A stretch of DNA of 64,000 bases from Gemmatimonas phototrophica (GTDB taxonomy: Bacteria; Gemmatimonadota; Gemmatimonadetes; Gemmatimonadales; Gemmatimonadaceae): positions 3,472,001 through 3,536,000 of the forward strand of contig NZ_CP011454.1 in assembly GCF_000695095.2 (NCBI RefSeq). The letters are read 5' to 3'. The notes beneath the pieces were generated by a model that searched no databases, had not been told where the DNA came from, and saw only the letters and a list, made by a program, of their open reading frames with translations. Below are positions 1 to 64,000 of this stretch, in pieces; the stretch's first letter is position 1, and every line of letters begins with the position of its first letter. The translations under genes and the position numbers were made by a program.

Positions 1-511
1 TCTCCACCACGAAGCCTCGCGGTGAGAGGGTCTCCATCATCTGCTGCCGAATGGCCTGCTCGATGCCCGTACGGGTACCCGAGTGCATGTCCTTGGCCAT
101 ATAGCGCGCCGAGACATCGGCCGCGGCAGAGCGGAACACCGGAATAATGACATCGTCTTCGTAGCTCACACCGCTCGTTTCGAGGATCTGGCGGATGTTT
201 TCCGTTTTCGCGCGATAGAGAATGGATACTTCCGCCGCCACATTGAGCCCTTCCTTGGACGGCATCTCAAGACGCACCTCGCGATTGACCACACGTGCCG
301 GCACGCGCAGCACCGAGTTGATGCCGGGAATGACGAACTGGGCACCGGGCTGCAGCGGGCCGCTGGAGATCCGCCCGAAGCTGGTCTTTACCCCGATTTC
401 ATCCTGACGGATGGTGGCGCAGGCCGTCAGCAGTGGCACCGCACAGAACGCGAGCGCAGTGGCGCGGTAAGCCGTTGGGAATCGGCGGGAGGAGACACGG
501 GTCGCATGCAT
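1..511 (-). CDS. SPFH/prohibitin-domain lipoprotein (3' end outside window)
   Basis: The reading frame opens at the ATG complementary to 509-511 and runs off the left edge, so only about 170 N-terminal residues are visible. It begins with a signal sequence ending in a lipobox (LLTAC), then Cys-Ala-Thr-Ile, so I predict a lipid-anchored protein. The following stretch (GVKTSFGRISSGPLQPGAQF, then RVVNREVRLEMPSKEGLNV) is characteristic of the SPFH/band-7 (prohibitin-like) domain, a membrane-associated scaffold. Most bacterial SPFH proteins use an N-terminal transmembrane helix; here the anchor looks like a lipoprotein. The partner and exact role cannot be read from the fragment. Confidence 0.8.
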   Translation of the reverse strand, partial: MHATRVSSRRFPTAYRATALAFCAVPLLTACATIRQDEIGVKTSFGRISSGPLQPGAQFVIPGINSVLRVPARVVNREVRLEMPSKEGLNVAAEVSILYRAKTENIRQILETSGVSYEDDVIIPVFRSAAADVSARYMAKDMHSGTRTGIEQAIRQQMMETLSPRGFVVE

Positions 512-886
512 GGCAAGAGCTCCAGGATGTGCGAAGTGCGAGCGCTTCGCGTCTTCCCTCGGACGGGACTGCACGGTCGTGCAAGGTCCGATAGGTCGCG
601 AAGGTCTCGCACAGGCCACAGTGGTGGCCCCAGCCGATCCGTGCGCACTCGCGGGCGCAGTCTTGGCGAATCGGTCGCACCTGCAGCCGGTCCACGTCAG
701 CAGGCGGCGCTACTCCCCTTCTGAATAGAGCGTAAGCATCCACATTGCATTGTCCCAATCGAATGTTTTGATGTGATGCATAGGTTTTGCCGATGCGTCT
801 CCGCCTGGCCCTGCCCCCTCCATCTTTTGTGGCAGTCGCCGCACGTTCGCCAAGTTTCCCGGTTCCGCGAGCCATATGTGGGCTAT
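512..886. other. Intergenic region between divergent genes
   Basis: No gene with convincing codon usage or homology is seen in the stretch between the divergent SPFH lipoprotein and the acetyltransferase-aminotransferase gene. It contains two small inverted repeats that could be 5'-leader hairpins or protein sites: TGCACG-GT-CGTGCA at 570-583 and GGCCAC-AGTG-GTGGCC at 614-629. An AT-richer part near 725-790 may hold the minus-strand promoter, but I cannot place its boxes with confidence. Confidence 0.4.
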
Positions 887-904
887 ATCCGTCACGTGAC
901 GGAT
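887..904. promoter_or_regulatory. 18-bp perfect palindrome, candidate operator
   Basis: ATCCGTCACGTGACGGAT is a perfect 18-bp inverted repeat centred on CACGTG. It ends directly upstream of a possible -35 element (TTGCGA, 906-911) of the gene starting at 939. Perfect palindromes of this length at a -35 box are typical of dimeric regulator sites. No regulator gene adjoins it, so the binding protein is unknown. Confidence 0.55.
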
Positions 905-905
905 G

Positions 906-938
906 TTGCGATGCGCTCCGGCCGGGCATAATTGCCGT
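906..938 (+). promoter_or_regulatory. Predicted leaderless promoter
   Basis: CATAAT at 927-932 matches five of six bases of the sigma-70 type -10 consensus and is followed by exactly six bases before the ATG at 939. Transcription would therefore start at or next to the start codon. No Shine-Dalgarno sequence is present. A weak -35 (TTGCGA, 906-911) lies 15 bp upstream of the -10 box. Confidence 0.5.
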
Positions 939-2630
939 ATGAACATGCCCCTTTCCGGAACGGTGAGACTGGCGACCCCGGCCGACCACGAGGCCATTCA
1001 TCGCCTGAACTACCGCACATTCGTCGAGGAAATCCCTCAGCATGCGCCCAACACAGCGCACCGCCTGGTAGATCGTTTCCACGACGAGAACGTGTACGCG
1101 GTCTATGAGGTGGGCGGCGAGGTGGTCGGTATGGTGACCGGCCGTGCCCAGCGCCCATTCTCGCTCGACCAGAAGCTCGGCGCCATCGACCAGTGGCTGC
1201 CGCCGGGGTGCACGCCCGTGGAGATCCGGTTGCTGGCCGTGGAACCGGCGTTCCGGGCCACCAGAGTGTTCGTGCGATTGGCGCAGTTCATCACCGCACA
1301 CTTCATGCAGCGCGGCTTTGATGCGGCCGTCATCTCCGGCACCACCCGCCAGCTGGCGCTCTACCACCATATGGGATTTACCCCTTTTGGCCCGCGTATT
1401 GGCTCAGACGACGCCCAGTACCAGCCGATGGTCATAACCCAGGCGCAGGTGCAGCAGTGGCCACCGGCGCTCATGGTCACAGGTCACCGCCCGGTGCGTG
1501 GCGGCAACTTCCAGACGGGTCCGGTAGGTATGAAGCCTGCCGTCCAGGCCGCCATGAATGCGTCAGCCCTGTCGCACCGGGCAGACGCGTTCATGGCGCA
1601 GTACCGCGAGGTGCAGACACAGCTGTGCACCATGACGCAGGCTCGGCACGCCACCCTGCTCCTTGGTTCGGGGACGTTGGCCAATGACGTGGTGGGTGCG
1701 CAGTTGCTGCAGCTGGATAGCCGTGGCGTGATTGTCAGCAATGGTGAGTTTGGTGAACGGCTCGTGGATCATGCCACGCGACTTGGCCTGCCCCATACGG
1801 TGGTGAGGGCGCCGTGGGGGGCAGCGCTGGATTTCGATGCGGTGGACGCGGCCATGATCACGACTCGCGCCCAGTGGCTGTGGGCGGTGCATACGGAAAC
1901 CAGCACCGGCGTGGTGAATGATCTCGATCTGCTGCGCACGCTGGCGCAACGGCATCGGGCCCGCCTGGCCCTCGACGCCGTGAGTAGTGTAGGGGCTCTC
2001 CCGATACGTCTCGATGGGGTCTGGTGTGCCAGCGCGGTGAGTGGCAAGGCGCTGGCGTCATTTCCAGGAGTGGCCGTGGTGTTGTACGAGGAGCTGCCGG
2101 CAACACCGCCTGTGCGGGTCCCCCGCTACCTCGATCTCCACCTCGCCGCTGCCAGCGACGGCGTCCCTTTCACGCAATCGTCCAATCTGCTCAATGCACT
2201 GCATGCCAGTCTCACCAGCACCGACTGGCCCACCCGCATCGCACAGCGACGGCGCGATGGGCGCTGGCTGCGCGAGGCGCTGGCGCAGCGGGGGCTGCAC
2301 ACGCTCGCCGCTCAGGACTGCGCGTCGCCCATCGTTCACACGATCCCGCTCCCCCCAACCGTGTCCGCGCAGCTGGTCGGGCTGACGCTACGGCAACAGC
2401 AGTGGCATGTAGGGTTCGAGAGTGCCTACCTGCGAGCGCGTAATTGGCTGCAACTGTGCCTCATGGGGGAATACGAGGACGCATCGCTGCGGGCACTCCC
2501 CAGTGCCGTATCCACGGCCACCGCGCATGTCACCCGATCCGCCAACGGGTCGTCAGGCGCGGGAGAGTTCCCGCAGCACGAGGCGGGTCACTTTTCGCAC
2601 CATTTCGTCCACGGGCGCGCTCTCGTCTGA
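939..2630 (+). CDS. Fusion protein: GNAT acetyltransferase + class V aminotransferase
   Basis: A 563-residue protein with two enzyme-like halves. Residues about 5-165 resemble a GNAT N-acyltransferase (NYRTFVEEIPQH; then VEIRLLAVEPAFRATRVF and ALYHHMGFTPFG), although the acetyl-CoA loop is degenerate. Residues about 180-525 are a PLP-dependent class V aminotransferase of the alanine-glyoxylate/PhnW type: GSGTLAND, ETSTGVVND, LALDAVSSVG and SGKALASFPG, where Lys370 should carry PLP. The ATG at 939 is chosen because a -10 box lies six bases upstream; an in-frame TTG at 903 would place the start inside the operator. The last 78 bases overlap the convergent hemA. The substrate is unknown; joint transamination and acylation of one metabolite is an inference. 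Confidence 0.8.
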   Translation: MNMPLSGTVRLATPADHEAIHRLNYRTFVEEIPQHAPNTAHRLVDRFHDENVYAVYEVGGEVVGMVTGRAQRPFSLDQKLGAIDQWLPPGCTPVEIRLLAVEPAFRATRVFVRLAQFITAHFMQRGFDAAVISGTTRQLALYHHMGFTPFGPRIGSDDAQYQPMVITQAQVQQWPPALMVTGHRPVRGGNFQTGPVGMKPAVQAAMNASALSHRADAFMAQYREVQTQLCTMTQARHATLLLGSGTLANDVVGAQLLQLDSRGVIVSNGEFGERLVDHATRLGLPHTVVRAPWGAALDFDAVDAAMITTRAQWLWAVHTETSTGVVNDLDLLRTLAQRHRARLALDAVSSVGALPIRLDGVWCASAVSGKALASFPGVAVVLYEELPATPPVRVPRYLDLHLAAASDGVPFTQSSNLLNALHASLTSTDWPTRIAQRRRDGRWLREALAQRGLHTLAAQDCASPIVHTIPLPPTVSAQLVGLTLRQQQWHVGFESAYLRARNWLQLCLMGEYEDASLRALPSAVSTATAHVTRSANGSSGAGEFPQHEAGHFSHHFVHGRALV

Positions 2631-3689
2631 GGTGGCCACGGCAAGCGCCTGCTCTTCCAACGCCCCCAGCCGGGCGCCAAGGTGATGGCGATGGGTGGCT
2701 CGGGCATAGCGCGCGAGCTCCTGCTGCAAGGCCACCGCTGCTCGCCGGTGACGGGCTTCATGCAGCGCGCGCCACTGCGCACGATGAACCTCCGCACCAC
2801 GCTGGGTCTCGAGCGCTGCCAAGGTCACGAGGTCGACCTGCGGCGCGGCAAACGCGGAGTGCACGGCGGCCGGCACGCCGAGATCGATCCACACCGCCGA
2901 CGTGTAGCGCGTCGGCAGGGTGTCTTCAAACCCGGCCGACACCAGAGGCGAAGTCACGTGCACGGCGAAAACCACGGCATCCGCGCTGCGTATCGCGCCC
3001 TCGCGATCGCCCCAGGGCACCACCGGACACTGGTACGCCGCCGCCAAAGTGGCGGCCCGGGTATCGGTCCGGCTGGTGACTGAAACCATGGCTCCCGGAA
3101 TGGGGCGAGTACGCAGCACTTGAAGCACTCCGCGGGCGGCGTCGCCAGAGCCAAGCACCAGAACGCGTGAGGGATTGCCCAATTGTGCCGACAGTCGCTC
3201 GTGCACCAGTTCGCCGAGGGAGGCGTCGGCATCCGTGCCCATGTCGGCTCGAATGTGGCGTGCCGCATCAATGGCCTGGCGGAACGCCCCATCAATCGGA
3301 CCGCGGCTTGTTCCCGCGCTTTGCGCAAGCATCCACGCGCGGCGGATCTGACCAAGGATCTCCGGTTCTCCGAAACGCGCTGACTTCATGCCTGCCGCCA
3401 CGGCAAACAAATGACGGACGGCAAGATCGGCGTCGGCGCGTTCGAACTTCAAGTCATCGGTGCGCCCATCGCGCAGCAGCTCGGCAAACCATTCATGCAA
3501 CTCCCCGTCACCCCACCAGTACAACTCAGTGCGATGACAGGTACTCACGATCACCGCCGACACATTTCGGCGCTGGAGCTCGGCAAGCGCCCCGGTGAGG
3601 CGCTCATGTGACAGTCGGACGCGCCCCACGAGATCGGCTGGATTGGCCTCGTGCGTACACCCGACGACATGAAACGGGAGGAGGAACAT
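2553..3689 (-). CDS. hemA: Glutamyl-tRNA reductase
   Basis: Catalyses the first committed step of C5-pathway tetrapyrrole synthesis, NADPH-dependent reduction of glutamyl-tRNA to glutamate-1-semialdehyde. The 378-residue protein carries the catalytic-Cys motif as STCHRTE (Cys51), the family block GEPEILGQIRRAW (from residue 107) and a Rossmann NADPH site VLVLGSGDAARG (about 176-187). The usual STCNRTE asparagine is histidine here. The protein is shorter than the roughly 420 residues usual for the family because the dimerisation tail is reduced. It lies 44 bp downstream of hemH on the same strand, a probable two-gene haem operon, and its 3' end overlaps the preceding convergent gene by 78 bases. 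Confidence 0.93.
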   Translation of the reverse strand: MFLLPFHVVGCTHEANPADLVGRVRLSHERLTGALAELQRRNVSAVIVSTCHRTELYWWGDGELHEWFAELLRDGRTDDLKFERADADLAVRHLFAVAAGMKSARFGEPEILGQIRRAWMLAQSAGTSRGPIDGAFRQAIDAARHIRADMGTDADASLGELVHERLSAQLGNPSRVLVLGSGDAARGVLQVLRTRPIPGAMVSVTSRTDTRAATLAAAYQCPVVPWGDREGAIRSADAVVFAVHVTSPLVSAGFEDTLPTRYTSAVWIDLGVPAAVHSAFAAPQVDLVTLAALETQRGAEVHRAQWRALHEARHRRAAVALQQELARYARATHRHHLGARLGALEEQALAVATSDESAPVDEMVRKVTRLVLRELSRA

Positions 3690-3733
3690 GAGTGATAGTC
3701 GGTGCGTGGCTCAGCAGGCGTCGTTCGCAGGAT

Positions 3734-4942
3734 TCAGCGACGACCCGCCAGCTCCACGGCCGACGCACTCCCTGGCGTGCACACCGTAGCGGGGTTGGCG
3801 CTCGCCGTTGTACCAGCCACTCTCGACGGAACGCCTCGGCATGCGGTGTTCACACATCCGGGGCACTTCTGCCGATACTGCGTGCTCCAGGGCGCACCGG
3901 CCTGCAGATGTTCGTACACGATGTCGGCCAGCGCATCCAGAAACTCCGGACGGGCGTTGAGAGCGGGTGCTCGCTTGAAGCCTGGCATGCCCAGCTTGTG
4001 CGCGAGTTCGGCGTACTCGATATCGAGCTCGGACAACGTCTCGATGTGATCACTGGTAAAGGCAATGGGCACCACGAGTACGTTTTTCTGCCCACGCTTG
4101 GCCAGCTGTTCAATGACCGTTTCCGTGCTGGGCCCCAGCCACCGCACGGGCCCCACTTCGGACTGGTAGGTCACCATGTGCGGATTGCGCAATCCAATAG
4201 CCTGCACCACTCGGCTCACCGTCGCCGAGATCTCGGACGGGTAGGCGTCGCCACGGTCAATGACCGACAGCGGGAGGGAATGCGCACTGAACATGACCAG
4301 GACGTCGTCGCGCTCTTCTGCCGGAAATTCGTCCAGCCCGTCTTCCACGGCGCTGGCCATGGAGCTCACGAACCCGGGATGCTCTCCCCAGCGATCAATC
4401 AGGCTCCACTCGAAGGCATCCTTGAGCCCCGTGCGCTCGGCGGCGCGCCAGAGATCATTGAGACTGGACCCTGTGGTGGAGCACGACCACTGCGGGTACT
4501 GCGTAAAGGCAATCGCACGCGTGATGCCATCCGCCTTCATGGCCTGCAGCGCATCATCGGCAAACGGTGGCGCATAGCGGAAGGCCACGTAGAACTTGTG
4601 CGGCGCCGACTCCGGCGACATCTCGTCGAGCCGACGGCACATGGCTTCACCTTGCGCTTCGGTCCACTTGAGAATGGGAGACCCTCCACCAATGGCATCG
4701 TACAGCTTGCGCACTTTGGGCGCGCGCCGGGTGGCGATGAACTTGCCGAGGTAATCCTGAAACGGTAGCTGAATGATTTCGCGATCAGCAAACAGGCGGA
4801 GCAGAAACGGCTCCACCTGATCGAGCGTCGCGGGACCACCGAGATTCATCATCACGATGCCGGTTCCGCCAGCGGGGCGCGGGGCCGCGCCGGCCGAGGG
4901 GGCGGCGGGGCGGCGGAAGGGGAGTACGTCGGAAGGCGTCAT
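3734..4942 (-). CDS. hemH: Ferrochelatase, predicted [2Fe-2S] type
   Basis: Inserts Fe2+ into the porphyrin ring in the last step of haem synthesis. From the ATG at 4942 the protein has 402 residues. It shows the family blocks MMNLGGPATLDQV, YPQWSCSTTGSS and the metal/proton histidine in FSAHSLP (His221). A C-terminal CPGCVNTAC (Cys360, 363, 368) plus Cys154 in the YPQWSC motif reproduce the four cysteines that bind a [2Fe-2S] cluster in animal ferrochelatases. A GTG at 4996 could add 18 residues, but no ribosome site supports either start. It is the upstream gene of the hemH-hemA pair. Confidence 0.93.
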   Translation of the reverse strand: MTPSDVLPFRRPAAPSAGAAPRPAGGTGIVMMNLGGPATLDQVEPFLLRLFADREIIQLPFQDYLGKFIATRRAPKVRKLYDAIGGGSPILKWTEAQGEAMCRRLDEMSPESAPHKFYVAFRYAPPFADDALQAMKADGITRAIAFTQYPQWSCSTTGSSLNDLWRAAERTGLKDAFEWSLIDRWGEHPGFVSSMASAVEDGLDEFPAEERDDVLVMFSAHSLPLSVIDRGDAYPSEISATVSRVVQAIGLRNPHMVTYQSEVGPVRWLGPSTETVIEQLAKRGQKNVLVVPIAFTSDHIETLSELDIEYAELAHKLGMPGFKRAPALNARPEFLDALADIVYEHLQAGAPWSTQYRQKCPGCVNTACRGVPSRVAGTTASANPATVCTPGSASAVELAGRR

Positions 4943-5020
4943 GCAGTGTAGTCTCGACAGGTGCACGCCAGCATTCCATTCCGTGGAGATACGCACCCAC
5001 CCCCGTACTCTTACCTACCG

Positions 5021-5416
5021 TGAGATCTGAGAGGTGAGACCGCCGATGCGGGAGGTAGAGGTGAGAGCGTTGGGAGTCGCGAGGTGCGATGGAGATCGAG
5101 TGTGAGAGGCCCGATGAAAGCGAGTTGAGAGGTACGAGTGCTGGCGTCCGCTTGTAACAGCGCGGACGGCCGCTATAGCAGCGGCGTCCGGGGGGTACGA
5201 CGGCGTGCCGGGGGGTGGCAGCGGCGTCCGGGGGGTAACAGCGACGTCCGGGGGGGAGCAGTGTCCGTGTGGGGCACTCGCGCGCGGACGAAGTGCTCGG
5301 ACCTCGCATCGTCGTGTTTATCTCGACACTCTCACCGTCGATATCCATCACACGTTCGCGAATCAGACCTCGGGACATCTGATTCGCGACTCTGAGCGCT
5401 CAGATCATAGATCTCA
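5021..5416. repeat. LIR-A dispersed long inverted repeat, copy 1
   Basis: Fills the gap between the hemH start and the penicillin-binding protein stop; outer TGAGATCT (5021-5028) is mirrored by AGATCTCA (5409-5416). It shares with the two other copies a left block CGAGGTGCGATGG (from 5080), the 17-mer CGAGTGCTGGCGTCCGC (5135-5151), a core hairpin GGACGGCCGCT...CAGCGGCGTCC (5164-5189) and a right block ending TCGATATCCATC (near 5349). It is the most rearranged copy: it contains a 20-bp tandem array and a perfect 12-bp hairpin TCGCGAATCAGA / TCTGATTCGCGA (5356-5367, 5378-5389), then a palindrome CTGAGCGCTCAG (5392-5403). No coding capacity is apparent. Confidence 0.75.
5181..5260. repeat. 20-bp tandem repeat inside LIR-A copy 1
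   Basis: Four consecutive units with an exact 20-bp period begin at 5181, 5201, 5221 and 5241. The type unit is GCGGCGTCCGGGGGGTAACA, and the units differ at only a few positions. The unit is derived from the right half of the LIR-A core hairpin, so the core seems to have been amplified in this copy only. The other two copies carry a single core. Confidence 0.8.
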
Positions 5417-7498
5417 GTACCCGATGGGCCCGACGCGGAAGAGGCTGAGTGGCCATGCCAGTGCTCCCGGTTCGGTGCCAATGAGGAACCACTCGGTATA
5501 GCGGCGGTCGGTTGGCGTTTTGGCGTCGGCGACCTGGCCATTGGCACGGTCGATCTCCACCGCGACGACCCCCGGCGGCGCGGTCCAGCTGCCTGCCGAA
5601 CGGGACTCGTAGGCAGCCGCAATAATGCGGCCGGCAATGGGCGCGGCGAGCGTTCCGCCGGCGGCACCGGGGGCTATCATGGCGGGCTTATCGAAGCCCA
5701 GCCATACGCCAGTCACCAGCTCTGGCGTCATGCCCACAAACCAGACGTCGGTGTTGTCGTTGGTGGTGCCTGTTTTGCCGGCAACGGGTACGCGGGCGGG
5801 CACGAGACGGCGCAGTGCCGTCGCGGTACCTCGCTCCACCACGTCTTTCAGCATGTCACGCATGATGAACGCCACGCGCGGGTCCATGGCGGGGCGCATC
5901 GCGGCGCCCTGCGGGGCGAAGACCGTGCGACCGGTGCGATCCTCGACTTTGAGAATGAAACGCGGATCCACCGAGACGCCGCCGTTGTCGAACGACGCAT
6001 AGGCGGCCACAAAGTCGAGCGGCTGCACGACACTTGCTCCCAACGCACTGGAGGGATACGAGGCAATGGGCGCCCGCAGCCCCGCCCGTCGGGCCAGTGC
6101 AATCACGCTGTCCATGCCAACGGACAGTGCCAGCTGCACGGCCACCGGATTGCGTGAACGCGTAAGCGCTTCGCGCACGGTGAGCGCGCCGAGAAACTCG
6201 TTGTCGGCGTTGTCGGGCGAATACACTTGACCGTTCTCCAGCCGGATACGCAACGCGGTGTCGGCCACCATGCTACTGGCCGTGAGCCCCTGCGACATGG
6301 CTTGCGCGTACACGAATGCCTTGAAGCTCGATCCCGGCTGACGGTTCCCGTCGACCGCGCGATTGAAGCTGGAGCGAGCGTAGTCACGGCCCCCCACCAG
6401 CGCCCGCACTTCGCCGCTGGTGGGATCAAGCACGACGACCGCCCCCTCCAGGCAGGCATCCACCCTGGGCGTTCGGGCCTTGGCTGGAGTGGGCGCCGGT
6501 GCCGTGAGCTTGGCGCACTGCTGACCGCGAAAGCCCGGCCGCTGTTCAATCTCATCCAGCCCCGCCGACAAGGCCTGCTGCGCTGATCGCTGCAGCGCCG
6601 GATCGATGGAGGTGTGAATGCGATAGCCGCCGTTCATGATGGGTACGCCCCCCCGCTCTGCCTGCACCTTCACCACATCGGTGACCCAGGGCGCCAGCTT
6701 CTCCAAGCGGCTCACCGTTTTCACGGGTTCCTTCTGCGCCGCGCTGGCTTGTGCCGGTGTGATGTACTGCTGCTCGGCCATCAGAGCCAGCACCGTATTG
6801 CGTCGCTCGCGATTGCGATCGGGATAGCGCGACGGATCGTACTGCACAGGGCTCTTGGGCATACTGGCCAACGACGCCGCTTCGGCCAACGTCAGCTCGG
6901 AAGCGCCTTTGCCAAAGTACTGACGCGCCGCCATTTCGATGCCGTACGCCCCACGCCCGAACGAGATCTGATTCAGGAAGGCTTCGAGAATCTGTTCCTT
7001 GCTGTAGCGACGCTCCATTTCGCGCGCCGCCTGCTGCTCGCGCAGCTTGCGCCCCGGCGACCGGTCGCGCCGGTCAATGACATCAGGGTGCATGTTGCCC
7101 ACCAGCAACTGGGTAATGGTGCTGGCCCCGCGCAGGTTGCCCTTGGTCACGGCATCCTTGAGCGCGCCGGCCACCCCCACCAGATCCACGCCATCGTGCT
7201 GATAGAACCGCTTGTCTTCCACCGCGATGAACGCCTGCCCCACGTACTTGGGAAGGGTGCGCAGCGCCACGTTGAGACGCCGTTCCCGCCCCAGTTCGCC
7301 AATGACCGAACCGTCCCGTCCCAACACCAGGGTAACCTGGGGAGGCGTGATGATCGTCCAGGGTTCACCGGTGCTTGTCCCACCGGCCTGTTGGGCGGAG
7401 ACGGCGGACGCAGCGGGCCCCGAGAGGGCGGCCAGCAGCACGACGACAGACGGCAGGAACGACAGGTTGGCAGAGGGCAGGACAGGCGCGTAGGTCAT
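5414..7498 (-). CDS. Class A penicillin-binding protein (peptidoglycan glycosyltransferase/transpeptidase)
   Basis: Bifunctional peptidoglycan synthase of 694 residues with an N-terminal signal/anchor helix (about 14-36). The GT51 glycosyltransferase domain shows EDKRFYQHDGVD (catalytic Glu94), RGASTITQ and FLNQISFGRGAYGIEMAA. The transpeptidase domain has the three penicillin-binding motifs in order: GSSFK (near residue 390), SRN and AGKTGTT (near 571). The glycosyltransferase motif reads TITQLL rather than the usual TITQQL. TAGAAT lies exactly six bases before the ATG, so the mRNA may be leaderless. It is divergent from nadE and its stop codon touches LIR-A copy 1. Confidence 0.92.
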   Translation of the reverse strand: MTYAPVLPSANLSFLPSVVVLLAALSGPAASAVSAQQAGGTSTGEPWTIITPPQVTLVLGRDGSVIGELGRERRLNVALRTLPKYVGQAFIAVEDKRFYQHDGVDLVGVAGALKDAVTKGNLRGASTITQLLVGNMHPDVIDRRDRSPGRKLREQQAAREMERRYSKEQILEAFLNQISFGRGAYGIEMAARQYFGKGASELTLAEAASLASMPKSPVQYDPSRYPDRNRERRNTVLALMAEQQYITPAQASAAQKEPVKTVSRLEKLAPWVTDVVKVQAERGGVPIMNGGYRIHTSIDPALQRSAQQALSAGLDEIEQRPGFRGQQCAKLTAPAPTPAKARTPRVDACLEGAVVVLDPTSGEVRALVGGRDYARSSFNRAVDGNRQPGSSFKAFVYAQAMSQGLTASSMVADTALRIRLENGQVYSPDNADNEFLGALTVREALTRSRNPVAVQLALSVGMDSVIALARRAGLRAPIASYPSSALGASVVQPLDFVAAYASFDNGGVSVDPRFILKVEDRTGRTVFAPQGAAMRPAMDPRVAFIMRDMLKDVVERGTATALRRLVPARVPVAGKTGTTNDNTDVWFVGMTPELVTGVWLGFDKPAMIAPGAAGGTLAAPIAGRIIAAAYESRSAGSWTAPPGVVAVEIDRANGQVADAKTPTDRRYTEWFLIGTEPGALAWPLSLFRVGPIGY

Positions 7499-7560
7499 AG
7501 GGGAATTCTACACGGCGCCGGTGGGACCGGTCCGGGCGGTTCCCCCATTATCATTCCGGG
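7499..7560. promoter_or_regulatory. Divergent back-to-back promoters with central palindrome
   Basis: Only 62 bp separate two divergent start codons. On the minus strand TAGAAT (7510-7505) precedes the penicillin-binding protein ATG by six bases. On the plus strand TATCAT (7549-7554) precedes the nadE ATG by six bases. Between the two -10 boxes lies the perfect palindrome GGACCGGTCC (7524-7533), where both -35 regions should be. One regulator bound there could control both genes; that is inference. Confidence 0.55.
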
Positions 7561-9486
7561 ATGCCCGGTGATCCGATCCGCCCATTAACTGTTGCGCTGT
7601 GCCAGTTCGCCCCCCGCAAGGGCGACACAGCCGGCAACCTTGCCCGCATTGGCCGCCTCTGTGCGCAGGCCGCCACGCTCGAGCCGCGCCCACAGGTCGT
7701 CCATTTTCCGGAGACGGCCCTGTCCGGCTACTTCGTGGAAGGGGGCGTGCGCGAGGTGGCCTGCACCGCCGGTGCCTTGGCCAACGACCTCGACGAGGCC
7801 TATCGCACGGCCTGCCTCAGTGCCGGCATGGATTGCGTGCCCATTGATGTGGTGATCGGCTTCTACGAGCGGTGGCGCGAGACGCTGCACAACAGTGCCG
7901 CGTACATCACCATTGGTCTCGACGACGGGCCGCCCAACATTCGGCACGTCCACCGCAAGAACTTCCTCCCCACCTACGGGCTCTTCGACGAGGAGCGCTT
8001 CGTGGAGCGCGGCGCCGATATCCGCGCCTTCGAAACGCCGTGGGGACGCGCCGCGCTGCTTGTCTGCGAAGATGCCTGGCACTCCATCAGCGGTACGATT
8101 GCCGCTCTCGATGGCGCGCAGATGGTGTTCATCTCGTCGGCCGCGCCGGCCCGTGGACCCTGGCCGCGGGAAGATGGTATTCAGGGCCCGCACAGCGCGG
8201 CGCGCTGGGAACGGCTCATTCGCGATATCGCCGACGAACACGGCGTCTTTGCGAGCTTCGTCAACCTCGTGGGCAGCGAAGGAGGCAAGCGTTTCTTTGG
8301 CACCTCGCATCTGGTGGGCCCCGGCGGCGATGTACGCGGGCGCGCTCCGGTGTGGAACGAAAGCTTTGTCTCCATCACCATCGATCTCGACGACCTCGTT
8401 CGGGCCCGCGCCGACAGCCCGCTGCTGAGCGATCTGCGCGTCGCGTTGCCACATGTCCTCGACAACGTGCGCCGGGTTACCGAGAGCACGCCGTTTACGC
8501 TGTCGTACGATGGGCCCGAGCCCGCGGCGGCCGATCTGCTGCGCGGTGCCCGAGGCTTTACGACTGGCGAGTTTGCCATTCCCACCGAATTGCTCGAAAA
8601 AGCCAACACGGTGGTGCGGGCGCTCCCCGAGCAGTTGCCGGTCATTCGCCACGGTATGCGCGATCACGGTGGCCCGCCGCCGTTGCTCCTCGACTGCGAT
8701 CTCACCGAAGAGTGGCTCACCGGCTTCTTGCGCGAAGAAATGGCGCGCCGTGGCTTTGGCAAAGCGGTCATTGGCATGTCCGGTGGTGTGGACTCGGCAC
8801 TCACCGCCTCGCTCGCCGTGCGCGCACTCGGGCCGGAGAATGTGATTGGGGTCCGACTTCCCTATCGCACGTCCAGCCAGGAATCGCTCGATCATGCGCA
8901 GCTGGTCATCGACGCACTGGGTATTGAAGCACGCACCCTCGAGATCACGCCCGCAGTAGACGGCTACCTCGCCAACGAGCCCGATGCCGACGCTGCCCGC
9001 CGTGGCAACGTGATGGCGCGTATGCGCATGATTGCACTCTTCGATCTCTCGGCCCGCTACCGGGCCTTGCCCCTGGGCACGGGCAACAAGACGGAGCGCC
9101 TCTTTGGCTACTTCACCTGGCACGCCGATGATTCACCGCCGGTAAATCCCATTGGCGACCTGTACAAGACGCAGGTGTGGCAGCTGGCGCGCTATCTCGG
9201 CGTACCCCAGGTAATTGTCGACAAGGCCCCCACGGCGGACCTCGTGGTTGGGCAGACCGACGAGGGAGACCTCGGCATCAGCTATCCGCGCGCCGACGAG
9301 ATTCTCAACGGCATGCTGCACGGATTCACGCACGAAGCGCTCCGGGCCCGCGGCTACCACGAGGACGAGCTGAACATCGTCTCCAAGCGCCTCAACGGCA
9401 CGCACTGGAAGCGCCGCCCGCCCGCGGTGGCACTGGTGAGTCAGAGCGGCATTGGCGAGTCGTATCTGCGTCCGGTTGACTACTGA
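7561..9486 (+). CDS. nadE: Glutamine-dependent NAD+ synthetase
   Basis: Converts nicotinate adenine dinucleotide to NAD+ using ammonia released from glutamine. The N-terminal nitrilase-type glutaminase has the Glu-Lys-Cys triad in FPETALSGYF (Glu51), HRKNFLPTYG (Lys133) and LLVCEDAW (Cys169). The C-terminal synthetase has the PP-loop GMSGGVDSALTAS (near residue 404) and LGTGNKTER with a following DLYKTQVW block. The 641-residue length fits the two-domain form. A -10 box TATCAT six bases before the ATG suggests a leaderless transcript. The next gene begins 26 bp downstream on the same strand, with GTG as start. Confidence 0.95.
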   Translation: MPGDPIRPLTVALCQFAPRKGDTAGNLARIGRLCAQAATLEPRPQVVHFPETALSGYFVEGGVREVACTAGALANDLDEAYRTACLSAGMDCVPIDVVIGFYERWRETLHNSAAYITIGLDDGPPNIRHVHRKNFLPTYGLFDEERFVERGADIRAFETPWGRAALLVCEDAWHSISGTIAALDGAQMVFISSAAPARGPWPREDGIQGPHSAARWERLIRDIADEHGVFASFVNLVGSEGGKRFFGTSHLVGPGGDVRGRAPVWNESFVSITIDLDDLVRARADSPLLSDLRVALPHVLDNVRRVTESTPFTLSYDGPEPAAADLLRGARGFTTGEFAIPTELLEKANTVVRALPEQLPVIRHGMRDHGGPPPLLLDCDLTEEWLTGFLREEMARRGFGKAVIGMSGGVDSALTASLAVRALGPENVIGVRLPYRTSSQESLDHAQLVIDALGIEARTLEITPAVDGYLANEPDADAARRGNVMARMRMIALFDLSARYRALPLGTGNKTERLFGYFTWHADDSPPVNPIGDLYKTQVWQLARYLGVPQVIVDKAPTADLVVGQTDEGDLGISYPRADEILNGMLHGFTHEALRARGYHEDELNIVSKRLNGTHWKRRPPAVALVSQSGIGESYLRPVDY

Positions 9487-9512
9487 GTCACGCACAATGG
9501 TGAGCAACGGCG

Positions 9513-10103
9513 GTGAGTGAATTCTGGCTGTACGCACAGCTTGGTTTTCATCACATCGCCGACTTGGCCGGCTACGATCACATCCTGTTCGTAGCCGCGC
9601 TGGCCATTCCATACGCGATCAGCGATTGGCGGCGGCTGGCGGTGCTCATCACCGCCTTCACGCTGGGGCACAGCCTCACGCTGGCGCTCGCCACCGTGCA
9701 GCTGCTGTCGGTGCCGTCCACCCTGGTAGAAGCGCTCATTCCTGCCACCATCGTCATCACCGCCGCCCTCAGCTGGACGGCCGGTCACGAAAGCGTGCGA
9801 CCGGAGCCCGTCGCTGTCGGGCGCTACCTGATGGCCACAGGATTCGGGCTTATACATGGTATGGGGTTCTCCACCTACCTGCGGGCACTGTTGGGCGAAG
9901 AGGAACACATCACCATGCCCCTTTTTGCCTTCAACGTGGGTCTTGAAGTAGGCCAATTACTCATCCTGGCGGTGGTATTGGCAGCCGGGGCACTGCTGGT
10001 GCCCGGAATCCTTTCCCGTCGAGTCTGGGTATTGATTCAGGTGGGCGCGACGGGCGGTCTCGCGCTCATGCTGCTGGGCCAGCGGCTGTTCGCTGCGGGC
10101 TGA
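9513..10103 (+). CDS. HupE/UreJ-like membrane protein
   Basis: A 196-residue inner-membrane protein with about six to seven hydrophobic helices. It carries the histidine motifs of the HupE/UreJ_2 family: HHIADLAGYDHILF near the start, FTLGHSLTLALA in the middle and FGLIHGMGFS later. Such proteins are linked to nickel or cobalt transport in some bacteria, but the version next to M1 peptidases has no established function. The start is a GTG, giving MSEFWLY. It lies 30 bp before the M1 peptidase and forms a three-gene unit with it and the DUF6702 protein. Confidence 0.85.
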   Translation: MSEFWLYAQLGFHHIADLAGYDHILFVAALAIPYAISDWRRLAVLITAFTLGHSLTLALATVQLLSVPSTLVEALIPATIVITAALSWTAGHESVRPEPVAVGRYLMATGFGLIHGMGFSTYLRALLGEEEHITMPLFAFNVGLEVGQLLILAVVLAAGALLVPGILSRRVWVLIQVGATGGLALMLLGQRLFAAG

Positions 10104-10133
10104 GCACTCACGACCGTCCTTTTTACTACCCCC

Positions 10134-12209
10134 ATGCGACCAATCGCTCGCCTTCTGGTCTGTTCGCTGGCACTGCTGCCGGCCAACATGTCCGCGCAGC
10201 AATGGCTCAACACCGAGCCCAATCCCAAGACCAACAAGTCCTCGTTCCGGGCGCTCGATGAATGGCCCTCGCCCAACGACTTCCGCGATGCCTCCGGCTC
10301 ACCGGGCGCCCGCTACTGGCAGCAGCGCGTGGACTACGTTATTCGCACGTCGCTCGATACCGCCACGCACACGGTCAAGGGCTCGGAGCGCATTACGTAC
10401 CACAATAATTCGCCGCAGGCGCTCAGCTATCTCTGGTTTCAGCTCGACCAGAACATCGAACAGCAGAATAGCCGAGCCAATCTGACCAAATCGGCATTGC
10501 CGGCCACGCTGTCGCCGCAGGCCCGTCGTTTCCTGCTTCCCGACGAAGAGGTGTTTGGCGGCTACGCCATTACGCGTGTCGCGCTGGTAAAGGTGACCGG
10601 GCAGCCCGCGAGGGCGGCACGTTACATCATTAACGGCACGCAGATGCGCGTGAATCTCGACACGCCACTGCCTACGGGCGGCAAGGCCGTCGTGGAAATT
10701 GACTGGACGTTCGTGGTGCCCGAAGGGGGCAACAACAACCGTGGTGTACGCGAGCAAGTGAAAGACGGCTGGATCTACGAAGTGGCGCAGTGGTTCCCGC
10801 GCGCGGCGGTGTACGACGACGTGACCGGTTGGCAGAACGATCCATTCCTGGGCCAAGGCGAGTTCTACCTCAACTTCGGCAACTACGACGTAAGTATCAC
10901 GGTGCCGCGTGATCACATCGTGCGCTCCACCGGTACGTTGCGGAACTCGGAAATGGTACTCACCCCCACGCAACGGGCACGCCTTGCCACGGCCATGGCC
11001 GGCGATACGAGCGTATTCATTGTGCGCCCCGACGAAGTGCAAAAGCCATCGTCGCGGCCGGCTGGCAACGGCATGCTCACGTGGCGGTTTACCGCCGACA
11101 ACGTGCGCGATTTCGCGTGGGCGTCGAGCAAAACGTTCGTGTGGGATGCCGCAGGCTTCCGGTACGCGAAGGGGGGCCGCGTGATTGAACTGCACTCGGT
11201 GTATCCGCGCGAAGCCATGCCACTTTGGAGTGACATTTCCACCAAGGCCATTGCGCAAACCATGCGTACGTACGGCCGGCTGGCCTTTGAGTATCCGTAT
11301 CCGCAGGCGTCGAACGTGAACGGGCAGGTGGGCGGCATGGAGTATCCCATGATTGCCTTCTGTGGCGGACGCCCGGGCCCCGACGGCAAGTACTCGGTGA
11401 ACCAGAAGTACGCACTGGCCGCCGTGACCATCCACGAAGTGGGCCACAACTGGTTCCCCATGATCGTGGCGACCGACGAGCGGAAGTGGACGTGGATGGA
11501 CGAAGGGATCAACACCTTCCTGGAGTACTACGCGAGTCTGGATTTCGAGAAAGGGTGGCCGGCGGCACGGTTGCGTGGCCCGGCACCCAACATCGTGAAC
11601 TACATGAAGGACACCAACCAGGTGCCGCTCATGACGGAGTCAGACTTCATTCACCGGCAGTTTGGCAACAACGGCTACAGCAAGCCGGCCACGGGGCTGG
11701 TCATGTTGCGCGAGAAGGTGGTAGGCCCGGAGCGGTTTGACCTGGCGTTCGCCGAGTATTCGAAGAAGTGGATGTTCAAGCATCCGCAGCCGGCCGATTT
11801 TTTCCGTACCCTGGCGAGCGGGGCCGGCGAGCGGCTGGACTACTTCTGGCGCGGCTGGTTCTACAGCACATACAACAACGACCAGGCCATCACCAAGGTG
11901 GAGAGCCAGGACGCGCAGACCTTTGCCGGCACCACCAAGCGCGGCAAGTTCTACCACCGCATTACAGTGGATAACAAGGGCGGTCTGGTGTTGCCGCTGG
12001 AGCTCGAGGTGGAGTTCACCGACGGCACCAAGCAGCGGGTGAACATGCCGGCTGAGGTATGGCGCGCCAACGAGCGCACGCATGACTACGGCTTCTTCTC
12101 CGACAAGGAGATCGCCAAGGTGGTGGCCGATCCCGACAGCGGCTACGCCGACGTGGACCGCAGCAACAACACGTTCACCAAAGCGCCAGCGGCACGTCCC
12201 ATTGGGTAA
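10134..12209 (+). CDS. M1 family zinc aminopeptidase, secreted
   Basis: A 691-residue metallopeptidase with a signal peptide (ARLLVCSLALLPANMSAQ). The catalytic zinc site is HEVGHNWFP (near residue 432) with the third ligand Glu in WMDEGINTF about 20 residues later. The exopeptidase motif of M1 enzymes appears as GGMEYP. It should act in the periplasm or at the cell surface, removing N-terminal residues from peptides. It is encoded between a HupE-like protein and a DUF6702 protein with very short spacers, which implies co-transcription. Confidence 0.92.
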   Translation: MRPIARLLVCSLALLPANMSAQQWLNTEPNPKTNKSSFRALDEWPSPNDFRDASGSPGARYWQQRVDYVIRTSLDTATHTVKGSERITYHNNSPQALSYLWFQLDQNIEQQNSRANLTKSALPATLSPQARRFLLPDEEVFGGYAITRVALVKVTGQPARAARYIINGTQMRVNLDTPLPTGGKAVVEIDWTFVVPEGGNNNRGVREQVKDGWIYEVAQWFPRAAVYDDVTGWQNDPFLGQGEFYLNFGNYDVSITVPRDHIVRSTGTLRNSEMVLTPTQRARLATAMAGDTSVFIVRPDEVQKPSSRPAGNGMLTWRFTADNVRDFAWASSKTFVWDAAGFRYAKGGRVIELHSVYPREAMPLWSDISTKAIAQTMRTYGRLAFEYPYPQASNVNGQVGGMEYPMIAFCGGRPGPDGKYSVNQKYALAAVTIHEVGHNWFPMIVATDERKWTWMDEGINTFLEYYASLDFEKGWPAARLRGPAPNIVNYMKDTNQVPLMTESDFIHRQFGNNGYSKPATGLVMLREKVVGPERFDLAFAEYSKKWMFKHPQPADFFRTLASGAGERLDYFWRGWFYSTYNNDQAITKVESQDAQTFAGTTKRGKFYHRITVDNKGGLVLPLELEVEFTDGTKQRVNMPAEVWRANERTHDYGFFSDKEIAKVVADPDSGYADVDRSNNTFTKAPAARPIG

Positions 12210-12221
12210 CGGAGTACCCTC

Positions 12222-12731
12222 GTGAAGAGTCTGGTGATGCTCGTGCTGGCCGGGACGCTGTTTGGTAGCGCTCCGCACGAGATCCACACCACCCACACCC
12301 GTGCCGTCGTTGAAGGCGGCGCGGTGTTGTGGCGCGTGCGCCTGTTCAGTGACGATCTGGAGAAGGGGCTGCGTGCGTGGTCACGCCGCCCGGCCTTCAA
12401 GCTGGATGGGGACAAGGCCGCCGACTCGTTATTTACGGCGTACTTCAATAACAAGGTGAGTGTGATGGCCGATGGTCGCGCACTCACCGCCACCATGATG
12501 CAGAAAGGGACGGACAAGGATCCCGCAGGTGGTACCGTGCAGTGGTACCTATTGCAGTTCAACGCCGGAAAACAGCCCGTTTCCCTATCGGTGCGGAACA
12601 GCTTGCTGGCCGAGCAATTTCCCAATCAGGCCAACATTGTGGTGGTGCTGGCCATGCCCGGCGAGAAACGGCACTCGCTGTACTTCGGGGATGGCGACAT
12701 GGACGCGCAGACGGTGGATTTGCGGCGGTAA
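12222..12731 (+). CDS. DUF6702 family protein, exported
   Basis: A 169-residue protein starting at GTG (MKSLVMLVLAGTLFGSAPHEIHTTHT), 12 bases after the M1 peptidase stop. A short signal peptide is followed by the HEIHTT-type start seen in the DUF6702 family, a small all-beta exported protein of unknown function that commonly travels with HupE-like and M1 peptidase genes. No catalytic motif is apparent. The histidines near the mature N-terminus could bind metal, which would fit the HupE neighbour, but this is a guess. Confidence 0.75.
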   Translation: MKSLVMLVLAGTLFGSAPHEIHTTHTRAVVEGGAVLWRVRLFSDDLEKGLRAWSRRPAFKLDGDKAADSLFTAYFNNKVSVMADGRALTATMMQKGTDKDPAGGTVQWYLLQFNAGKQPVSLSVRNSLLAEQFPNQANIVVVLAMPGEKRHSLYFGDGDMDAQTVDLRR

Positions 12732-12765
12732 TGGGAACGGCAACAGCAGGGCGCCCTGCGGGCAC

Positions 12766-12894
12766 GACAACGGCATGACCTACCGCATGACAACAGCATG
12801 ACGAGAACGGTCGCAGAAACGGGACCGCCCGCCGTTCCCCGCTTTTGTCATGCTGTTGTCATGCTGTTGTCATGCAGGAAGTCATGCCGTTGTC
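12766..12894. repeat. Mirrored tandem-repeat hairpin F
   Basis: Two 37-bp arms (12766-12802 and 12858-12894) are reverse complements with three mismatches. Each arm is itself built of short units around CATGACAACAGCATGAC; the right side has an extra unit. The loop of about 55 bp is GC-rich. It lies between convergent genes (DUF6702 and a membrane protein) and may end transcription from both sides. No open reading frame is supported here. Confidence 0.75.
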
Positions 12895-12962
12895 CCGGTG
12901 AGCCGTTGTGTTCCCGGTCTCGGCCCAACACTGGCCCCACGGCCGCAGTCCGCCTTTCTGAG

Positions 12963-13361
12963 CTACGGGAGGCGCTGCCGAACGAGCGCGTAGAGAATTG
13001 CAGCGGAGCCAATGGCGATTACCACAAACGTCGGTAGTCCCTTCAATCGCATTGCAAGGAACGGCATGACCAACACCACAAACGCTCGAAGTATATCGAG
13101 CCCGAGTTGGCGTCGCTGACTCAAGTCCTTGGCGGGGATAGTTCGCGCAAGCAAACCCGAAGCAGCATAAACAAGCACAAGCGTGATGAAGTGCAGTGTG
13201 CCGAAGAAAAACAGGCCCGATATCACAGACTCCACATTGACGGATCCATTGACCAATACGTCCATGATTGTCCCAAGGACAAGCGGTCCCATTACGACCA
13301 ACATCACCACGTCGATGCTGAAGTCGCGCGCCGAGCCTCTCATGGGGCCTGCGATGCCCAC
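12963..13361 (-). CDS. Small four-helix membrane protein, unknown function
   Basis: A 132-residue hydrophobic protein with about four predicted transmembrane helices (around residues 17-38, 45-70, 88-105 and 110-126), ending in a basic tail. I do not recognise a family. Its start overlaps the 3' end of the creatininase-like gene by 22 bases if the ATG at 13361 is used; a second ATG (13343) would leave almost no overlap. It is the last gene of a three-gene minus-strand operon with the creatininase and the YpfJ-like peptidase. Confidence 0.6.
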   Translation of the reverse strand: MGIAGPMRGSARDFSIDVVMLVVMGPLVLGTIMDVLVNGSVNVESVISGLFFFGTLHFITLVLVYAASGLLARTIPAKDLSQRRQLGLDILRAFVVLVMPFLAMRLKGLPTFVVIAIGSAAILYALVRQRLP

Positions 13362-14128
13362 AGCCGAGCCGGATCCGCCACTGCCAGCTCGCAGCAGAAC
13401 GCACTGATCCGCTCCACGGCCTGCTCCATGAAGGTGGCGCCGTTCTCGGCGGTCGCGGCACGCGGGTCGCCCACCCCGGTATCGACCGTGGCTTGCGTCC
13501 AGCGACGTGGCATCCAGGCCACTCCTTTGCGTACGCCTTCGAGCGTGCTGGGGTTGCTACGGCCGTCGCCCCACTGCGCACGATCGGGCACTACCAGATG
13601 CGGCGCTACGTGCATGACGGCGGCAGTCTCCAGTTCACCGGCGTGATCGCCCGCCTGTTCGAACGTCGATTGGTCGGCCGCTTGCCACCAGTTCACGATG
13701 GCCAGCATGATTGGAGTGGAGGGCTGCAGCTCGCGCACGAGCGCGCGCAGTTCGTTGCCGCCGTGGGCGTTCAGCAGTACCAGCCCACGCACCCCATGGG
13801 GCTCAAGGCTGCGCACCACATCGCGCAGTACAGCCAGCTGGGTACTGGGCATCAGGTTGATGGTGAACGGCAGATCGAGCTGCGTGGTGTTCACGCCGAA
13901 CGGTACAGCCGGAAGCGCTACGACATTGGTACCACGCGCATTACACGCTGCCGCCACACGCGCCGCGACTTCGCTGCCGAGTATGGTGTCGGTGCCGTAC
14001 GGCAAATGGGTGTTGTGCGGTTCGGTGGCCCCAAAGGGGAGTAGCGCTACCGGCCAGTGTGCATCGCGCATGGCCGGCCACGTTTGCTCCTGCAGCACAC
14101 CTGTCCGTGGCGAGTAGTCGTGCGGCAT
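13340..14128 (-). CDS. Creatininase-family amidohydrolase
   Basis: A 262-residue protein of the creatininase fold. The metal-binding blocks are PFGATEPHNTHLPYGTDT (Glu, His and Asp ligands), NAHGGN and the late GDHAGELETA. Family members hydrolyse cyclic or linear amides, including creatinine and intermediates of cofactor maturation; the substrate here is not determinable. Its ATG overlaps the stop of the upstream peptidase gene (TAATG, sharing the A at 14128), which indicates translational coupling. Confidence 0.88.
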   Translation of the reverse strand: MPHDYSPRTGVLQEQTWPAMRDAHWPVALLPFGATEPHNTHLPYGTDTILGSEVAARVAAACNARGTNVVALPAVPFGVNTTQLDLPFTINLMPSTQLAVLRDVVRSLEPHGVRGLVLLNAHGGNELRALVRELQPSTPIMLAIVNWWQAADQSTFEQAGDHAGELETAAVMHVAPHLVVPDRAQWGDGRSNPSTLEGVRKGVAWMPRRWTQATVDTGVGDPRAATAENGATFMEQAVERISAFCCELAVADPARLWASQAP

Positions 14129-14988
14129 TACCGCATGGCAGCGAAGGTATCACAACGCCGCGGGTCGCCACTATCAAACCCGGTACGGAACCACTGGCGC
14201 CGTTCGGCCGACGACCCGTGCGTGAACGACTCCGGATGTGCCCGCCCGCCGGCCATCTGCTGCAGACGGTCGTCTCCTACGGCGGCCGCAGCATTCAGTC
14301 CTTCGTCGATATCGCCGGCTTCCAGCATGCGATCCTGTGCCGCATCGTGCGCCCAGACACCGGCGTAACAGTCGGCCTGCAGCTCCATGGCCACGGACAG
14401 CCGATTCTTTTGCGACGGGTTCTGTTGCTGCAGCTGCCGCACCTGCTGTTCGGTGCCCAGTACGTTCTGCACATGGTGGCCAATTTCGTGGGCCAGCACG
14501 TAGGCCTGCGCGAAGTCGCCCGGCGCCCCGAACTGCCGGTCCAGCTGATCGAAGAAGGCCAGATCGATGTAGACCTTCTCGTCACCCGGGCAATAGAACG
14601 GACCGGTGGCCGACTGTCCCGTGCCACAAGCCGTTGGCGTCACGTCGCGAAAGAGCACCAATTTGGCCTCGCGGTACTGCCCCATGCTCTGCGCCCATGT
14701 GGACTGCGCACTGTCGAGCACCATGGAAACGAACCGCACCATCTCTTCTTCCTGCGGATCGTTCAGCGGAGCCGGCTGCGCACTTTGTGCCGGCGCGCTG
14801 AGCCCGGCCCCACCGCCGGTGATGGGCGTGACCAGATCGGTTTTGAAGACATAGCTGAGCACAATGAGCACCAGCATGCCGCCAACGCCGAGCTTGATGC
14901 CGCCACCCCCGCCTCCGCCCCCACCGCCACCTGTGGCCCCACGGCGATCCTCGAGATTCCGGCTTCTGTTACCTGGGGTCCAGCGCAT
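14128..14988 (-). CDS. Neutral zinc metallopeptidase, YpfJ-like
   Basis: A 286-residue membrane-anchored protein. It starts MRWTPGNRSRNLEDRRG, followed by an unbroken run of 11 glycines, one transmembrane helix (near residues 33-52) and a periplasmic peptidase domain with HEIGHHVQN (near residue 163) and a downstream ELQADCYAG block supplying the third zinc ligand. These are the hallmarks of the putative neutral zinc metallopeptidase family (YpfJ). The ATG at 14988 is preferred because the RSxNLEDRRG start is typical of the family. It heads the operon with the creatininase. Confidence 0.88.
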   Translation of the reverse strand: MRWTPGNRSRNLEDRRGATGGGGGGGGGGGIKLGVGGMLVLIVLSYVFKTDLVTPITGGGAGLSAPAQSAQPAPLNDPQEEEMVRFVSMVLDSAQSTWAQSMGQYREAKLVLFRDVTPTACGTGQSATGPFYCPGDEKVYIDLAFFDQLDRQFGAPGDFAQAYVLAHEIGHHVQNVLGTEQQVRQLQQQNPSQKNRLSVAMELQADCYAGVWAHDAAQDRMLEAGDIDEGLNAAAAVGDDRLQQMAGGRAHPESFTHGSSAERRQWFRTGFDSGDPRRCDTFAAMR

Positions 14989-15041
14989 AAAGGGCCTTAC
15001 TGATGGAGAACGGGATACCGCGCCTTGAGAGGCGAGACGCG

Positions 15042-15310
15042 GAGGTGAGAGCGTTGCGAGTCGAGAGCCGGCGATGGATATCGACGGTGAGAATGCGAGA
15101 TAAACTACGACAATGCGAGGTGCGAGTGCTGGCGTCCGCACGAAACTGCGGGGACGGCCGCTGTGCCAGCGGCGTCCGTAAGGGCTTAAGCCGCGCGATC
15201 CCCGCAGTTACCAGCGGACGCCAGCACTCGCACTTCTCACCGTCGTGGTTGTCTCGACACTCTCATCGTCGATATCCATCGCACTTCCCGACTCGCAACG
15301 CTCTCACCTC
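15042..15310. repeat. LIR-A dispersed long inverted repeat, copy 2
   Basis: The most symmetrical copy. Four perfect arm pairs nest inside each other: 22 bp (15042-15063 with 15289-15310), 14 bp GCGATGGATATCGA (15071-15084 with 15269-15282), 20 bp around GAGTGCTGGCGTCCGC (15120-15139 with 15214-15233) and 11 bp (15144-15154 with 15199-15209). The core hairpin GGACGGCCGCTG / CAGCGGCGTCC sits inside at 15152-15178. At least 67 perfect base pairs are possible within 269 bp. It lies between the YpfJ-like peptidase start and the micropeptide stop, both minus strand. Confidence 0.85.
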
Positions 15311-15352
15311 CGAATCCCGACTCGGAAGCCTCCCCGCTCGAAAACCTGCGGC

Positions 15353-15430
15353 CTAGAAGAGGAGCAGCAGGATGGTCGCCCCGAGTACGGCGAGCAGCGT
15401 CGGCACGAGTGGTATCGCGCGGTGGTTCAT
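15353..15430 (-). CDS. 25-residue membrane micropeptide, coupled to HNH gene
   Basis: The frame reads MNHRAIPLVPTLLAVLGATI followed by LLLLF and a TAG stop. It is almost entirely one hydrophobic helix with a short basic-polar start. Its ATG overlaps the TGA of the HNH nuclease (ATGA, 15427-15430), an arrangement typical of translational coupling. I know of no family this short to assign it to; a single-helix membrane peptide is the only safe description. It could be chance, but the precise overlap and the pure helix argue for a real product. Confidence 0.45.
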   Translation of the reverse strand: MNHRAIPLVPTLLAVLGATILLLLF

Positions 15431-15906
15431 GCAGCCAGCGCCTCCCCGTCGCGGGCAAAGGCCAGGCTCACCGCCCGCCGAGCGCCCCGCTTGATGGCCC
15501 GCGTCACATTGCGGGCATAGCGGATGAAGTTGGCACCCGCCCAGGGGTGCCGCGCGAAGAATTCGTAGGGGAGCAGGTCGCTCTTGAGTCGGTTGCAGGG
15601 GCCACAGGCGACCACGAGGTTCCCGGGATCGTGGGCCCCGCCTCTGGCGAGCGGCACCACATGATCCAGCGTGGCCGTGCGCTGATCGAGGTGCGTGGCG
15701 CAGTAGACGCACCGCTGGCCACAGTCGCGCAGGGCGCCTTTGCGCAGCGCCCGCTTCATGGCTACATGCACCACCACCGGGCGGGGCGCGTTCCCGCTGC
15801 GACTGCCGCCGCGCACGCGAACCGCTGCGCTTTTGGACGGGCGACCGCCGCGTGACGAGGGGCGGTCACTGCCTCGACTCACCTTGAGGGCAGGACGTCG
15901 GGCCAT
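15427..15906 (-). CDS. HNH endonuclease domain protein
   Basis: A 159-residue protein with a basic, low-complexity N-terminal region (about 1-45), then an HNH nuclease domain. It has a zinc-ribbon pair CVYC ... CGPC bracketing the catalytic core TATLDHVVPLARGGAHDPGN and the Asn in CNRLK. A strong Shine-Dalgarno sequence (GGAGGGTGG) precedes the ATG at 15906. Stand-alone HNH proteins of this sort have diverse, mostly unknown roles. The downstream micropeptide overlaps its stop codon. Confidence 0.85.
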   Translation of the reverse strand: MARRPALKVSRGSDRPSSRGGRPSKSAAVRVRGGSRSGNAPRPVVVHVAMKRALRKGALRDCGQRCVYCATHLDQRTATLDHVVPLARGGAHDPGNLVVACGPCNRLKSDLLPYEFFARHPWAGANFIRYARNVTRAIKRGARRAVSLAFARDGEALAA

Positions 15907-16245
15907 CAGGCCACCCTCCGCAACAACGACGCCCCGGCGGAGGCGGTAAGCCTCGCGTCGGGGCGATAGGGGGCAACAGACCCCGGCCGCAGCATCGGCG
16001 ACCGGTGGAGCGCAGCCAGGCCGCGCACATGGGAGCTACCGCGAATGGAACGCATCATCCTCCTGGAGCACCAAGTGGACACGCCTACCGTCGGAATACC
16101 TCGGGCCGGGTGTGGTGCGCCAAGACTTTGCTCGCACACACGACCCGGTTGCGCGACTATACGATCACGTTCCTGCTCCCGTCAATAGCCAAGCGGGGCT
16201 TCGTAGCTGTTCGGTGACATTTGGATGTGCGGACGGCCCCCCGCC
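15907..16245. other. Gap with strong 5'-leader hairpin
   Basis: No gene is seen between the HNH start and the HIT gene stop (both minus strand). At 15931-15964 a very stable stem-loop has outer stem GCCCCGG / TCGGGGC, a small internal bulge, inner stem GAGGC / GCCTC and loop GGTAA. It would lie about 25 bases upstream of the HNH ATG in the mRNA leader. A second imperfect repeat (CCGGGTGTGGTGCG with CGCACACACGACCCGG, about 16100-16150) may terminate the HIT gene. No tRNA-like fold was found. Confidence 0.45.
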
Positions 16246-16734
16246 TCAGCCCAGCTTCATCCCGTCGTTCTGCAGCGGGTCCCGCAGCATGCTGCCAATG
16301 CGCGCGGCCATGGCATCGAGCTGCTGGCGGTTCGGCATGACGGAGCCCGGAAAGGGCAACGGCACGTCAAACCCATCCCCTTCCTTTCGTGGAATGAGGT
16401 GGATGTGATAGTGCATCACGTTCTGCCCCGCCGCGGCGCCCGAATTGACCACGATGTTCATGTCCGTGGCATTCGATGCGGTTTGTACCAGCGGAATGAG
16501 CTTCGTCGCCACCTGGTACAGGTGAGCCCCGACTGCTTTCGGGATGTCCTGTAACACCTCGTAGTGCTCACGAGGGACCACCAGCACGTGGCCGGGGTTG
16601 ACCGGCTGAATGTCGAGGAAGGCGATGGCCGTCGCGTCCTCATAACAGATGGAAACCTCAGCCGCGCCGCGGATGAGATCGCAGAAGATGCAATGGCCGG
16701 TGGACGGCTTCATGGGAGCGGTAGGTGCGTGCAT
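16246..16734 (-). CDS. HIT family protein (histidine triad hydrolase)
   Basis: A 162-residue member of the histidine-triad family, nucleotide-binding proteins that hydrolyse phosphoramidate or phosphoanhydride bonds of nucleotides. It has the CIFCDLIRG start typical of bacterial HIT proteins, the LDIQPVNPGHVLVVPR block and the catalytic HYHIHLIPR (HxHxH). ATG at 16734 (MHAPTAP) is chosen; a second ATG at 16713 is also possible, and the longer frame beginning at 16839 adds nothing conserved. Confidence 0.9.
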   Translation of the reverse strand: MHAPTAPMKPSTGHCIFCDLIRGAAEVSICYEDATAIAFLDIQPVNPGHVLVVPREHYEVLQDIPKAVGAHLYQVATKLIPLVQTASNATDMNIVVNSGAAAGQNVMHYHIHLIPRKEGDGFDVPLPFPGSVMPNRQQLDAMAARIGSMLRDPLQNDGMKLG

Positions 16735-16805
16735 AACCAGTGACTGGGGAGTCCAGACTTCAACTGCCAACCTGCGTAACGGACCAATGCTCGGCAAGCG
16801 CCTGC

Positions 16806-16824
16806 GGATCCCGTACCGGGATCC
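16806..16824. promoter_or_regulatory. 19-bp inverted repeat, candidate operator
   Basis: GGATCCCG-TAC-CGGGATCC is a perfect inverted repeat with 8-bp arms in the 177-bp region between the divergent HIT and 2-oxoacid dehydrogenase genes. It lies about 88 bp before the dehydrogenase ATG and 72 bp before the HIT ATG, so it could serve either gene. Confidence 0.4.
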
Positions 16825-16911
16825 CGATTTCCCTGGCATGGCTCCACCGGGCGGGGCTTTCGGCTATTTTCCGAGGGTTGTCCGATCCTTTGTTCTCCTC
16901 TGAGTCTCCCG

Positions 16912-19062
16912 ATGGCCACTTCGACCCGTCCGAGCCGTGCCCGAAAGGGCGAGGCCAGCGAGCCGGCTGACACCCCCGCTTCGGCGGCGGCGCTCACTCG
17001 CGATCAGCTCATCAACGCCTATCGCGTGATGTACACGTCGCGGAAACTCGACGATAAAGAAATTCAGCTGAAGCGCCAGAACCGGATCTTCTTCCAGATC
17101 TCCGGTGCCGGGCACGAGGCCATCATGACGGCGGCCGGCATGGTGCTGCGCCCCGCCTACGATTGGTTCTACCTCTACTACCGCGATCGAGCGCTCTGTC
17201 TGCAGTTGGGCATGACGCCCGCCGAAATGCTGTACAGCTCGGTGGGTGCCGCCATTGACCCCAACTCCGGCGGGCGGCAGATGCCCAGCCACTGGGGCCA
17301 CAAGGCGCTCAACATCACGTCCGTTTCTTCTCCCACCGGCACGCAGTTCCTGCAAGCCGTGGGCAGCGCCGAAGCCACCCTGCGGGCGCAGCAGCTCAAC
17401 GTGACCGACGGCTTCACGGGCGACGACGTCACCCTCGTGACCACCGGCGACGGCACCACCAGCGAAGGCGAGTTCTGGGAGTCGCTCAACACGGCGAGCA
17501 ACCTCAAACTGCCCATCGTCTACGTCGTCGAAGACAACGGCTACGCGATTTCGGTACCGGTGGAAGTGAACACGGCCGGTGGCTCCATCTCCAAGCTCGT
17601 GTCGTCCTTCCCTGGCCTCTACATCCAGGAAGTGGACGGCTGCGATCTGCTTGCGTCGTACGATGTCATGCAGCGCGCGGTGCAGTACGCCCGCGAGCGC
17701 AAGGGACCAGCGCTGGTGCACGCCAAGGTCATTCGGCCGTACTCACACTCGCTGTCGGACGACGAAGTGTTCTATCGTCCCACCGAAGAGCGTGAAGCCG
17801 ACGCCGCCCGCGACCCGCTGACCACGTTCCCCGCCTGGCTCATGGCGCAGGGACACGCCACCGCCGACGAGTTGCAGGCGCTCCGTGACACCGTTGACGA
17901 GCAGATCCTCGCCGCCACCGATGACGCCCTCGCGCAGCCCATGCCGACCCCCGAGTCGGTGCCCTTTGGTGTCTATTCCCCCGACGTAGATCCCACGTCG
18001 GAGCGCTTCGACACCGAAGACGATCCGCAGTTCGAGGGAGGCCCCACCACCATGGTGGAGCTGCTCAATGCCTGCATGCGCGACGAAATGGCGCGCGATG
18101 AACGTATCCTCGTCTTCGGCGAAGACGTGGCCGACGTGTCGCGCGAGCAGTACCTCGGCAAGGTCAAGGGCAAGGGCGGTGTGTTCAAGGTGACGCACGG
18201 CCTGCAGACCAAGTTCGGCAGTGCACGCGTATACAACTCGCCGCTGGCCGAAGCCAACATTGTGGGTCGGGCCATCGGTCTGGCGCATCGCGGCTTCAAG
18301 CCCGTGGTCGAAATTCAGTTTTTCGACTACATCTGGCCGGCCTTCATGCAGATCCGCGACGAACTGGCCACCATGCGCTGGCGCTCCAACAACGCGTTCA
18401 GCTCACCCGTGGTCATCCGCACCACGTACGGCGGCTACATTCGCGGCGCCATCTACCACTCGCAAACGGGCGCGTCGCTGTTTACGCACAACCCCGGCCT
18501 GCGTGTGGTGTGCCCGAGCAACGCGCTCGACGCCAACGGCCTGCTCCGCACCGCCATCCGGTGCGAAGATCCGGTCATTTTCCTCGAGCACAAGCACCTG
18601 TACCGGCAGACGTACAACAAGGCGCAGTACCCGGGCCCGAACTTCATGATTCCGTTCGGCAAGGCCAACATTCTGCGCGCCGGCACCGATGTAACGCTGG
18701 TGACCTACGGCGCCACGGTTCAGCGTGCGCTGGTGGCCGCCAATCAGATTGCCGAAGAAGGCGGTCCGAGCGTGGAAGTCATCGACCTCCGTACGCTGTC
18801 GCCGTGGGATAAGGAAACGGTGTACGCGTCGGTGAAGAAGACCGGCCGCGTGATCATGGCCACCGAAGACTCACTCTCCTGGGGCTACGGCGCCGAAATC
18901 GCCGCCAGCATTGCCGATGAGTGCTTTTCGTGGCTCGATGCCCCGGTCAAGCGTGTCGCCAGCCAGGATGTGTTCGTGGGCTACGCCCCGAGCCTCGAGG
19001 ACGCCACGCTCCCTCAAGTGGAAACGTTCCGCAAGGCGTATCTGGATATCGTGGCGTACTGA
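16912..19062 (+). CDS. Branched-chain 2-oxoacid dehydrogenase E1, alpha-beta fusion
   Basis: A 716-residue thiamine-diphosphate enzyme that decarboxylates 2-oxoacids as the E1 part of a dehydrogenase complex. The first half (about 25-365) is the E1 alpha subunit with the ThDP motif [11 protein letters not shown]...[10 protein letters not shown]. The second half (about 375-716) is the E1 beta subunit ([28 protein letters not shown], and the C-terminal [14 protein letters not shown]). Many bacteria encode the two as separate genes. The phrase [18 protein letters not shown] fits the 2-oxoisovalerate type, but substrate choice is not certain. E2 and E3 genes are not in the window. Confidence 0.9.
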
Positions 19063-19109
19063 GGTTGTTGACTGACAACTGAAAACTCCGACTGACCACT
19101 GAAGACTCC

Positions 19110-19148
19110 AACTGAAAACTCCCCGCCATCCGCGGGGAGTTTTCAGTT
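19110..19148. terminator. Bidirectional terminator within mirrored repeat B, copy 1
   Basis: A perfect 17-bp stem (AACTGAAAACTCCCCGC, 19110-19126, with its complement 19132-19148) closes a 5-base loop. It is AT-flanked on both sides, so it reads as a terminator in either direction, between the convergent E1 gene and nucleotide-sugar dehydratase gene. It is embedded in a wider array (about 19068-19190) of units such as ACTGAAAACTCC on the left and their mirror on the right. The same unit occurs again near 42.7 kb. Confidence 0.75.
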
Positions 19149-19209
19149 TTCGGTCAGAGTTTTCAGTGATCAGTTCGAGTCGCCAGTGGTCGGTTCCTCT
19201 CCCCCGCCC

Positions 19210-21168
19210 CTACGCCACCAGCGTCAACGGCGCGGGCGCTGCCACCGGGTGCGTGGTCCCCAAGGCGATGTATTCCGGCACCAGTTCGGCGATCTGCTGA
19301 CGCAACGCGCCGTCCTCCGCGCGGTCCAGCGCCTTCTGGACCAGAAGGTCGACCTGATAGGTCAGGCCAGTGGGCGGGGCACCCAACCGGGCCCGCAGTA
19401 CCGAGGCGTGGCCGGTCGGCTGCAGCTGTTCATCGTCCCGCGACAGCTCTTCGAACAGTTTCTCCCCCGGGCGCAGTCCGGAGAAACGAATTTCGATATC
19501 CTCGCCTTCCCGGAATCCCGACAAGCGGATGAGATCCTTGGCAAGATCTAGAATGCGCACCGGCTCACCCATGTCGAGTACGAACACTTCACTGCCAGTC
19601 CCCTGCACCGCCGCCTGCAGTACCAGCTGGACAGCTTCCGGAATGGTCATGAAGTAGCGCTGCATGTCCGGATGCGTGATCGTGAGCGGACCACCAGCCC
19701 GAATTTGCTGCAGAAAGGTGGGCACCACACTACCGCGACTTCCCAGTACGTTGCCGAAGCGCACACTCACGAACTGACGCCCCGTCGCAATGGCGGCGCG
19801 CTGCACCAGCAGTTCCGCGATTCGTTTGGTGGCGCCCATAATGCTTGACGGATTCACCGCTTTGTCGCTGGAGATCAGCACAAAGCGATCAACCTGATGA
19901 CGCACAGCAGCGTCGACGATCGTCCGCGTCCCCTTCACATTGTTGGTAATCGCCTCCGGCAGATTCCCTTCCATGAGCGGAACGTGCTTGTGCGCCGCCG
20001 CATGGAACACGGTGTTCGGTCGGTAGCGCGCGAAAATGTCATCAATGCGCGCTTCGTCGCGAATATCCACGATCAGGCAGCGCATTGGCACGAGCGGAAA
20101 GGACTTCTGCAGCTCCTGCTGGATCTCGAAGATCGAGTTTTCGCCGTGGCCCAACAGCAGCAATTCCGCCGGCTCGGTGCGGGCAATCTGCCGGCACAGT
20201 TCACTCCCGATCGACCCGCCCGCTCCGGTGACCAGCACGCGCTGCCCACCAAGTGTCCGACGGACGGCCAGCAGATCCGTCTGTACGGGGGCCCGGCGCA
20301 ACAGATCCTGAATCTGCACCGGCCGCAGTTGGCTCAGCGCCACGCGCCCGGACAGAATATCTGACACCGGAGGCATGATGCGCAGGGGCACACCAGCCTC
20401 CTCGCACACCTGCACAATACTCCGCATCATGACGCCGTTGGCATTGGCACAGGTGACAATGACCTGACGCACCCCGTGATCGGTCAGCTGCGTGGCCAGT
20501 TCCGTCATGGGCCCCAGCACGCGGGTCCCCCCGATCATCAGATTGTGCAGCGACGGATCGTTGTCCAGGTAGCCCACCGGACGCATCCCCAATTCGGGAT
20601 GCTCGGCGAGCTCGCGTGCTGTCAGTCGACCTGCGGGGCCTGCGCCAAGAATGAGGACCGGGATCAACCCACGTCCGGCCTGGCGCTGCCGCCGGTGCAG
20701 GTGCCACACCCGGGCCAGCAAACGCGGCAACATGAGGGCGGCCATACTCCACATGGTGCTCGACGAGACCACCGACAAGGGCAGCCGAGTGGGAGACAGA
20801 CCGAGCAGTGGCAACAGGAACAGCGCCAGCGAGATGTTCGCCAGCGCTCCGGTCAGCACGGCCAGCAGCATGGCCTTCACTTCGTCGATCGAGGCGTCAG
20901 CCCATGCCCGGCGATAGAGCTTGAAGACCGCTAGGCAGCCGAGCCACATGGGGACGCTCAACAGCAGGTGGTACGCCGCGGGACCGCGCCACGCCGACTC
21001 CAACCAACCCGTCCCTTCAAATCGTAATGACCACGCAATCCCCCACGTCGCGAGCAGCGCCGTGGAGTCAAGGACAAACAGTTGCTGATAAGAGAGCCAG
21101 CCATCCCGCGTAGGGAGGCTGGTGCCGCTGCGAGATTCCTCGCGATCCGACAATCCGTGAAATGACAT
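19210..21168 (-). CDS. Membrane-bound nucleotide-sugar dehydratase/epimerase (CapD/WbpM/PglF type)
   Basis: A 652-residue polysaccharide-synthesis enzyme. Four N-terminal transmembrane helices (about 30-160) are followed by a first Rossmann region (VLILGAGPAGRLTARELAEH) and the catalytic SDR domain with the NAD site VLVTGAGGSIGSELCRQIA, VFHAAAHKHVPLME and SSDKAVNPSSIMGATKR. The last motif has Met in place of the usual SDR Tyr, as in UDP-GlcNAc 4,6-dehydratases of the PglF/WbpM group. It probably supplies a modified sugar for surface polysaccharide, consistent with the SLBB exporter gene upstream on the same strand. Confidence 0.92.
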   Translation of the reverse strand: MSFHGLSDREESRSGTSLPTRDGWLSYQQLFVLDSTALLATWGIAWSLRFEGTGWLESAWRGPAAYHLLLSVPMWLGCLAVFKLYRRAWADASIDEVKAMLLAVLTGALANISLALFLLPLLGLSPTRLPLSVVSSSTMWSMAALMLPRLLARVWHLHRRQRQAGRGLIPVLILGAGPAGRLTARELAEHPELGMRPVGYLDNDPSLHNLMIGGTRVLGPMTELATQLTDHGVRQVIVTCANANGVMMRSIVQVCEEAGVPLRIMPPVSDILSGRVALSQLRPVQIQDLLRRAPVQTDLLAVRRTLGGQRVLVTGAGGSIGSELCRQIARTEPAELLLLGHGENSIFEIQQELQKSFPLVPMRCLIVDIRDEARIDDIFARYRPNTVFHAAAHKHVPLMEGNLPEAITNNVKGTRTIVDAAVRHQVDRFVLISSDKAVNPSSIMGATKRIAELLVQRAAIATGRQFVSVRFGNVLGSRGSVVPTFLQQIRAGGPLTITHPDMQRYFMTIPEAVQLVLQAAVQGTGSEVFVLDMGEPVRILDLAKDLIRLSGFREGEDIEIRFSGLRPGEKLFEELSRDDEQLQPTGHASVLRARLGAPPTGLTYQVDLLVQKALDRAEDGALRQQIAELVPEYIALGTTHPVAAPAPLTLVA

Positions 21169-21335
21169 GGTACCATCGCTGCAAGGAGACTACGCAGGGC
21201 TCTCGCAGCGTCGCACGGCCCACTATAGAATTTCGGTTGATTCGAAGGCGGACTTGAACTTCGGCCGAACATCCGGGGCATCCACCACCACCGCTATGGG
21301 CCACGGCACCGATCTGGCCGTGACCTGTCCGTCTG

Positions 21336-23783
21336 CTAATTCGTGCGACTGAGCACTACGACAACGGTGACCAGACTCCCGAGCACCTGCGCTACGGTCC
21401 CCATGAGCTGAGCCACGTCCCGCTTCTCGGATGGGTCGCGCGCGGGCACCACGACACGACTTCCCGGGGTCGGAGCAGGCGTATGCTGGAAGACCATGAA
21501 ATGCCGATCGCGTGCCGTCACCTTGCCGTTGGCCTGCTGCACATAGGCGCGCTTGGTATCCGCCAGCCGGGTTGGCCCTCCGGCGGCCCTGATGTAGTGG
21601 GCCAGTGATGCGCCTGGTTCATAGGGCACCGCCACGGGGCTGTTCACGGCCCCGGTCACTGTAACCAGGGCATTGTACCGCGGGATATCCACCGAGTCGC
21701 CATCCTGCATAAGCAGGTTGTCCCGGTCTCGCGGGTCCTTCAACACACTCGGCAGGTCCACACCAACACGGTCATGGTTTGCACCGCGCTCAAAGAGGAT
21801 GCCCGCCGGATAGGCGGCCGTGGTGAGACCACCGGCGCGCGCAATGAGATCACTCAGTCGCTCCCCCTTGCTGGTGAGGGCGTAGACGCCAGGAAACCTC
21901 ACTTCGCCTGAAAGCGTGACCGACCACAACAGCTGCCAATCCGGCTGGCGCAAGATGAGCACATTATCGTACGGCTGCAGCACCACGTCAGTACCCGGGC
22001 GGATAGCGCGTGGCGTGTCCACGAGATACGAGGAGTCCAGTGGAGCGCGAAAGGTGCGGGCCAGGCGACCTTCTTCCCGCTGTTCCGGCAACCGGGCAAT
22101 TTCGGCCTCGACGATCTGAGCGCTGGGGAGCAGCCCACCGGCCTGCAGCACGAGGTCACGCATCGTCATGCCTTCGCGATATGCGTACCGCCCTGGCTTG
22201 CGTACCGCACCCGTCAGCGACACGTGGCGTTCGGCGCGGAAGTCAGTCACGGCAAACACGGTGATCTCGTCATCCTCACGCAGCAGCACCGGTTCCGCCG
22301 TCGAGCCGTCGGCGGCGCGCAGCATTGCAGCCACCTGCTCTCGCGTGGAATCCGGCCGGAGGCGGGAGATGAGCACGCGACCGAGATAACTGTCGGGCTT
22401 CAGCCCACCGGCGCGCTGCAAGGCCTCGGTGAGCGTCGTGCCGGCCGTGATACCCTGGGCTCCGGGCTGCCAGACGTTGCCACTTACCACAATGCGCTGC
22501 CGCACCCGTGTCGCCACCCGCGGAATCTCAACGATGTCGCCAGACTCCAACGGCACGGCGGCGGCGGATGCCACGCCAGCCGGTAATTGCACATCCAGCA
22601 CCAGACGATCACTGCCTTCGGCCGTACGCTGCGCCTGCGGCACAATGCGTTGAATGCGCAGCCGTCGCGATGAGGCATCTTCGGAGAACCCGCCGGCCGC
22701 CTGAATGAGATCCTTGAGGGACTCACCAGCGCGCAATTCATAGGTTGCCGGACGCAGCACGCCGCCGGACACGCGGACCCGCGGCCCGTGCGGTGGCACA
22801 AAAATCACATCGCCCTGCTCCAGCCGTACGTCACCCGACGCGTCGCCGCGCACGAGATAGTCGTACACATCGAACCGCTGGACCGGGGCACCGCGGCGCC
22901 GAATTTCGACTTGACGCAGGGAGCCGCGCTCCGCGGGTCCTCCTGCCGCATACAAGGCCGTCAGCGCCGTCCCGGCGCTGGAGATGCGATAGCTACCGGG
23001 CTGCTGTACATCGCCCGCGACAAACACCTGGTTGCTGCGCAGTCTCGCAACACTCACCGTGAATCGCGTCGTGCTACCAACACCCGAATACACCCGTGCC
23101 AGTCGCGTGCGCAACAGCGCTTCCAATTGTCCCAACGTCAGCGAGGCCACCGGTACCGTGCCAACCACCGGCACCACCACAAAGCCCTCGCGAGTCACAT
23201 CCAGCGTATATGCCGCCTCAACATCTCCACTGAGGATCAGCACCAGCTGATCGCCTGCCCCGAGCCGGTAGGACGCATCCACCGGACCGCCCATGTTGGG
23301 ATCAAAGAGCGTGGTCGCCTGGGCGAACAGCGCGTATCCAAACAAGGTGCTGCCGTCGTCCACAGTAGGAGCCGTCGGGCTTTTCCCGGCGCCAGCCTCT
23401 CCAGTGGCGCTGATTACCTGTCGTCGCAGCGTAGCCGCATCGGTTTCGTCCATCAGCCCCAATGCCCGTACCGCTCCAATCAGCGAATCCGGGTTGGTAG
23501 CCAGTGCACCAGCTGGTCCCGGGCCCATGATCTGCTCAAGCAGCGAATCGGGGTACCCGGCGGCGCGCAGACGGGCCGTGAGTTGGTCGCGTGTCAGTCC
23601 TGAGGACTGAATGCGCTGCCGCAGTTGCACCACCAATTCGGGGCGCTTCTGCAGCAGATCCTGGGCTTGGGTTGGCGTCGGGAGATTCGCGGGCAGACCC
23701 TGCGCCACAAGTGGTGCAGGACCAGCAGCGGCGCCGGTCAGCAGTCCTGCCGCGAGCGCCATACGCACTCGTGCAAGTAACAT
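21336..23783 (-). CDS. Polysaccharide export protein with multiple SLBB domains
   Basis: An 815-residue secreted protein (signal peptide MLLARVRMALAAGLLTG to LVAQG). A Wza-type polysaccharide export domain (SYRLGAGDQLVLILSGDVEA) is followed by about six SLBB/beta-grasp repeats, each with the pattern V-x-G-x-V-x-x-P-G-x-Y and ending in AGG (for example VFVAGDVQQPGSYRI, VSLTGAVRKPGRYAY, VTVTGAVNSPVAVPY). A C-terminal hydrophobic stretch VLGSLVTVVVVLSRT ends the protein. Such proteins form periplasmic or outer-membrane export channels. Start at 23783 is chosen to give a proper signal peptide; 23855 would place the start before the terminator hairpin. Confidence 0.88.
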   Translation of the reverse strand: MLLARVRMALAAGLLTGAAAGPAPLVAQGLPANLPTPTQAQDLLQKRPELVVQLRQRIQSSGLTRDQLTARLRAAGYPDSLLEQIMGPGPAGALATNPDSLIGAVRALGLMDETDAATLRRQVISATGEAGAGKSPTAPTVDDGSTLFGYALFAQATTLFDPNMGGPVDASYRLGAGDQLVLILSGDVEAAYTLDVTREGFVVVPVVGTVPVASLTLGQLEALLRTRLARVYSGVGSTTRFTVSVARLRSNQVFVAGDVQQPGSYRISSAGTALTALYAAGGPAERGSLRQVEIRRRGAPVQRFDVYDYLVRGDASGDVRLEQGDVIFVPPHGPRVRVSGGVLRPATYELRAGESLKDLIQAAGGFSEDASSRRLRIQRIVPQAQRTAEGSDRLVLDVQLPAGVASAAAVPLESGDIVEIPRVATRVRQRIVVSGNVWQPGAQGITAGTTLTEALQRAGGLKPDSYLGRVLISRLRPDSTREQVAAMLRAADGSTAEPVLLREDDEITVFAVTDFRAERHVSLTGAVRKPGRYAYREGMTMRDLVLQAGGLLPSAQIVEAEIARLPEQREEGRLARTFRAPLDSSYLVDTPRAIRPGTDVVLQPYDNVLILRQPDWQLLWSVTLSGEVRFPGVYALTSKGERLSDLIARAGGLTTAAYPAGILFERGANHDRVGVDLPSVLKDPRDRDNLLMQDGDSVDIPRYNALVTVTGAVNSPVAVPYEPGASLAHYIRAAGGPTRLADTKRAYVQQANGKVTARDRHFMVFQHTPAPTPGSRVVVPARDPSEKRDVAQLMGTVAQVLGSLVTVVVVLSRTN

Positions 23784-23795
23784 CGGGAGCAATTC

Positions 23796-23837
23796 AGGGA
23801 GAAAGAAAATCGGGCGTCCAGCCCAAGGACGCCCGAT
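23796..23837 (-). terminator. Intrinsic terminator after DUF4412 gene
   Basis: On the minus strand a perfect 11-bp stem ATCGGGCGTCC / GGACGCCCGAT (23837-23827 and 23819-23809) with a 7-base loop is followed directly by TTTTCTTTCT. This is a textbook rho-independent terminator for the upstream DUF4412 gene. It lies 26 bases before the SLBB gene ATG, so it could also attenuate read-through into that gene. Confidence 0.8.
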
Positions 23838-23897
23838 CTGGTGCCGCCGTAACACCGGTGCCGGTGCTGTAACGGCGCCCTCATTACCGTCCGTCCA

Positions 23898-24896
23898 TCA
23901 AACGGGCGGCTTCTTCTTGAGGAAGCCGCCCAGCCCGGACTTGATGGCGTCCTTCGCGCTCGGCTTCTTCTCCTCCTTCTTGCCACCTTCCGCCGCATTG
24001 AGGCTGTCCATCTTTTCGCCGATGCCGGCCATCATCTGGCTGAGATCCACCACTTCGTAGCCCTTCGGCACCTCAAACAGTGCGACATCGAGGTCGCCTT
24101 TCTTGAGTTCCGTCACTTCCATGGTGAGCGTGTCGGCCGTGACCTTTCCTTTCTTGTCTGTCTGGGTAGACCAGCTAATGGTCTTGAGCGCCATGCCCGT
24201 ACGGCCGTATTCGGCGGTGTACTTCTTCATCTCGGCGGCAAGCTCCGGGTTGGTGCTCTTCACGCCGGACGCAAACGACTTGGCCCACGTTTCCATGCTC
24301 TTGGGGCTGCCCAGATCGATGCCGGTGGCAATCCACTGGTCGCTCGAATCATTCGACACGACCTTCTGATCCGGCATCATCATGGCTTTGAGTTCCATGG
24401 TGCTGGAGTAGTACGTGCGCACCTTCCGGGTCTTGTAGCCAAGGATGGGTTCACCAGTGCCCATGTCCTTGAAGCGGAACGAGGTGTTACTCACCGTCAT
24501 CTTGAGCAGCGGGTTGTTCATGAGCGCACCCATACCGCTGCCAAAGGCATCGGCCGTCATGACCATGGCCTGTTTGTCCTTGGGATTCACAATGATGAAT
24601 TTCCCCGTCTCCCCCTGCACAATGACGTAGCCGTTCTTCTGGCCCATGGGGGTGGTGCCTTCCACGTAGTCCATGCGGATGTTGCCATCCTGCATGCTCA
24701 CGTTGGCCAGCGTGCCCTTCTTGTCGTTGGTGGCCGAGGTGATGCGGTACTTGAACGTCACGCCGGTGGCGCGTGGCGTAGAGGCTTTGGGCGGCGTGAC
24801 CGGCTTGGCGGCCATGAGCAGTATGGAACCGCCGGCCAGCGTAGCAGCGCCAACCAGAGCGCGCATGGATCGCGCGCGGGAGTGCGAAGCGTTCAT
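23898..24896 (-). CDS. DUF4412 domain protein, exported
   Basis: A 332-residue protein with a signal sequence (residues about 10-31). The body has the features of DUF4412: a beta-rich region beginning GVTFKYRITSATNDKKG, MDYVEGTTPMGQKNGYVIV, and the late VALFEVPKGYEVVDLSQMM. These proteins are predicted periplasmic or outer-membrane lipocalin-like folds of unknown function. The C-terminal 45 residues are rich in Lys, Gly and Pro (GGKKEEKKPSAKD ... LKKKPPV). A Shine-Dalgarno-like AGAGG precedes the ATG at 24896. Confidence 0.8.
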   Translation of the reverse strand: MNASHSRARSMRALVGAATLAGGSILLMAAKPVTPPKASTPRATGVTFKYRITSATNDKKGTLANVSMQDGNIRMDYVEGTTPMGQKNGYVIVQGETGKFIIVNPKDKQAMVMTADAFGSGMGALMNNPLLKMTVSNTSFRFKDMGTGEPILGYKTRKVRTYYSSTMELKAMMMPDQKVVSNDSSDQWIATGIDLGSPKSMETWAKSFASGVKSTNPELAAEMKKYTAEYGRTGMALKTISWSTQTDKKGKVTADTLTMEVTELKKGDLDVALFEVPKGYEVVDLSQMMAGIGEKMDSLNAAEGGKKEEKKPSAKDAIKSGLGGFLKKKPPV

Positions 24897-25053
24897 GGGG
24901 ACCTCTTCGAGAGATAGTATCCAGTGCCGACGCTGTGTGGCGTCCGCGAAGGTGAAACGGGCTACATCTGCAAGAAGCTATGGTCTTGGGGCGCTACGGC
25001 AAGCGCATGAATTGGCGCGAGCTGTCACGGAAGCGTGCCCAGCCGTAGCGACA

Positions 25054-26694
25054 TCATGGCGCGCCGGTTCCGAGAGCCCTTCTCACTTCGCGTCTTGGTG
25101 GGCGCCGTGGCCAATCATCCACACCGGTAATCTGGCGTACGCGGCGTCGCCCATCTTCCACCCATCGATATACCGCCAGCGACGCGTTGTGCGAACCTCG
25201 AGCGCCGAGCATCGCACGTAGCGCAGGCTGATAATCGAGCTGGTTGCTGGTAACCCAGCGAAAGGCTCCGGGGAGCACCATCCATTCAGTCGCGCCGTAC
25301 TCGTTTGAGGATCCCAACAACCGTACGGTCTGCTGCCCCGAGTCGATTACGGCGAACGCAAACTCGCGATACAGTGGAGAGGTCCCACCAGCGAGACCGT
25401 TGCGATCCGGTGCGTTGTAGAAGGAGGTCCAGGCAAGTTCCAGCAAGCCGTTCCGGCCCTCGGTAAGCTGTATGGACACGGCGGAATCGCCGTACACTGG
25501 ACCAAGAGCAAATGGTACGACCTTTATCCGTTCCGCGCGGTACCGTACCACTACGCCTTCGAGCGAAATGGAGCGCACCGTATCGAGCGTTTCACTGACT
25601 CGCCAATCGCCGTAGATCAGTCCGCGATCGGGTGTCAGCGACGTAGCCATCGGCTCGTCAGTACTCCATCCTGCCGTGGCAGGCATGGTAAGCGCTTCGG
25701 GGGACACTGCCAGCGGTGTGGTTGTCAAAGTGATCGAGGGGCCACCAATGCCACGTCCATCAAACGGGGTAAGTCGCAGTTGCTGCAGTTCATAGCGACG
25801 ATCGCCCCGCGCCTCTGTAATGGTGAACGGCACGCGTCCTCCCACTTTTTGCCCTTGAGGTATTGAATCGAAGCGTACGGACTCGGTCATGCTCGCCGGC
25901 GCGTCTGCCGTCACCCGCACTAATGTCCTTCCGGCGTAGGCGATCGAGGGACTTCTCGTTCCGCTGAGCACCGCGAAAAACTGGCTTACGGTTGCTACAG
26001 TTCCCAGCAGCAGTGCCGTTGCAACCAGCCAGATCGGTCGCACGTGATTGACTCGTCTCCAGCTGTACAGGAAAACAAGCGCCAGCGAACTGCACAGCAG
26101 TACCGAGCCGCTGGCGTTCGTCCAAGCACTGGTGGTGAGGCCAACGGCCGCATTCGGCATACCGGTTGAGAGAAAGACCGCCGGTACCAGCAAGAACATG
26201 AGCATCAGAAAGCCGACCGACAGCAGCAGCGCGCGCGCCAGACTTCGGGTGACGGCTCCAAAGATCGCGGTGAATAGAACCGGGATGAGGTACGCCGGCA
26301 CGGCCTGCCGGAGCGTAGGCACGATCAGCCGAGGGGGCATATCCATGGCGCGCCAGACAATCACTGCAGTGATCGTGGCGGCCAATACGATAAGCCCCAG
26401 TACCACCAATTTCGCCGTTCCAAACGCTCGCTCCTCGAGTGGCTTCCCCTTCCAGAATGCCGTCGGGGAGAGTGGAGAATCAGCCTGCACCACGATCACC
26501 GCCAGGCCCATTCCGACACACCAAGTGAGCAGTGGCAGGAACATCCGACTCAGCGCCGGCAAACTGTGGTAGAGCGGTTGCCCGAACATTGCGAAGGGCG
26601 TGATCGCCAACAGCGCGAGGTAGAGCATCCACCATATCGCCGTACGCCTGAGGTCAAAGCGCACAACGTGCTGCACCTGTTGGGTAAAGGTCAT
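25054..26694 (-). CDS. ABC transporter permease-like membrane protein
   Basis: A 546-residue protein with about six transmembrane helices in the first 260 residues (for example WWMLYLALLAITPFAMFG and LVVLGLIVLAATITAVIVW) and a large soluble C-terminal half of unassigned type. Its ATG overlaps the TGA of the ATP-binding gene (ATGA, 26691-26694), so it is the likely membrane partner of that ATPase, as in YtrA-type regulator/transporter operons. The C-terminal domain (about 270-546) is beta-rich and may be extracytoplasmic. Confidence 0.75.
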   Translation of the reverse strand: MTFTQQVQHVVRFDLRRTAIWWMLYLALLAITPFAMFGQPLYHSLPALSRMFLPLLTWCVGMGLAVIVVQADSPLSPTAFWKGKPLEERAFGTAKLVVLGLIVLAATITAVIVWRAMDMPPRLIVPTLRQAVPAYLIPVLFTAIFGAVTRSLARALLLSVGFLMLMFLLVPAVFLSTGMPNAAVGLTTSAWTNASGSVLLCSSLALVFLYSWRRVNHVRPIWLVATALLLGTVATVSQFFAVLSGTRSPSIAYAGRTLVRVTADAPASMTESVRFDSIPQGQKVGGRVPFTITEARGDRRYELQQLRLTPFDGRGIGGPSITLTTTPLAVSPEALTMPATAGWSTDEPMATSLTPDRGLIYGDWRVSETLDTVRSISLEGVVVRYRAERIKVVPFALGPVYGDSAVSIQLTEGRNGLLELAWTSFYNAPDRNGLAGGTSPLYREFAFAVIDSGQQTVRLLGSSNEYGATEWMVLPGAFRWVTSNQLDYQPALRAMLGARGSHNASLAVYRWVEDGRRRVRQITGVDDWPRRPPRREVRRALGTGAP

Positions 26695-27623
26695 GACGCC
26701 GTCTCCCGGCGCGATGCCCGTGGGCCATTGGTCGCGCCAAAGGCCAGATAGAGTTCACGCAGCGACCGCGCACGCCACTGCACGTCAGTGCAGGACAATA
26801 GAAACGTCTCGGACTCTTGAACGGGGGCACTTCGATCTACCACCGCCGTCAAACGGCGGCCGGCCCGCTCCACCTGGGTCCACGCGGGCGGCCAGTGATC
26901 CGTTGTCACATCGGCAGGAATTGTGGCGTCTACCCGTTGCCACCGCGCCTGCATGGCTTCCATTGAACCCGCGACCGCAATGCGCTGCTCACGCAGAAAG
27001 GCCACGTGATCAACGAATGATTCGATCTCGCCAATGTCGTGCGTACACACCAGTGTCGTGCACTCCGCGTCGGCAGACGCCTCCAGCAGTCCACCCACCA
27101 GTTCTTCCTTCACGGCCACATCAAGGCCGGTGAAAGGTTCATCCATGAGGAGCACGTGCGGCCGCGCCGCCAAAGCACACATCAGCGATGCCTGCATGCG
27201 TTGCCCACGGGACAGGCGTGACACGCGCTGTTTCTCACTCAAGCTGAAGCGCTCCCTGAGACGCGCGGCCAACGCTGCATCCCACGCCGGATAGAGCGGC
27301 GCACAATACGATTCCAGTTGTGCCACCGTCATCCACCCCGGCAAGTCCTGCCCCTCAGCTACATACGCCATCTGCTGCCGCTGCCGCAGCGTAAGGTCGT
27401 CAACATCGGTACCAAAGAGCGCGACACGCCCGTCTTGTACCTCCTCTATTCCGGCGAGCAGGCGGAGCAGCGTGGTCTTCCCGGCACCATTGGCACCAAG
27501 GAGTGCGCAGGTGGCGCCTTGGGGCACATCGAGATCGAGGTCATGCAACACCCGCGTGCGGCCGTATTTGTGCGTGAGGCGCGCGGCGGAAATGGCGACC
27601 GCGCTGGAATGGCGGCTATTCAT
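26691..27623 (-). CDS. ABC transporter ATP-binding protein
   Basis: A 310-residue ATPase with Walker A GANGAGKTTLLRLLAG (near residue 43), Q-loop region MAYVAEGQDL, signature LSRGQRMQASL, Walker B HVLLMDEPFTGLD and the switch His in LVCTHDIGE. The C-terminal 80 residues after FLREQRIAVAG are a regulatory or permease-contact region without clear homology. It lies between the GntR regulator (8-base overlap at its start) and the permease (4-base overlap at its stop). Confidence 0.92.
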   Translation of the reverse strand: MNSRHSSAVAISAARLTHKYGRTRVLHDLDLDVPQGATCALLGANGAGKTTLLRLLAGIEEVQDGRVALFGTDVDDLTLRQRQQMAYVAEGQDLPGWMTVAQLESYCAPLYPAWDAALAARLRERFSLSEKQRVSRLSRGQRMQASLMCALAARPHVLLMDEPFTGLDVAVKEELVGGLLEASADAECTTLVCTHDIGEIESFVDHVAFLREQRIAVAGSMEAMQARWQRVDATIPADVTTDHWPPAWTQVERAGRRLTAVVDRSAPVQESETFLLSCTDVQWRARSLRELYLAFGATNGPRASRRETAS

Positions 27624-28035
27624 GTGCGTCAGTTGATGAGGGGTTCATTGGGTCTGCTCCAGAGAGCTCACGCCACCGTGCCGCAATGGCCTGACGCACG
27701 GTGGGTTCATCCACCCCCAGCCGCAGCGCTTCCACAACCAGCTGCTCCACCTGCGTGGACAGCAGCGCGGCACGGTCGGCCGCCGAGGCGTGGCTGCTGC
27801 GGGCGACTACCGTGCCGACTCCTGGGAGCACTTCCAGCAGGCCGTTGCGCACCAGCTCCGCCACCACCTTGTGCGCCGTGTTGGGGTTGATGCGCAGCGC
27901 CTGACTGAGCTCCCGGACCGACGGAAACGGCGCCCCCGGCGGCATGATGCCAGCCACCACCGCCTTGGTGGCGGCGTAGACGACCTGGCGATATGGGGAC
28001 TCGCCGGGGGTCAGGGTGACCGGGAAGGGAAGCAT
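27616..28035 (-). CDS. GntR-family transcriptional regulator, YtrA subfamily
   Basis: A 139-residue DNA-binding protein with an N-terminal winged helix (YRQVVYAATKAVVAGIMPPG, PSVRELSQALRINPNTAHKV, ELVRNGLLEVLPGVGTVV) and only a short helical C-terminal tail, which is the YtrA subfamily layout. These usually repress their own operon with an ABC transporter, exactly as arranged here. The palindromic site at 28041-28061 directly upstream of its start is a likely target. Confidence 0.9.
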   Translation of the reverse strand: MLPFPVTLTPGESPYRQVVYAATKAVVAGIMPPGAPFPSVRELSQALRINPNTAHKVVAELVRNGLLEVLPGVGTVVARSSHASAADRAALLSTQVEQLVVEALRLGVDEPTVRQAIAARWRELSGADPMNPSSTDAHE

Positions 28036-28040
28036 GGAGG

Positions 28041-28061
28041 TGTACTATGTGTACTAGTACA
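28041..28061. promoter_or_regulatory. Candidate GntR/YtrA operator
   Basis: TGTACTA-N7-TAGTACA is a perfect 7-7-7 inverted repeat; inside it GTACTAGTAC (28051-28060) is a second perfect palindrome. It begins six bases upstream of the regulator start codon and also lies upstream of the divergent PadR gene. Autoregulation by the YtrA-like protein is inferred from position. Confidence 0.6.
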
Positions 28062-28127
28062 GTTAACGTCAAGGAGCGAGACCATGATGCCCTGAACTCG
28101 GATCTGGTGAATTGGGCCTATTTGTTC

Positions 28128-28139
28128 TACAATGTATTT
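28128..28139 (+). promoter_or_regulatory. Predicted leaderless promoter of padR-like gene
   Basis: TACAAT (28128-28133, five of six consensus bases) is followed by exactly six bases and the ATG at 28140. No clear -35 box lies at the expected distance. The position is what selects this ATG as the start of the PadR-like protein. Confidence 0.45.
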
Positions 28140-28472
28140 ATGACTTTGGCCCTTCGTGGACCCTTCGAAGCCACCCTGCTCGCCACCGTGGCCGCTCTCG
28201 GCGACGGTGCCTCCGGCCTGGACGTACGACGCGTCATAGCTGAGCGCACCGGACGCAGCTACGCGGTGGGTGGCATCTATACCGGCCTCCAGCGACTCGA
28301 AACCAAGGGGTTTGTGGTGGCGCGCACTGACGAACCGCGAGCCATCCGCGGCGGCCGCACCCGCCGGCTCTTCTCCATCACCGCCATTGGCGTGCGGGCG
28401 CTCGATGACTTCCGTCACCGGGCGACGCTCTCCTGGTCGCTCCCTTCGTCCCTGACACCGGATCCCGCCTGA
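28140..28472 (+). CDS. PadR-family transcriptional regulator
   Basis: A 110-residue winged-helix protein: MTLALRGPFEATLLATVAAL, YAVGGIYTGLQRLETKGFVV, and RTRRLFSITAIGVRALDDF are the PadR N-terminal helix, recognition/wing region and C-terminal helix. An upstream ATG at 28047 would add 31 residues with no homology and would begin inside the operator; the internal ATG has a -10 box six bases upstream and matches the family start. Its TGA overlaps the next ATG (TGATG), so the downstream membrane protein is coupled and probably its functional partner. Confidence 0.85.
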   Translation: MTLALRGPFEATLLATVAALGDGASGLDVRRVIAERTGRSYAVGGIYTGLQRLETKGFVVARTDEPRAIRGGRTRRLFSITAIGVRALDDFRHRATLSWSLPSSLTPDPA

Positions 28473-29086
28473 TGCGTGCACAGCTGGCAGAACGGCTCCT
28501 CCTTTCCGTTGGGGCGCCACCGGCGTTCGTAGACGATGTGCTCGGTGATCTCGAGGAAGAGCGCGTTCATCGCGAAGCGCTCGGCCTGGGCCCGCAGAAC
28601 AGGTGGTTTGTCCGCCAGATACTTGCCGCAATGCCGTATGCAATCGGCCAGGGACTTCGCACCAATCGGCTGCGCGGTGTGCTGCGTCTGCTGGAGACCA
28701 GCCTTGCCGCTTGGATGGTGGTGACCATCGCGACCGCCATCCCCATGCTGGTCGTGGCCGGCGTGTATTCCACTATGAGCGGCGAACAGTTATCGCGCTT
28801 CGCCGCGCGGCTGCCGCTTTGGCCAGGCCTTGCACTGGGGCTACTTAGCGCGGCCGCCGTGGGGTATACCGCGGCCTGGCTCGACCGTCATCGTCCGCTG
28901 CTGGTGTCGTTGACCAGCGGCGTGGTGTGGGCGGGCATCCAAAGCGCTGTGATGCTTGCCAATATCGGGCAGACGGCGGCGTGGCAGTGGGCCCTACCGT
29001 TCATCAACTTCGTCGCAGTGAGTGTCGGGGGCCTGTACCGGATGTCTCGCCATGCGCCAGCCGGCGAATCCGTCTCCATTCGTTAA
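28472..29086 (+). CDS. Membrane protein with permease-prefix-like N-terminus
   Basis: A 204-residue protein. The first 45 residues, with VDDVLGDLEEERVHRE, resemble the short prefix domain found before MacB-like permeases regulated by PadR proteins in related phyla. The rest has about four transmembrane helices (near 72-96, 113-135, 141-160, 168-186) but no permease core. Translationally coupled to the PadR gene by TGATG. A truncated or stand-alone form of a PadR-linked membrane system is the best description. Confidence 0.65.
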   Translation: MRAQLAERLLLSVGAPPAFVDDVLGDLEEERVHREALGLGPQNRWFVRQILAAMPYAIGQGLRTNRLRGVLRLLETSLAAWMVVTIATAIPMLVVAGVYSTMSGEQLSRFAARLPLWPGLALGLLSAAAVGYTAAWLDRHRPLLVSLTSGVVWAGIQSAVMLANIGQTAAWQWALPFINFVAVSVGGLYRMSRHAPAGESVSIR

Positions 29087-29167
29087 AATCGTTGGCGAGC
29101 CTCGGCAGCGGATAAACGCGGACGGGGCTTCAGACGTATCTTCGGGCGTCCTTCATCAGGAGTCACG

Positions 29168-32104
29168 ATGCATTCGTCCATCCGGCGCCACGCTGTGCGC
29201 CCTCTAGGGCTGTCTCTAGCCGCCTGCCTCGCGGCTGCCCCGGCGCTGTTCGCACAGTCGGCAGCGCCTGCCCCCCGCCCCATCACTGCCGCCGATATCT
29301 CGGCCTGGAAATCGCTGCGTGGTGCGACGCTTTCCGCCGACGGGGCCTGGTTTGGCTACATCCAGGCGCCCAACGAAGGCGACGCCGAGGTGATCATTCG
29401 GCAAACGTCGGCCGCCGGTACGGTACGGCGCTATCCCATTGGTGAACCGCCCGCGGCAGCCGGTGGGCCGGGCGGCGGCGCGGCCCCGGGGCTGCAGCTC
29501 TCTACAGATGGGAAGTGGGCAGCGATCCTGGTCTACCCCAAGGCCGCCGAACAAAAGCGATTGCGACTGGCGCGTCGCCCCATTCAGAGCAAGGCGCTGG
29601 TGGTGAATCTCGCCACGGGTGAGCAGCGCGAGTTTGAGCGCATCCGGCGCATTGGCTTTGGTGGCGATGCACCAAAGTTTCTCGCGATGCATGCGTATGG
29701 CCCCGATGCCCCGGCCGGTGGCGGTGCTGGTGGGGCCGGTGGCCCGGCGCCGGGAGCGCCGGGCATGGGCGGCAACCCGCAGGGGGGAGGCGCCGGCCGA
29801 GTTGACGGCACCGACCTGCTGCTGCACGAGTTGGGGACCGCTGCCGTGTTCAACATCGGCAACGTGGCCGACTTTGCGTTTGATGACAAAGGCCGCTGGC
29901 TGGCCTATACCATTGATGCCCGCGAGCAGGTGGGCAACGGCGTGCAGCTGCGCGACCTTTCCACCGGTGTGGTGAAGAGTCTCGATGCCGGCAAGGCGCT
30001 CTTTCGTCGTCTTGCGTGGAGCGACACCGCGGCGAGTCTCGCCTACCTCAAGGGCACGGCCGACAGCGCTGGCACCGATACCACGTGGACCGCAGCTGGC
30101 ATTTCCCGCGTCGGCGCTCCCACGCAGCGCGCGGTGAGCGTTGGCGCCGGCACCGCGGTGGCGCTGCCCAACGGTATGGAAGTGAGCCCCGACCGCACGC
30201 CGCGCTGGCTCGAGGCGCAGGATGCGCTGCTCATTGGGTTGCGTGTTGCTGCCGCACCGCTCCCCAAGAGTGAACAGCTCGAAGACGACGACCGTCCCAC
30301 GCTCATTCTGTGGCACCACAAGGACGCGCGCCTGCAGTCCATGCAGCTCGTGCAGGAGCAGGCCGACAAGGGCTTCTCCTTCATGGCCACGTATCTCCCG
30401 GCGTCGCAGAAGGTCGTGCAGCTCACCGACGCCACCGTCCGCACCGCCACCATTGGCGCGCGCGACGACATGCTGCTCGGCTCCGACAATAGCGCGTACG
30501 AGCGACAGACCAGCGTGGACGGCATTCAGCGCCGCGATGTCTATCTCATCAACGCGCGTACCGGAGAGAAGACGCTCGTCAAGAAAGAGGCGCGCAGTCA
30601 GGCGCAGCTTTCACCAGACAGCCGCACGGTACTGTTCTGGGATGATGGCCATTGGCAGGCGTACGATGTGGCCACCAAGGCCACGACCAACATCACCAAG
30701 AGTGCGCCGGTGTCGTTTGTCGATACGGAAGACGATCACAACGTTGACCGCCCGCCCACCCAGGTGGTGGGCTTCAGCAAGGATGGTCGTTCGGTGCTGC
30801 TGCAGGACAACTACGATGTATGGCGCGTGAGTCTGGCCGGTACCAGCCACGCGAATCTCACGGTGGACGGCCGAGCGAAGCGCATTCGCTACAGCCGGCG
30901 CATTGTGACCGATGCCCGCGAACGCGGCATCGATCTCACGAAGCCCATCTATATGGTGGCCATGCAGCACCTCACCAAGAAGGAAGCGTTCGTGCGTCTC
31001 GACCCGGCCAAGGCCGGCGCGGTGGTGCTGAGCGGGTGGCGCGATGCGCGTCTGGCCCCGCTCAAGGCGCGAGATGCCGATGTGTGGGTGGGGAGCATTC
31101 AGACGGCGGCGCGCTTTCCCGATTGGTGGCGCGTGAGCTTCGCCAACGGCACGCTTGCCGATTCGGTGCGTCTCACGGATGCCAACCCCAACATGAACGG
31201 GGTGGCGTGGTCGCCGGGCTCGCGTCTGGTGAGCTACGTAACGGAGAAGGGGGACTCGCTGCAGGGCGCGCTGTACCTGCCGGCCGGCTACCAGGAAGGC
31301 AAGTCGTACCCCACGCTCACGTTCATCTATGAGCTGCAGTCGGACAATCTGAATTCGTTTTACTCACCCACCTATTCCAGCTCCCCCAACGCGCTCATTG
31401 GCGTGCACACGTCGCGTGGCTACGCGGTGTTTCTTCCGGATATCGTGTACAAGCTCAATGATCCGGGGATGAGTGCCGTGTGGAGCGTGGTGCCGGCGGT
31501 GAAGGCGGCGATCAAGACGGGCGTCGTGGACTCGGCGCGCGTGGGACTGCACGGCCACTCGTGGGGCGGCTATCAGACCAGCTTCCTCGTCACGCAGACG
31601 AACATCTTCAAGAGTGCCGTGGCCGGCGCACCGCTCACCGACATGGTGAGCATGTACAGCTCGGTGTACTGGAACACCGGTGGCGCCAATCAGGGAATCT
31701 TCCAGAGCTCGCAGGGGCGCTTCAAGGGCAACTTCATCGAGAACAAGGATGCCTACGAGCGCAATTCCCCCAATCGCTTTGCCGACAAAGTGAAGACGCC
31801 GCTCATCATCATGCACGATGACAAGGACGGCGCCGTGGACTTCAATCAGGGGATTACGTACTACAACACGTTGCGGCAGCTGAACAAGGACGTGATTCTG
31901 CTGGAGTATGTAGGCGAGAATCACGGCCTGTCGCAGTTGCGCAACCGCCGTGACTATTCACAGCGGCTCATGGAGTACTGGGACGCCTATCTCAAGGAAC
32001 AGCCGGCGCCGGAGTGGCTCAAGAACGGTATTCCGCGTCTCAAGATGGACGAGCACCTGCGCGAGCAGAAGAAGAAGCTCGAGGGGAAGAAGATCGCGAT
32101 GTAA
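29168..32104 (+). CDS. S9 family prolyl oligopeptidase-like peptidase, secreted
   Basis: A 978-residue serine peptidase with signal peptide (LSLAACLAAAPALFAQS) and a beta-propeller-like N-terminal part containing a glycine/proline-rich insert (about 178-212). The C-terminal alpha/beta hydrolase domain has the nucleophile GHSWGGYQTS (Ser near 798), Asp in MHDDKDGAVDF (near 885) and His in GENHGLSQ (near 918). It should cleave peptides in the periplasm. A Shine-Dalgarno sequence (CAGGAG) lies eight bases before the ATG. Confidence 0.92.
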   Translation: MHSSIRRHAVRPLGLSLAACLAAAPALFAQSAAPAPRPITAADISAWKSLRGATLSADGAWFGYIQAPNEGDAEVIIRQTSAAGTVRRYPIGEPPAAAGGPGGGAAPGLQLSTDGKWAAILVYPKAAEQKRLRLARRPIQSKALVVNLATGEQREFERIRRIGFGGDAPKFLAMHAYGPDAPAGGGAGGAGGPAPGAPGMGGNPQGGGAGRVDGTDLLLHELGTAAVFNIGNVADFAFDDKGRWLAYTIDAREQVGNGVQLRDLSTGVVKSLDAGKALFRRLAWSDTAASLAYLKGTADSAGTDTTWTAAGISRVGAPTQRAVSVGAGTAVALPNGMEVSPDRTPRWLEAQDALLIGLRVAAAPLPKSEQLEDDDRPTLILWHHKDARLQSMQLVQEQADKGFSFMATYLPASQKVVQLTDATVRTATIGARDDMLLGSDNSAYERQTSVDGIQRRDVYLINARTGEKTLVKKEARSQAQLSPDSRTVLFWDDGHWQAYDVATKATTNITKSAPVSFVDTEDDHNVDRPPTQVVGFSKDGRSVLLQDNYDVWRVSLAGTSHANLTVDGRAKRIRYSRRIVTDARERGIDLTKPIYMVAMQHLTKKEAFVRLDPAKAGAVVLSGWRDARLAPLKARDADVWVGSIQTAARFPDWWRVSFANGTLADSVRLTDANPNMNGVAWSPGSRLVSYVTEKGDSLQGALYLPAGYQEGKSYPTLTFIYELQSDNLNSFYSPTYSSSPNALIGVHTSRGYAVFLPDIVYKLNDPGMSAVWSVVPAVKAAIKTGVVDSARVGLHGHSWGGYQTSFLVTQTNIFKSAVAGAPLTDMVSMYSSVYWNTGGANQGIFQSSQGRFKGNFIENKDAYERNSPNRFADKVKTPLIIMHDDKDGAVDFNQGITYYNTLRQLNKDVILLEYVGENHGLSQLRNRRDYSQRLMEYWDAYLKEQPAPEWLKNGIPRLKMDEHLREQKKKLEGKKIAM

Positions 32105-32131
32105 TGCGGTTGGATTGGGTGGTGCAGCTGT

Positions 32132-32448
32132 TCACTTCACCGTGATCAGCTGCACCATCCCCTTCTCCGTTCGAGGAACTCCTTGACCCTATTTTTGGCC
32201 GGGAGTTCCAGCAGGGTCATGGCGTGCAGATCCTGCCCCACGTTGGTCAGATTGAACGTGACAATCCCGTTCTTCACCGTGGGCGGATTCTTGAAGCCCT
32301 AATCGGCGCCCTCCACCAACACATACTCCACCGTGGTGGCCACCTTGGGCAGCGCCTTGGCGGTCGCGGGGCGCGTCTGCGCCTCCAGGGGGGTGACCAG
32401 TGCGGAAATGGTGAGCGACAGAAGGGACAACAGGCTCTTGAAGCGCAT
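32132..32448 (-). pseudogene. Decayed cupredoxin-like secreted protein
   Basis: From an ATG at 32448 a signal peptide (MRFKSLLSLLSLTISALVTP) leads into TTVEYVLVEGAD, then an in-frame TAG (32301-32299). The same frame continues for another 50 codons: GFKNPPTVKNGIVTFNLTNV, GQDLHAMTLLELPAKN, to VKEFLERRRGWCS. A one-base shift near the end yields EKGMVQLITVK and a stop at 32132, which looks like the proper C-terminus of this family. The middle of the expected domain is missing. I read this as a gene broken by a nonsense mutation, an internal deletion and a frameshift. The cupredoxin-like assignment is from memory of similar proteins and is tentative. Confidence 0.65.
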
Positions 32449-32881
32449 CGCAACCTCGGCGATAACGTGCGGAAACGCACTACGTCCGGCGGAAAGGGTC
32501 CTACCCAACGGCCGTTGGAGGGTGCCCACGGGGCCGAGCGGTTGGAATCAAGGAGTCCCTGACAAGGCTGTCCGGCTTCACATTTCCTGACGGCAGTCGC
32601 TGGCTGTTTTCTTTGTCTCATCTTCAGGAAAACAGCCAAAAGTTCCCGGGAAAAATTGCCTTCATGTTCCGTCACTAACCCATTGTCAATAAACATCTTA
32701 TCACAATTCTGCGACCACTGAAGTTTTACTCTGTCAGAGTGGCAGCGCGCCGCTCGAAAAAGAAGGCGGTTGCAATGTCAAACTGTCTCTTGACTCCCGG
32801 CCCCGAATGCCGGAAGTTGCTCCTCCTTGCTCGCCTGCACGTGTGTGGGCGGGCAAGGGTTCGCCACTGTTGTACGACATA
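32449..32881. other. Leader/promoter region upstream of riboswitch
   Basis: No gene is seen. The segment has a marked AT-rich stretch (about 32640-32740) compared with the surrounding GC content, where the nrdJ promoter should lie; candidate boxes such as TTGTCA (32683) lack a properly spaced partner. An 11-bp inverted repeat TGGCTGTTTTC / GAAAACAGCCA (32601-32611, 32628-32638) could be a terminator, and ACTCTG-T-CAGAGT (32728-32740) a small operator. Confidence 0.4.
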
Positions 32882-33060
32882 GGGCACTGGTCACCGACCT
32901 CCTCCCCCAGGGGTCGGCGCTAAGAGGGAACCCGGCGTAACTCCGGGGCGGCCCCGCCGCTGTAAAGGACGACGAGGAAGCTTTCCGCCACTGTGCCGTG
33001 TCTGGCTCGGGAAGGCCGCTTTCGAGGACGAATCCTGAGCCAGAAGACCTGCCAGTGCCC
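32882..33060 (+). promoter_or_regulatory. Cobalamin (adenosylcobalamin) riboswitch
   Basis: The leader contains the conserved elements of the B12 riboswitch in order: AAGAGGGAA, the G/C-rich arm ending GCCGCTGTAA, GCCACTGTG, GGGAAGGCCG, and the B12-box region ending GAGCCAGAAGACCTGCC. Stem P1 closes perfectly: GGGCACTGG (32882-32890) with CCAGTGCCC (33052-33060). It sits about 200 bases before the nrdJ start codon on the same strand. Binding of adenosylcobalamin normally lowers expression of the downstream gene. Confidence 0.93.
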
Positions 33061-33266
33061 GAGTCCGCGCGCCCCCTCGAGGGAGGGTTCGCCGGGGATC
33101 GTTGCGCCGCACCGCATTTCGAGTGCGCGCGACCCCGTTCGGGCTCCCTGCAATGTACCGCTGGGAGCTTTCGTGTTTGCCGCGACGTCGCGGCCGTCAC
33201 GTACGACCGGTGAAGGTCCTCGGGGGGTGTGCCTCTCACCGCTGTATCCACCTCTGGAGAGCATTA

Positions 33267-35696
33267 ATGACCACGTCCGTCGCCCCACGCAGCAGCGAAG
33301 TCCGCCCGACGTTCGGCAGTTACGACAACAGCGGTGTCCGCACCGTGACCGAAGTCATCAAGCGCGACGGCCGCCGGGCGCCGTGGGACCCGGAACGCAT
33401 CACGCGCGCCATCGCCCTCGCCTTCTGGGCCTCGCGTCATGACGACGCCCCCAACCCGCACCACAGCGACGCCGCCCACCGCTTCGGGCTCGGCTTCACC
33501 GAGTTCGCCGACGTCTGCGAAATCACGCAGCTCGTCGTCAACACGGTCGAACGCAAGGCGCAGGAACGCACGCCCACGGTCGAGGAAGTCCAGGACATCG
33601 TCGAAATGATGATTGCCGCGCGCGGCCACTGGGATGTGGCCAAGCGCTACGTCATCTACCGCGCCCAGCGCGCCCAGGTGCGCCTCCACGCCCACGGGGA
33701 AAGCGGCCTGCAGGACTACATCTTCCTCTCGCGCTACTCGCGTTACCGGGATGACCTCGGCCGCCGCGAAACGCCGTCCGAAGCGTTCACGCGCGTCATG
33801 GACATGCACCGCGCGCACTTCGCCGACAAGCTCGACCTGCCGGTGGCCGGCTTTGGCGGACGTACGCTCAGCGCCCTCATCGACGAGACGGAATCGGCGC
33901 TGCAGCGCAAGGCCATTCTCCCCTCCATGCGCTCGCTGCAGTTTGGCGGCCAGGCCATTGAGGCGAACAACGCCCGCATGTTCAACTGCGCCTTCACGCA
34001 CATGAACCGCGTGGACGCGTTCAAGGAATCGTTCTTCCTGCTCATGTCGGGCACCGGCGTGGGCTTCTCGGTCCAGAAGCATCACGTCGCGCAGCTGCCG
34101 CACTTCCCGGTGCGTGGCGCCGAGAACGAGCTCGAAGTCATTCACTACAACGTGGGTGACACGCTCGAAGGGTGGGCGGATGCGCTCGACGCGCTCGTGC
34201 ACAGCTACCTCGACAACAAGAAGATCGAGTTCAACTACTCCGGCATCCGTCGTCGTGGCGCGCCGCTCCGCACGTCAGGTGGCCGGGCTCCGGGACACAT
34301 CCCGCTCAAGAAAGCGCTTACCGCCGTTGAGCGTATGCTCGACAACGTGTCAGGGCGCGCGCTGCGTCCCATCGAAGTGTATGACATCCTCATGCACGTG
34401 GCCGTCGCAGTGCTCTCGGGCGGCATCCGTCGCTCGGCCACCATTTGCCTCTTCTCCGCCGACGACGACGAAATGGCGGCGGCCAAGACGGGCAACTGGT
34501 TCGAAACCAACCCGCAGCGCGGCAAGTCCAACAACTCGGCCGTGCTCGTGCGCAACGTGCACACCGAAACCGAGTTCCAGAAGCTGTTCGAGCTGCAGAA
34601 GGAATTCGGTGAGCCCGGCTTCTACTTCGTGGACGACGTGGAGTACGGCGCCAACCCGTGCGTGGAAATCGGCCTCGCGCCGTTCGCGGTGGTAGACGAG
34701 GCGGCGCAGGCCAAGCTGGCCGAGTATGGCCGCCCGGACGTGCCGCTGGGAAGCACCGTGAGCGGCTGGCAGATGTGCAACCTCACCACCATCAACGCCA
34801 ACGCCTGCGAAGACGAGGCGGGCTTCCTGGCCTGCTGCCGCGCGGCAGCGTTGCTGGGCACGTTGCAGGCGGCCTACACGAACATTTCGTACCTCGGCGC
34901 CGCCACGCGCTTCATCAACGAGCGTGAGTCGCTGCTGGGCGTGAGCATCTGCGGCATTCTCGATCGTCCCTCGCTGCTGCTCAACCCGCAGACGCTCGAG
35001 CGGGGCGCCAAGGAGTGCCTCGATACCAACGCCGCGGTCGCGGAGCACCTGGGCATCCCGGCGGCGGCGCGCATTACCTGCGTGAAGCCGGAAGGCACTG
35101 CCAGCCTCGTGCTCGGCGCCGGGTCGGGCATTCACCCGCACCATGCGCGTCACTACTTCCGTCGTGTGCAGGCCGCACGCACGGAGCCGTTGTACCAGTG
35201 GTTCAAGCTCAACAACCCGCACATGACCGAGGCGTCGGCGTGGGATCCCGATACCACCGACGTGATCACCTTCCCGGTAACCGCGCCGTCGGACGCGATT
35301 CTCCGCAAGGATGTGGGTGCGGTGCAGTTCCTCGAGTACGTGCGGCTCGTGCAGCAGCATTGGGTAGTGGCCGGCCGTCGTCATGAGAGCTATAACCCCG
35401 GCCTGCACCACAACGTCTCCAACACCGTCACCGTGCGCGACGACGAGTGGGACGCGGTGCAGCAGTTCATCTTCGAGAACCGTGGCTACTTCACGGGCAT
35501 CTCGCTGCTGCGGGAAACGGGTGACAAGGTGTACACGCAAGCGCCGCGCGAAGAAGTGACGACCGAGATGGACATGGCCAAGTGGAACGCGCTGGTCTAC
35601 AACACGGTCGACTACACCGCGCTGTGGGAAGGCACCGACATGACCACGCTGGCCGACACGGTGGCCTGTGCCGGTGGGGCGTGCGAGATCATCTGA
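33267..35696 (+). CDS. nrdJ: Adenosylcobalamin-dependent ribonucleotide reductase (class II)
   Basis: Reduces ribonucleotides to deoxyribonucleotides using a thiyl radical generated from coenzyme B12. The 809-residue protein has an ATP-cone (about 27-115: VIKRDGRRAPWDPERITRAI), the N-terminal redox-Cys region RMFNCAFTHM, LLMSGTGVGFSVQ, NPCVEIGLAPF, the radical-site region LGVSICGILDRPS and a C-terminal cysteine pair CAGGACEI. The ATG at 33267 follows GGAGAGCATTA. Control by the upstream B12 riboswitch is shown by the leader. A strong terminator follows. Confidence 0.95.
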   Translation: MTTSVAPRSSEVRPTFGSYDNSGVRTVTEVIKRDGRRAPWDPERITRAIALAFWASRHDDAPNPHHSDAAHRFGLGFTEFADVCEITQLVVNTVERKAQERTPTVEEVQDIVEMMIAARGHWDVAKRYVIYRAQRAQVRLHAHGESGLQDYIFLSRYSRYRDDLGRRETPSEAFTRVMDMHRAHFADKLDLPVAGFGGRTLSALIDETESALQRKAILPSMRSLQFGGQAIEANNARMFNCAFTHMNRVDAFKESFFLLMSGTGVGFSVQKHHVAQLPHFPVRGAENELEVIHYNVGDTLEGWADALDALVHSYLDNKKIEFNYSGIRRRGAPLRTSGGRAPGHIPLKKALTAVERMLDNVSGRALRPIEVYDILMHVAVAVLSGGIRRSATICLFSADDDEMAAAKTGNWFETNPQRGKSNNSAVLVRNVHTETEFQKLFELQKEFGEPGFYFVDDVEYGANPCVEIGLAPFAVVDEAAQAKLAEYGRPDVPLGSTVSGWQMCNLTTINANACEDEAGFLACCRAAALLGTLQAAYTNISYLGAATRFINERESLLGVSICGILDRPSLLLNPQTLERGAKECLDTNAAVAEHLGIPAAARITCVKPEGTASLVLGAGSGIHPHHARHYFRRVQAARTEPLYQWFKLNNPHMTEASAWDPDTTDVITFPVTAPSDAILRKDVGAVQFLEYVRLVQQHWVVAGRRHESYNPGLHHNVSNTVTVRDDEWDAVQQFIFENRGYFTGISLLRETGDKVYTQAPREEVTTEMDMAKWNALVYNTVDYTALWEGTDMTTLADTVACAGGACEII

Positions 35697-35723
35697 TCAG
35701 CCTGCGCTGATCGGAGTACGGCG

Positions 35724-35757
35724 AAGGGGAGCAGCCTTGGTGGTTGCTCCCCTTTTT
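35724..35757 (+). terminator. Intrinsic terminator of nrdJ
   Basis: A 13-bp stem AAGGGGAGCAGCC / GGTTGCTCCCCTT (35724-35736, 35742-35754; one G-U pair) with a five-base loop ends in TTTTT. This is a clear rho-independent terminator 28 bases after the nrdJ stop. Confidence 0.85.
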
Positions 35758-35760
35758 GTA

Positions 35761-35878
35761 CCTCGGATGCCTTGGTTGCGTCGGATGTCTTCGTGTGATC
35801 GGTTCACGATTCTCGCGCAAGGGCGGCATTGGTGAACTGATGGCACGAAGGCATCCAAGACATCAAGGGCATCCAAGG
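35761..35878. repeat. Mirrored tandem-repeat hairpin D
   Basis: Arms 35761-35806 and 35833-35878 are imperfect reverse complements over 46 bp. Each arm holds diverged tandem units of the type GGATGCCTTGG / GGATGTCTTCG and their mirror image. It directly follows the nrdJ terminator and lies before the convergent Mur-ligase-like gene, so it could stop the minus-strand operon. Confidence 0.65.
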
Positions 35879-35896
35879 TTCAACCCAACTCAGCCC

Positions 35897-37747
35897 CTAC
35901 AACGGCGCCAGCGGCTCCCCCGCGTACCAGCCCTGCGCCTCCAAGGCATTCAGGAGCGCGTCCACCACCTCTTTCTGCGCATGCGTGGGCAACACCAGCA
36001 GATCACCCGGCTGCGCCCACGCCAGCGCCGCGCGTACCGCGTCCAGCTCACTCGGCCACTCACTAATGACATCGGCCGGCGCACCGGCCTCCAGCAACGC
36101 CGCTCGCAATACGCGCGTCACGTCACCCGGTTCGCGGCCACGCAGCATTTCCGGCATCTCCTTCAGGAACACGCGGTCGTAGCGCGCACTGGCCCACGCC
36201 GCCTGCGCCAGCGCCACCAGCTGTGCGTCGTCGCGGTTGCCGGCCTGACCCAACACCAGCAACCGCCGAGCGGCCGGAATGGCCATGGCCGTGGCCCCCA
36301 GCACGCGCATCCCGTCAGGGTTGTGCGCATAATCCACCAGCACAGTGACATCGCCCAGTACTCGGCGATGCAAGCGCCCCGCATTATCGCCCGCATCGGC
36401 ACCAAACGTGTGCAGCGCTCGATGCACGGCGGCAAACGGAACACCCGCCACACTGGCCGCGAGCGACGCCGCCAGCGCGTTCTCCACGTTATGCGGCGCC
36501 AGCCCGTTCAACGTGAGCGGCATGTGGAGCAACGCGCCGGCATCGCTCCACACCCCCTGCTCCGCCAGCATCAGGCGGCCGTCGCACACCACGGCCCCAT
36601 ACCCGTGCAACTGCACCCCACGCTGCACCAGCGGATGCGCGGCGTCCTGACTGAACCAGGCCACCGCATTGGGATGCTCGCGTTCCATGGCCGCGCCAAG
36701 GGCCCGCAGATGTTCGTCGTCGGCGTTGAGCACCAGCAATGCATCAGGTACCAGAATGCGGGCCACGGTGGCCTTCACTCGCGCCAGATCGCCCAGCGAC
36801 TCCACCCCATACTCACCAAAGTGGTCGGCGCTGATGTTGGTAATGACCGCCGCATGCGCTCGGCTGGTGGCCAGTCCACGGCGTAGCATCCCGCCACGCG
36901 CCGTCTCCAGTACCGCCGCCTGCACGGCACGATCACGCAGTACCAACCGCGCGCCGCCGGGCCCGGTGTAGTCACCCTCAGCCAATTCACGCGTCCCAAT
37001 GTCATCGTGCACAAACACCCCATCACTGCACGACAACCCCACCGTGACACCCGTCGCGCGCCACATGGCAGTTACCAGGCGGGTAGTGGTGGTTTTGCCA
37101 TTGCTGCCGGTTACCAGCACCACAGGTACGTCAGCCACGGTGTACCAGGTGACCAGTTCGGCCACGGGGACACGGTCCAACGGCCAGCTAAGCCCGTAAA
37201 CGCCGCTACCGACGCTGACCATGTCCTCATCGAGCTGCCATGAGCAGCCGCGCTTTGTGGCCTCCGCCACCACGGCGCAGGCAGCCACGAGTGGCGCACG
37301 TTCATTGTCGTAGCGAGTGCGCAACGCGTCATGCACCGTTGGCGTAGACGATAGCAGCCACGCCGCCGCGTCGGCATCACCATCCTGACTGCGCACCCAC
37401 AACTCCGCCCGTACCCACGCCTGCTCTGCCACGGTGGTAGCCGTCATGAGCCCATCCAGCGGCGCCGCCAGAAAGCACACACTCAGCACGCCATGCTGCT
37501 GCGCATTGGGTGAGCCGGATGGCCACCCCAGTGCGTCGCACAGCACGCGCACCTCGCGGGGCCACTGTTCGAGGGCGCGGCGATCGATTGCTTCGGCGTT
37601 GCGTACCTCAAGCACCGCACCCGGCTGCTCACTCCACCAGTTCGCGCCCGTCAACCGCCGACTGTCGAGAATGGTGGGTGTCGGGTACTCCTCGTCGTTG
37701 GCCAGCACGGCAGAGAGCGGTGCCGGGAGCGCAGGGCGCTCAGTCAT
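35897..37747 (-). CDS. Mur-ligase-type protein paralogous to CphA C-terminus
   Basis: A 616-residue protein encoded directly after cphA with an 8-base overlap. Residues about 205-600 form a Mur-ligase-type ATP-dependent amide ligase: P-loop VTGSNGKTTTTR (near 213), EGDYTGPGGARLVLRD, LETARGGMLRRGLA, NISADHFGEYG, HNVENALAA and VDYAHNPDGMRVLG, all close to the same blocks of cyanophycin synthetase. The N-terminal 200 residues match neither the CphA N-domain nor ATP-grasp. It may ligate Arg or a dipeptide to the polymer, or process another Asp-containing substrate; activity is inferred only from context. Confidence 0.8.
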   Translation of the reverse strand: MTERPALPAPLSAVLANDEEYPTPTILDSRRLTGANWWSEQPGAVLEVRNAEAIDRRALEQWPREVRVLCDALGWPSGSPNAQQHGVLSVCFLAAPLDGLMTATTVAEQAWVRAELWVRSQDGDADAAAWLLSSTPTVHDALRTRYDNERAPLVAACAVVAEATKRGCSWQLDEDMVSVGSGVYGLSWPLDRVPVAELVTWYTVADVPVVLVTGSNGKTTTTRLVTAMWRATGVTVGLSCSDGVFVHDDIGTRELAEGDYTGPGGARLVLRDRAVQAAVLETARGGMLRRGLATSRAHAAVITNISADHFGEYGVESLGDLARVKATVARILVPDALLVLNADDEHLRALGAAMEREHPNAVAWFSQDAAHPLVQRGVQLHGYGAVVCDGRLMLAEQGVWSDAGALLHMPLTLNGLAPHNVENALAASLAASVAGVPFAAVHRALHTFGADAGDNAGRLHRRVLGDVTVLVDYAHNPDGMRVLGATAMAIPAARRLLVLGQAGNRDDAQLVALAQAAWASARYDRVFLKEMPEMLRGREPGDVTRVLRAALLEAGAPADVISEWPSELDAVRAALAWAQPGDLLVLPTHAQKEVVDALLNALEAQGWYAGEPLAPL

Positions 37748-40586
37748 TCGACTCCGGCTTCAAGATCACACCACGTCCATCCTGCATGACCAGCACTTCC
37801 TCGCCCCCGCTGCGCCAGCGGGATACGGGAAGGTCGGGAATGATCGTGGGCGGGCGATCGTCGTCGGCCGGCGCTTCTTCGGTAACGGCCGCACGCGGCA
37901 CCGAGCGTGCGGCCCTCGGCGCGGCAAAGGCGCCGTGCCCTTCGGCCCGGAAGTTCACGATCTGCTTCCATCCACGCGCCAGCGCATCGGCGAAGATCAG
38001 CACGAGGTCCCCAGGCTGCGCCATTTCCAGGACCGCGTTGATCGCTTCCTGCTCGTCGATGATGATCGTGATGGCCTCTGGCGACACGCCGTTGGCCACG
38101 AGCCCATCGCGCAACAGCTCCGGTACTTCGCTGGGACCACGGCCGCGCGGCGAGTCGTCGCGGCGGCAGAGGTAGTGATCGAAGCGTGCGTGAGCGGCCG
38201 CCGCGGCAATCGCGAGAATGTCTTCGTTGCGGCGGTCACCCGGCGCCGACAGCACACACAGGCGACGCCCAACCGGACGCAAACGATTGACGAGATCGCA
38301 CAGCGCCGTGATGGCGTGCGCATTGTGACCGTAGTCGAAGAGCACCTTGAACGGATGCTGGTCGTACACGTTCAAGCGGCCCGGCGCCTGGAAGAACGTC
38401 GTGTCGAAGGTGCGGAGGCCATGACGAATGTCTTCGAGACGCACGCCCATGGCGTAGGCCATCGCCGCCGCGAACATCGCGTTCTGCACGTTGAACGTGG
38501 CGCGTCCTTCGAGCGTGGCCGGAATGAGATGCGTCCAGAGCAGCGGAATGTGCTTCTCGCCGTCGTAGATGGTGATCATCTGTCCGTTCACACCACCTTC
38601 GAGTGCCACCGCACAACCGCCCGCGCGAATGTGCTCGCGCACCAGCTCGTGCTGCGGGTCGAGCGTCACGTAGCACACGCGCCGCGCCTTGGTGTACGCG
38701 CCCATGCGCAGGACAAGCGGGTCGTCGGCGTTGAGCACGGCCGTATCGGTGGCGATCTCCACCACAGTGCGCTTGATCTCGGCCAGCTGCTCCAGCGTGT
38801 CGATGCCCTTCTGCCCCAGGTGGTCGGGCTGAATGTTGAGCACCGCGCCCACGTCTACGTGACGCATGGCCATGCCGGCACGCAGCAGACCGCCGCGCGC
38901 CGTTTCGAGCACCGCGACTTCCACCGCCGGGTCACGCAACACAATGCGCGCACTGGTGGGGCCGGTCATGTCCCCTTCCACCGTGCGCTGGCCGTCGATG
39001 TAGACGCCGTCGGTGGTGGTGAGCCCAACGCGCTTGCCGGCCAGCTTGTGAATGTGCGCCAGCAGGCGCGACGTGGTGGTTTTACCGTTGGTGCCCGTAA
39101 TGGCCGCAATGGGAATGGTGGTGGCCACCCCCGGCGGGAAAAGCATATCAAGCACGCGCCCCGCCACATCGCGTGGCCGCCCTTCACTGGGGGCCATGTG
39201 CATGCGGAAGCCGGGCGCCGCGTTCACTTCGCAAATGGCGCCACCAATATCCTTGTACGACTGCGTGATGTCGGGGGTGAGAAAGTCCACGCCACCCACA
39301 TCAAGCCCGATGGCCTTGATCGCGCGCACGGCCATTTCGGCGTTGTCGGGGTGCACCACGTCTGTCATGTCGGCGGCCGTACCGCCGGTGGACAGATTGG
39401 CGGTGAGACGCAGATACACATCTTCACCCGCTGGCGGCACCGTATCCGGCGTGTATCCCAACTTCTCGAGCAGACCGAGGGCCTGCTCATCGAGCGCCAG
39501 CATGGTGAGCACCTTCTCGTGCCCAATGCCACGCCGCGGATCACTGTTCACGATCTCCACCAGCTGCGCAATGGTGTGCACGCCATCGCCCACTACCTTG
39601 CCGGGTTCGCGCTTGCTGACCGCGACGAGCTCACCATCCACCACCACCATGCGATGGTCATGGCCGGTGATGAAGCTCTCCACGATTACGCTGCGCGAAT
39701 GCTCCTGCGCGCGCGCAAAGCCGGCCCGCACATCATCGGCGGTGGCCAGTCCAATGCTCACGCCGCGACCGTGGTTGCCGTTGTACGGCTTGGTCACCAC
39801 CGGATACCCAATGCGTTCGGCGGCGGCCACCGCACGCTCAGCCGTTTGCACCAATCGCTGACGTGGTACCGGTAACCCCAAGTGCGACAGAATGCGGTTG
39901 GTCTCTTCTTTGTCCGACGCCAGCTCCACCGCAATGTGCGACGTGCGCCCGGTAATGGTGGCCTGAATGCGCTGCTGACGCACTCCGTAGCCGAGCTGAA
40001 TGAGGCTCTGCTCGTTGAGACGCAGCCACGGGATGTCGCGGTCTTCGGCGGCCTTGACCAGGCTGGCCGTGCTGGGTCCCAGGGCCCGTCGCTGCGCGTA
40101 GCGAATGAAGCCATCGCGGCGTTCGGCCAGATCGAACGACGGATCAAACGACGCACTGCGCAGCTCTGCCGGGAGGAGCGACTGCAGCAGATCCAGCGCC
40201 ACATCGGTGGCTTCCAGCCCCACGTCTTCCTGTTCGTATTCGAACACCACGTCGTACACGCCGGCCTGCGTGGTCTCGCGGGTCTTGCCGAACGTGACAT
40301 GGGCGCCCGCCACATTCTGCAACTCGATGGCGACATGCTCCAGCACATGCCCCAGCCAGGTGCCGTCGTCTTCGGTCATGCGGCGCACGAAGCCCCCCGG
40401 CTCACCGTACGAGCAGCCGTGTTCGCGCAGGCCGGGCAGTGCGTCCAGCAGCGCCGACACGAAGTCGTCGCCAAGTTTGACCGTTGGCCACGCTTCCAGC
40501 ACTCCGAGGTCAAGCACCAGCCGAATGACAGGAAAATGTGCGTAGTGGCTGGGCCCTACGTATACGGAGCGATCAAGAATGCGCAT
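37740..40586 (-). CDS. cphA: Cyanophycin synthetase
   Basis: Makes cyanophycin, a polymer of an aspartate backbone with arginine side chains, by two ATP-dependent ligations. The 948-residue protein has the N-terminal domain (VYVGPSHYAHFPVIRLVLDL), an ATP-grasp domain (VTKPYNGNHGRGVSIGL, DHRMVVVDGELVAVSKREPG, EVNAAPGFRMHM) that adds Asp, and a Mur-ligase domain (ITGTNGKTTTSRLLAHI near 495, GDMTGPTSARIVL, ETARGGLLRAGM, FDYGHNAHAI) that adds Arg. It is longer than the usual 870-900 residues because of a C-terminal extension of about 60 residues. It lies between cphB (22 bp upstream) and the Mur-ligase paralogue. Confidence 0.95.
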   Translation of the reverse strand: MRILDRSVYVGPSHYAHFPVIRLVLDLGVLEAWPTVKLGDDFVSALLDALPGLREHGCSYGEPGGFVRRMTEDDGTWLGHVLEHVAIELQNVAGAHVTFGKTRETTQAGVYDVVFEYEQEDVGLEATDVALDLLQSLLPAELRSASFDPSFDLAERRDGFIRYAQRRALGPSTASLVKAAEDRDIPWLRLNEQSLIQLGYGVRQQRIQATITGRTSHIAVELASDKEETNRILSHLGLPVPRQRLVQTAERAVAAAERIGYPVVTKPYNGNHGRGVSIGLATADDVRAGFARAQEHSRSVIVESFITGHDHRMVVVDGELVAVSKREPGKVVGDGVHTIAQLVEIVNSDPRRGIGHEKVLTMLALDEQALGLLEKLGYTPDTVPPAGEDVYLRLTANLSTGGTAADMTDVVHPDNAEMAVRAIKAIGLDVGGVDFLTPDITQSYKDIGGAICEVNAAPGFRMHMAPSEGRPRDVAGRVLDMLFPPGVATTIPIAAITGTNGKTTTSRLLAHIHKLAGKRVGLTTTDGVYIDGQRTVEGDMTGPTSARIVLRDPAVEVAVLETARGGLLRAGMAMRHVDVGAVLNIQPDHLGQKGIDTLEQLAEIKRTVVEIATDTAVLNADDPLVLRMGAYTKARRVCYVTLDPQHELVREHIRAGGCAVALEGGVNGQMITIYDGEKHIPLLWTHLIPATLEGRATFNVQNAMFAAAMAYAMGVRLEDIRHGLRTFDTTFFQAPGRLNVYDQHPFKVLFDYGHNAHAITALCDLVNRLRPVGRRLCVLSAPGDRRNEDILAIAAAAAHARFDHYLCRRDDSPRGRGPSEVPELLRDGLVANGVSPEAITIIIDEQEAINAVLEMAQPGDLVLIFADALARGWKQIVNFRAEGHGAFAAPRAARSVPRAAVTEEAPADDDRPPTIIPDLPVSRWRSGGEEVLVMQDGRGVILKPESND

Positions 40587-40608
40587 GGCCTAACGCGGCA
40601 AAAGGGAG

Positions 40609-41406
40609 CTACACAGCGCATGCCGCGGCGGGTACCGCGACATGCGTGTGCAGGTTGTACGTCGAGCCGGCGCTCAGCACCGTGATGCGCATACCTACCA
40701 CTTCAATCGGTTCACCAGGTACCGCGTGCGCCACCGAGCAGTACTCCACATGCGTGGGGTCCACGATCGTCACGGCACCGGTGCCCATGATATCCACCGT
40801 ATCGTCAGGACCAATGAACGCCGCGGTGTCTTCGTCTACCCCGAGGCCCAGGCAGAACGGATTGTAGGCAAGTGCCGTGAGCAATCGTCCCAGCCGATCA
40901 CGCTGGCGGAAATGCTGATCGACAATGATGCGGTTGCTCAGCCCCAACCCGGCACACATGTGCACCATGCCCACGCGGGGCGTACTGCCTTCGTCGCCCC
41001 AGGCAATCATGTGCTCGCTCATGTACGCGGCACCGGCGCTGGTGCCGGCAATGGGAACGCCGTTGGCGTTCAGCTCACGCAGCAAACGCGCCACGGGAGT
41101 GCCCCCTAAAATGCTCGAGAGCTTGAGCTGACTACCGCCGGTGAGAAACACACCGGTCGCGTCGCCGAGCCACTGCAGCCAATCCTGGTCGTCGCAATCC
41201 GAGCGACGCTCGAAATTGAACGCCTTGGCAGCACGCACGCCCTGCCGCTGGAAGATGCGCTCGTAGTACGCCCCCATATCCGGCTCACTGGAGGCGGTGG
41301 GGATAATCGCAATGCGGGCCTGGTCGCCTCCCGCCAGAGCGATGAACCGCTCGATGATGGCGGGCGACATGAGCTTGCCGCCAATGGGGATGATCCAACC
41401 GCGCAT
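40609..41406 (-). CDS. cphB: Cyanophycinase
   Basis: Peptidase of family S51 that degrades cyanophycin to beta-Asp-Arg dipeptides. From the ATG at 41406 the protein has 265 residues (MRGWIIPIGGKLMSP). It carries IIPTASSEP, FLTGGSQLKL, the nucleophile GTSAGAAYMSE (Ser123) and the acidic LGLGVDEDTAA block. No signal peptide is present, so it acts in the cytoplasm with CphA. First gene of the cphB-cphA-ligase operon. Confidence 0.93.
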   Translation of the reverse strand: MRGWIIPIGGKLMSPAIIERFIALAGGDQARIAIIPTASSEPDMGAYYERIFQRQGVRAAKAFNFERRSDCDDQDWLQWLGDATGVFLTGGSQLKLSSILGGTPVARLLRELNANGVPIAGTSAGAAYMSEHMIAWGDEGSTPRVGMVHMCAGLGLSNRIIVDQHFRQRDRLGRLLTALAYNPFCLGLGVDEDTAAFIGPDDTVDIMGTGAVTIVDPTHVEYCSVAHAVPGEPIEVVGMRITVLSAGSTYNLHTHVAVPAAACAV

Positions 41407-41485
41407 GCGATGGGTCCGTGGAGATGGAAAAGGAGCGCTGCTGCTCAAAGCTAACGGCGGCGGGGGCCTCCGGGTAACGTTCAGC

Positions 41486-42658
41486 ATGCTCGTTCTTCTC
41501 AAAAACTGCACCGTATTTGCCCCGCACCCCCTTGGCCAGCAGCATCTGCTGATTGCCGGCGAACGGGTGGTGTGGATGGGCCCTGATCTGGCAGCCCTCC
41601 CGCCCGCGCTGAACGCGGAGGTGGTGGACCTTGCCGGCACCGTCGTAGTCCCCGGGCTGGTGGATGGCCATGCCCACCTGAGTGGCGGCGGTGGCGAAGC
41701 GGGGCCCCAGAGCAAAGTGCCGGCGCCCTTCCTGAGTCGCTACACCAGCGCCGGTGTTACCACCGTGGTGGGGGTGCTGGGCACTGACGATACCACGCGC
41801 ACCACCGGTGAGCTGGTGACGGCCGCCAACGGTCTGGTCGCCGAGGGGCTGTCAGCGTGGTGTCACACCGGCGGGTACCACGTGCCACCGGTGACACTCA
41901 CCGGGAGCGTGCGCGGCGACATTGCGTTTGTGGACCGCATTATTGGCGTGGGTGAGGTGGCCATTGCCGATCATCGCAGCAGCCAGCCAACAGTGGCCGA
42001 GCTGCTGCGGCTGGCGAGTGAGGCGCATGTGGGAGGCCTCATGAGCGGCAAGGCCGGCGTGCTGCACCTGCATGTGGGCGATGGGCTGCGCGGGCTGGCG
42101 CAGATTCGCGAGATGCTCTCGGAGAGCGAGCTGCCGCCGCGGGTGTTCAACCCCACGCATGTGAACCGTCGCAAGGCGCTCTTTGACGAGGCCGTGGCGT
42201 TGGCGCGGGCGGGGTGCGTGGTGGACATCACCGCGTTTGACGTGGGCAAGGACGAAGATGCCTGGAGCGCCGCCGATGCGCTGGAGCGCTACTGGGCCGC
42301 GGGCGCGCCGTTAGCCAACGTGACCGTGAGCAGTGATGGCGGCGGGTGTCTGCCCACCTTCGACGCCAACGGTCGTGTGGTGGCCATGGATGTCGGCGAT
42401 GCCGGCACGCTCTGGCGCACCGTGCAGACGCTGCGCGAACGCGGCCACGCATTGGAGCAAGTGCTGCCGCCGTTCACCAGCAACGTGGCGGATTTGCTAC
42501 GGCTGCCACGCAAGGGGCGCCTTGCCGTGGGGCATGACGCGGACCTGCTGGTACTCGACAAGAGCGGAGCGATTTGCGATGTGATGTGCCGCGGCGCGTG
42601 GCATCAGCGCGACGGGAAGACCGTGAAGCGGGGGATGTTTGAGGGGGGTGCGGAGTAG
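41486..42658 (+). CDS. iadA: Isoaspartyl dipeptidase (beta-aspartyl peptidase)
   Basis: Zinc amidohydrolase-fold enzyme that hydrolyses beta-aspartyl dipeptides, including beta-Asp-Arg from cyanophycin. The 390-residue protein has the metal motif DGHAHLSGGGGE, WCHTGGYHVPP, LHLHVGDG, FNPTHVNR and the catalytic Asp in VSSDGGG. ATG at 41486 gives a normal family start (MLVLLKNCTVFAP). It is divergent from cphB with 79 bp between the start codons, completing a synthesis-degradation-assimilation set. The long in-frame extension upstream to 41297 overlaps cphB and is not used. Confidence 0.93.
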   Translation: MLVLLKNCTVFAPHPLGQQHLLIAGERVVWMGPDLAALPPALNAEVVDLAGTVVVPGLVDGHAHLSGGGGEAGPQSKVPAPFLSRYTSAGVTTVVGVLGTDDTTRTTGELVTAANGLVAEGLSAWCHTGGYHVPPVTLTGSVRGDIAFVDRIIGVGEVAIADHRSSQPTVAELLRLASEAHVGGLMSGKAGVLHLHVGDGLRGLAQIREMLSESELPPRVFNPTHVNRRKALFDEAVALARAGCVVDITAFDVGKDEDAWSAADALERYWAAGAPLANVTVSSDGGGCLPTFDANGRVVAMDVGDAGTLWRTVQTLRERGHALEQVLPPFTSNVADLLRLPRKGRLAVGHDADLLVLDKSGAICDVMCRGAWHQRDGKTVKRGMFEGGAE

Positions 42659-42687
42659 TATCCGCGACACCGTCGTGAAAACCGAGC

Positions 42688-42847
42688 ACTGAAAACTCCA
42701 ACTGACAACTGAAAACTCGAACTGAGAACTGAGAACTCCCGCCCCTAACGAGTAGTCGGCAACGTGCACAGCCGACGGGATCGCGAAAGAGCCGAGAAGT
42801 CCTCAGTTGTCAGTTCGAGTTTTGAGTTGTCAGTCCAAGTTTTCAGT
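42688..42847. repeat. Mirrored tandem-repeat hairpin B, copy 2
   Basis: Arms 42688-42733 and 42802-42847 are reverse complements over 46 bp with five mismatches. Each arm is three to four tandem units of ACTGAAAACTC or ACTGACAACTG type. The same unit forms the hairpin at 19.1 kb. It separates the convergent iadA and the gene at 42863 and may be a two-way terminator. Confidence 0.75.
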
Positions 42848-42862
42848 TGTCAGTCAACTACC

Positions 42863-43363
42863 TCAATGCTTCATCCCCGTATTGCACCCTTCCTCGAGCA
42901 CCTCGAAGGCGTCGTGCAATCCCTTCATGGCGGCCTTGAGCGCGGCGTCATCGGCCTTGCTGTTCACCAAGGCCTGCACCTTGAGCGTCTCGCCAGTCAG
43001 TCCGGCCTGAGCCTTGGCGATCGCGGGCTTCTGGCAGGCTGCTGGCGCCTTGGAGGCGGCGACGGCCTTGGCCGAGGTCACCATGTCGCCAATCATGCCG
43101 CGCGTGGGGGCCAGATCGTTCTTGTCCTTGGCCGGGTGCCAGGTGGCCATCATGAGCATGTGATAGGCGTCGAGCTCCTTCCAGCCCTCCGCCTTGGCCT
43201 CCTTGCCCCCTTCCATCTGCTTCATGTGCTCGGCGTGCATGGCGGCATGATCCATCTGGCCGGCGGGCTTCTTGGCCGGGGGCTGCTTGTCCTGCGCCTG
43301 GGCCGAGGCGGCCAGGGACAGGCTCAGGGCGGTCGCCAGGGCGAGTGTGGTGCGAATTACCAT
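42863..43363 (-). CDS. Exported protein with His/Met-rich N-terminus, unknown function
   Basis: From the ATG at 43363 the protein has 166 residues: a signal peptide (MVIRTTLALATALSLSLAAS) and a mature region that starts with Lys/Pro and a His/Met cluster (MDHAAMHAEHMKQMEGG), as in periplasmic copper- or silver-binding proteins. The remainder is helical with two cysteines (ACQKPA and EGCNTG). A longer frame upstream lacks coding character. No family name can be assigned with confidence; metal binding is an inference. Confidence 0.65.
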   Translation of the reverse strand: MVIRTTLALATALSLSLAASAQAQDKQPPAKKPAGQMDHAAMHAEHMKQMEGGKEAKAEGWKELDAYHMLMMATWHPAKDKNDLAPTRGMIGDMVTSAKAVAASKAPAACQKPAIAKAQAGLTGETLKVQALVNSKADDAALKAAMKGLHDAFEVLEEGCNTGMKH

Positions 43364-43544
43364 AGGGAGATGAGTTCCAGGTGGTGAGGTTTCCGGGCTC
43401 AGCCGGGGAATGCATAGCTGCATCTTACCCAACGTCGGCCGAGGGCGCATCGTAGTCCTTCTGGTACCCCCGCGTCCCCTCCAGTTCCGGGGCGTCCGGC
43501 GGCCGGTTCCGGCTGCCCCTGCACACTCTCCACCCGTCCCCCGC

Positions 43545-46358
43545 ATGCCTCTTCTGCCAACGCTGCCGCGCCTGGCGCGCGCGAGCCGATGGTCCGCCGC
43601 CCTGCTCGTGGCGGCCACCCTCCCGCTCTCGCTGCAGGCCCAGTCGCGCACCACGCCCAAACAGTTCTTCGGGCACGACATTGGCGCCGACTACGAGCTT
43701 CCCAATTACTCGAAGCTCCATCAGTGGTTCATCACGGTCGCCAAGGAAAGCGACCGCGTGTCGCTGGATACCATTGGCCTCACGGAAGAAGGCCGGCCGC
43801 AGGTCATGGCTATCGTGACGAGCCCGGAAAACCACAAGAAGCTCGCCCGCTACAAGGAAATCGCCTCCAAGCTGGCCAAGGCCGACGGCATCGACTCGGC
43901 CGCCGCGGCCGCGATGGCCAAGGAAGGCAAGGTCATTTTCTGGATTGACGGCGGCCTGCACGCCACCGAGGTACTGGGCGCGCAGCAGCTCATGGAAACA
44001 CTGTGGCAGCTCTCCAGCCGCACGGACGACGAAACGCTGCGCATTCTGAACGACGTGGTCATTCTCATGGCCCACGCCAATCCGGACGGCATGGAGCTCG
44101 TCACCAACTGGTACATGAAGGAAGGCGACAAGCTCAAGCGCACCACGGCCACCATTCCGCGGCTGTACGAGAAGTACGCGGGGCACGACAACAACCGTGA
44201 CTCGTACATGAACGCGCTGGCCGAAACGCGCAACATGTCGCAGCAGCTGTTCGTGGAGTGGCACCCGCAGATCATGTACAACCACCACCAGACGGGTCCT
44301 ACGGGCACCGTGATGGCGGCGCCGCCGTACCGGGATCCGGCCAACTTCTGGTTCCACCCGGCCATGATCACGGGGCTCGACCTCGTGGGTGCGGCGCTCA
44401 ATCACCGCTTTGTGCTGGAGCACAAGCCGGGACTCACCTTCCGCGCCGGCTCCAACTACAGCACGTGGTGGAACGGCGGCCTGCGCACCACCGGCTACTA
44501 TCACAACCAGATCGGTATCCTCACGGAGACCATTGGTAACCCCACGCCCATGCGCGTGGCGCTGGTCCCCGATCGCCAGGTGCGGTCGGCCGGATTGCCC
44601 ATGCCCATCGAACCGCAGGTGTGGCACTTCCGGCAGTCCATCGACTACTCGGTGAGCGCCAACTACGCCTTCCTCGACCTCGCGTCACGCTATCGCGAAA
44701 CGTTCCTGTTCAACCGCTGGGTCATGGGTCAGGATCAGATCAAGGCCGGTGGCAAGGACAACTGGACCATCTCGCCCAAGCGTGTCGCCTCCATGGTGGA
44801 AAAGATCACCAAGGACCGTGGCACCGTCGCCGCCGAAGTGCGTGCCGGTGGGCCGCGCGGTGGTGGGCAGGCGCCCAGTGTTGGCAGCTCGGTGGCCAAC
44901 GATCGCTACATGGCCGAACTCAAGAAGCCGGAGAATCGTGACCCGCGCGCCTATATATTGAGTGCGTCGCAGAACGACTTCCCCACGGCCACCAAGTTTG
45001 TGCGCGCGCTGCAGTACTCGGGCATTGATGTGCACAAGGCGTCGGCGGCGTTCAGCGCCAACGGCAAGCAGTTCCCCGCCGGTTCGTGGGTTATCAAGAC
45101 CGACCAAGCGTTCCGTTCGCACGTGCTCGACATGTTCGAGCCGCAGGATCACCCGAATGACTTCCGCTATCCGGGTGGCCCGCCAATTCCGCCGTACGAC
45201 AATGCCGGCTGGACGCTCGCCTTCCAGATGGGCATTCAGTTTGAGCGTGTGCTCGATGCCGTCAGTGGTCCGTTCGAGAAGGTCAACGGCATCACCGCCA
45301 TGCCGGCCGGTACGGTGGCCAAGGGCAAGGCGGGCTACTTCATTCACGCCAGCGTGAACGACGGCGCCACGGTGGCCAACCGCCTGGCCAAGGCCAAGGT
45401 GAAGGCCTCGCGCATTCCCACCGAGTTCAAGGACGGCAGCACCACGTGGCCCGCGGGCTCGTGGTTCGTTCCCGCTGGTGGCGCAGCCGACAAGGTGGTG
45501 GCGCAGGCTGCGACCGACCTTGGGGTGAACTTCGCCGCCGCCAACGGCAAGCCATCGGGGCTGCAGCCGGTACAGCCTCTGCGTATTGGTCTCATTGACC
45601 GCTACGGCGGCAACATGCCCACCGGCTGGACGCGCCTCATTCTCGAGAAGTTCGAGTTTGGCTACACCACGGTGTATCCGCAGGAAATCGACGCCGGCAA
45701 CCTGAAGGCCAAGTATGACGTGCTCGTCTTCACCGACGGCATGTTCAGCGAAGCGGGCGCCGGTCGTGGCTTTGGCGGCTCCCCCGACACGACGCTCATT
45801 CCCGCCGAGTACCGCAAGGAGCTGGGTCGGGTGTCAGCGGAGAAGTCGGTGCCGGCGCTCAAGGCGTTCGTGGAAGCCGGTGGCCGGGTGCTCGCCATCG
45901 GGTCCTCCATTGGACTCGGCAAGGCGATGGGGCTCCCCATCGAGAACTACCTGGCCGATGCCAATGGCCGCGCTTATCCGGGCGAGAAGTACTACATCCC
46001 CGGCTCGGTGCTGGAAGTGAAGCTCGATACGTCGGCCACCATTGCCGCAGGCATGGCGCCGCGTCCGGCCGTGATGTTCGACAACAGCCCGGTGATGAAG
46101 CTGGGTCCCGATGCAGCAGCAAAGGGCGTGAAGCCGCTGGCCACCTTCGATACGGCCACACCGCTGCTCTCGGGGTGGGCGTGGGGCCAGGAGCTGCTCA
46201 AGGACGGCGTGGCGATGGCCGAAGCGAACATGGGTAAGGGCACGATGTGGATGTTCGGCCCGGAAATTCTCTTCCGTTCGCAGGCGCACGGCACGTACAA
46301 GCTGTTCCTGAACGCGCTGGACGGCGGCTTCAAACGGCCGGTGAAGGCGATGCAGTAA
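43545..46358 (+). CDS. M14 family zinc carboxypeptidase, secreted
   Basis: A 937-residue metallopeptidase. After a signal peptide (ASRWSAALLVAATLPLSLQAQ) the M14 catalytic domain shows the zinc motif GGLHATEV (His/Glu near 139 and 142), a following AHANPDGMELVTNWY block and the active-site region YHNQIGILTETIGN. The C-terminal half (about 490-937) has no peptidase motifs and may be a substrate or surface-binding region. The ATG at 43545 is chosen to give an intact signal peptide. Confidence 0.88.
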   Translation: MPLLPTLPRLARASRWSAALLVAATLPLSLQAQSRTTPKQFFGHDIGADYELPNYSKLHQWFITVAKESDRVSLDTIGLTEEGRPQVMAIVTSPENHKKLARYKEIASKLAKADGIDSAAAAAMAKEGKVIFWIDGGLHATEVLGAQQLMETLWQLSSRTDDETLRILNDVVILMAHANPDGMELVTNWYMKEGDKLKRTTATIPRLYEKYAGHDNNRDSYMNALAETRNMSQQLFVEWHPQIMYNHHQTGPTGTVMAAPPYRDPANFWFHPAMITGLDLVGAALNHRFVLEHKPGLTFRAGSNYSTWWNGGLRTTGYYHNQIGILTETIGNPTPMRVALVPDRQVRSAGLPMPIEPQVWHFRQSIDYSVSANYAFLDLASRYRETFLFNRWVMGQDQIKAGGKDNWTISPKRVASMVEKITKDRGTVAAEVRAGGPRGGGQAPSVGSSVANDRYMAELKKPENRDPRAYILSASQNDFPTATKFVRALQYSGIDVHKASAAFSANGKQFPAGSWVIKTDQAFRSHVLDMFEPQDHPNDFRYPGGPPIPPYDNAGWTLAFQMGIQFERVLDAVSGPFEKVNGITAMPAGTVAKGKAGYFIHASVNDGATVANRLAKAKVKASRIPTEFKDGSTTWPAGSWFVPAGGAADKVVAQAATDLGVNFAAANGKPSGLQPVQPLRIGLIDRYGGNMPTGWTRLILEKFEFGYTTVYPQEIDAGNLKAKYDVLVFTDGMFSEAGAGRGFGGSPDTTLIPAEYRKELGRVSAEKSVPALKAFVEAGGRVLAIGSSIGLGKAMGLPIENYLADANGRAYPGEKYYIPGSVLEVKLDTSATIAAGMAPRPAVMFDNSPVMKLGPDAAAKGVKPLATFDTATPLLSGWAWGQELLKDGVAMAEANMGKGTMWMFGPEILFRSQAHGTYKLFLNALDGGFKRPVKAMQ

Positions 46359-46390
46359 CCGCCGACGGGAGCCCCTGCTTCCGGGCGACT

Positions 46391-46472
46391 TAAAACCCAA
46401 GACCCGAGCCCAGAACCCGGAACTGATCAGTTCCGGGTTTTGTGTTTGGGTCATGGGTTGTGGGTTTATTTT
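46391..46472. repeat. Mirrored repeat hairpin E / terminator
   Basis: A perfect 26-bp palindrome AACCCGGAACT-GATC-AGTTCCGGGTT (46413-46438) is flanked by further AAACCC and GGGTTT units on the left (46391-46410) and right (46441-46466), ending in TTTATTTTTTG. It follows the M14 peptidase stop and ends in a U-rich tract, so it can act as a terminator. The VTT-domain gene starts eight bases later, so its promoter must overlap the repeat. Confidence 0.7.
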
Positions 46473-46479
46473 TTGACGC

Positions 46480-47193
46480 ATGGCTCTCACACTCCGTTCT
46501 GCCGCCTCCGGCGCCGCGAAGCTGGCGGGTATGCTCGTTCCGGTTGGCCTGGGCCTTGGCGCCAGCAAACTGGCCTCCCCCTACATGCCTGGCTTCACGG
46601 AGTGGGTGAATACACTGGGGCCCTGGGCCCCGGTCGCGTTCGTGGTGGGGTACATCGTGGCCACGGTGTGCATGATGCCGGCCTTTCTGCTCACCATTGC
46701 CGGTGGTGCGGTGTTCGGCATGCTGAAGGGGTCGGTACTGGTGCTCATTGGCTCCACCATTGGGGCGGCCATTGCGTTCACACTGGGGCGCACCGTGCTG
46801 CGCTCATGGGTCGCGGCCCAGATTGCCAAGAACCAGACGCTGCAGATCGTGGATCGAGTGGTGGGCCAGGAAGGGCTCAAGCTCATGTTCCTGCTGCGCC
46901 TCTCCGGCATCGCGCCGTTCGTGCTCACCAACTACGCCATGGGTGTCACGTCGGTCTCACTCACGCACTTTCTGCTGGCGCTGCTGGGAATGCTGCCCAC
47001 CATTGCCACCTACACCGCGGTCGGGCAGTCGGGGGCGCAAACGCCCGGTGCCGGCGCCATTCCGTCGTGGATTCTGTGGATGGGCATCAGCGCGGCGGTC
47101 ATTCTCGCGGTGACCATCACCCGCATTGTGCAGAAGGCATTGCGCGAAGCGCAGATGCGCCACGACATGGAGCGCCTGGCAGAGATGAGATGA
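46480..47193 (+). CDS. VTT/TVP38 (SNARE-associated, DedA-like) membrane protein
   Basis: A 237-residue inner-membrane protein with about five hydrophobic segments. It has the VTT-domain hallmarks: GYIVATVCMMPAFLLTIAGG, GGAVFGMLKGSVLVLIGSTI (glycine-rich re-entrant loop), and the FLLRLSGIAPFVLTNYAMGV block with the conserved Arg. Proteins of this superfamily are linked to lipid scrambling or flipping. A TATTTT box seven bases before the ATG might drive a leaderless mRNA. Confidence 0.85.
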   Translation: MALTLRSAASGAAKLAGMLVPVGLGLGASKLASPYMPGFTEWVNTLGPWAPVAFVVGYIVATVCMMPAFLLTIAGGAVFGMLKGSVLVLIGSTIGAAIAFTLGRTVLRSWVAAQIAKNQTLQIVDRVVGQEGLKLMFLLRLSGIAPFVLTNYAMGVTSVSLTHFLLALLGMLPTIATYTAVGQSGAQTPGAGAIPSWILWMGISAAVILAVTITRIVQKALREAQMRHDMERLAEMR

Positions 47194-47354
47194 ACGGCAC
47201 CACGGATAGGAACCGTTGCCGTTTTCCGGCAGCTTGCCCGATTCCTGTATTCACCGAAACGTCATCTTTTCAATTGGCTGACGTAATGCATTGCCCATGA
47301 CCGGTTAACGGTCCGGTCCCATGCTATCTCCTCAACCTATTGCGGAGGTAGTTC

Positions 47355-48059
47355 ATGTTCTCCACGTTGATCGAATCACGGGCGAAATCGCCTCGCCGCA
47401 CCGCCGGCAGCATTGCCTCGGTTACCCTGCATGCCGCGGTCGTGGGCGCGCTGGTCGCCGCCACCGCCAACGCCACGGTGCGCACAGAGAATGACCCGGC
47501 CGAAACACGGGTGATCTTTCAGACCACCCCGCCGGCGCCACCACCACCGCCCGCCGCGCCAACGAACGTGCCGCGTGTGTACACCAACAGTGCCCCCGCC
47601 CTTGGTGCGCCGTCGCTCAACATTCCCATTGATATCCCCACCGGCATTCCCCCGGTGGATCTGTCGCGCGCGGTCACGAACGCCGACGATTTCTCCAAGG
47701 GCATTCGTGGGGTAGGCACCGGCATTCCAGGTGGGAATCAGTCGGCCACCAATGCCGACTACTACTTCGAAGGGCAGGTGGAGAAACCGGTCATGACACT
47801 CCCGGGCACGGCGGGCCCCCTCTTCCCGGAAATGCTGCGCTCCGCGGGGGTGATGGGGCAGGTGCTGGCCGAGTTTGTGGTGGATTCCACAGGCCGCGCC
47901 GAGATGGGCACGTTCAAGGTGCTCAAGAGTGATCACGAGCTGTTCACCAGTGCCGTGAAGCAGGCATTAATGCGGATGCGCTTTTTGCCGGCCGAGGTGG
48001 GCGATCGGAAGGTGGCACAGCTGGTGCAGCAGACGTTCCAGTTTACGCTCAATCGGTAG
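47355..48059 (+). CDS. TonB-family energy transducer
   Basis: A 234-residue protein with one N-terminal transmembrane helix (about 21-39), a proline-rich spacer containing PPAPPPPPAAP (about 59-70) and a C-terminal TonB-type domain (LRSAGVMGQVLAEFVVDSTGRAE, FTSAVKQALMRMRFLPAEVG). The predicted role is to span the periplasm and couple inner-membrane energy to outer-membrane receptors. No ExbB/ExbD or receptor gene is adjacent. GGAGGTAG gives a strong ribosome site before the ATG. Confidence 0.85.
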   Translation: MFSTLIESRAKSPRRTAGSIASVTLHAAVVGALVAATANATVRTENDPAETRVIFQTTPPAPPPPPAAPTNVPRVYTNSAPALGAPSLNIPIDIPTGIPPVDLSRAVTNADDFSKGIRGVGTGIPGGNQSATNADYYFEGQVEKPVMTLPGTAGPLFPEMLRSAGVMGQVLAEFVVDSTGRAEMGTFKVLKSDHELFTSAVKQALMRMRFLPAEVGDRKVAQLVQQTFQFTLNR

Positions 48060-48097
48060 TAATCCTCCTGGTGCTCTGATAGGCTGGCACTTTTTAG

Positions 48098-48204
48098 AAG
48101 CTCTCACGGAGGGCACGGAGGGACGGAGGGCACTGAGCCGACCCCGCGAAAATCGTGGAGTAGGCTCCGTGCCCTCCGTTCCTCTGTGACCTCTGTGAGA
48201 GCTT
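48098..48204. repeat. Mirrored tandem-repeat hairpin C
   Basis: Arms 48098-48139 and 48163-48204 are reverse complements over 42 bp with five differences; three of these would be G-U pairs in RNA. Units are CACGGAGGG on one side and their mirror CCTCTGTG / CCCTCCGT on the other. It follows the TonB-like gene and probably terminates it. Confidence 0.75.
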
Positions 48205-48297
48205 TTGCTTTTTGCCCCCCGCACGAATCGATGCGCCGCGGCGTATGTTTTCGGCTGGCGATGCATTGGGCATCGCACATCCTTCCGGTGCTGGCCT

Positions 48298-49740
48298 ATG
48301 CGTTCGACCACATCACTTTTCATTGGCGCACTTATGCTAAGTGCCTGCCGCAGCTCGTCTACTCCCGTATCCGCAGCGAGCCCCAGTGCCATTCGCGTGG
48401 GGCCCGAAAAGGGATCGGTGCTGGTGGTGGGTGGTGGTCAGCAGGGCCCCGAAATCTTCGCCAAGTTCATTGAATTGGCGGGCGGCCCCGACGCACTCAT
48501 TGTTGAGGTGCCCACTGCCGGCGATGACTCGATTGACGTGAGCACCGTGGGGCGCGGGCTGCGCGCGGCGGGAGCCAAGAACCTGGTGGTGTATCACACC
48601 ACCAGCAAAGCCGTGGCCGATGCCGACAGCTTCGTGGCCAAGATCGCCAATGCCCGCGGCGTGTGGTTTGGCGGCGGTCGGCATTACCGTCTGGTGAACT
48701 CGTACATGGGCACCAAGAGCCAGCGCGCTTTTGAAGCCGTATTGGCGCGTGGCGGCGTGGTGGGTGGCTCTTCGGCGGGTGCCAGCATACTGGCCAGTTA
48801 TCTCGTGCGCGGGGCGCCGTCGAGCAACAACCGCATCATGAACCACCCGGACTATCTCACCGGCTTTGGCTATCTGCGTAACACGGCGGTGGATCAGCAC
48901 GTGGTGGCGCGCGAGCGGCTCGCCGACCTGTACGACTCGCTCACCATTCGGCGTCGCGATCTGCTGGCCATTTCAGAAGATGAAGGCACGGCCTGGGTGG
49001 TGCGTGGAGATACCGCCGAACTCATTGGGCGCAGCAAGGGTTTCGTGTACAACAGCCGCGAGCTCACCGACCAGGGCAAGCCATTCATGACGCTGTTGCC
49101 GGGCGACAAGTTTGATCTGGGGGCACGTCGCGTGCTGTCGCGGGCCGCGTCGGCATCGCGTCTCGATGGCCCTTTTCTCGACGATGTCTTTGGCGTCTAC
49201 AGCAACGGGGTGCGCGGTGGCGCCGCCGTGCTGGTCGCGCGAGAAGGCAAGGTGCTGCTCAATCGCGCGTATGGCATTCCCATCCAGCCGCGCTTCACGC
49301 CTGAAACCTCGGTGCCGCTCTTTGATCTCGGTCGCCTGAGTGGCGTGTTGAACGCCGCCTTTGTGCCCGATAGCACGGGCCGACTGTCGGCGGCATCCAT
49401 TCGCCGCGTACAGGGCATTGGTGGCATGCAGCGCGCGCGCTACGATAGTGTGCAGCTCACGTGGCGGGCCAACGTGGATGACTTGTATCGCTTTGAGCTG
49501 GGGCGGTTTGTGGTGAGGCCCGGGGCGCGCGACACCAACACGCCCCCGGCGCCGTTCAACATTGAGACCGTGAACGGTCAGGTGCGTCACGCCGTGTACG
49601 GCACCGACGACGGCATGCGCAACGCGTGGGTGCGATACCCCGCCGAGCGGTTGGTGATCATGGTGCTGACCAACGACAGCACAGCGGATGCCCGGGCCAT
49701 GGCGCAGCGGGTGGCGGAACGCGTGTTGACGCCGCGGTGA
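48298..49740 (+). CDS. Cyanophycinase-like (S51) lipoprotein fused to a degenerate beta-lactamase-like domain
   Basis: From the ATG at 48298 the protein has 480 residues: signal peptide with lipobox LSAC (Cys17), then a peptidase S51 domain (about 35-280) with VLVVGGGQQGPEIF, GVWFGGGRHY and the nucleophile VVGGSSAGASI (Ser159). The last 190 residues start with GGAAVLVAREGKVLLNRAYG, which is the beginning of a serine beta-lactamase/DD-peptidase-like domain, but the SxxK motif expected just after (here SVPLFDLGRLSGVL) is lost. The fold may now be a binding domain. It is an exported relative of cphB, possibly acting on external cyanophycin or other peptides. Confidence 0.75.
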   Translation: MRSTTSLFIGALMLSACRSSSTPVSAASPSAIRVGPEKGSVLVVGGGQQGPEIFAKFIELAGGPDALIVEVPTAGDDSIDVSTVGRGLRAAGAKNLVVYHTTSKAVADADSFVAKIANARGVWFGGGRHYRLVNSYMGTKSQRAFEAVLARGGVVGGSSAGASILASYLVRGAPSSNNRIMNHPDYLTGFGYLRNTAVDQHVVARERLADLYDSLTIRRRDLLAISEDEGTAWVVRGDTAELIGRSKGFVYNSRELTDQGKPFMTLLPGDKFDLGARRVLSRAASASRLDGPFLDDVFGVYSNGVRGGAAVLVAREGKVLLNRAYGIPIQPRFTPETSVPLFDLGRLSGVLNAAFVPDSTGRLSAASIRRVQGIGGMQRARYDSVQLTWRANVDDLYRFELGRFVVRPGARDTNTPPAPFNIETVNGQVRHAVYGTDDGMRNAWVRYPAERLVIMVLTNDSTADARAMAQRVAERVLTPR

Positions 49741-49751
49741 GCATACGTCGA

Positions 49752-50780
49752 ATGCCACGCGTGATCATCGCCCGTTCCACCCTGTTGAGTGCATCGCTCG
49801 CGACGTCGCTGTGCTTCGTCAGTCATGCGCTCACCGCACAGTCATCGCCCAATGCGGCCCCCTTTGTGGTGCCGGCATGGGCTTTCCCCACTTCGCCGCC
49901 GCCACCGAAAGGCACGCCACCGGTGGTGTACGACAGTGTCACGCTTCATGGCGTACCCAACTCCACGCAGCGGTACACGAGGAAGCAGGTCGCCAACGCC
50001 TTCGACATTCCCGACTGGTTTCCGCGGCAGCACCCCGCCATGCCGTCATCGGTGCAGTATGGCGTACGCCCTGACGGACGCGCGTGCGGGTTTTGTCACC
50101 TGCCCGACGGACAGGGGCGCCCGGAAAACGGCACGCTGGCCGGGCTGCCGGTGGAGTACACCGTACGGCAGGTGCGGGCCATGCGGGACGGCACCCGTGG
50201 GCACGCCAATCCTTCTGGCACCGCCAATCCGATGATCTCGGTGGCCAAGGGTTTTGCCGACGACGAGGTGCGCACGGCGGCACGGTATTACGCGCGCCTG
50301 CGCCTCACGCGTCGCAACATCATTCGCGAGGTGGCCGACGTACCCACCACACGCATCGCCGGCCTGCTCTATGCCTTGGATGGCACCGGCACGGAGCCCA
50401 TCGCCGGTCGACTCATTGAGGCGCCGGAGTCCATTGAACGGCACGAGCTGCGCGATCCATGGGTGCGCTACACCACCTACGTGCCGCTGGGGAGTCTGGC
50501 CCGCGGCCGGCGCCTGACGACGCCAGGTCCCGTTGGTGCCCCCACCAACTGTGCCACCTGTCACGGCCCACAGCTGCTCGGCGTTGGAGACGTGCCGCCC
50601 ATTGCCGGTCGCGCGCCGTCCAACCTGCTGCGGCAGCTCATCAACTTCCGCACGCGCGCGCGCCGCGATTCCACGGCGACGCCCATGTATGCAGTCGTGG
50701 ATTCGCTGACCATCGACGACATGGTCGCTCTTGCGGCCTATGTCGGTTCCCTGCCCCCTTCGCGCTCGCCGAGGAAGTAG
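49752..50780 (+). CDS. Dihaem c-type cytochrome, periplasmic
   Basis: A 342-residue exported protein (signal SLATSLCFVSHALTAQ) with two haem c sites, CGFCH (near residue 112) and CATCH (near 266), each in a cytochrome c-like domain. The second is followed by GVGDVPPIAGRAPSNLLRQL with a possible Met ligand in the TPMYAVVDSL segment. It probably carries electrons in the periplasm. An amidase gene follows after two bases, so the two are co-translated. Confidence 0.85.
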   Translation: MPRVIIARSTLLSASLATSLCFVSHALTAQSSPNAAPFVVPAWAFPTSPPPPKGTPPVVYDSVTLHGVPNSTQRYTRKQVANAFDIPDWFPRQHPAMPSSVQYGVRPDGRACGFCHLPDGQGRPENGTLAGLPVEYTVRQVRAMRDGTRGHANPSGTANPMISVAKGFADDEVRTAARYYARLRLTRRNIIREVADVPTTRIAGLLYALDGTGTEPIAGRLIEAPESIERHELRDPWVRYTTYVPLGSLARGRRLTTPGPVGAPTNCATCHGPQLLGVGDVPPIAGRAPSNLLRQLINFRTRARRDSTATPMYAVVDSLTIDDMVALAAYVGSLPPSRSPRK

Positions 50781-50782
50781 CC

Positions 50783-52507
50783 ATGCATCGTGTTGGTATG
50801 GTCCGTGTTGTGCCCGTATTGCTCGGGTGTGCGCTCGCGGTGAGCAGCAACACCCTCGGCGCACAGGCGAAGCCCACCGCGCAGTTTTCCGTCGTAGAAG
50901 CCAGCATTCCGCAAATGCAGGCGGCGCTCGCCGCCAAGCGCGTCACGTCGCGTCAGCTGGTGGAGCAGTATCTCGTGCGCATAGCCACCTATGACCAGCG
51001 GCTGCACGCAAGCATAACCGTGAACCCGCGCGCGCTGCAGGAAGCGGACGCCCTCGATCGGGAACGGGCGCAAGGCAAAGTGCGGGGGCCGCTGCACGGC
51101 ATTCCGGTGGCACTCAAGGACAACATTCACACCGCCAACATTCGCACCACCGGCGGCGCGCTGGCCTTTGCCGACTTGCTGCCGCCGTACGACGCCACGC
51201 TCACCAAAAATCTGCGCGACGCCGGCGCAATCATCATCGCCAAGGCGCAACTGACTGAGCTGGCCAACTGGGTAGCCTCGGGGATGCCGGGCAACTACAA
51301 CGCCGTCAATGGTCAGGGGCTCAACCCGTGGGATGCGCGCCCCGATCCGCGCGTAGGGCTCGACGACGGACGCGCCGTGATGGGCACCGGCGGTTCGTCG
51401 AGTGGTGCCGGCACCAACGTGTCGTTCTGGGCCGGGAATGTGGGCACCGAAACGTCGGGCTCCATTCTGTCGCCCTCGCACGCCAACATGCTGGTAGGCA
51501 TCAAGCCCACCGTGGGGCGCATCAGCCGGTACGGCGTGATTCCCATTACCGCCGACCAGGACACCCCCGGCCCCATGACGCGCACGGTGGCCGATGCCGC
51601 GATCATGCTGGGCGCCATGGAAGGGGCCGCCCCCGATCCCAATGATGCCGCCACCAAGGTGTGTACGCCGCCGGCCAACCGTGACTACACCCCGTTCCTC
51701 AAGGCCGACGCGCTCAAGGGCGCGCGCATTGGCATTCCGCGCGCGTTCTTCTACGACACCATCACCTCGGGCGGCAGCAGCACGCCACGCGGTGGTCTCA
51801 CCGCCGCGCAACGCACCGTGATGACCGAAGTGATTGCCGTGCTCACGGCGCAGGGCGCCACCATTGTGGATCCGGTGGTGATTCCCAGCATCAGCGCCAA
51901 GAACGCCGACGACAACTTGCTCGACTGGAACCCGTGCAGTGGGCTCGAACAGGCCCGCGGACGTGATGCGAATTGCTCGGTGGTGCTCAAGTACGGCATG
52001 AAGCGGGACTTCAACATCTGGGTGGCCTCACTTGGGAGCAAAGCGCCACTCACGTCGTTGACCGCGTTACGGCAGTGGAACATTGCCCATCAGCGCGCGG
52101 GCGCCATCAAGTATGGCCAGGCGCAGCTGGATATCTCCGACGAGATCGATGTGCGCCTCGATCGCGAGCGCTACGACGCCGACCGTCGCAAGGATCTGCG
52201 GCTCACTGCCGACCAGGGCATTGATGCCGTCATGAAGAACGCACAGCTCGATGCGCTGCTCTTTCCCGGCGTGAGCAGTGCAAACATTGCAGCGCGTCCC
52301 GGCTACCCGAGCATCACGGTGCCGTACGCGCTATTGCCCGTGACCGCGCCGGCGTCGCAGCCGTTCCCGGCGGGCTTTGATCCCAAGCCGGCGCCATTTG
52401 GTATTTCGTTCACGGCCGGGGCGTGCGCTGAGCCCAAGCTCATTGCCCTCGCTTACGCCTTTGAGCAGGCCACGAAGAAGCGGCAGGCTCCGGCCGGGTT
52501 CCCGTGA
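50783..52507 (+). CDS. Amidase-signature family hydrolase, exported
   Basis: A 574-residue serine amidase with a signal peptide. It has the Ser-cisSer-Lys triad of the amidase signature family: Lys in IPVALKDNIH (near 112), the Ser-rich GTGGSSSGAGTN (near 201) and GTETSGSI. It should hydrolyse amide bonds, probably in the periplasm given the signal sequence; the substrate is unknown. ATG at 50783 lies two bases after the cytochrome stop and has GAGGAAG as its ribosome site. Confidence 0.92.
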   Translation: MHRVGMVRVVPVLLGCALAVSSNTLGAQAKPTAQFSVVEASIPQMQAALAAKRVTSRQLVEQYLVRIATYDQRLHASITVNPRALQEADALDRERAQGKVRGPLHGIPVALKDNIHTANIRTTGGALAFADLLPPYDATLTKNLRDAGAIIIAKAQLTELANWVASGMPGNYNAVNGQGLNPWDARPDPRVGLDDGRAVMGTGGSSSGAGTNVSFWAGNVGTETSGSILSPSHANMLVGIKPTVGRISRYGVIPITADQDTPGPMTRTVADAAIMLGAMEGAAPDPNDAATKVCTPPANRDYTPFLKADALKGARIGIPRAFFYDTITSGGSSTPRGGLTAAQRTVMTEVIAVLTAQGATIVDPVVIPSISAKNADDNLLDWNPCSGLEQARGRDANCSVVLKYGMKRDFNIWVASLGSKAPLTSLTALRQWNIAHQRAGAIKYGQAQLDISDEIDVRLDRERYDADRRKDLRLTADQGIDAVMKNAQLDALLFPGVSSANIAARPGYPSITVPYALLPVTAPASQPFPAGFDPKPAPFGISFTAGACAEPKLIALAYAFEQATKKRQAPAGFP

Positions 52508-52646
52508 AAGGGTGACCATGAACGACCGCCAGCGACCAGCGGGCAATTAACGGCTGGCCGGCGTGCTCGTCCAACATGATGTCGGTGCTGGCCTCACAGG
52601 AGCGGCACCGGGTACCATTGAGAAGAACCTCTTTCAGGAGTACTCC

Positions 52647-53066
52647 ATGCGACATCTCACACGGACGTCGGCCTTGGTTGCCGCCATGGTGTTGACCGCG
52701 GCCACGGCCCAGGCGCAGGGGGCTGCCGGAGCCGCCGGTCGAGCGGCCGGACAGGAGCGGCGCGCCGCCGCGCAGGAACGTCGCGCCGACGCGCGCGAAA
52801 ACCTCGGGCAGAAGCTCAAGGACATGACCCCCGAGGAGCGCAAAGCAGCGCTCGCGCAGGCCAAGGAACGCCGTGAGGAACGGCGCGAAGAGCGCCTTGA
52901 AAACGCCACGCCGGAGCAGCGTGCGTGGGCCCAGGCAATGGCCGCCGAGGGCAAGCGCATTCAGGAAGGCGTCAAGGCCGGGACCCTCACACGGGAGACC
53001 GCCGCCGCGCAGCTCAAGGCGTGGCGTGAAGCGAATCCGCGTCCCAAGGGGAACGGCGGCTTCTGA
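52647..53066 (+). CDS. Arg/Glu-rich helical exported protein
   Basis: From the ATG at 52647 (AGGAG seven bases upstream) the protein has 139 residues: a signal peptide to AQAQG and a mature part dominated by Arg, Glu, Ala and Gln (QERRAAAQERRADAREN; KERREERREERLENATPEQ), predicted as a long amphipathic or coiled-coil helix. It resembles CpxP/LTXXQ-type periplasmic helical proteins in composition but lacks their motif. An alternative upstream start at 52563 would lose the signal peptide. Function unknown. Confidence 0.6.
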   Translation: MRHLTRTSALVAAMVLTAATAQAQGAAGAAGRAAGQERRAAAQERRADARENLGQKLKDMTPEERKAALAQAKERREERREERLENATPEQRAWAQAMAAEGKRIQEGVKAGTLTRETAAAQLKAWREANPRPKGNGGF

Positions 53067-53104
53067 TCGCTCGGCTTGTAACCTTCTCGCTGGCGCTGCC
53101 GGCC

Positions 53105-54316
53105 TTGATGGCCTGCGCGTGGACCAAGGTTCACGCGCAGGCCGCCGGTGATTCCGTTCGCACCGCTCCACCACGCTCCGCACCAGGTGCGATAGACCGT
53201 GGATTGGCCACACGCACTCGGCAAACGCTTACCGTCTCCGGCACCGAACGCCGGTATCGCATAGGCGCGGTTGATGTGCAGGAACGCGCCGCGCCGATGA
53301 CGTGGCGGCTGGTATCGCCGCGAGTCGCGGCCCGCGTGAGTGGCATACCCGTATCACTCGATGCGGCGGACGCACAGGTGCAAGGCGTAACGCCTATTCG
53401 CGCCCGCCTTGATTTCATACTCCGTGCCGGGGACACCCTTAGCGTGTACGGGCGCCGAGGCAGCACGCCGCGCACGCTCAACAGCGTCGAGGCCAGTGCA
53501 CTGGGGGCTGCCGGCACGTCTGTGCTTGATCTCTCCAGCCTGTCGATGGGCCTTGCTTCGCAGGTCGGAGTGCGCGGCAAGTGGTCGTTGCCTGTTGGCA
53601 GCGTGGTACTCGGCGTGAGTGCGGCTGCTGAGCGTGACTTGCCGCCTCCCGCCACCGGTGTGGTGTTCTGGCAGGGAACCACAGTGCGTGGTGGTGCGAG
53701 CGTGACAGGGCTTGTGGGCGAGCAGACGCTCACCGTAAGCGCTGATATCAGCAGCAGCCAGGCCGACTCTTTAGGCGGCCGCAACCAGTTTCCGGGCGGC
53801 GGCGCATTCACACTGGGCGCGTCCAGCAGCGGTGCGGTCAACGAGGCGGGGACCGTCTGGTTTTCCGGTGACGTGTTTTACGTGCGCCCCTTTGGCAACG
53901 ACCGCAACGATCAACCCACGCGTCTCATTCCGCAGGGAAGCTTTGGCGGCGTGAGCGGCCTGCTGTTGCTGGAGAGCGGCACGTTGACGTGGACGCCTAC
54001 CGTGTCGCTGTTGCGCGAGTCGAGTGCGGCGTCGGTGACCACCGTGCAGCAGGGCACCCTGCCCTCGCGCACTTCGCTGCGGGGCAGCGCGTGGAGTGTG
54101 GCGGCCGGGCTGAGTGTGGATCTGCCGCTGGGGGCCTCAGTAACCGTCTCCCCCGAAGTGGGGGCGGTGAGCGGTACGGTGAGTTCATCGCTGGCGCAAA
54201 CCAACGGCCGAATTGTTGGACGACGCGGACGCGTGGTGAACGTGACCAACACCAGTGCGTTTAATGACGCGGTGCGCGGCTGGTGGGGTGGGCTGTCGCT
54301 CAGCGTGCGCTACTGA
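53105..54316 (+). CDS. Outer-membrane beta-barrel-like protein
   Basis: About 403 residues, Ser/Thr/Gly-rich with alternating hydrophobic strands, ending in SLSVRY, a typical outer-membrane beta-barrel C-terminus. The annotated start is the TTG at 53105 (an ATG follows at 53108). Codons upstream in the same frame (IARLVTFSLALPALMACAWT) read as a full signal peptide that continues through VHAQA, yet no ATG, GTG or TTG precedes it. A CTG at 53063 overlaps the TGA of the previous gene and could be the true start. Confidence 0.65.
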   Translation: MMACAWTKVHAQAAGDSVRTAPPRSAPGAIDRGLATRTRQTLTVSGTERRYRIGAVDVQERAAPMTWRLVSPRVAARVSGIPVSLDAADAQVQGVTPIRARLDFILRAGDTLSVYGRRGSTPRTLNSVEASALGAAGTSVLDLSSLSMGLASQVGVRGKWSLPVGSVVLGVSAAAERDLPPPATGVVFWQGTTVRGGASVTGLVGEQTLTVSADISSSQADSLGGRNQFPGGGAFTLGASSSGAVNEAGTVWFSGDVFYVRPFGNDRNDQPTRLIPQGSFGGVSGLLLLESGTLTWTPTVSLLRESSAASVTTVQQGTLPSRTSLRGSAWSVAAGLSVDLPLGASVTVSPEVGAVSGTVSSSLAQTNGRIVGRRGRVVNVTNTSAFNDAVRGWWGGLSLSVRY

Positions 54317-54334
54317 CCAGTATCGCTTCCGCGA

Positions 54335-55572
54335 TTAGCGAGTAGGCTGCGGATTGGCTCGACCGGTGAGCAACGCGCCCACGCCACTGGAATAGGCGGG
54401 GGCCTTCTCCACCGGTACCCACGGCGTCGTGGGCCACCAGCGTACCGGCGCGCCGACTGTGGCCGGTTCTACCATCTCGCCCGGGCGGGGCGAGGCCACG
54501 CGTACCCCGGCGCGCTGCGCGGCCACGAGCACCCGCTCCATGGGTTCGGTCCAGCCGTGCAGCGCGAGGTCAAACATGCCCCAGTGCACCGGGAGCATGA
54601 CCGCTCCCCGCACAAGTTGATGGGCCAGCACCGCCTGCTCGGGCCCCAGATGCACATCGGCCCAGAGCGCGTCGTAGGCGCCGGCCTCGATCATCGTGAG
54701 GTCGAACGGGCCGATTTTCTCGCCAATGGCGGTGAATTGGTCGTGTAGCGCCGTGTCGCCGCTGTAGAACACCCGGTGTGCGGGGCCGGAAATGGCCCAT
54801 CCAGCCCACAACGTGCGTCCGGCATCCCCAAGGCCACGTCCGGAAAATGACGCGCTGGCGTGGCCGTGACGGTGAGCCCCTGCACCACCGTGTTGCCCCA
54901 CCAGTCGAGTTCGGTAATCTGGCCCGCGGCGACGCCCCACGACTCCAGGTGCGCCCCAACCCCCAGCGGCACCACCCACCGCACGCCGCGGGCAGCGAGC
55001 GCTTTGACGGTGGACACATCGAGGTGGTCGTAGTGATCGTGCGAAATGATCACGGCGTCCACTGCGGGCAACTCGGCCAGCGGCAACAGCGGCGCGTAGA
55101 ACCGCTGCGGGCCCATGAACGAAAACGGCGACGCCCGTTCACCCCACACCGGGTCGATGAGCACGCGGCGGCCATCGATCTCCAGCAGCAACGTGGAGTG
55201 ACCCAGCCACGTGACGCGCAACCCTGACGCCGGGGCGGTGGTGTAGTCGGCGGCGCGGCGCACTTGCACCGGCACCGGCGTGGCAGGCGAGCGGTAGTCC
55301 GACCCGCCAAAGGCGAACGCCGAAATCGCGCGCAGCAGCGGCCCATCCTGCCGCGCCAGCACATTGCGAAACTGTCCGTCGCGCCATTGCGGGGACTGGG
55401 CAATGCGAGCCTGCCGTACTCCACTGGGCACCTCGCCCAGTGCCGGGCGTGCCAGCAGCCAGAGTGAGGTTGCAGCAGTGGCGAGCAGCGCCGCCAGGAC
55501 GGCGACAGCGATGGCGATGCTCCGGATCAGACGGCGCGATCGTGGACGGTTTACGGCGGCGGCACGACGCAT
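54335..55572 (-). pseudogene. MBL-fold metallo-hydrolase, frameshifted
   Basis: Two overlapping frames together encode one metallo-beta-lactamase-fold protein of the UlaG/NAPE-PLD-like group. The first frame (start 55572) holds an N-terminal helix, VTWLGHSTLLLEIDGRRV and the metal motif SHDHYDHLD, then breaks after TATPARHF. The second frame carries the rest: SGRGLGDAGRTLWAGWAI, VFYSGDTALHDQF and MLPVHWGMFDLALHGW. The break lies at the run AAAA (54844-54847, plus strand); one more A would restore the frame. Either a recent homopolymer deletion or a sequencing error. The wild-type protein would have all zinc ligands. Confidence 0.8.
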
Positions 55573-55590
55573 CAGAAGTGATGCGGTCAG

Positions 55591-56739
55591 TTACGGCGTC
55601 GCCACCGACATCGCAAAGGGCGCCGACAGTTTCGATTCACCCCACGACAGCTCAATGGCGCCGTGCGTTGCATCGATCGTGCGCACCGTAAAGGTGAGTT
55701 CCTCGGTGTGCCCCGCTGCCGCGGTGAATTGCACCGGCACGCGCCCCACGTCTTTCGCCGCCGAGTACTCCGTGCCCCATTGGCCGGTCTGCCTGTTCAC
55801 AATGAGCACGGCGCCGGTGCGCGTGTGCTGCACGTATAGCGTGTAGCTGCCGGCAGGAAGCGTCAACGAACCGAGCGTGATCGTGCGCGACGTGAACAGG
55901 TGAGTGGCCTCGTTCGCGCCGGCGCGCCAGATGCTGTCGTACGGAACGAGCGACCCGCCCCACACCGTGCGGCCGCGCACTGAGGGACGGCCGTAGTCCA
56001 CGAGCACCAGCCCGCCACGCGCGAATGCGCCGCGGGCGACATCGCGGCCGGAGAGCCCGCCCGTGGGCTTGAACGTGCGCGCAAGCGCATCAAGGTCCAG
56101 GGTCTTCGTCGAACGTTTGGCCACGACCTTGTTGGCCGCCAGTGAGCCGTCCACTACCTGCAGGCGGTCGTTGCTATCGAAACGCATCACCATGGCCGCC
56201 GCAGCACCGCGCAGACGGAGCGAGTCGCCGGCCATTGTCGAGAACCCGGTAAACCCGAGGTTTCCGTTGGGACCGAGCGCGGGCAGTGAGTCAGTGGACA
56301 CACCGGCACGGCGCAATGCCGCGGTCACCTCGCTTGGCCCATGGACAAGCGGAAGGAAGGTGATCATTGCCTGACGCGCCGCATACGCACGACGCACGGT
56401 GCTGTCGGCAAAAACCAATTCCCGCACGACGGAGTCAGGGGTGACCGTGAAGCGCGTTTCACGCGCTATGCCGGGTATGGGCGAGCCGTTCGCATCGGTC
56501 ACCTTAAGCGTGGCGTTTTCCGGTCGTCCGCTCTTGTTCACCGCGAGCGCGTATCGGAACCGCATGACCGAAGTCGGCATGCGGTACACCGTTTCTCCGG
56601 TGACCCCGGAAGCGGTCCGGGTGTACTGCTCGACAGCAAGGGTATCCGTGCCGAGCCGGTAGACGAACGACGCGGGCTGCGCAGTGAGCGTCGGCGCAGC
56701 GAACAGCGCGAACAACGTCAGCCGCGCCGCCCAGCTCAT
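55591..56739 (-). CDS. DUF2911 domain protein, exported
   Basis: A 382-residue protein with signal peptide (LTLFALFAAPTLTAQ). The first 200 residues are an unassigned beta-rich region. The C-terminal part (about 245-370) matches DUF2911: DYGRPSVRGRTVWGGSLVPY, WRAGANEATHLFTSRTITLG and LPAGSYTLYVQHT. The function of DUF2911 is not established. Its ATG overlaps the stop of the small upstream gene (ATGA, 56736-56739), indicating coupled translation. Confidence 0.85.
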   Translation of the reverse strand: MSWAARLTLFALFAAPTLTAQPASFVYRLGTDTLAVEQYTRTASGVTGETVYRMPTSVMRFRYALAVNKSGRPENATLKVTDANGSPIPGIARETRFTVTPDSVVRELVFADSTVRRAYAARQAMITFLPLVHGPSEVTAALRRAGVSTDSLPALGPNGNLGFTGFSTMAGDSLRLRGAAAAMVMRFDSNDRLQVVDGSLAANKVVAKRSTKTLDLDALARTFKPTGGLSGRDVARGAFARGGLVLVDYGRPSVRGRTVWGGSLVPYDSIWRAGANEATHLFTSRTITLGSLTLPAGSYTLYVQHTRTGAVLIVNRQTGQWGTEYSAAKDVGRVPVQFTAAAGHTEELTFTVRTIDATHGAIELSWGESKLSAPFAMSVATP

Positions 56740-57047
56740 TTCTTCTCCATCGCATCCCGGACGTCGAGCAGGATCTCGAAGTACAGCTGCTCGCGGCGGT
56801 ACGAAAAGTCGAGCGCGGCCATCTGCGCCGGATCGCCGGTTTCCTTGGCGCGATCGAACGCTTCGCGGTACATCTCTTCGAGGTTGGTCAGGATCCGTTC
56901 ACGGCTACGCGACATACGAAGGGCCTCGAGGGCTTTGAAGGTCAGGCGGGGCACGACATCATCCCGGGTCTCGACACTTTCTTCCGTATCGAAGAACTTC
57001 GTCAGCCGCTCGAGTACAAGGCGGCGTCCGCGATCGGGAAGGTTCAC
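56736..57047 (-). CDS. Small charged helical protein, unknown function
   Basis: A 103-residue, cysteine-free, mostly helical protein (RLTFKALEALRMSRSRERIL; YREAFDRAKETGDPAQMAAL) starting at a GTG (57045-57047). I recognise no domain. It overlaps the DUF2911 gene by four bases and diverges from the HNH nuclease gene with only 23 bp between the two start codons, so both promoters must overlap. No signal peptide, so it is likely cytoplasmic. Confidence 0.6.
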   Translation of the reverse strand: MNLPDRGRRLVLERLTKFFDTEESVETRDDVVPRLTFKALEALRMSRSRERILTNLEEMYREAFDRAKETGDPAQMAALDFSYRREQLYFEILLDVRDAMEKK

Positions 57048-57070
57048 AGGAGACAGGGAAGGACGACGGT

Positions 57071-57487
57071 GTGAAGCGCCAGGAGATTTTTGCCCGCGAC
57101 GGGTACCGCTGTGCCTACTGCGGTCTCGTGCACGAACCCGATGCCCTGAGCGTAGACCACGTGCAACCCCGGATGCGGGGCGGCGATGGGTCTCCCGGCA
57201 ACCTAGTAACGGCGTGCAGGGGCTGCAACACGATCAAGGGGGGTCGCCCGCTGGCCGCCTTCCTGGCCGAGGAGCCGGAGCGCCGCCGGAACTTCTTTGC
57301 CCTGGCGCGGTATGTATGGCCACGGCATTTGAAAGCGGTGGCGGAGGAGCTCGCGCGCCGGGGTGTGATAGACGCCCCAACGGAGCTCGTGGAGGGGATC
57401 CGGGGGCTGCGCAGCTCCGAGGCCATCGCTAAATTGCTGCAGCAGCAAGAAGGGCAACAAGACAACTCAGACTCCGAAGGGGAGTAG
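57071..57487 (+). CDS. HNH endonuclease
   Basis: A 138-residue protein starting at GTG (MKRQEIFARDGYRCAYCGLV). The HNH domain occupies the first 65 residues: CAYCG, the catalytic VDHVQPRMRGGDGSPGNLV and CRGCNTIKGG; the two CxxC pairs bind structural zinc. The C-terminal half is helical, ends in a Gln/Glu/Asp-rich tail (LLQQQEGQQDNSDSEGE) and includes RRNFFALARYVWPRHLKAV. No toxin-antitoxin or phage context is seen, so the DNA target is unknown. It is the second stand-alone HNH gene of the window. Confidence 0.85.
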   Translation: MKRQEIFARDGYRCAYCGLVHEPDALSVDHVQPRMRGGDGSPGNLVTACRGCNTIKGGRPLAAFLAEEPERRRNFFALARYVWPRHLKAVAEELARRGVIDAPTELVEGIRGLRSSEAIAKLLQQQEGQQDNSDSEGE

Positions 57488-57706
57488 CCACGCGGGCGGT
57501 CCGGAAACGGCCACCGTTCGTGCGGCCGGATCGTCAAGACTGTCGCGGCAACGCGGCACGGTCCGGTCGGGTGATGTTCCATCAGGCGAGACCTTCACAC
57601 GGTGACCCGCAGCCCGCTCAGCAGGCTGCGGCAAGCGCCGTGCGATGGCTCGTCTTTTTTGTGTCGTACCCCAGCACACTCAGCAGACTACGAGAGATAG
57701 AACGCG

Positions 57707-58549
57707 ATGAACAACATCAAGGTGTTTGTGCTCATGGCCGGCCTCACGGGGCTGGTGATGGCCATTGGGCAGTGGCTTGGCGGCGGCACCGGCGCCATCA
57801 TGGGGCTCCTCATGGCCGCCGGCATGAACCTGTTCATGTACTGGGGCTCTTCCAGCATGGTGCTGCGGTCGTACGGCGCCAAGGTGGTGTCCGCCCAGGA
57901 CGCCCCCGACCTGTACGCCATGGTGGACCGTCTGCGTCAGCGGGCCGGGCTGCCCATGCCCGTGGTGGCCATTGCGCCGCACGATCAGCCCAACGCGTTT
58001 GCCACCGGCCGTAACCCGGAGAACTCGGTGGTGTGCGTGACCGAGGGGCTCATGCGCATGATGAACCGCGAGGAGTTGGAGGGGGTCATTGCCCACGAGC
58101 TCGCGCACATCAAGAACCGCGACATGCTGCTGCAAACCATCGCCGCCACGATGGCCGGCGCCATTGGCAACATCGCCCAGTTCGCGATGTTCTTTGGCGG
58201 CGGCGATGACGAGGACAGCGTGAACCCGGTGGCAGCCATTGCCATCATGATCATCGGCCCCATCATCGGCATGATGATTCAGTTCGCCATCAGCCGGCAG
58301 CGCGAGTTCAAGGCCGATGCGGTGGGCGCGGAAATCAGCGGCCGTCCGTTGGCGCTGGCCAGTGCGCTGGGGCGCCTGGAAATGAGTGCACGCCGCATTC
58401 CCATGCAGGTGTCACCCAGCTCAGCGTCGCTGGCCATTGTGAATCCGCTGGCCGCCTTCAGCATGCGGGGCGTGAGCAAGTGGTTCAGCACGCACCCGCC
58501 TACTGAAGAGCGTGTGGCCGCGCTGCAGCAGCTGGCGACACAAGGCTAA
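57707..58549 (+). CDS. htpX: Zinc metalloprotease HtpX
   Basis: A 280-residue inner-membrane protease for quality control of membrane proteins. Two N-terminal helices (about 5-45) are followed by the M48 zinc motif VIAHELAHIKNRD, two more helices (near 138-150 and 170-195) and the third ligand Glu in SRQREFKADAVGAE. The C-terminal KWFSTHPPTEERVAAL is diagnostic. AGAGATAG lies before the ATG. The 219-bp upstream gap includes a hairpin CCGCAGCC / GGCTGCGG (57607-57614, 57624-57631) that may end the HNH gene. Its stop overlaps the convergent ferredoxin gene by four bases. Confidence 0.95.
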   Translation: MNNIKVFVLMAGLTGLVMAIGQWLGGGTGAIMGLLMAAGMNLFMYWGSSSMVLRSYGAKVVSAQDAPDLYAMVDRLRQRAGLPMPVVAIAPHDQPNAFATGRNPENSVVCVTEGLMRMMNREELEGVIAHELAHIKNRDMLLQTIAATMAGAIGNIAQFAMFFGGGDDEDSVNPVAAIAIMIIGPIIGMMIQFAISRQREFKADAVGAEISGRPLALASALGRLEMSARRIPMQVSPSSASLAIVNPLAAFSMRGVSKWFSTHPPTEERVAALQQLATQG

Positions 58550-58905
58550 TCGGTTGACGGAAAGTCAGTAGGCGCGGGAGCGCCGAGTCGGTGGAAGACA
58601 TGTTCTTCCACCACTCGGCCTTCCTTGAGGTGTTCGACCACAATGCGCTCCATCAATTCGACCGTGACGCCGTGATACCACACCCCCTCCGGGTAGACGG
58701 CCACAATGGTGCCGCCCGAACAAACGCCGAGGCAGGGCGCTTCACTGCGCTTCACGCGGGTGGGGCCGAAGAGCAGGCCATGGCGCTGCAGCAACGAGGC
58801 CAGCTTGGCGTAGACGGCTCGTCCGCCTCGATTTTCCGTGCAAAAGCCCCCCGTGCACACGAGCACGTGTCGGGAGTACGGCTCCATCTCCGGCATACCA
58901 GCCAC
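58546..58905 (-). CDS. (2Fe-2S) ferredoxin, thioredoxin-like
   Basis: A 119-residue electron-transfer protein. The four cluster cysteines appear as CTGGFC near the N-terminus and CLGVCSGG in the middle, the layout of thioredoxin-like [2Fe-2S] ferredoxins. The following VAVYPEGVWYHGVTVELMER is a typical continuation. The start could also be the ATG at 58887 (MEPYSRHVLVC). It is encoded 15 bp after a small membrane protein gene on the same strand. Confidence 0.9.
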   Translation of the reverse strand: MAGMPEMEPYSRHVLVCTGGFCTENRGGRAVYAKLASLLQRHGLLFGPTRVKRSEAPCLGVCSGGTIVAVYPEGVWYHGVTVELMERIVVEHLKEGRVVEEHVFHRLGAPAPTDFPSTD

Positions 58906-58920
58906 CCTGCAACTCCTTCG

Positions 58921-59232
58921 CTACTCGGACGTGGGCGGTTTTGGCGGCCGACCGGCCGCATTCTGCGCCGCCCGCTCGCGCATCAGGAGATAGATGCCGC
59001 GCATGGCGAACATCGTTCCCATGAGCGACACCGCGATGCCGCGATTCCCCATGTGCTGGAGCCAGCGAGCCGCCGCCGAGCTCATGAGGAACCCGCCCCC
59101 GGCGTACACCAGCCCCTTGAGCTGGGTGCTGTTCCATTTGCCTGAACGGGAGTGCAGCCATGCCGAACCCAGAAGCCAGGCCCCGCCCGTTCCTACCACG
59201 GCCGATGCAACGGTGTCGCGGTCCAAGTCCAT
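58921..59232 (-). CDS. Small membrane protein, unknown function
   Basis: A 103-residue protein with three hydrophobic segments (about 8-26, 39-55 and 65-84) rich in Gly and Ala and a Pro/Lys tail (AAGRPPKPPTSE). No family is recognised. It precedes the ferredoxin gene by 15 bp on the same strand, so the two are probably co-transcribed. The ATG at 59232 is the only good start. Confidence 0.6.
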   Translation of the reverse strand: MDLDRDTVASAVVGTGGAWLLGSAWLHSRSGKWNSTQLKGLVYAGGGFLMSSAAARWLQHMGNRGIAVSLMGTMFAMRGIYLLMRERAAQNAAGRPPKPPTSE

Positions 59233-59297
59233 TGTGCGCCCGGAGGAGGAGGCCTGCGAAGACGGGAAATATGGCGTGACCGGTCCCGGCGCGCCCG

Positions 59298-60410
59298 TCA
59301 GGCGGTGCGTTTGATCAGCGCCAGCACCAACTCCACGACAATGAGCCCCACAATCGCGATTTCCAGCGTTTCGCTACGCGCCGCCTGTGCCTCCCCGTTG
59401 AGCATGGCGTAGGTGTCGCGAAGGATGGCCAGCTTGCGATCAATACCGGCGCGCCACGCCTTGCCTCGAAAGAGCTCGAGCGCCGCCGAATACACGCGGG
59501 CCAAATACACGTCGTCCGTGACTTTGAGGGCGTTCTCCACCCGCTCCACCAGCTCGGTGGAATCGGCGACCTGTCCCTGCAACCGCTGCAGCAGGGCGGC
59601 AAACCGGCGACCGGGAAATACGGCGTGGCGGGCGCGCGCCACTTCGATGTCGTCGTACAACTTTGGCAGCTCGGCATCGAGCAGCGCGTCGTAGTAACGC
59701 AGTTCCAGCAGCTGCGCGTTGGCAAACTCCAGAATGTATTGCAGGTCGGTGTCGTGTTCCCCCGGCTCCACCACCAGAGCGTTTTCCCAGGTAAGCAACG
59801 CCAGGTCGTCGCCGTAGTAGCTGAAACGATGTGGCAGCAATTCCTTACGCGCTTCGGCGCTGAGCGGTCGCGTTTCGTTGAGCAGCAGGGGCACCACATC
59901 CAACTCGGCCAACTGCTCGGCATTCAAAGCGGTCCCGTCGTCCGACGTACAGCGCGACACGCGAAACACCGTGTAGTCTTCATGCACGGCGGCAATAGCC
60001 GGACGTTCCACCGCGGGGGCAATGCGCTCCGTGAGCAGCCGCAGGTGGTGGCTGGTAATGGCGGAAATGCCGGGGTGGTGTTCGAGACGCTGGCCGAACT
60101 CGGTAAAGGCCTCCCACGTGCACGGGCTGGGGGCGCGGATCTTTACGCGCAGCGAAATCACCCCAAAGTCGAAGATGCGGGCCGAGAGTTCGACTTCGTG
60201 GGGCTGCTCCTCGATCAGCAGCGATTCGGCGCCGAGCAGCACCGTGACCGGCGGATTGGAGATCTGCAGCGCCTGCCCTTCGCCGCGCACCGGGCGCACC
60301 CGTTCCGGACCGCTGGTGGAGAGCAGATCGAGGGCACGGTCGAGACTGATGGCGTAGCCGACGTCGAAAAGTCGATAGGCGATGGCGGAGCCGGTGTGGA
60401 CCTGTGGCAT
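59298..60410 (-). CDS. RMD1/DUF155-like membrane-anchored protein
   Basis: From the ATG at 60410 the protein has 370 residues. It ends in a single transmembrane helix (LEIAIVGLIVVELVLALIKR) preceded by a long helical region (YLARVYSAALELF, WRAGIDRKLAILRDTYAMLN), which is the C-terminal architecture of the RMD1/YagE (DUF155) family. The N-terminal soluble half contains FDFGVISLRVKIRAPSP, reminiscent of the family's FDYGVVVFW motif. Family members are membrane-associated proteins of poorly known function. The assignment is moderate. A longer frame to 60470 would run into the divergent rhodanese gene. Confidence 0.55.
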   Translation of the reverse strand: MPQVHTGSAIAYRLFDVGYAISLDRALDLLSTSGPERVRPVRGEGQALQISNPPVTVLLGAESLLIEEQPHEVELSARIFDFGVISLRVKIRAPSPCTWEAFTEFGQRLEHHPGISAITSHHLRLLTERIAPAVERPAIAAVHEDYTVFRVSRCTSDDGTALNAEQLAELDVVPLLLNETRPLSAEARKELLPHRFSYYGDDLALLTWENALVVEPGEHDTDLQYILEFANAQLLELRYYDALLDAELPKLYDDIEVARARHAVFPGRRFAALLQRLQGQVADSTELVERVENALKVTDDVYLARVYSAALELFRGKAWRAGIDRKLAILRDTYAMLNGEAQAARSETLEIAIVGLIVVELVLALIKRTA

Positions 60411-60463
60411 ACCTGAAACTACCGCCCAATTGCATTCGTGGCCGCACGCCTTAGCGTTGAGAT

Positions 60464-61369
60464 ATGACACCAGTTGCCATTCTGCCGGGACTCCCGGACC
60501 CGACCATCGTAGCCAAGGGCTACGCCCATCCCGAGCGCCTCGTTAGCACCGACTGGGTGGCGGCCAATCTGAACACCCCATCAGTTCGGTTACTTGAGTG
60601 CAACGAAGACGTGCTGCTGTACGACGTGGAGCACATTCCCGGCGCGCAGAAACTCGACTGGCACATTGACCTCAACGATCAGGTGGAGCGCGATTACCTC
60701 GACCGCGCCGGCTTTGAGGCATTGCTGCGCCGATTGGGCGTCGATGACACGACGACGGTGGTGTTCTACGGGGACAAGAACAACTGGTGGGCCACCTATG
60801 CGTTCTGGGTGTTTCAGCTGTTCGGGTTCGACAACGCCGTGGTGCTCGATGGCGGCCGGGCCAAGTGGCTGGCCGAAGCGCGAGTGACCACGGACGTTCG
60901 ACCGTCGTATGCCCCCTCGGCGTATGTGGCGCGCGAGCGCGATGATTCGCTCATCCGGGCGTATCTGGCGGATACCCGGGCGCACATGGAGGCCGGGCTG
61001 CCCATGGTGGATGTGCGGTCGCCGCAGGAGTACACGGGTGAAAAGCTGCACATGCCCGATTATCCGCAGGAAGGCACGTTACGCGGCGGTCATATTCCCG
61101 GGGCGCGCAGCATGCCCTGGGCCAAGGCCGCCGAGGCCGACGGGTCGTTCAAGAGCGCCGAGGCGCTGCGAGGGTTATATCAGGGTGAGCTGGGGCTGTC
61201 CGCGTCGGATACCGTTGTGACGTACTGCCGGATTGGTGAGCGCTCAAGCCATACGTGGTTTGTCCTCACGTATCTGCTGGGATTCACCAACGTGCGCAAC
61301 TACGACGGTTCGTGGACGGAGTGGGGGAACGCGGTGCGGGCGCCTATACGCAGGGGAGAGCAGCCATGA
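60464..61369 (+). CDS. Thiosulfate/3-mercaptopyruvate sulfurtransferase (rhodanese)
   Basis: A 301-residue enzyme with two rhodanese domains: an inactive N-terminal one ([23 protein letters not shown]) and an active C-terminal one with the persulfide-forming Cys in [16 protein letters not shown]. The [11 protein letters not shown] loop is that of SseA-type thiosulfate sulfurtransferases. It moves sulfane sulfur to cyanide, thiols or protein acceptors in the cytoplasm. An OsmC-family gene follows ten bases after its stop, suggesting a shared role in thiol or peroxide stress. Confidence 0.92.
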
Positions 61370-61379
61370 GGGCCTCAAC

Positions 61380-61850
61380 ATGAGCAACGAATCACTGAAG
61401 GACACGTCGTTCACCATGCCGGTGCAGGGCAAGCCCCCGGCCAAGGTGCAGGTGACATGGGACGGTGACCATCGCTTTGATGGTCGCCGCGCGAGCGGTG
61501 GGCCGAGTATTCGCATGGACGCGAGTGGCGTAACGGGCCCGTCACCGGTGGACACGTTGCTCAGCGCACTGGCCGGCTGCACCGGCGTCGATGTCGTCGA
61601 CATCCTGGCCAAGCGTCGCACGCCGATCTCCGCGCTCAGCGTGGATGTCGAAGGCGAGCGCTTTGCCGGCGTGCCGGGGCGCCTGACCAAGGTGCATTTG
61701 GCGTATCGCATTGTCGGCGCCGACGTGGAGCGTGTGCACGCCGAGCGGGCGATTGAGCTGGCGGTGACGAAGTACTGCTCGGTGCGCGACAGTCTCGATC
61801 CGAACTTGCCGGTGACGTGGAGTTTGGAGTTGAATGGGGCTGCGGTTTAA
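61380..61850 (+). CDS. OsmC-family protein
   Basis: A 156-residue member of the OsmC/Ohr superfamily. It has the two conserved cysteines in LLSALAGCTGVDVVDIL and AVTKYCSVRDSLD, the pair used for thiol-dependent peroxide reduction in OsmC and Ohr proteins, and the beta-rich N-terminus KVQVTWDGDHRFDGRR. The TGPSPVDTLL block is closer to the YhfA-like OsmC branch than to Ohr. It is encoded directly downstream of the rhodanese gene. Confidence 0.9.
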   Translation: MSNESLKDTSFTMPVQGKPPAKVQVTWDGDHRFDGRRASGGPSIRMDASGVTGPSPVDTLLSALAGCTGVDVVDILAKRRTPISALSVDVEGERFAGVPGRLTKVHLAYRIVGADVERVHAERAIELAVTKYCSVRDSLDPNLPVTWSLELNGAAV

Positions 61851-61853
61851 CCG

Positions 61854-63170
61854 CTACTTGATCAACCAAATCCGCTGATTCGTGGGGTAGAGCCACTCTA
61901 CTCCACGGTCGGTCACGAGGGCGTCGTCTTCGAGGGGAATACGCACCTTGGCACCGCCCCAGTCGGGGTTGGGGGTCCACGCAAACAGTTCAATCGAAAA
62001 CGGATTGAACGGCTTGATGTTGAAGGTCATCTGCCGCGGGTTGAACCAGGCGATACTGGGGCCGCTGCCGTGGCCACGATCGCCCACGCTGTGGCAGCCG
62101 ATGTTCACCTCGACCTTGTCGTCGGTACCGACTTCGTTGAAGGTGCCCTGCATGCGGAATCCACCCTTGGTGATCTCCGCACGGAGCTGCTCCACCATGG
62201 CGCCCGCTGTTGGACCGGGCTTGATGGTGCGGTGAATGATCTCGCGTACCTTCAGCGCGTTATCAAACGCGGTCTGAATGCCCTTGGGCGCGGCGGTCTC
62301 ACCGGGCTTGAGCACGTAGGCCATACGCTTCACATCGGTCCACGTGTTCAGATAGCCCACACCCCAGTCAATTATGAGCAGGTCGCCGCGCTGAATGATG
62401 CGGCCATTGCTGGTCGCCTCAATGCCCTTGGGGCCGGTGATATACACACTCGGCATATCGAAGCTCGAGCCCAGCCCGCGCTGCTGCAGCTGGTCCATCA
62501 TCCACCACGCCACATCTTCCAGCGTGGTCACGCCTGGCGTGATGACTTCGTTGCTGAGCGCACGTTCGGCGATGCGCCGTGAGAGCTCACCGGCCTCGCC
62601 GAGTGCCACCACCTGCGAGATGGGGAACCCCGAGCGATAGTCGCTCACCACCTTTTCGCTGCTCACCAGACGTGACGCGAGATCGGGGCCAATCTCTTTC
62701 ACGAGGCGATCGTATGATGTTTTGGACAACCCGTCGGCGGCGCCCACCTCTTCCGACATGTTGATGGCAATGCGCTTGGGATTGCGCTCGGTGATGAACG
62801 CCTTGAGGTTGGCCAGCGCCAACACCCGGTCGTACACCTTGCACCCTTCCAGCATGCCACCACTGGCACCAATCGCAATGCGCTCAATGCGGTCACCACC
62901 ACGATCGGTGAAGATGTAGTAGCCCACACTCCCCACGTAGCCGCGCCCGAAGTCTTCGTACATCGGGTCGAACTGATTCTCCTTCTGCATCGTGATCCAC
63001 ATATCCACGCCGTTGTCGCGCAGGGCGCCAGGCAGGATCTTGTCGAACTTGTCACGACGAATCTGACAGAGCCGTTCCCACCGGACCTTGGCGGGCTCCG
63101 CGGCGGCCTGAGCGTGGACGAGCACTGGGGCGCAGAGCGCGGCAAAGACGAGGGCAAGTGAGGGTCGCAT
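61854..63170 (-). CDS. M24 family Xaa-Pro peptidase-like protein, exported
   Basis: A 438-residue protein with a signal peptide (LALVFAALCAPVLVHAQ). The C-terminal pita-bread fold has all five metal ligands of M24 peptidases: Asp in LIIDWGVG, Asp in TWTDVKRMAY, His in RGHGSGPS, Glu in FSIELFAW and Glu in VRIPLEDDALVT. It should remove N-terminal residues next to proline in the periplasm. Its stop faces the OsmC gene with a three-base gap (convergent). LIR-A copy 3 lies upstream of its start. Confidence 0.9.
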   Translation of the reverse strand: MRPSLALVFAALCAPVLVHAQAAAEPAKVRWERLCQIRRDKFDKILPGALRDNGVDMWITMQKENQFDPMYEDFGRGYVGSVGYYIFTDRGGDRIERIAIGASGGMLEGCKVYDRVLALANLKAFITERNPKRIAINMSEEVGAADGLSKTSYDRLVKEIGPDLASRLVSSEKVVSDYRSGFPISQVVALGEAGELSRRIAERALSNEVITPGVTTLEDVAWWMMDQLQQRGLGSSFDMPSVYITGPKGIEATSNGRIIQRGDLLIIDWGVGYLNTWTDVKRMAYVLKPGETAAPKGIQTAFDNALKVREIIHRTIKPGPTAGAMVEQLRAEITKGGFRMQGTFNEVGTDDKVEVNIGCHSVGDRGHGSGPSIAWFNPRQMTFNIKPFNPFSIELFAWTPNPDWGGAKVRIPLEDDALVTDRGVEWLYPTNQRIWLIK

Positions 63171-63232
63171 GCTCGGGAAGATGCCTGTGGACCCGCCCGG
63201 CGCAAGGACCCTCTAACTGCGGCGAGAGGGGC

Positions 63233-63514
63233 GGGACGGAGAGGTCTGAGGTCGGACTTTCGAGGTGCGATGGATATCGAGTGTGAGAGGCCAGATAAAA
63301 GCGAGCTGAGAAGTCCGAGTGCTGGCGTCTGCTCGTATGTGCCCCTCACGGGCCTTGGGTAACCACGGGGACGGCCGCTGTTCCAGCGGCGTCCGTGGGG
63401 GGCACATTCGTGCGGAGGCCACTACTCGCAGCTCTCACTGTCGTCGTTATCTCGACCCTCTCACATTCGATATCCATCGCACCTCGATAGTCCGACCTCG
63501 GACCTCCCCGTCCC
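63233..63514. repeat. LIR-A dispersed long inverted repeat, copy 3
   Basis: Outer arms of 48 bp (63233-63280 and 63467-63514) are reverse complements with three mismatches. Inside are the family landmarks CGAGGTGCGATGGATATCGA (63261-63280), CGAGTGCTGGCGTCTGC (63316-63332) and the core hairpin GGACGGCCGCTG / CAGCGGCGTCC (63369-63394). The outermost arm sequence differs from copy 2 but is complementary within this copy. It lies between the M24 peptidase start and the partial hydrolase stop, both minus strand. Confidence 0.85.
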
Positions 63515-63558
63515 ATTTCTGAGAGCGGTCGTCTCACTTCTGGCGCGAGACTATGGCA

Positions 63559-64000
63559 TCAGTTGGCGATGCTGCCCTGCGCCATGCGGTCGAGCACGGA
63601 GCTGACGAGTGCCCGCACTACTTCGGGGCGATTGGGTTGCACGTGTGGGCCCGCCATCCACACCATCGACTTGGGCTGTTCCGCCGCGGCGTACAGCGCG
63701 TCAACGGCCGTCCGCGGCAATCGCTCATCGTTGGCGGCATTGATCATCGCAAACGGGCGTGGGGCAATACGGGCCACCCACTTTTCCGGTGTGAGGTAAT
63801 GCCCGCCCACAATAACGTCGGCGAGCGTACCAGCCAGCGGCGCGAAGACCGCCGGCATGGATTCGCGCGCATTGTGCGCGAGGAGCTCTCTCGTTCGACC
63901 GGCACCATGCACACTCCACACATGCGTGATGCGCCTATCCAGCGCCGCGGCGACCGTCATGAACGGAGTGCCCAGGCTTGCCCCAACGCCATGCACTTCG
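63559..64000 (-). CDS. Alpha/beta hydrolase (5' part outside window)
   Basis: About 147 C-terminal residues are visible; the frame remains open at the right edge. It includes a nucleophile elbow GVGASLG (Ser) near the edge, followed by RRITHVWSVHGAGR, then RIAPRPFAMINAANDERLPR, the usual position of the acid residue, and a late His in MAGPHVQP. This fits the C-terminal half of an alpha/beta hydrolase (esterase or dienelactone-hydrolase-like). The substrate cannot be inferred. Confidence 0.75.
   Translation of the reverse strand, partial: EVHGVGASLGTPFMTVAAALDRRITHVWSVHGAGRTRELLAHNARESMPAVFAPLAGTLADVIVGGHYLTPEKWVARIAPRPFAMINAANDERLPRTAVDALYAAAEQPKSMVWMAGPHVQPNRPEVVRALVSSVLDRMAQGSIAN

Follow-up and report, generated by a model that had tools for sequence, protein, structure and literature searches.

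The window, which is the whole 64,000-nucleotide stretch of DNA analysed, contains an operon of cphB, cphA (CphA1) and a gene for a 616-residue Mur-type ligase, all on the minus strand, with iadA divergent from it. The three operon genes are closely packed, cphA and the third gene overlapping by 8 bp, and the divergent spacing between cphB and iadA is about 79 bp. For both cphB and iadA, the probable start codon (ATG at 41406 and ATG at 41486, respectively) falls inside the listed open reading frame. Promoter and terminator calls at the locus gave nothing of use. The third protein is called N-M below, after its N plus M architecture; relatives are labelled 'Mur ligase family protein' in RefSeq. 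The genes are as follows:

35897-37747, minus strand: N-M ligase gene, 616 aa, ATG start (open reading frame, Pfam/NCBIfam, AF2 model with mean pLDDT 93.3)
37740-40586, minus strand: cphA (CphA1), 948 aa, with N, G and M domains and a tail (Pfam/NCBIfam)
40609-41406, minus strand: cphB, cyanophycinase (TIGR02069)
41486-42658, plus strand: iadA, isoaspartyl dipeptidase (TIGR01975)

CphB (TIGR02069, 230.8 bits against 126.6), CphA1 (TIGR02068, 1128.5 against 850) and IadA (TIGR01975, 391.4 against 331.25) all score over the curated cut-offs. Together with the coordinates, these scores bear out the operon of cphB, cphA and a ligase, divergent from iadA, that the original prediction had described. 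The same gene arrangement is kept across many genomes and is therefore not due to chance. Seven proteins encoded in the genome contain Mur_ligase_M, including the CphA1 and the N-M ligase of this locus.

Architecture of the N-M ligase

The only Pfam matches of N-M above the cut-off are Mur_ligase_M and Mur_ligase_C; the ATP-grasp domain is missing, as had been foreseen. The closest NCBIfam model is TIGR02068, matched only over model positions 476-858 with 338.9 bits against the cut-off of 850, which leaves N-M outside the CphA1 enzymes, taken here as single chains with N, G and M domains and a score over this cut-off. The protein is also below the curated cut-offs of murC, murD, murE and murF, the best Mur model giving 100.5 bits against 476.

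The N-terminal 200 residues have no Pfam match and had been described as being of unknown type. They superpose on the CphA1 N domain in the AF2 model, which was built on 30 homologues; the pLDDT of the N-terminus folded alone and without an alignment was 42.7. The solved structures nearest to the model are all CphA1. By VIA-align, residues 24..604 of the model correspond to residues 1..872 of SuCphA1 over 555 residues (Z 35.8, rmsd 5.6), and 409 residues align with TeCphA1 (Z 37.6, rmsd 2.7 A); the best non-CphA chain is MurE with Z 25.1. The N-domain signal obtained by sequence only is weak (hhalign E 0.001, local, at the correct N-terminal position). Because the N-M model superposes on CphA1, the N-terminal part is a divergent CphA N domain, and the G domain has been lost. 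As modelled, N-M is thus the CphA1 fold minus the backbone-ligating ATP-grasp (G) domain, with a divergent N domain and a complete M domain, the side-chain ligase:

37139-37678, minus strand: residues 24-203, a divergent CphA N domain lacking the C-x19-21-HxxEH site (VIA-align; motif absent)
35936-37138, minus strand: residues 204-604, an M domain of the Mur ligase type (sharing 36% identity with its counterpart in the neighbouring CphA1; invariant catalytic residues)

A fragmented or decayed CphA1 was considered as the origin of this protein and ruled out, the frame being open and the residues conserved in many genomes.

The absence of the G domain bears directly on the earlier idea that the third protein re-ligates beta-Asp-Arg dipeptides into the polymer in the manner of CphA2. 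Dipeptides of this kind are made by CphB, encoded next door (chemistry in PMC10206079), but the backbone chemistry in both CphA1 and CphA2 belongs to the G domain (PMC9262961, PMC10206079). N-M lacks the active G-type site polymerising beta-Asp-Arg dipeptides by which a CphA2 is recognised, and re-ligation is very unlikely because the G domain is absent. Moreover, the dipeptide has no free Asp beta-carboxylate for an M domain to activate, this group being occupied already.

CphA-type proteins without the G domain were also found in Deinococcus deserti (724 aa, L074:4023-6197) and Legionella adelaidensis (622 aa, L075:4575-6443). Both combine a recognisable CphA N domain (PF18921) with an M domain, and the Legionella protein has kept HxxEH. 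The Legionella gene adjoins those of a cyanophycinase and an isoaspartyl peptidase, and the neighbours shown do not include cphA. In the tree, where the Legionella branch is long, the two proteins fall among CphA sequences and not with N-M; the G domain was therefore apparently lost more than once.

Active site and lid

Chain growth by CphA1 takes place at the C-terminus: an Asp is added by the G domain, after which the M domain activates the beta-carboxylate of this residue and couples Arg to it (PMC9262961). For the chain to be bound by the M domain, its last Asp must be unmodified (PMC9427784). These two studies give the functions of the P-loop Lys, the Mg-binding Glu (Glu558 in TeCphA1, PMC9427784) and the Asp-His pair (D585A H586A being the inactivating M-domain change in SuCphA1, PMC9262961). 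The corresponding features of N-M and its lid segments are:

37088-37108, minus strand: P-loop GSNGKTT, residues 214-220 (alignment)
36890-36907, minus strand: ETARGG, residues 281-286, with the Mg-binding Glu (role from PMC9427784)
36815-36829, minus strand: ADHFG, residues 307-311, with the catalytic Asp-His pair (role from PMC9262961)
36134-36166, minus strand: lid segment LKEMPEMLRGR, in place of the acidic RRDD segment of CphA1 (alignment)
35972-35998, minus strand: lid segment LPTH (H589), at the conserved Asp/Glu (D867) of CphA1 (alignment)

P-loop residues K218 and T220, as well as E281, R284, D308/H309, K325, R458, D472, H475 and R505, do not vary among 56 N-M proteins and are the same in CphA1. 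N-M thereby has the intact P-loop, Mg-binding Glu and Asp-His pair of an M domain, and the intact P-loop and Mur motifs reported in the original prediction hold on alignment, with the catalytic residues kept rather than lost. The C-x19-HxxEH site of CphA1, which cuts cyanophycin into primers and is found in 83% of CphA1s (PMC9262961), is absent in every N-M protein read. The motif (Cx19-21HxxEH) is kept in every partner CphA1 with a readable N domain and is intact in the local CphA1 (40335-40415).

The retained core allows N-M to be viewed as an additional Arg ligase, either accelerating the attachment of side chains or repairing Asp units that lack Arg. All core catalytic residues are kept, and the 36% identity to the CphA1 M domain speaks for arginine-ligase ancestry; such auxiliary arginylation is nevertheless unlikely, as the lid acids are changed in N-M and the same operon already has a CphA1 with an intact M domain.

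The changes in the lid concern two places. The RRDD (or KADD, KEDD) of CphA1 is replaced by KEMxxYLRGR or KDIxGYLRGR in N-M, and the near-invariant D867 (Asp or Glu in CphA1) by His or Leu/Ser. One acidic lid residue (E/D530) is usually retained. The changed segments align with the DNPR and GKGHE loops of MurE, which are the amino-acid choosers of that enzyme. A donor other than Arg is plausible for N-M because its lid residues differ from those of CphA1 in these MurE-type selector segments, and the shift of the lid may mean that the donor, and perhaps the acceptor too, changed relative to CphA1. R505, which should hold the alpha-carboxylate of the amino acid, is kept.

Such a lid would suit modification of the polymer, in which N-M would attach something different from Arg, another amino acid, to part of the Asp side chains of the chain being grown by CphA1, the tail only docking N-M to the synthetase. 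This is a serious possibility, although short of an even one. The replacement of the RRDD-type and D867 residues within MurE-selector segments, the conservation of the predicted alpha-carboxylate holder and the promiscuity of IadA (PMC10206079) are in its favour. On the other hand, the lid differences are an alignment-based prediction, the acidic residue at E/D530 is usually still there, and the literature found contains no characterisation of cyanophycin from these organisms. The addition of a different side chain, which had been suggested for the third protein, is weakly favoured by the lid changes.

The CphA1 tail and its inheritance with N-M

What the original prediction missed is a conserved Asp-terminated tail of the partner CphA1. 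Past the lid, the protein continues with a variable linker, hydrophobic residues, R-D-x-R-G-[VIL], 7 to 11 further residues and E-x-x-D, so that the family consensus reads R-D-x-R-G-[VIL] ... E-x-x-D-COOH. The tail peptide of the local CphA1 ends in ...RDERGVRLARESDD, and its parts are:

37785-37961, minus strand: variable linker from the CphA1 lid to the C-terminal motif (alignment)
37743-37784, minus strand: CphA1 C-terminal motif QDGRGVILKPESND-COOH (66/66 distinct tails Asp-ended)

All CphA1s that have an N-M partner carry the DxRG tail with Asp-COOH at its end (66 of 66 distinct tails). The motif gave 67 distinct matches; the one left out of the tail count (L092), which might be taken for a tail not ending in Asp, arose by chance in a CphA1 that has no N-M partner. 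The tail motif is missing from all 45 unpaired CphA-type proteins, four of which have a C-terminal Asp. In one genome of 2.2 Mb (G339), the tail is present and N-M was not detected. The terminal Asp has a position entropy of at most 0.11 bits versus 2.4 and 2.9 bits at the two preceding residues, and 59 of the 67 matches have Glu at -3, though the distance to DxRG ranges between 7 and 11 residues. Solved structures, including CphA1 chains of four organisms, gave no match to a profile built from eight tails.

The overlap of the two genes was considered as a source of the terminal Asp. The gaps between cphA and the N-M gene range from -8 to +177, both GAC and GAT serve as terminal codons, all three stop codons are used, and the tail is retained in three genomes having cphA and N-M on separate contigs. 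An overlap artefact is ruled out because of this variation and the unlinked pairs.

Because the terminal Asp is invariant, a protein-linked primer is worth testing: N-M would charge the tail's last Asp with an amino acid on its side chain, and the G and M domains of CphA1 would extend the covalent primer. Cyanophycin grown covalently from a synthetase tail charged by N-M is a rather doubtful proposition, albeit one with several observations behind it. The Glu at -3 is conserved in spite of the variable spacing, the terminal Asp is not forced by overlap, an Asp borne on a protein needs the M-type reaction first, N-M would supply M activity without G, and it has no site that would cut the primer. 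However, the partner CphA1s keep HxxEH; they should already make their own primers and be primer-independent. A docking motif in which the C-terminal carboxylate is read would also give the same pattern.

N-M is found in the Gemmatimonadota, in relatives of the Xanthomonadales and in the Alphaproteobacteria. Among 200 Gemmatimonadota genomes, N-M occurs in 27, of which 25 have a CphA1 over the cut-off; of the two others, one has N-M at a contig start and one has it broken into short frames. The latter (G185, L091:2393-3812) is possibly a decaying cassette. A 299-genome sample of the order of a Dokdonella genome has N-M in 90 and CphA1 in 98, and a broad sample of the phylum of Dokdonella has N-M in 5 of 398, two of them already in the order sample. 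Plasmid examples come from Shinella zoogloeoides, two Ruegeria strains and a record labelled Roseateles, the gene order being cyanophycinase, cphA and 'Mur ligase family protein' in all of them.

In a quick tree, the N-M proteins form one clade apart from the CphA1 M domains (SH-aLRT 97), and their CphA1 partners also form one clade (SH-aLRT 97, likewise a quick tree). As the tailed CphA1s form one clade, the association is a single evolutionary one and not many. The branching of N-M and of the CphA1 partners is mirrored (r = 0.85, with 0 of 2000 permutations as high). Judged from these sequence comparisons, N-M is a monophyletic partner co-inherited with one CphA1 clade, and the tail and N-M may go back to a single origin and yet have no contact. 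The mean pairwise distance is 2.09 for N-M versus 0.67 for CphA1, so that N-M evolves about three times faster. This rate would suit a non-catalytic scaffold or regulator of CphA1, but the ATP, Mg and catalytic residues are fully conserved over several bacterial groups, and such a role is quite improbable.

Several other genes were seen during the survey. CphA1 without N-M occurs in 13 of the 200 Gemmatimonadota genomes, and 10 of these 13 have a gene for a protein of about 350 aa beside cphA (L081-L086, L090, L092; e.g. L086:4758-5822). This protein consists of a CphA N domain with C-x19-HxxEH intact and about 200 residues without a Pfam match, and may be a stand-alone primer-making peptidase. 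Six N-M genes (L060-L065) have an in-frame insert of about 170 codons, DUF559/Vsr-like endonuclease in look; its flanks, PFSxREKVAEGRMRE and SSALRAPSPGGRR, are probably translated repeat sequence. A separate and strongly diverged CphA-like group (453-836 aa; L014, L015, L017) occurs in Lysobacterales and Wenzhouxiangella as a clade of its own (SH-aLRT 100).

Proposed role and comparison with known systems

The third gene would encode a CphA1 paralogue reduced to the N and M domains. Somewhat more likely than not, N-M is a trans-acting ATP-dependent ligase by which the side chain of a C-terminal Asp is coupled to an amino acid, directed by or acting on the CphA1 tail. With ATP, it would activate in trans the beta-carboxylate of this Asp and join the amino acid to it; with the G domain gone, it would be incapable of lengthening the Asp backbone. 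An M domain without G therefore leaves decoration of a C-terminal Asp as the only possible reaction. N-M appears dedicated to one CphA1 clade having the DxRG tail ending in Asp; recruitment of N-M is the most likely function of this tail, whose terminal Asp may also be an acceptor in its own right. We infer the activity of N-M, the C-terminal Asp as acceptor and the binding of N-M by the tail. The main versions of the role are polymer modification, if the acceptor is the chain end made by CphA1, and protein-linked priming, if it is the Asp ending the tail.

In the literature covered, mostly outside subscription papers, neither a CphA without the G domain, nor a second Mur ligase in cyanophycin operons, nor a CphA C-terminal tail was found. 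The G-less CphA paralogue with its dedicated tailed CphA1 is real and conserved, and apparently undescribed, and the pair suggests an undescribed step in the start or modification of the polymer. Two questions are touched, the initiation of cyanophycin chains and the existence of natural cyanophycins besides Asp-Arg; both can be tested directly on a two-protein CphA system that is widespread and has an invariant Asp-ended tail. For biotechnology, it would offer a genetically encoded means to attach or vary the polymer. The N-M proteins have been hidden by their RefSeq name.

N-M shares with CphA1 (TIGR02068; PDB 7lg5, 7txv, 7wae) the N and M folds, the catalytic residues of M and the operon context, but it lacks the G (ATP-grasp) domain and HxxEH, and its lid residues are changed. 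Like the cyanobacterial CphA2, it is a CphA paralogue specialised to one reaction; the specialisation is opposite, since the single active site of CphA2 polymerises dipeptides (PMC10206079), whereas N-M has kept M and lost G. The CphA'-like proteins of other surveyed Pseudomonadota (about 720-770 aa) are also encoded by a second CphA-type gene beside cphA, a full one at loci L115-L122 and L139. In contrast to N-M, which is without the G domain, they match TIGR02068 over 1-716 and hence are without the M lid. MurE and the other Mur ligases have the fold and chemistry of the M domain in common with N-M, which differs in having no UDP-MurNAc-binding N domain and in falling well short of every Mur cut-off. 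Should the tail be the acceptor, N-M would also resemble RimK, an ATP-grasp enzyme adding amino acids at the protein C-terminus, in carrying out an ATP-dependent addition of an amino acid at such an end.
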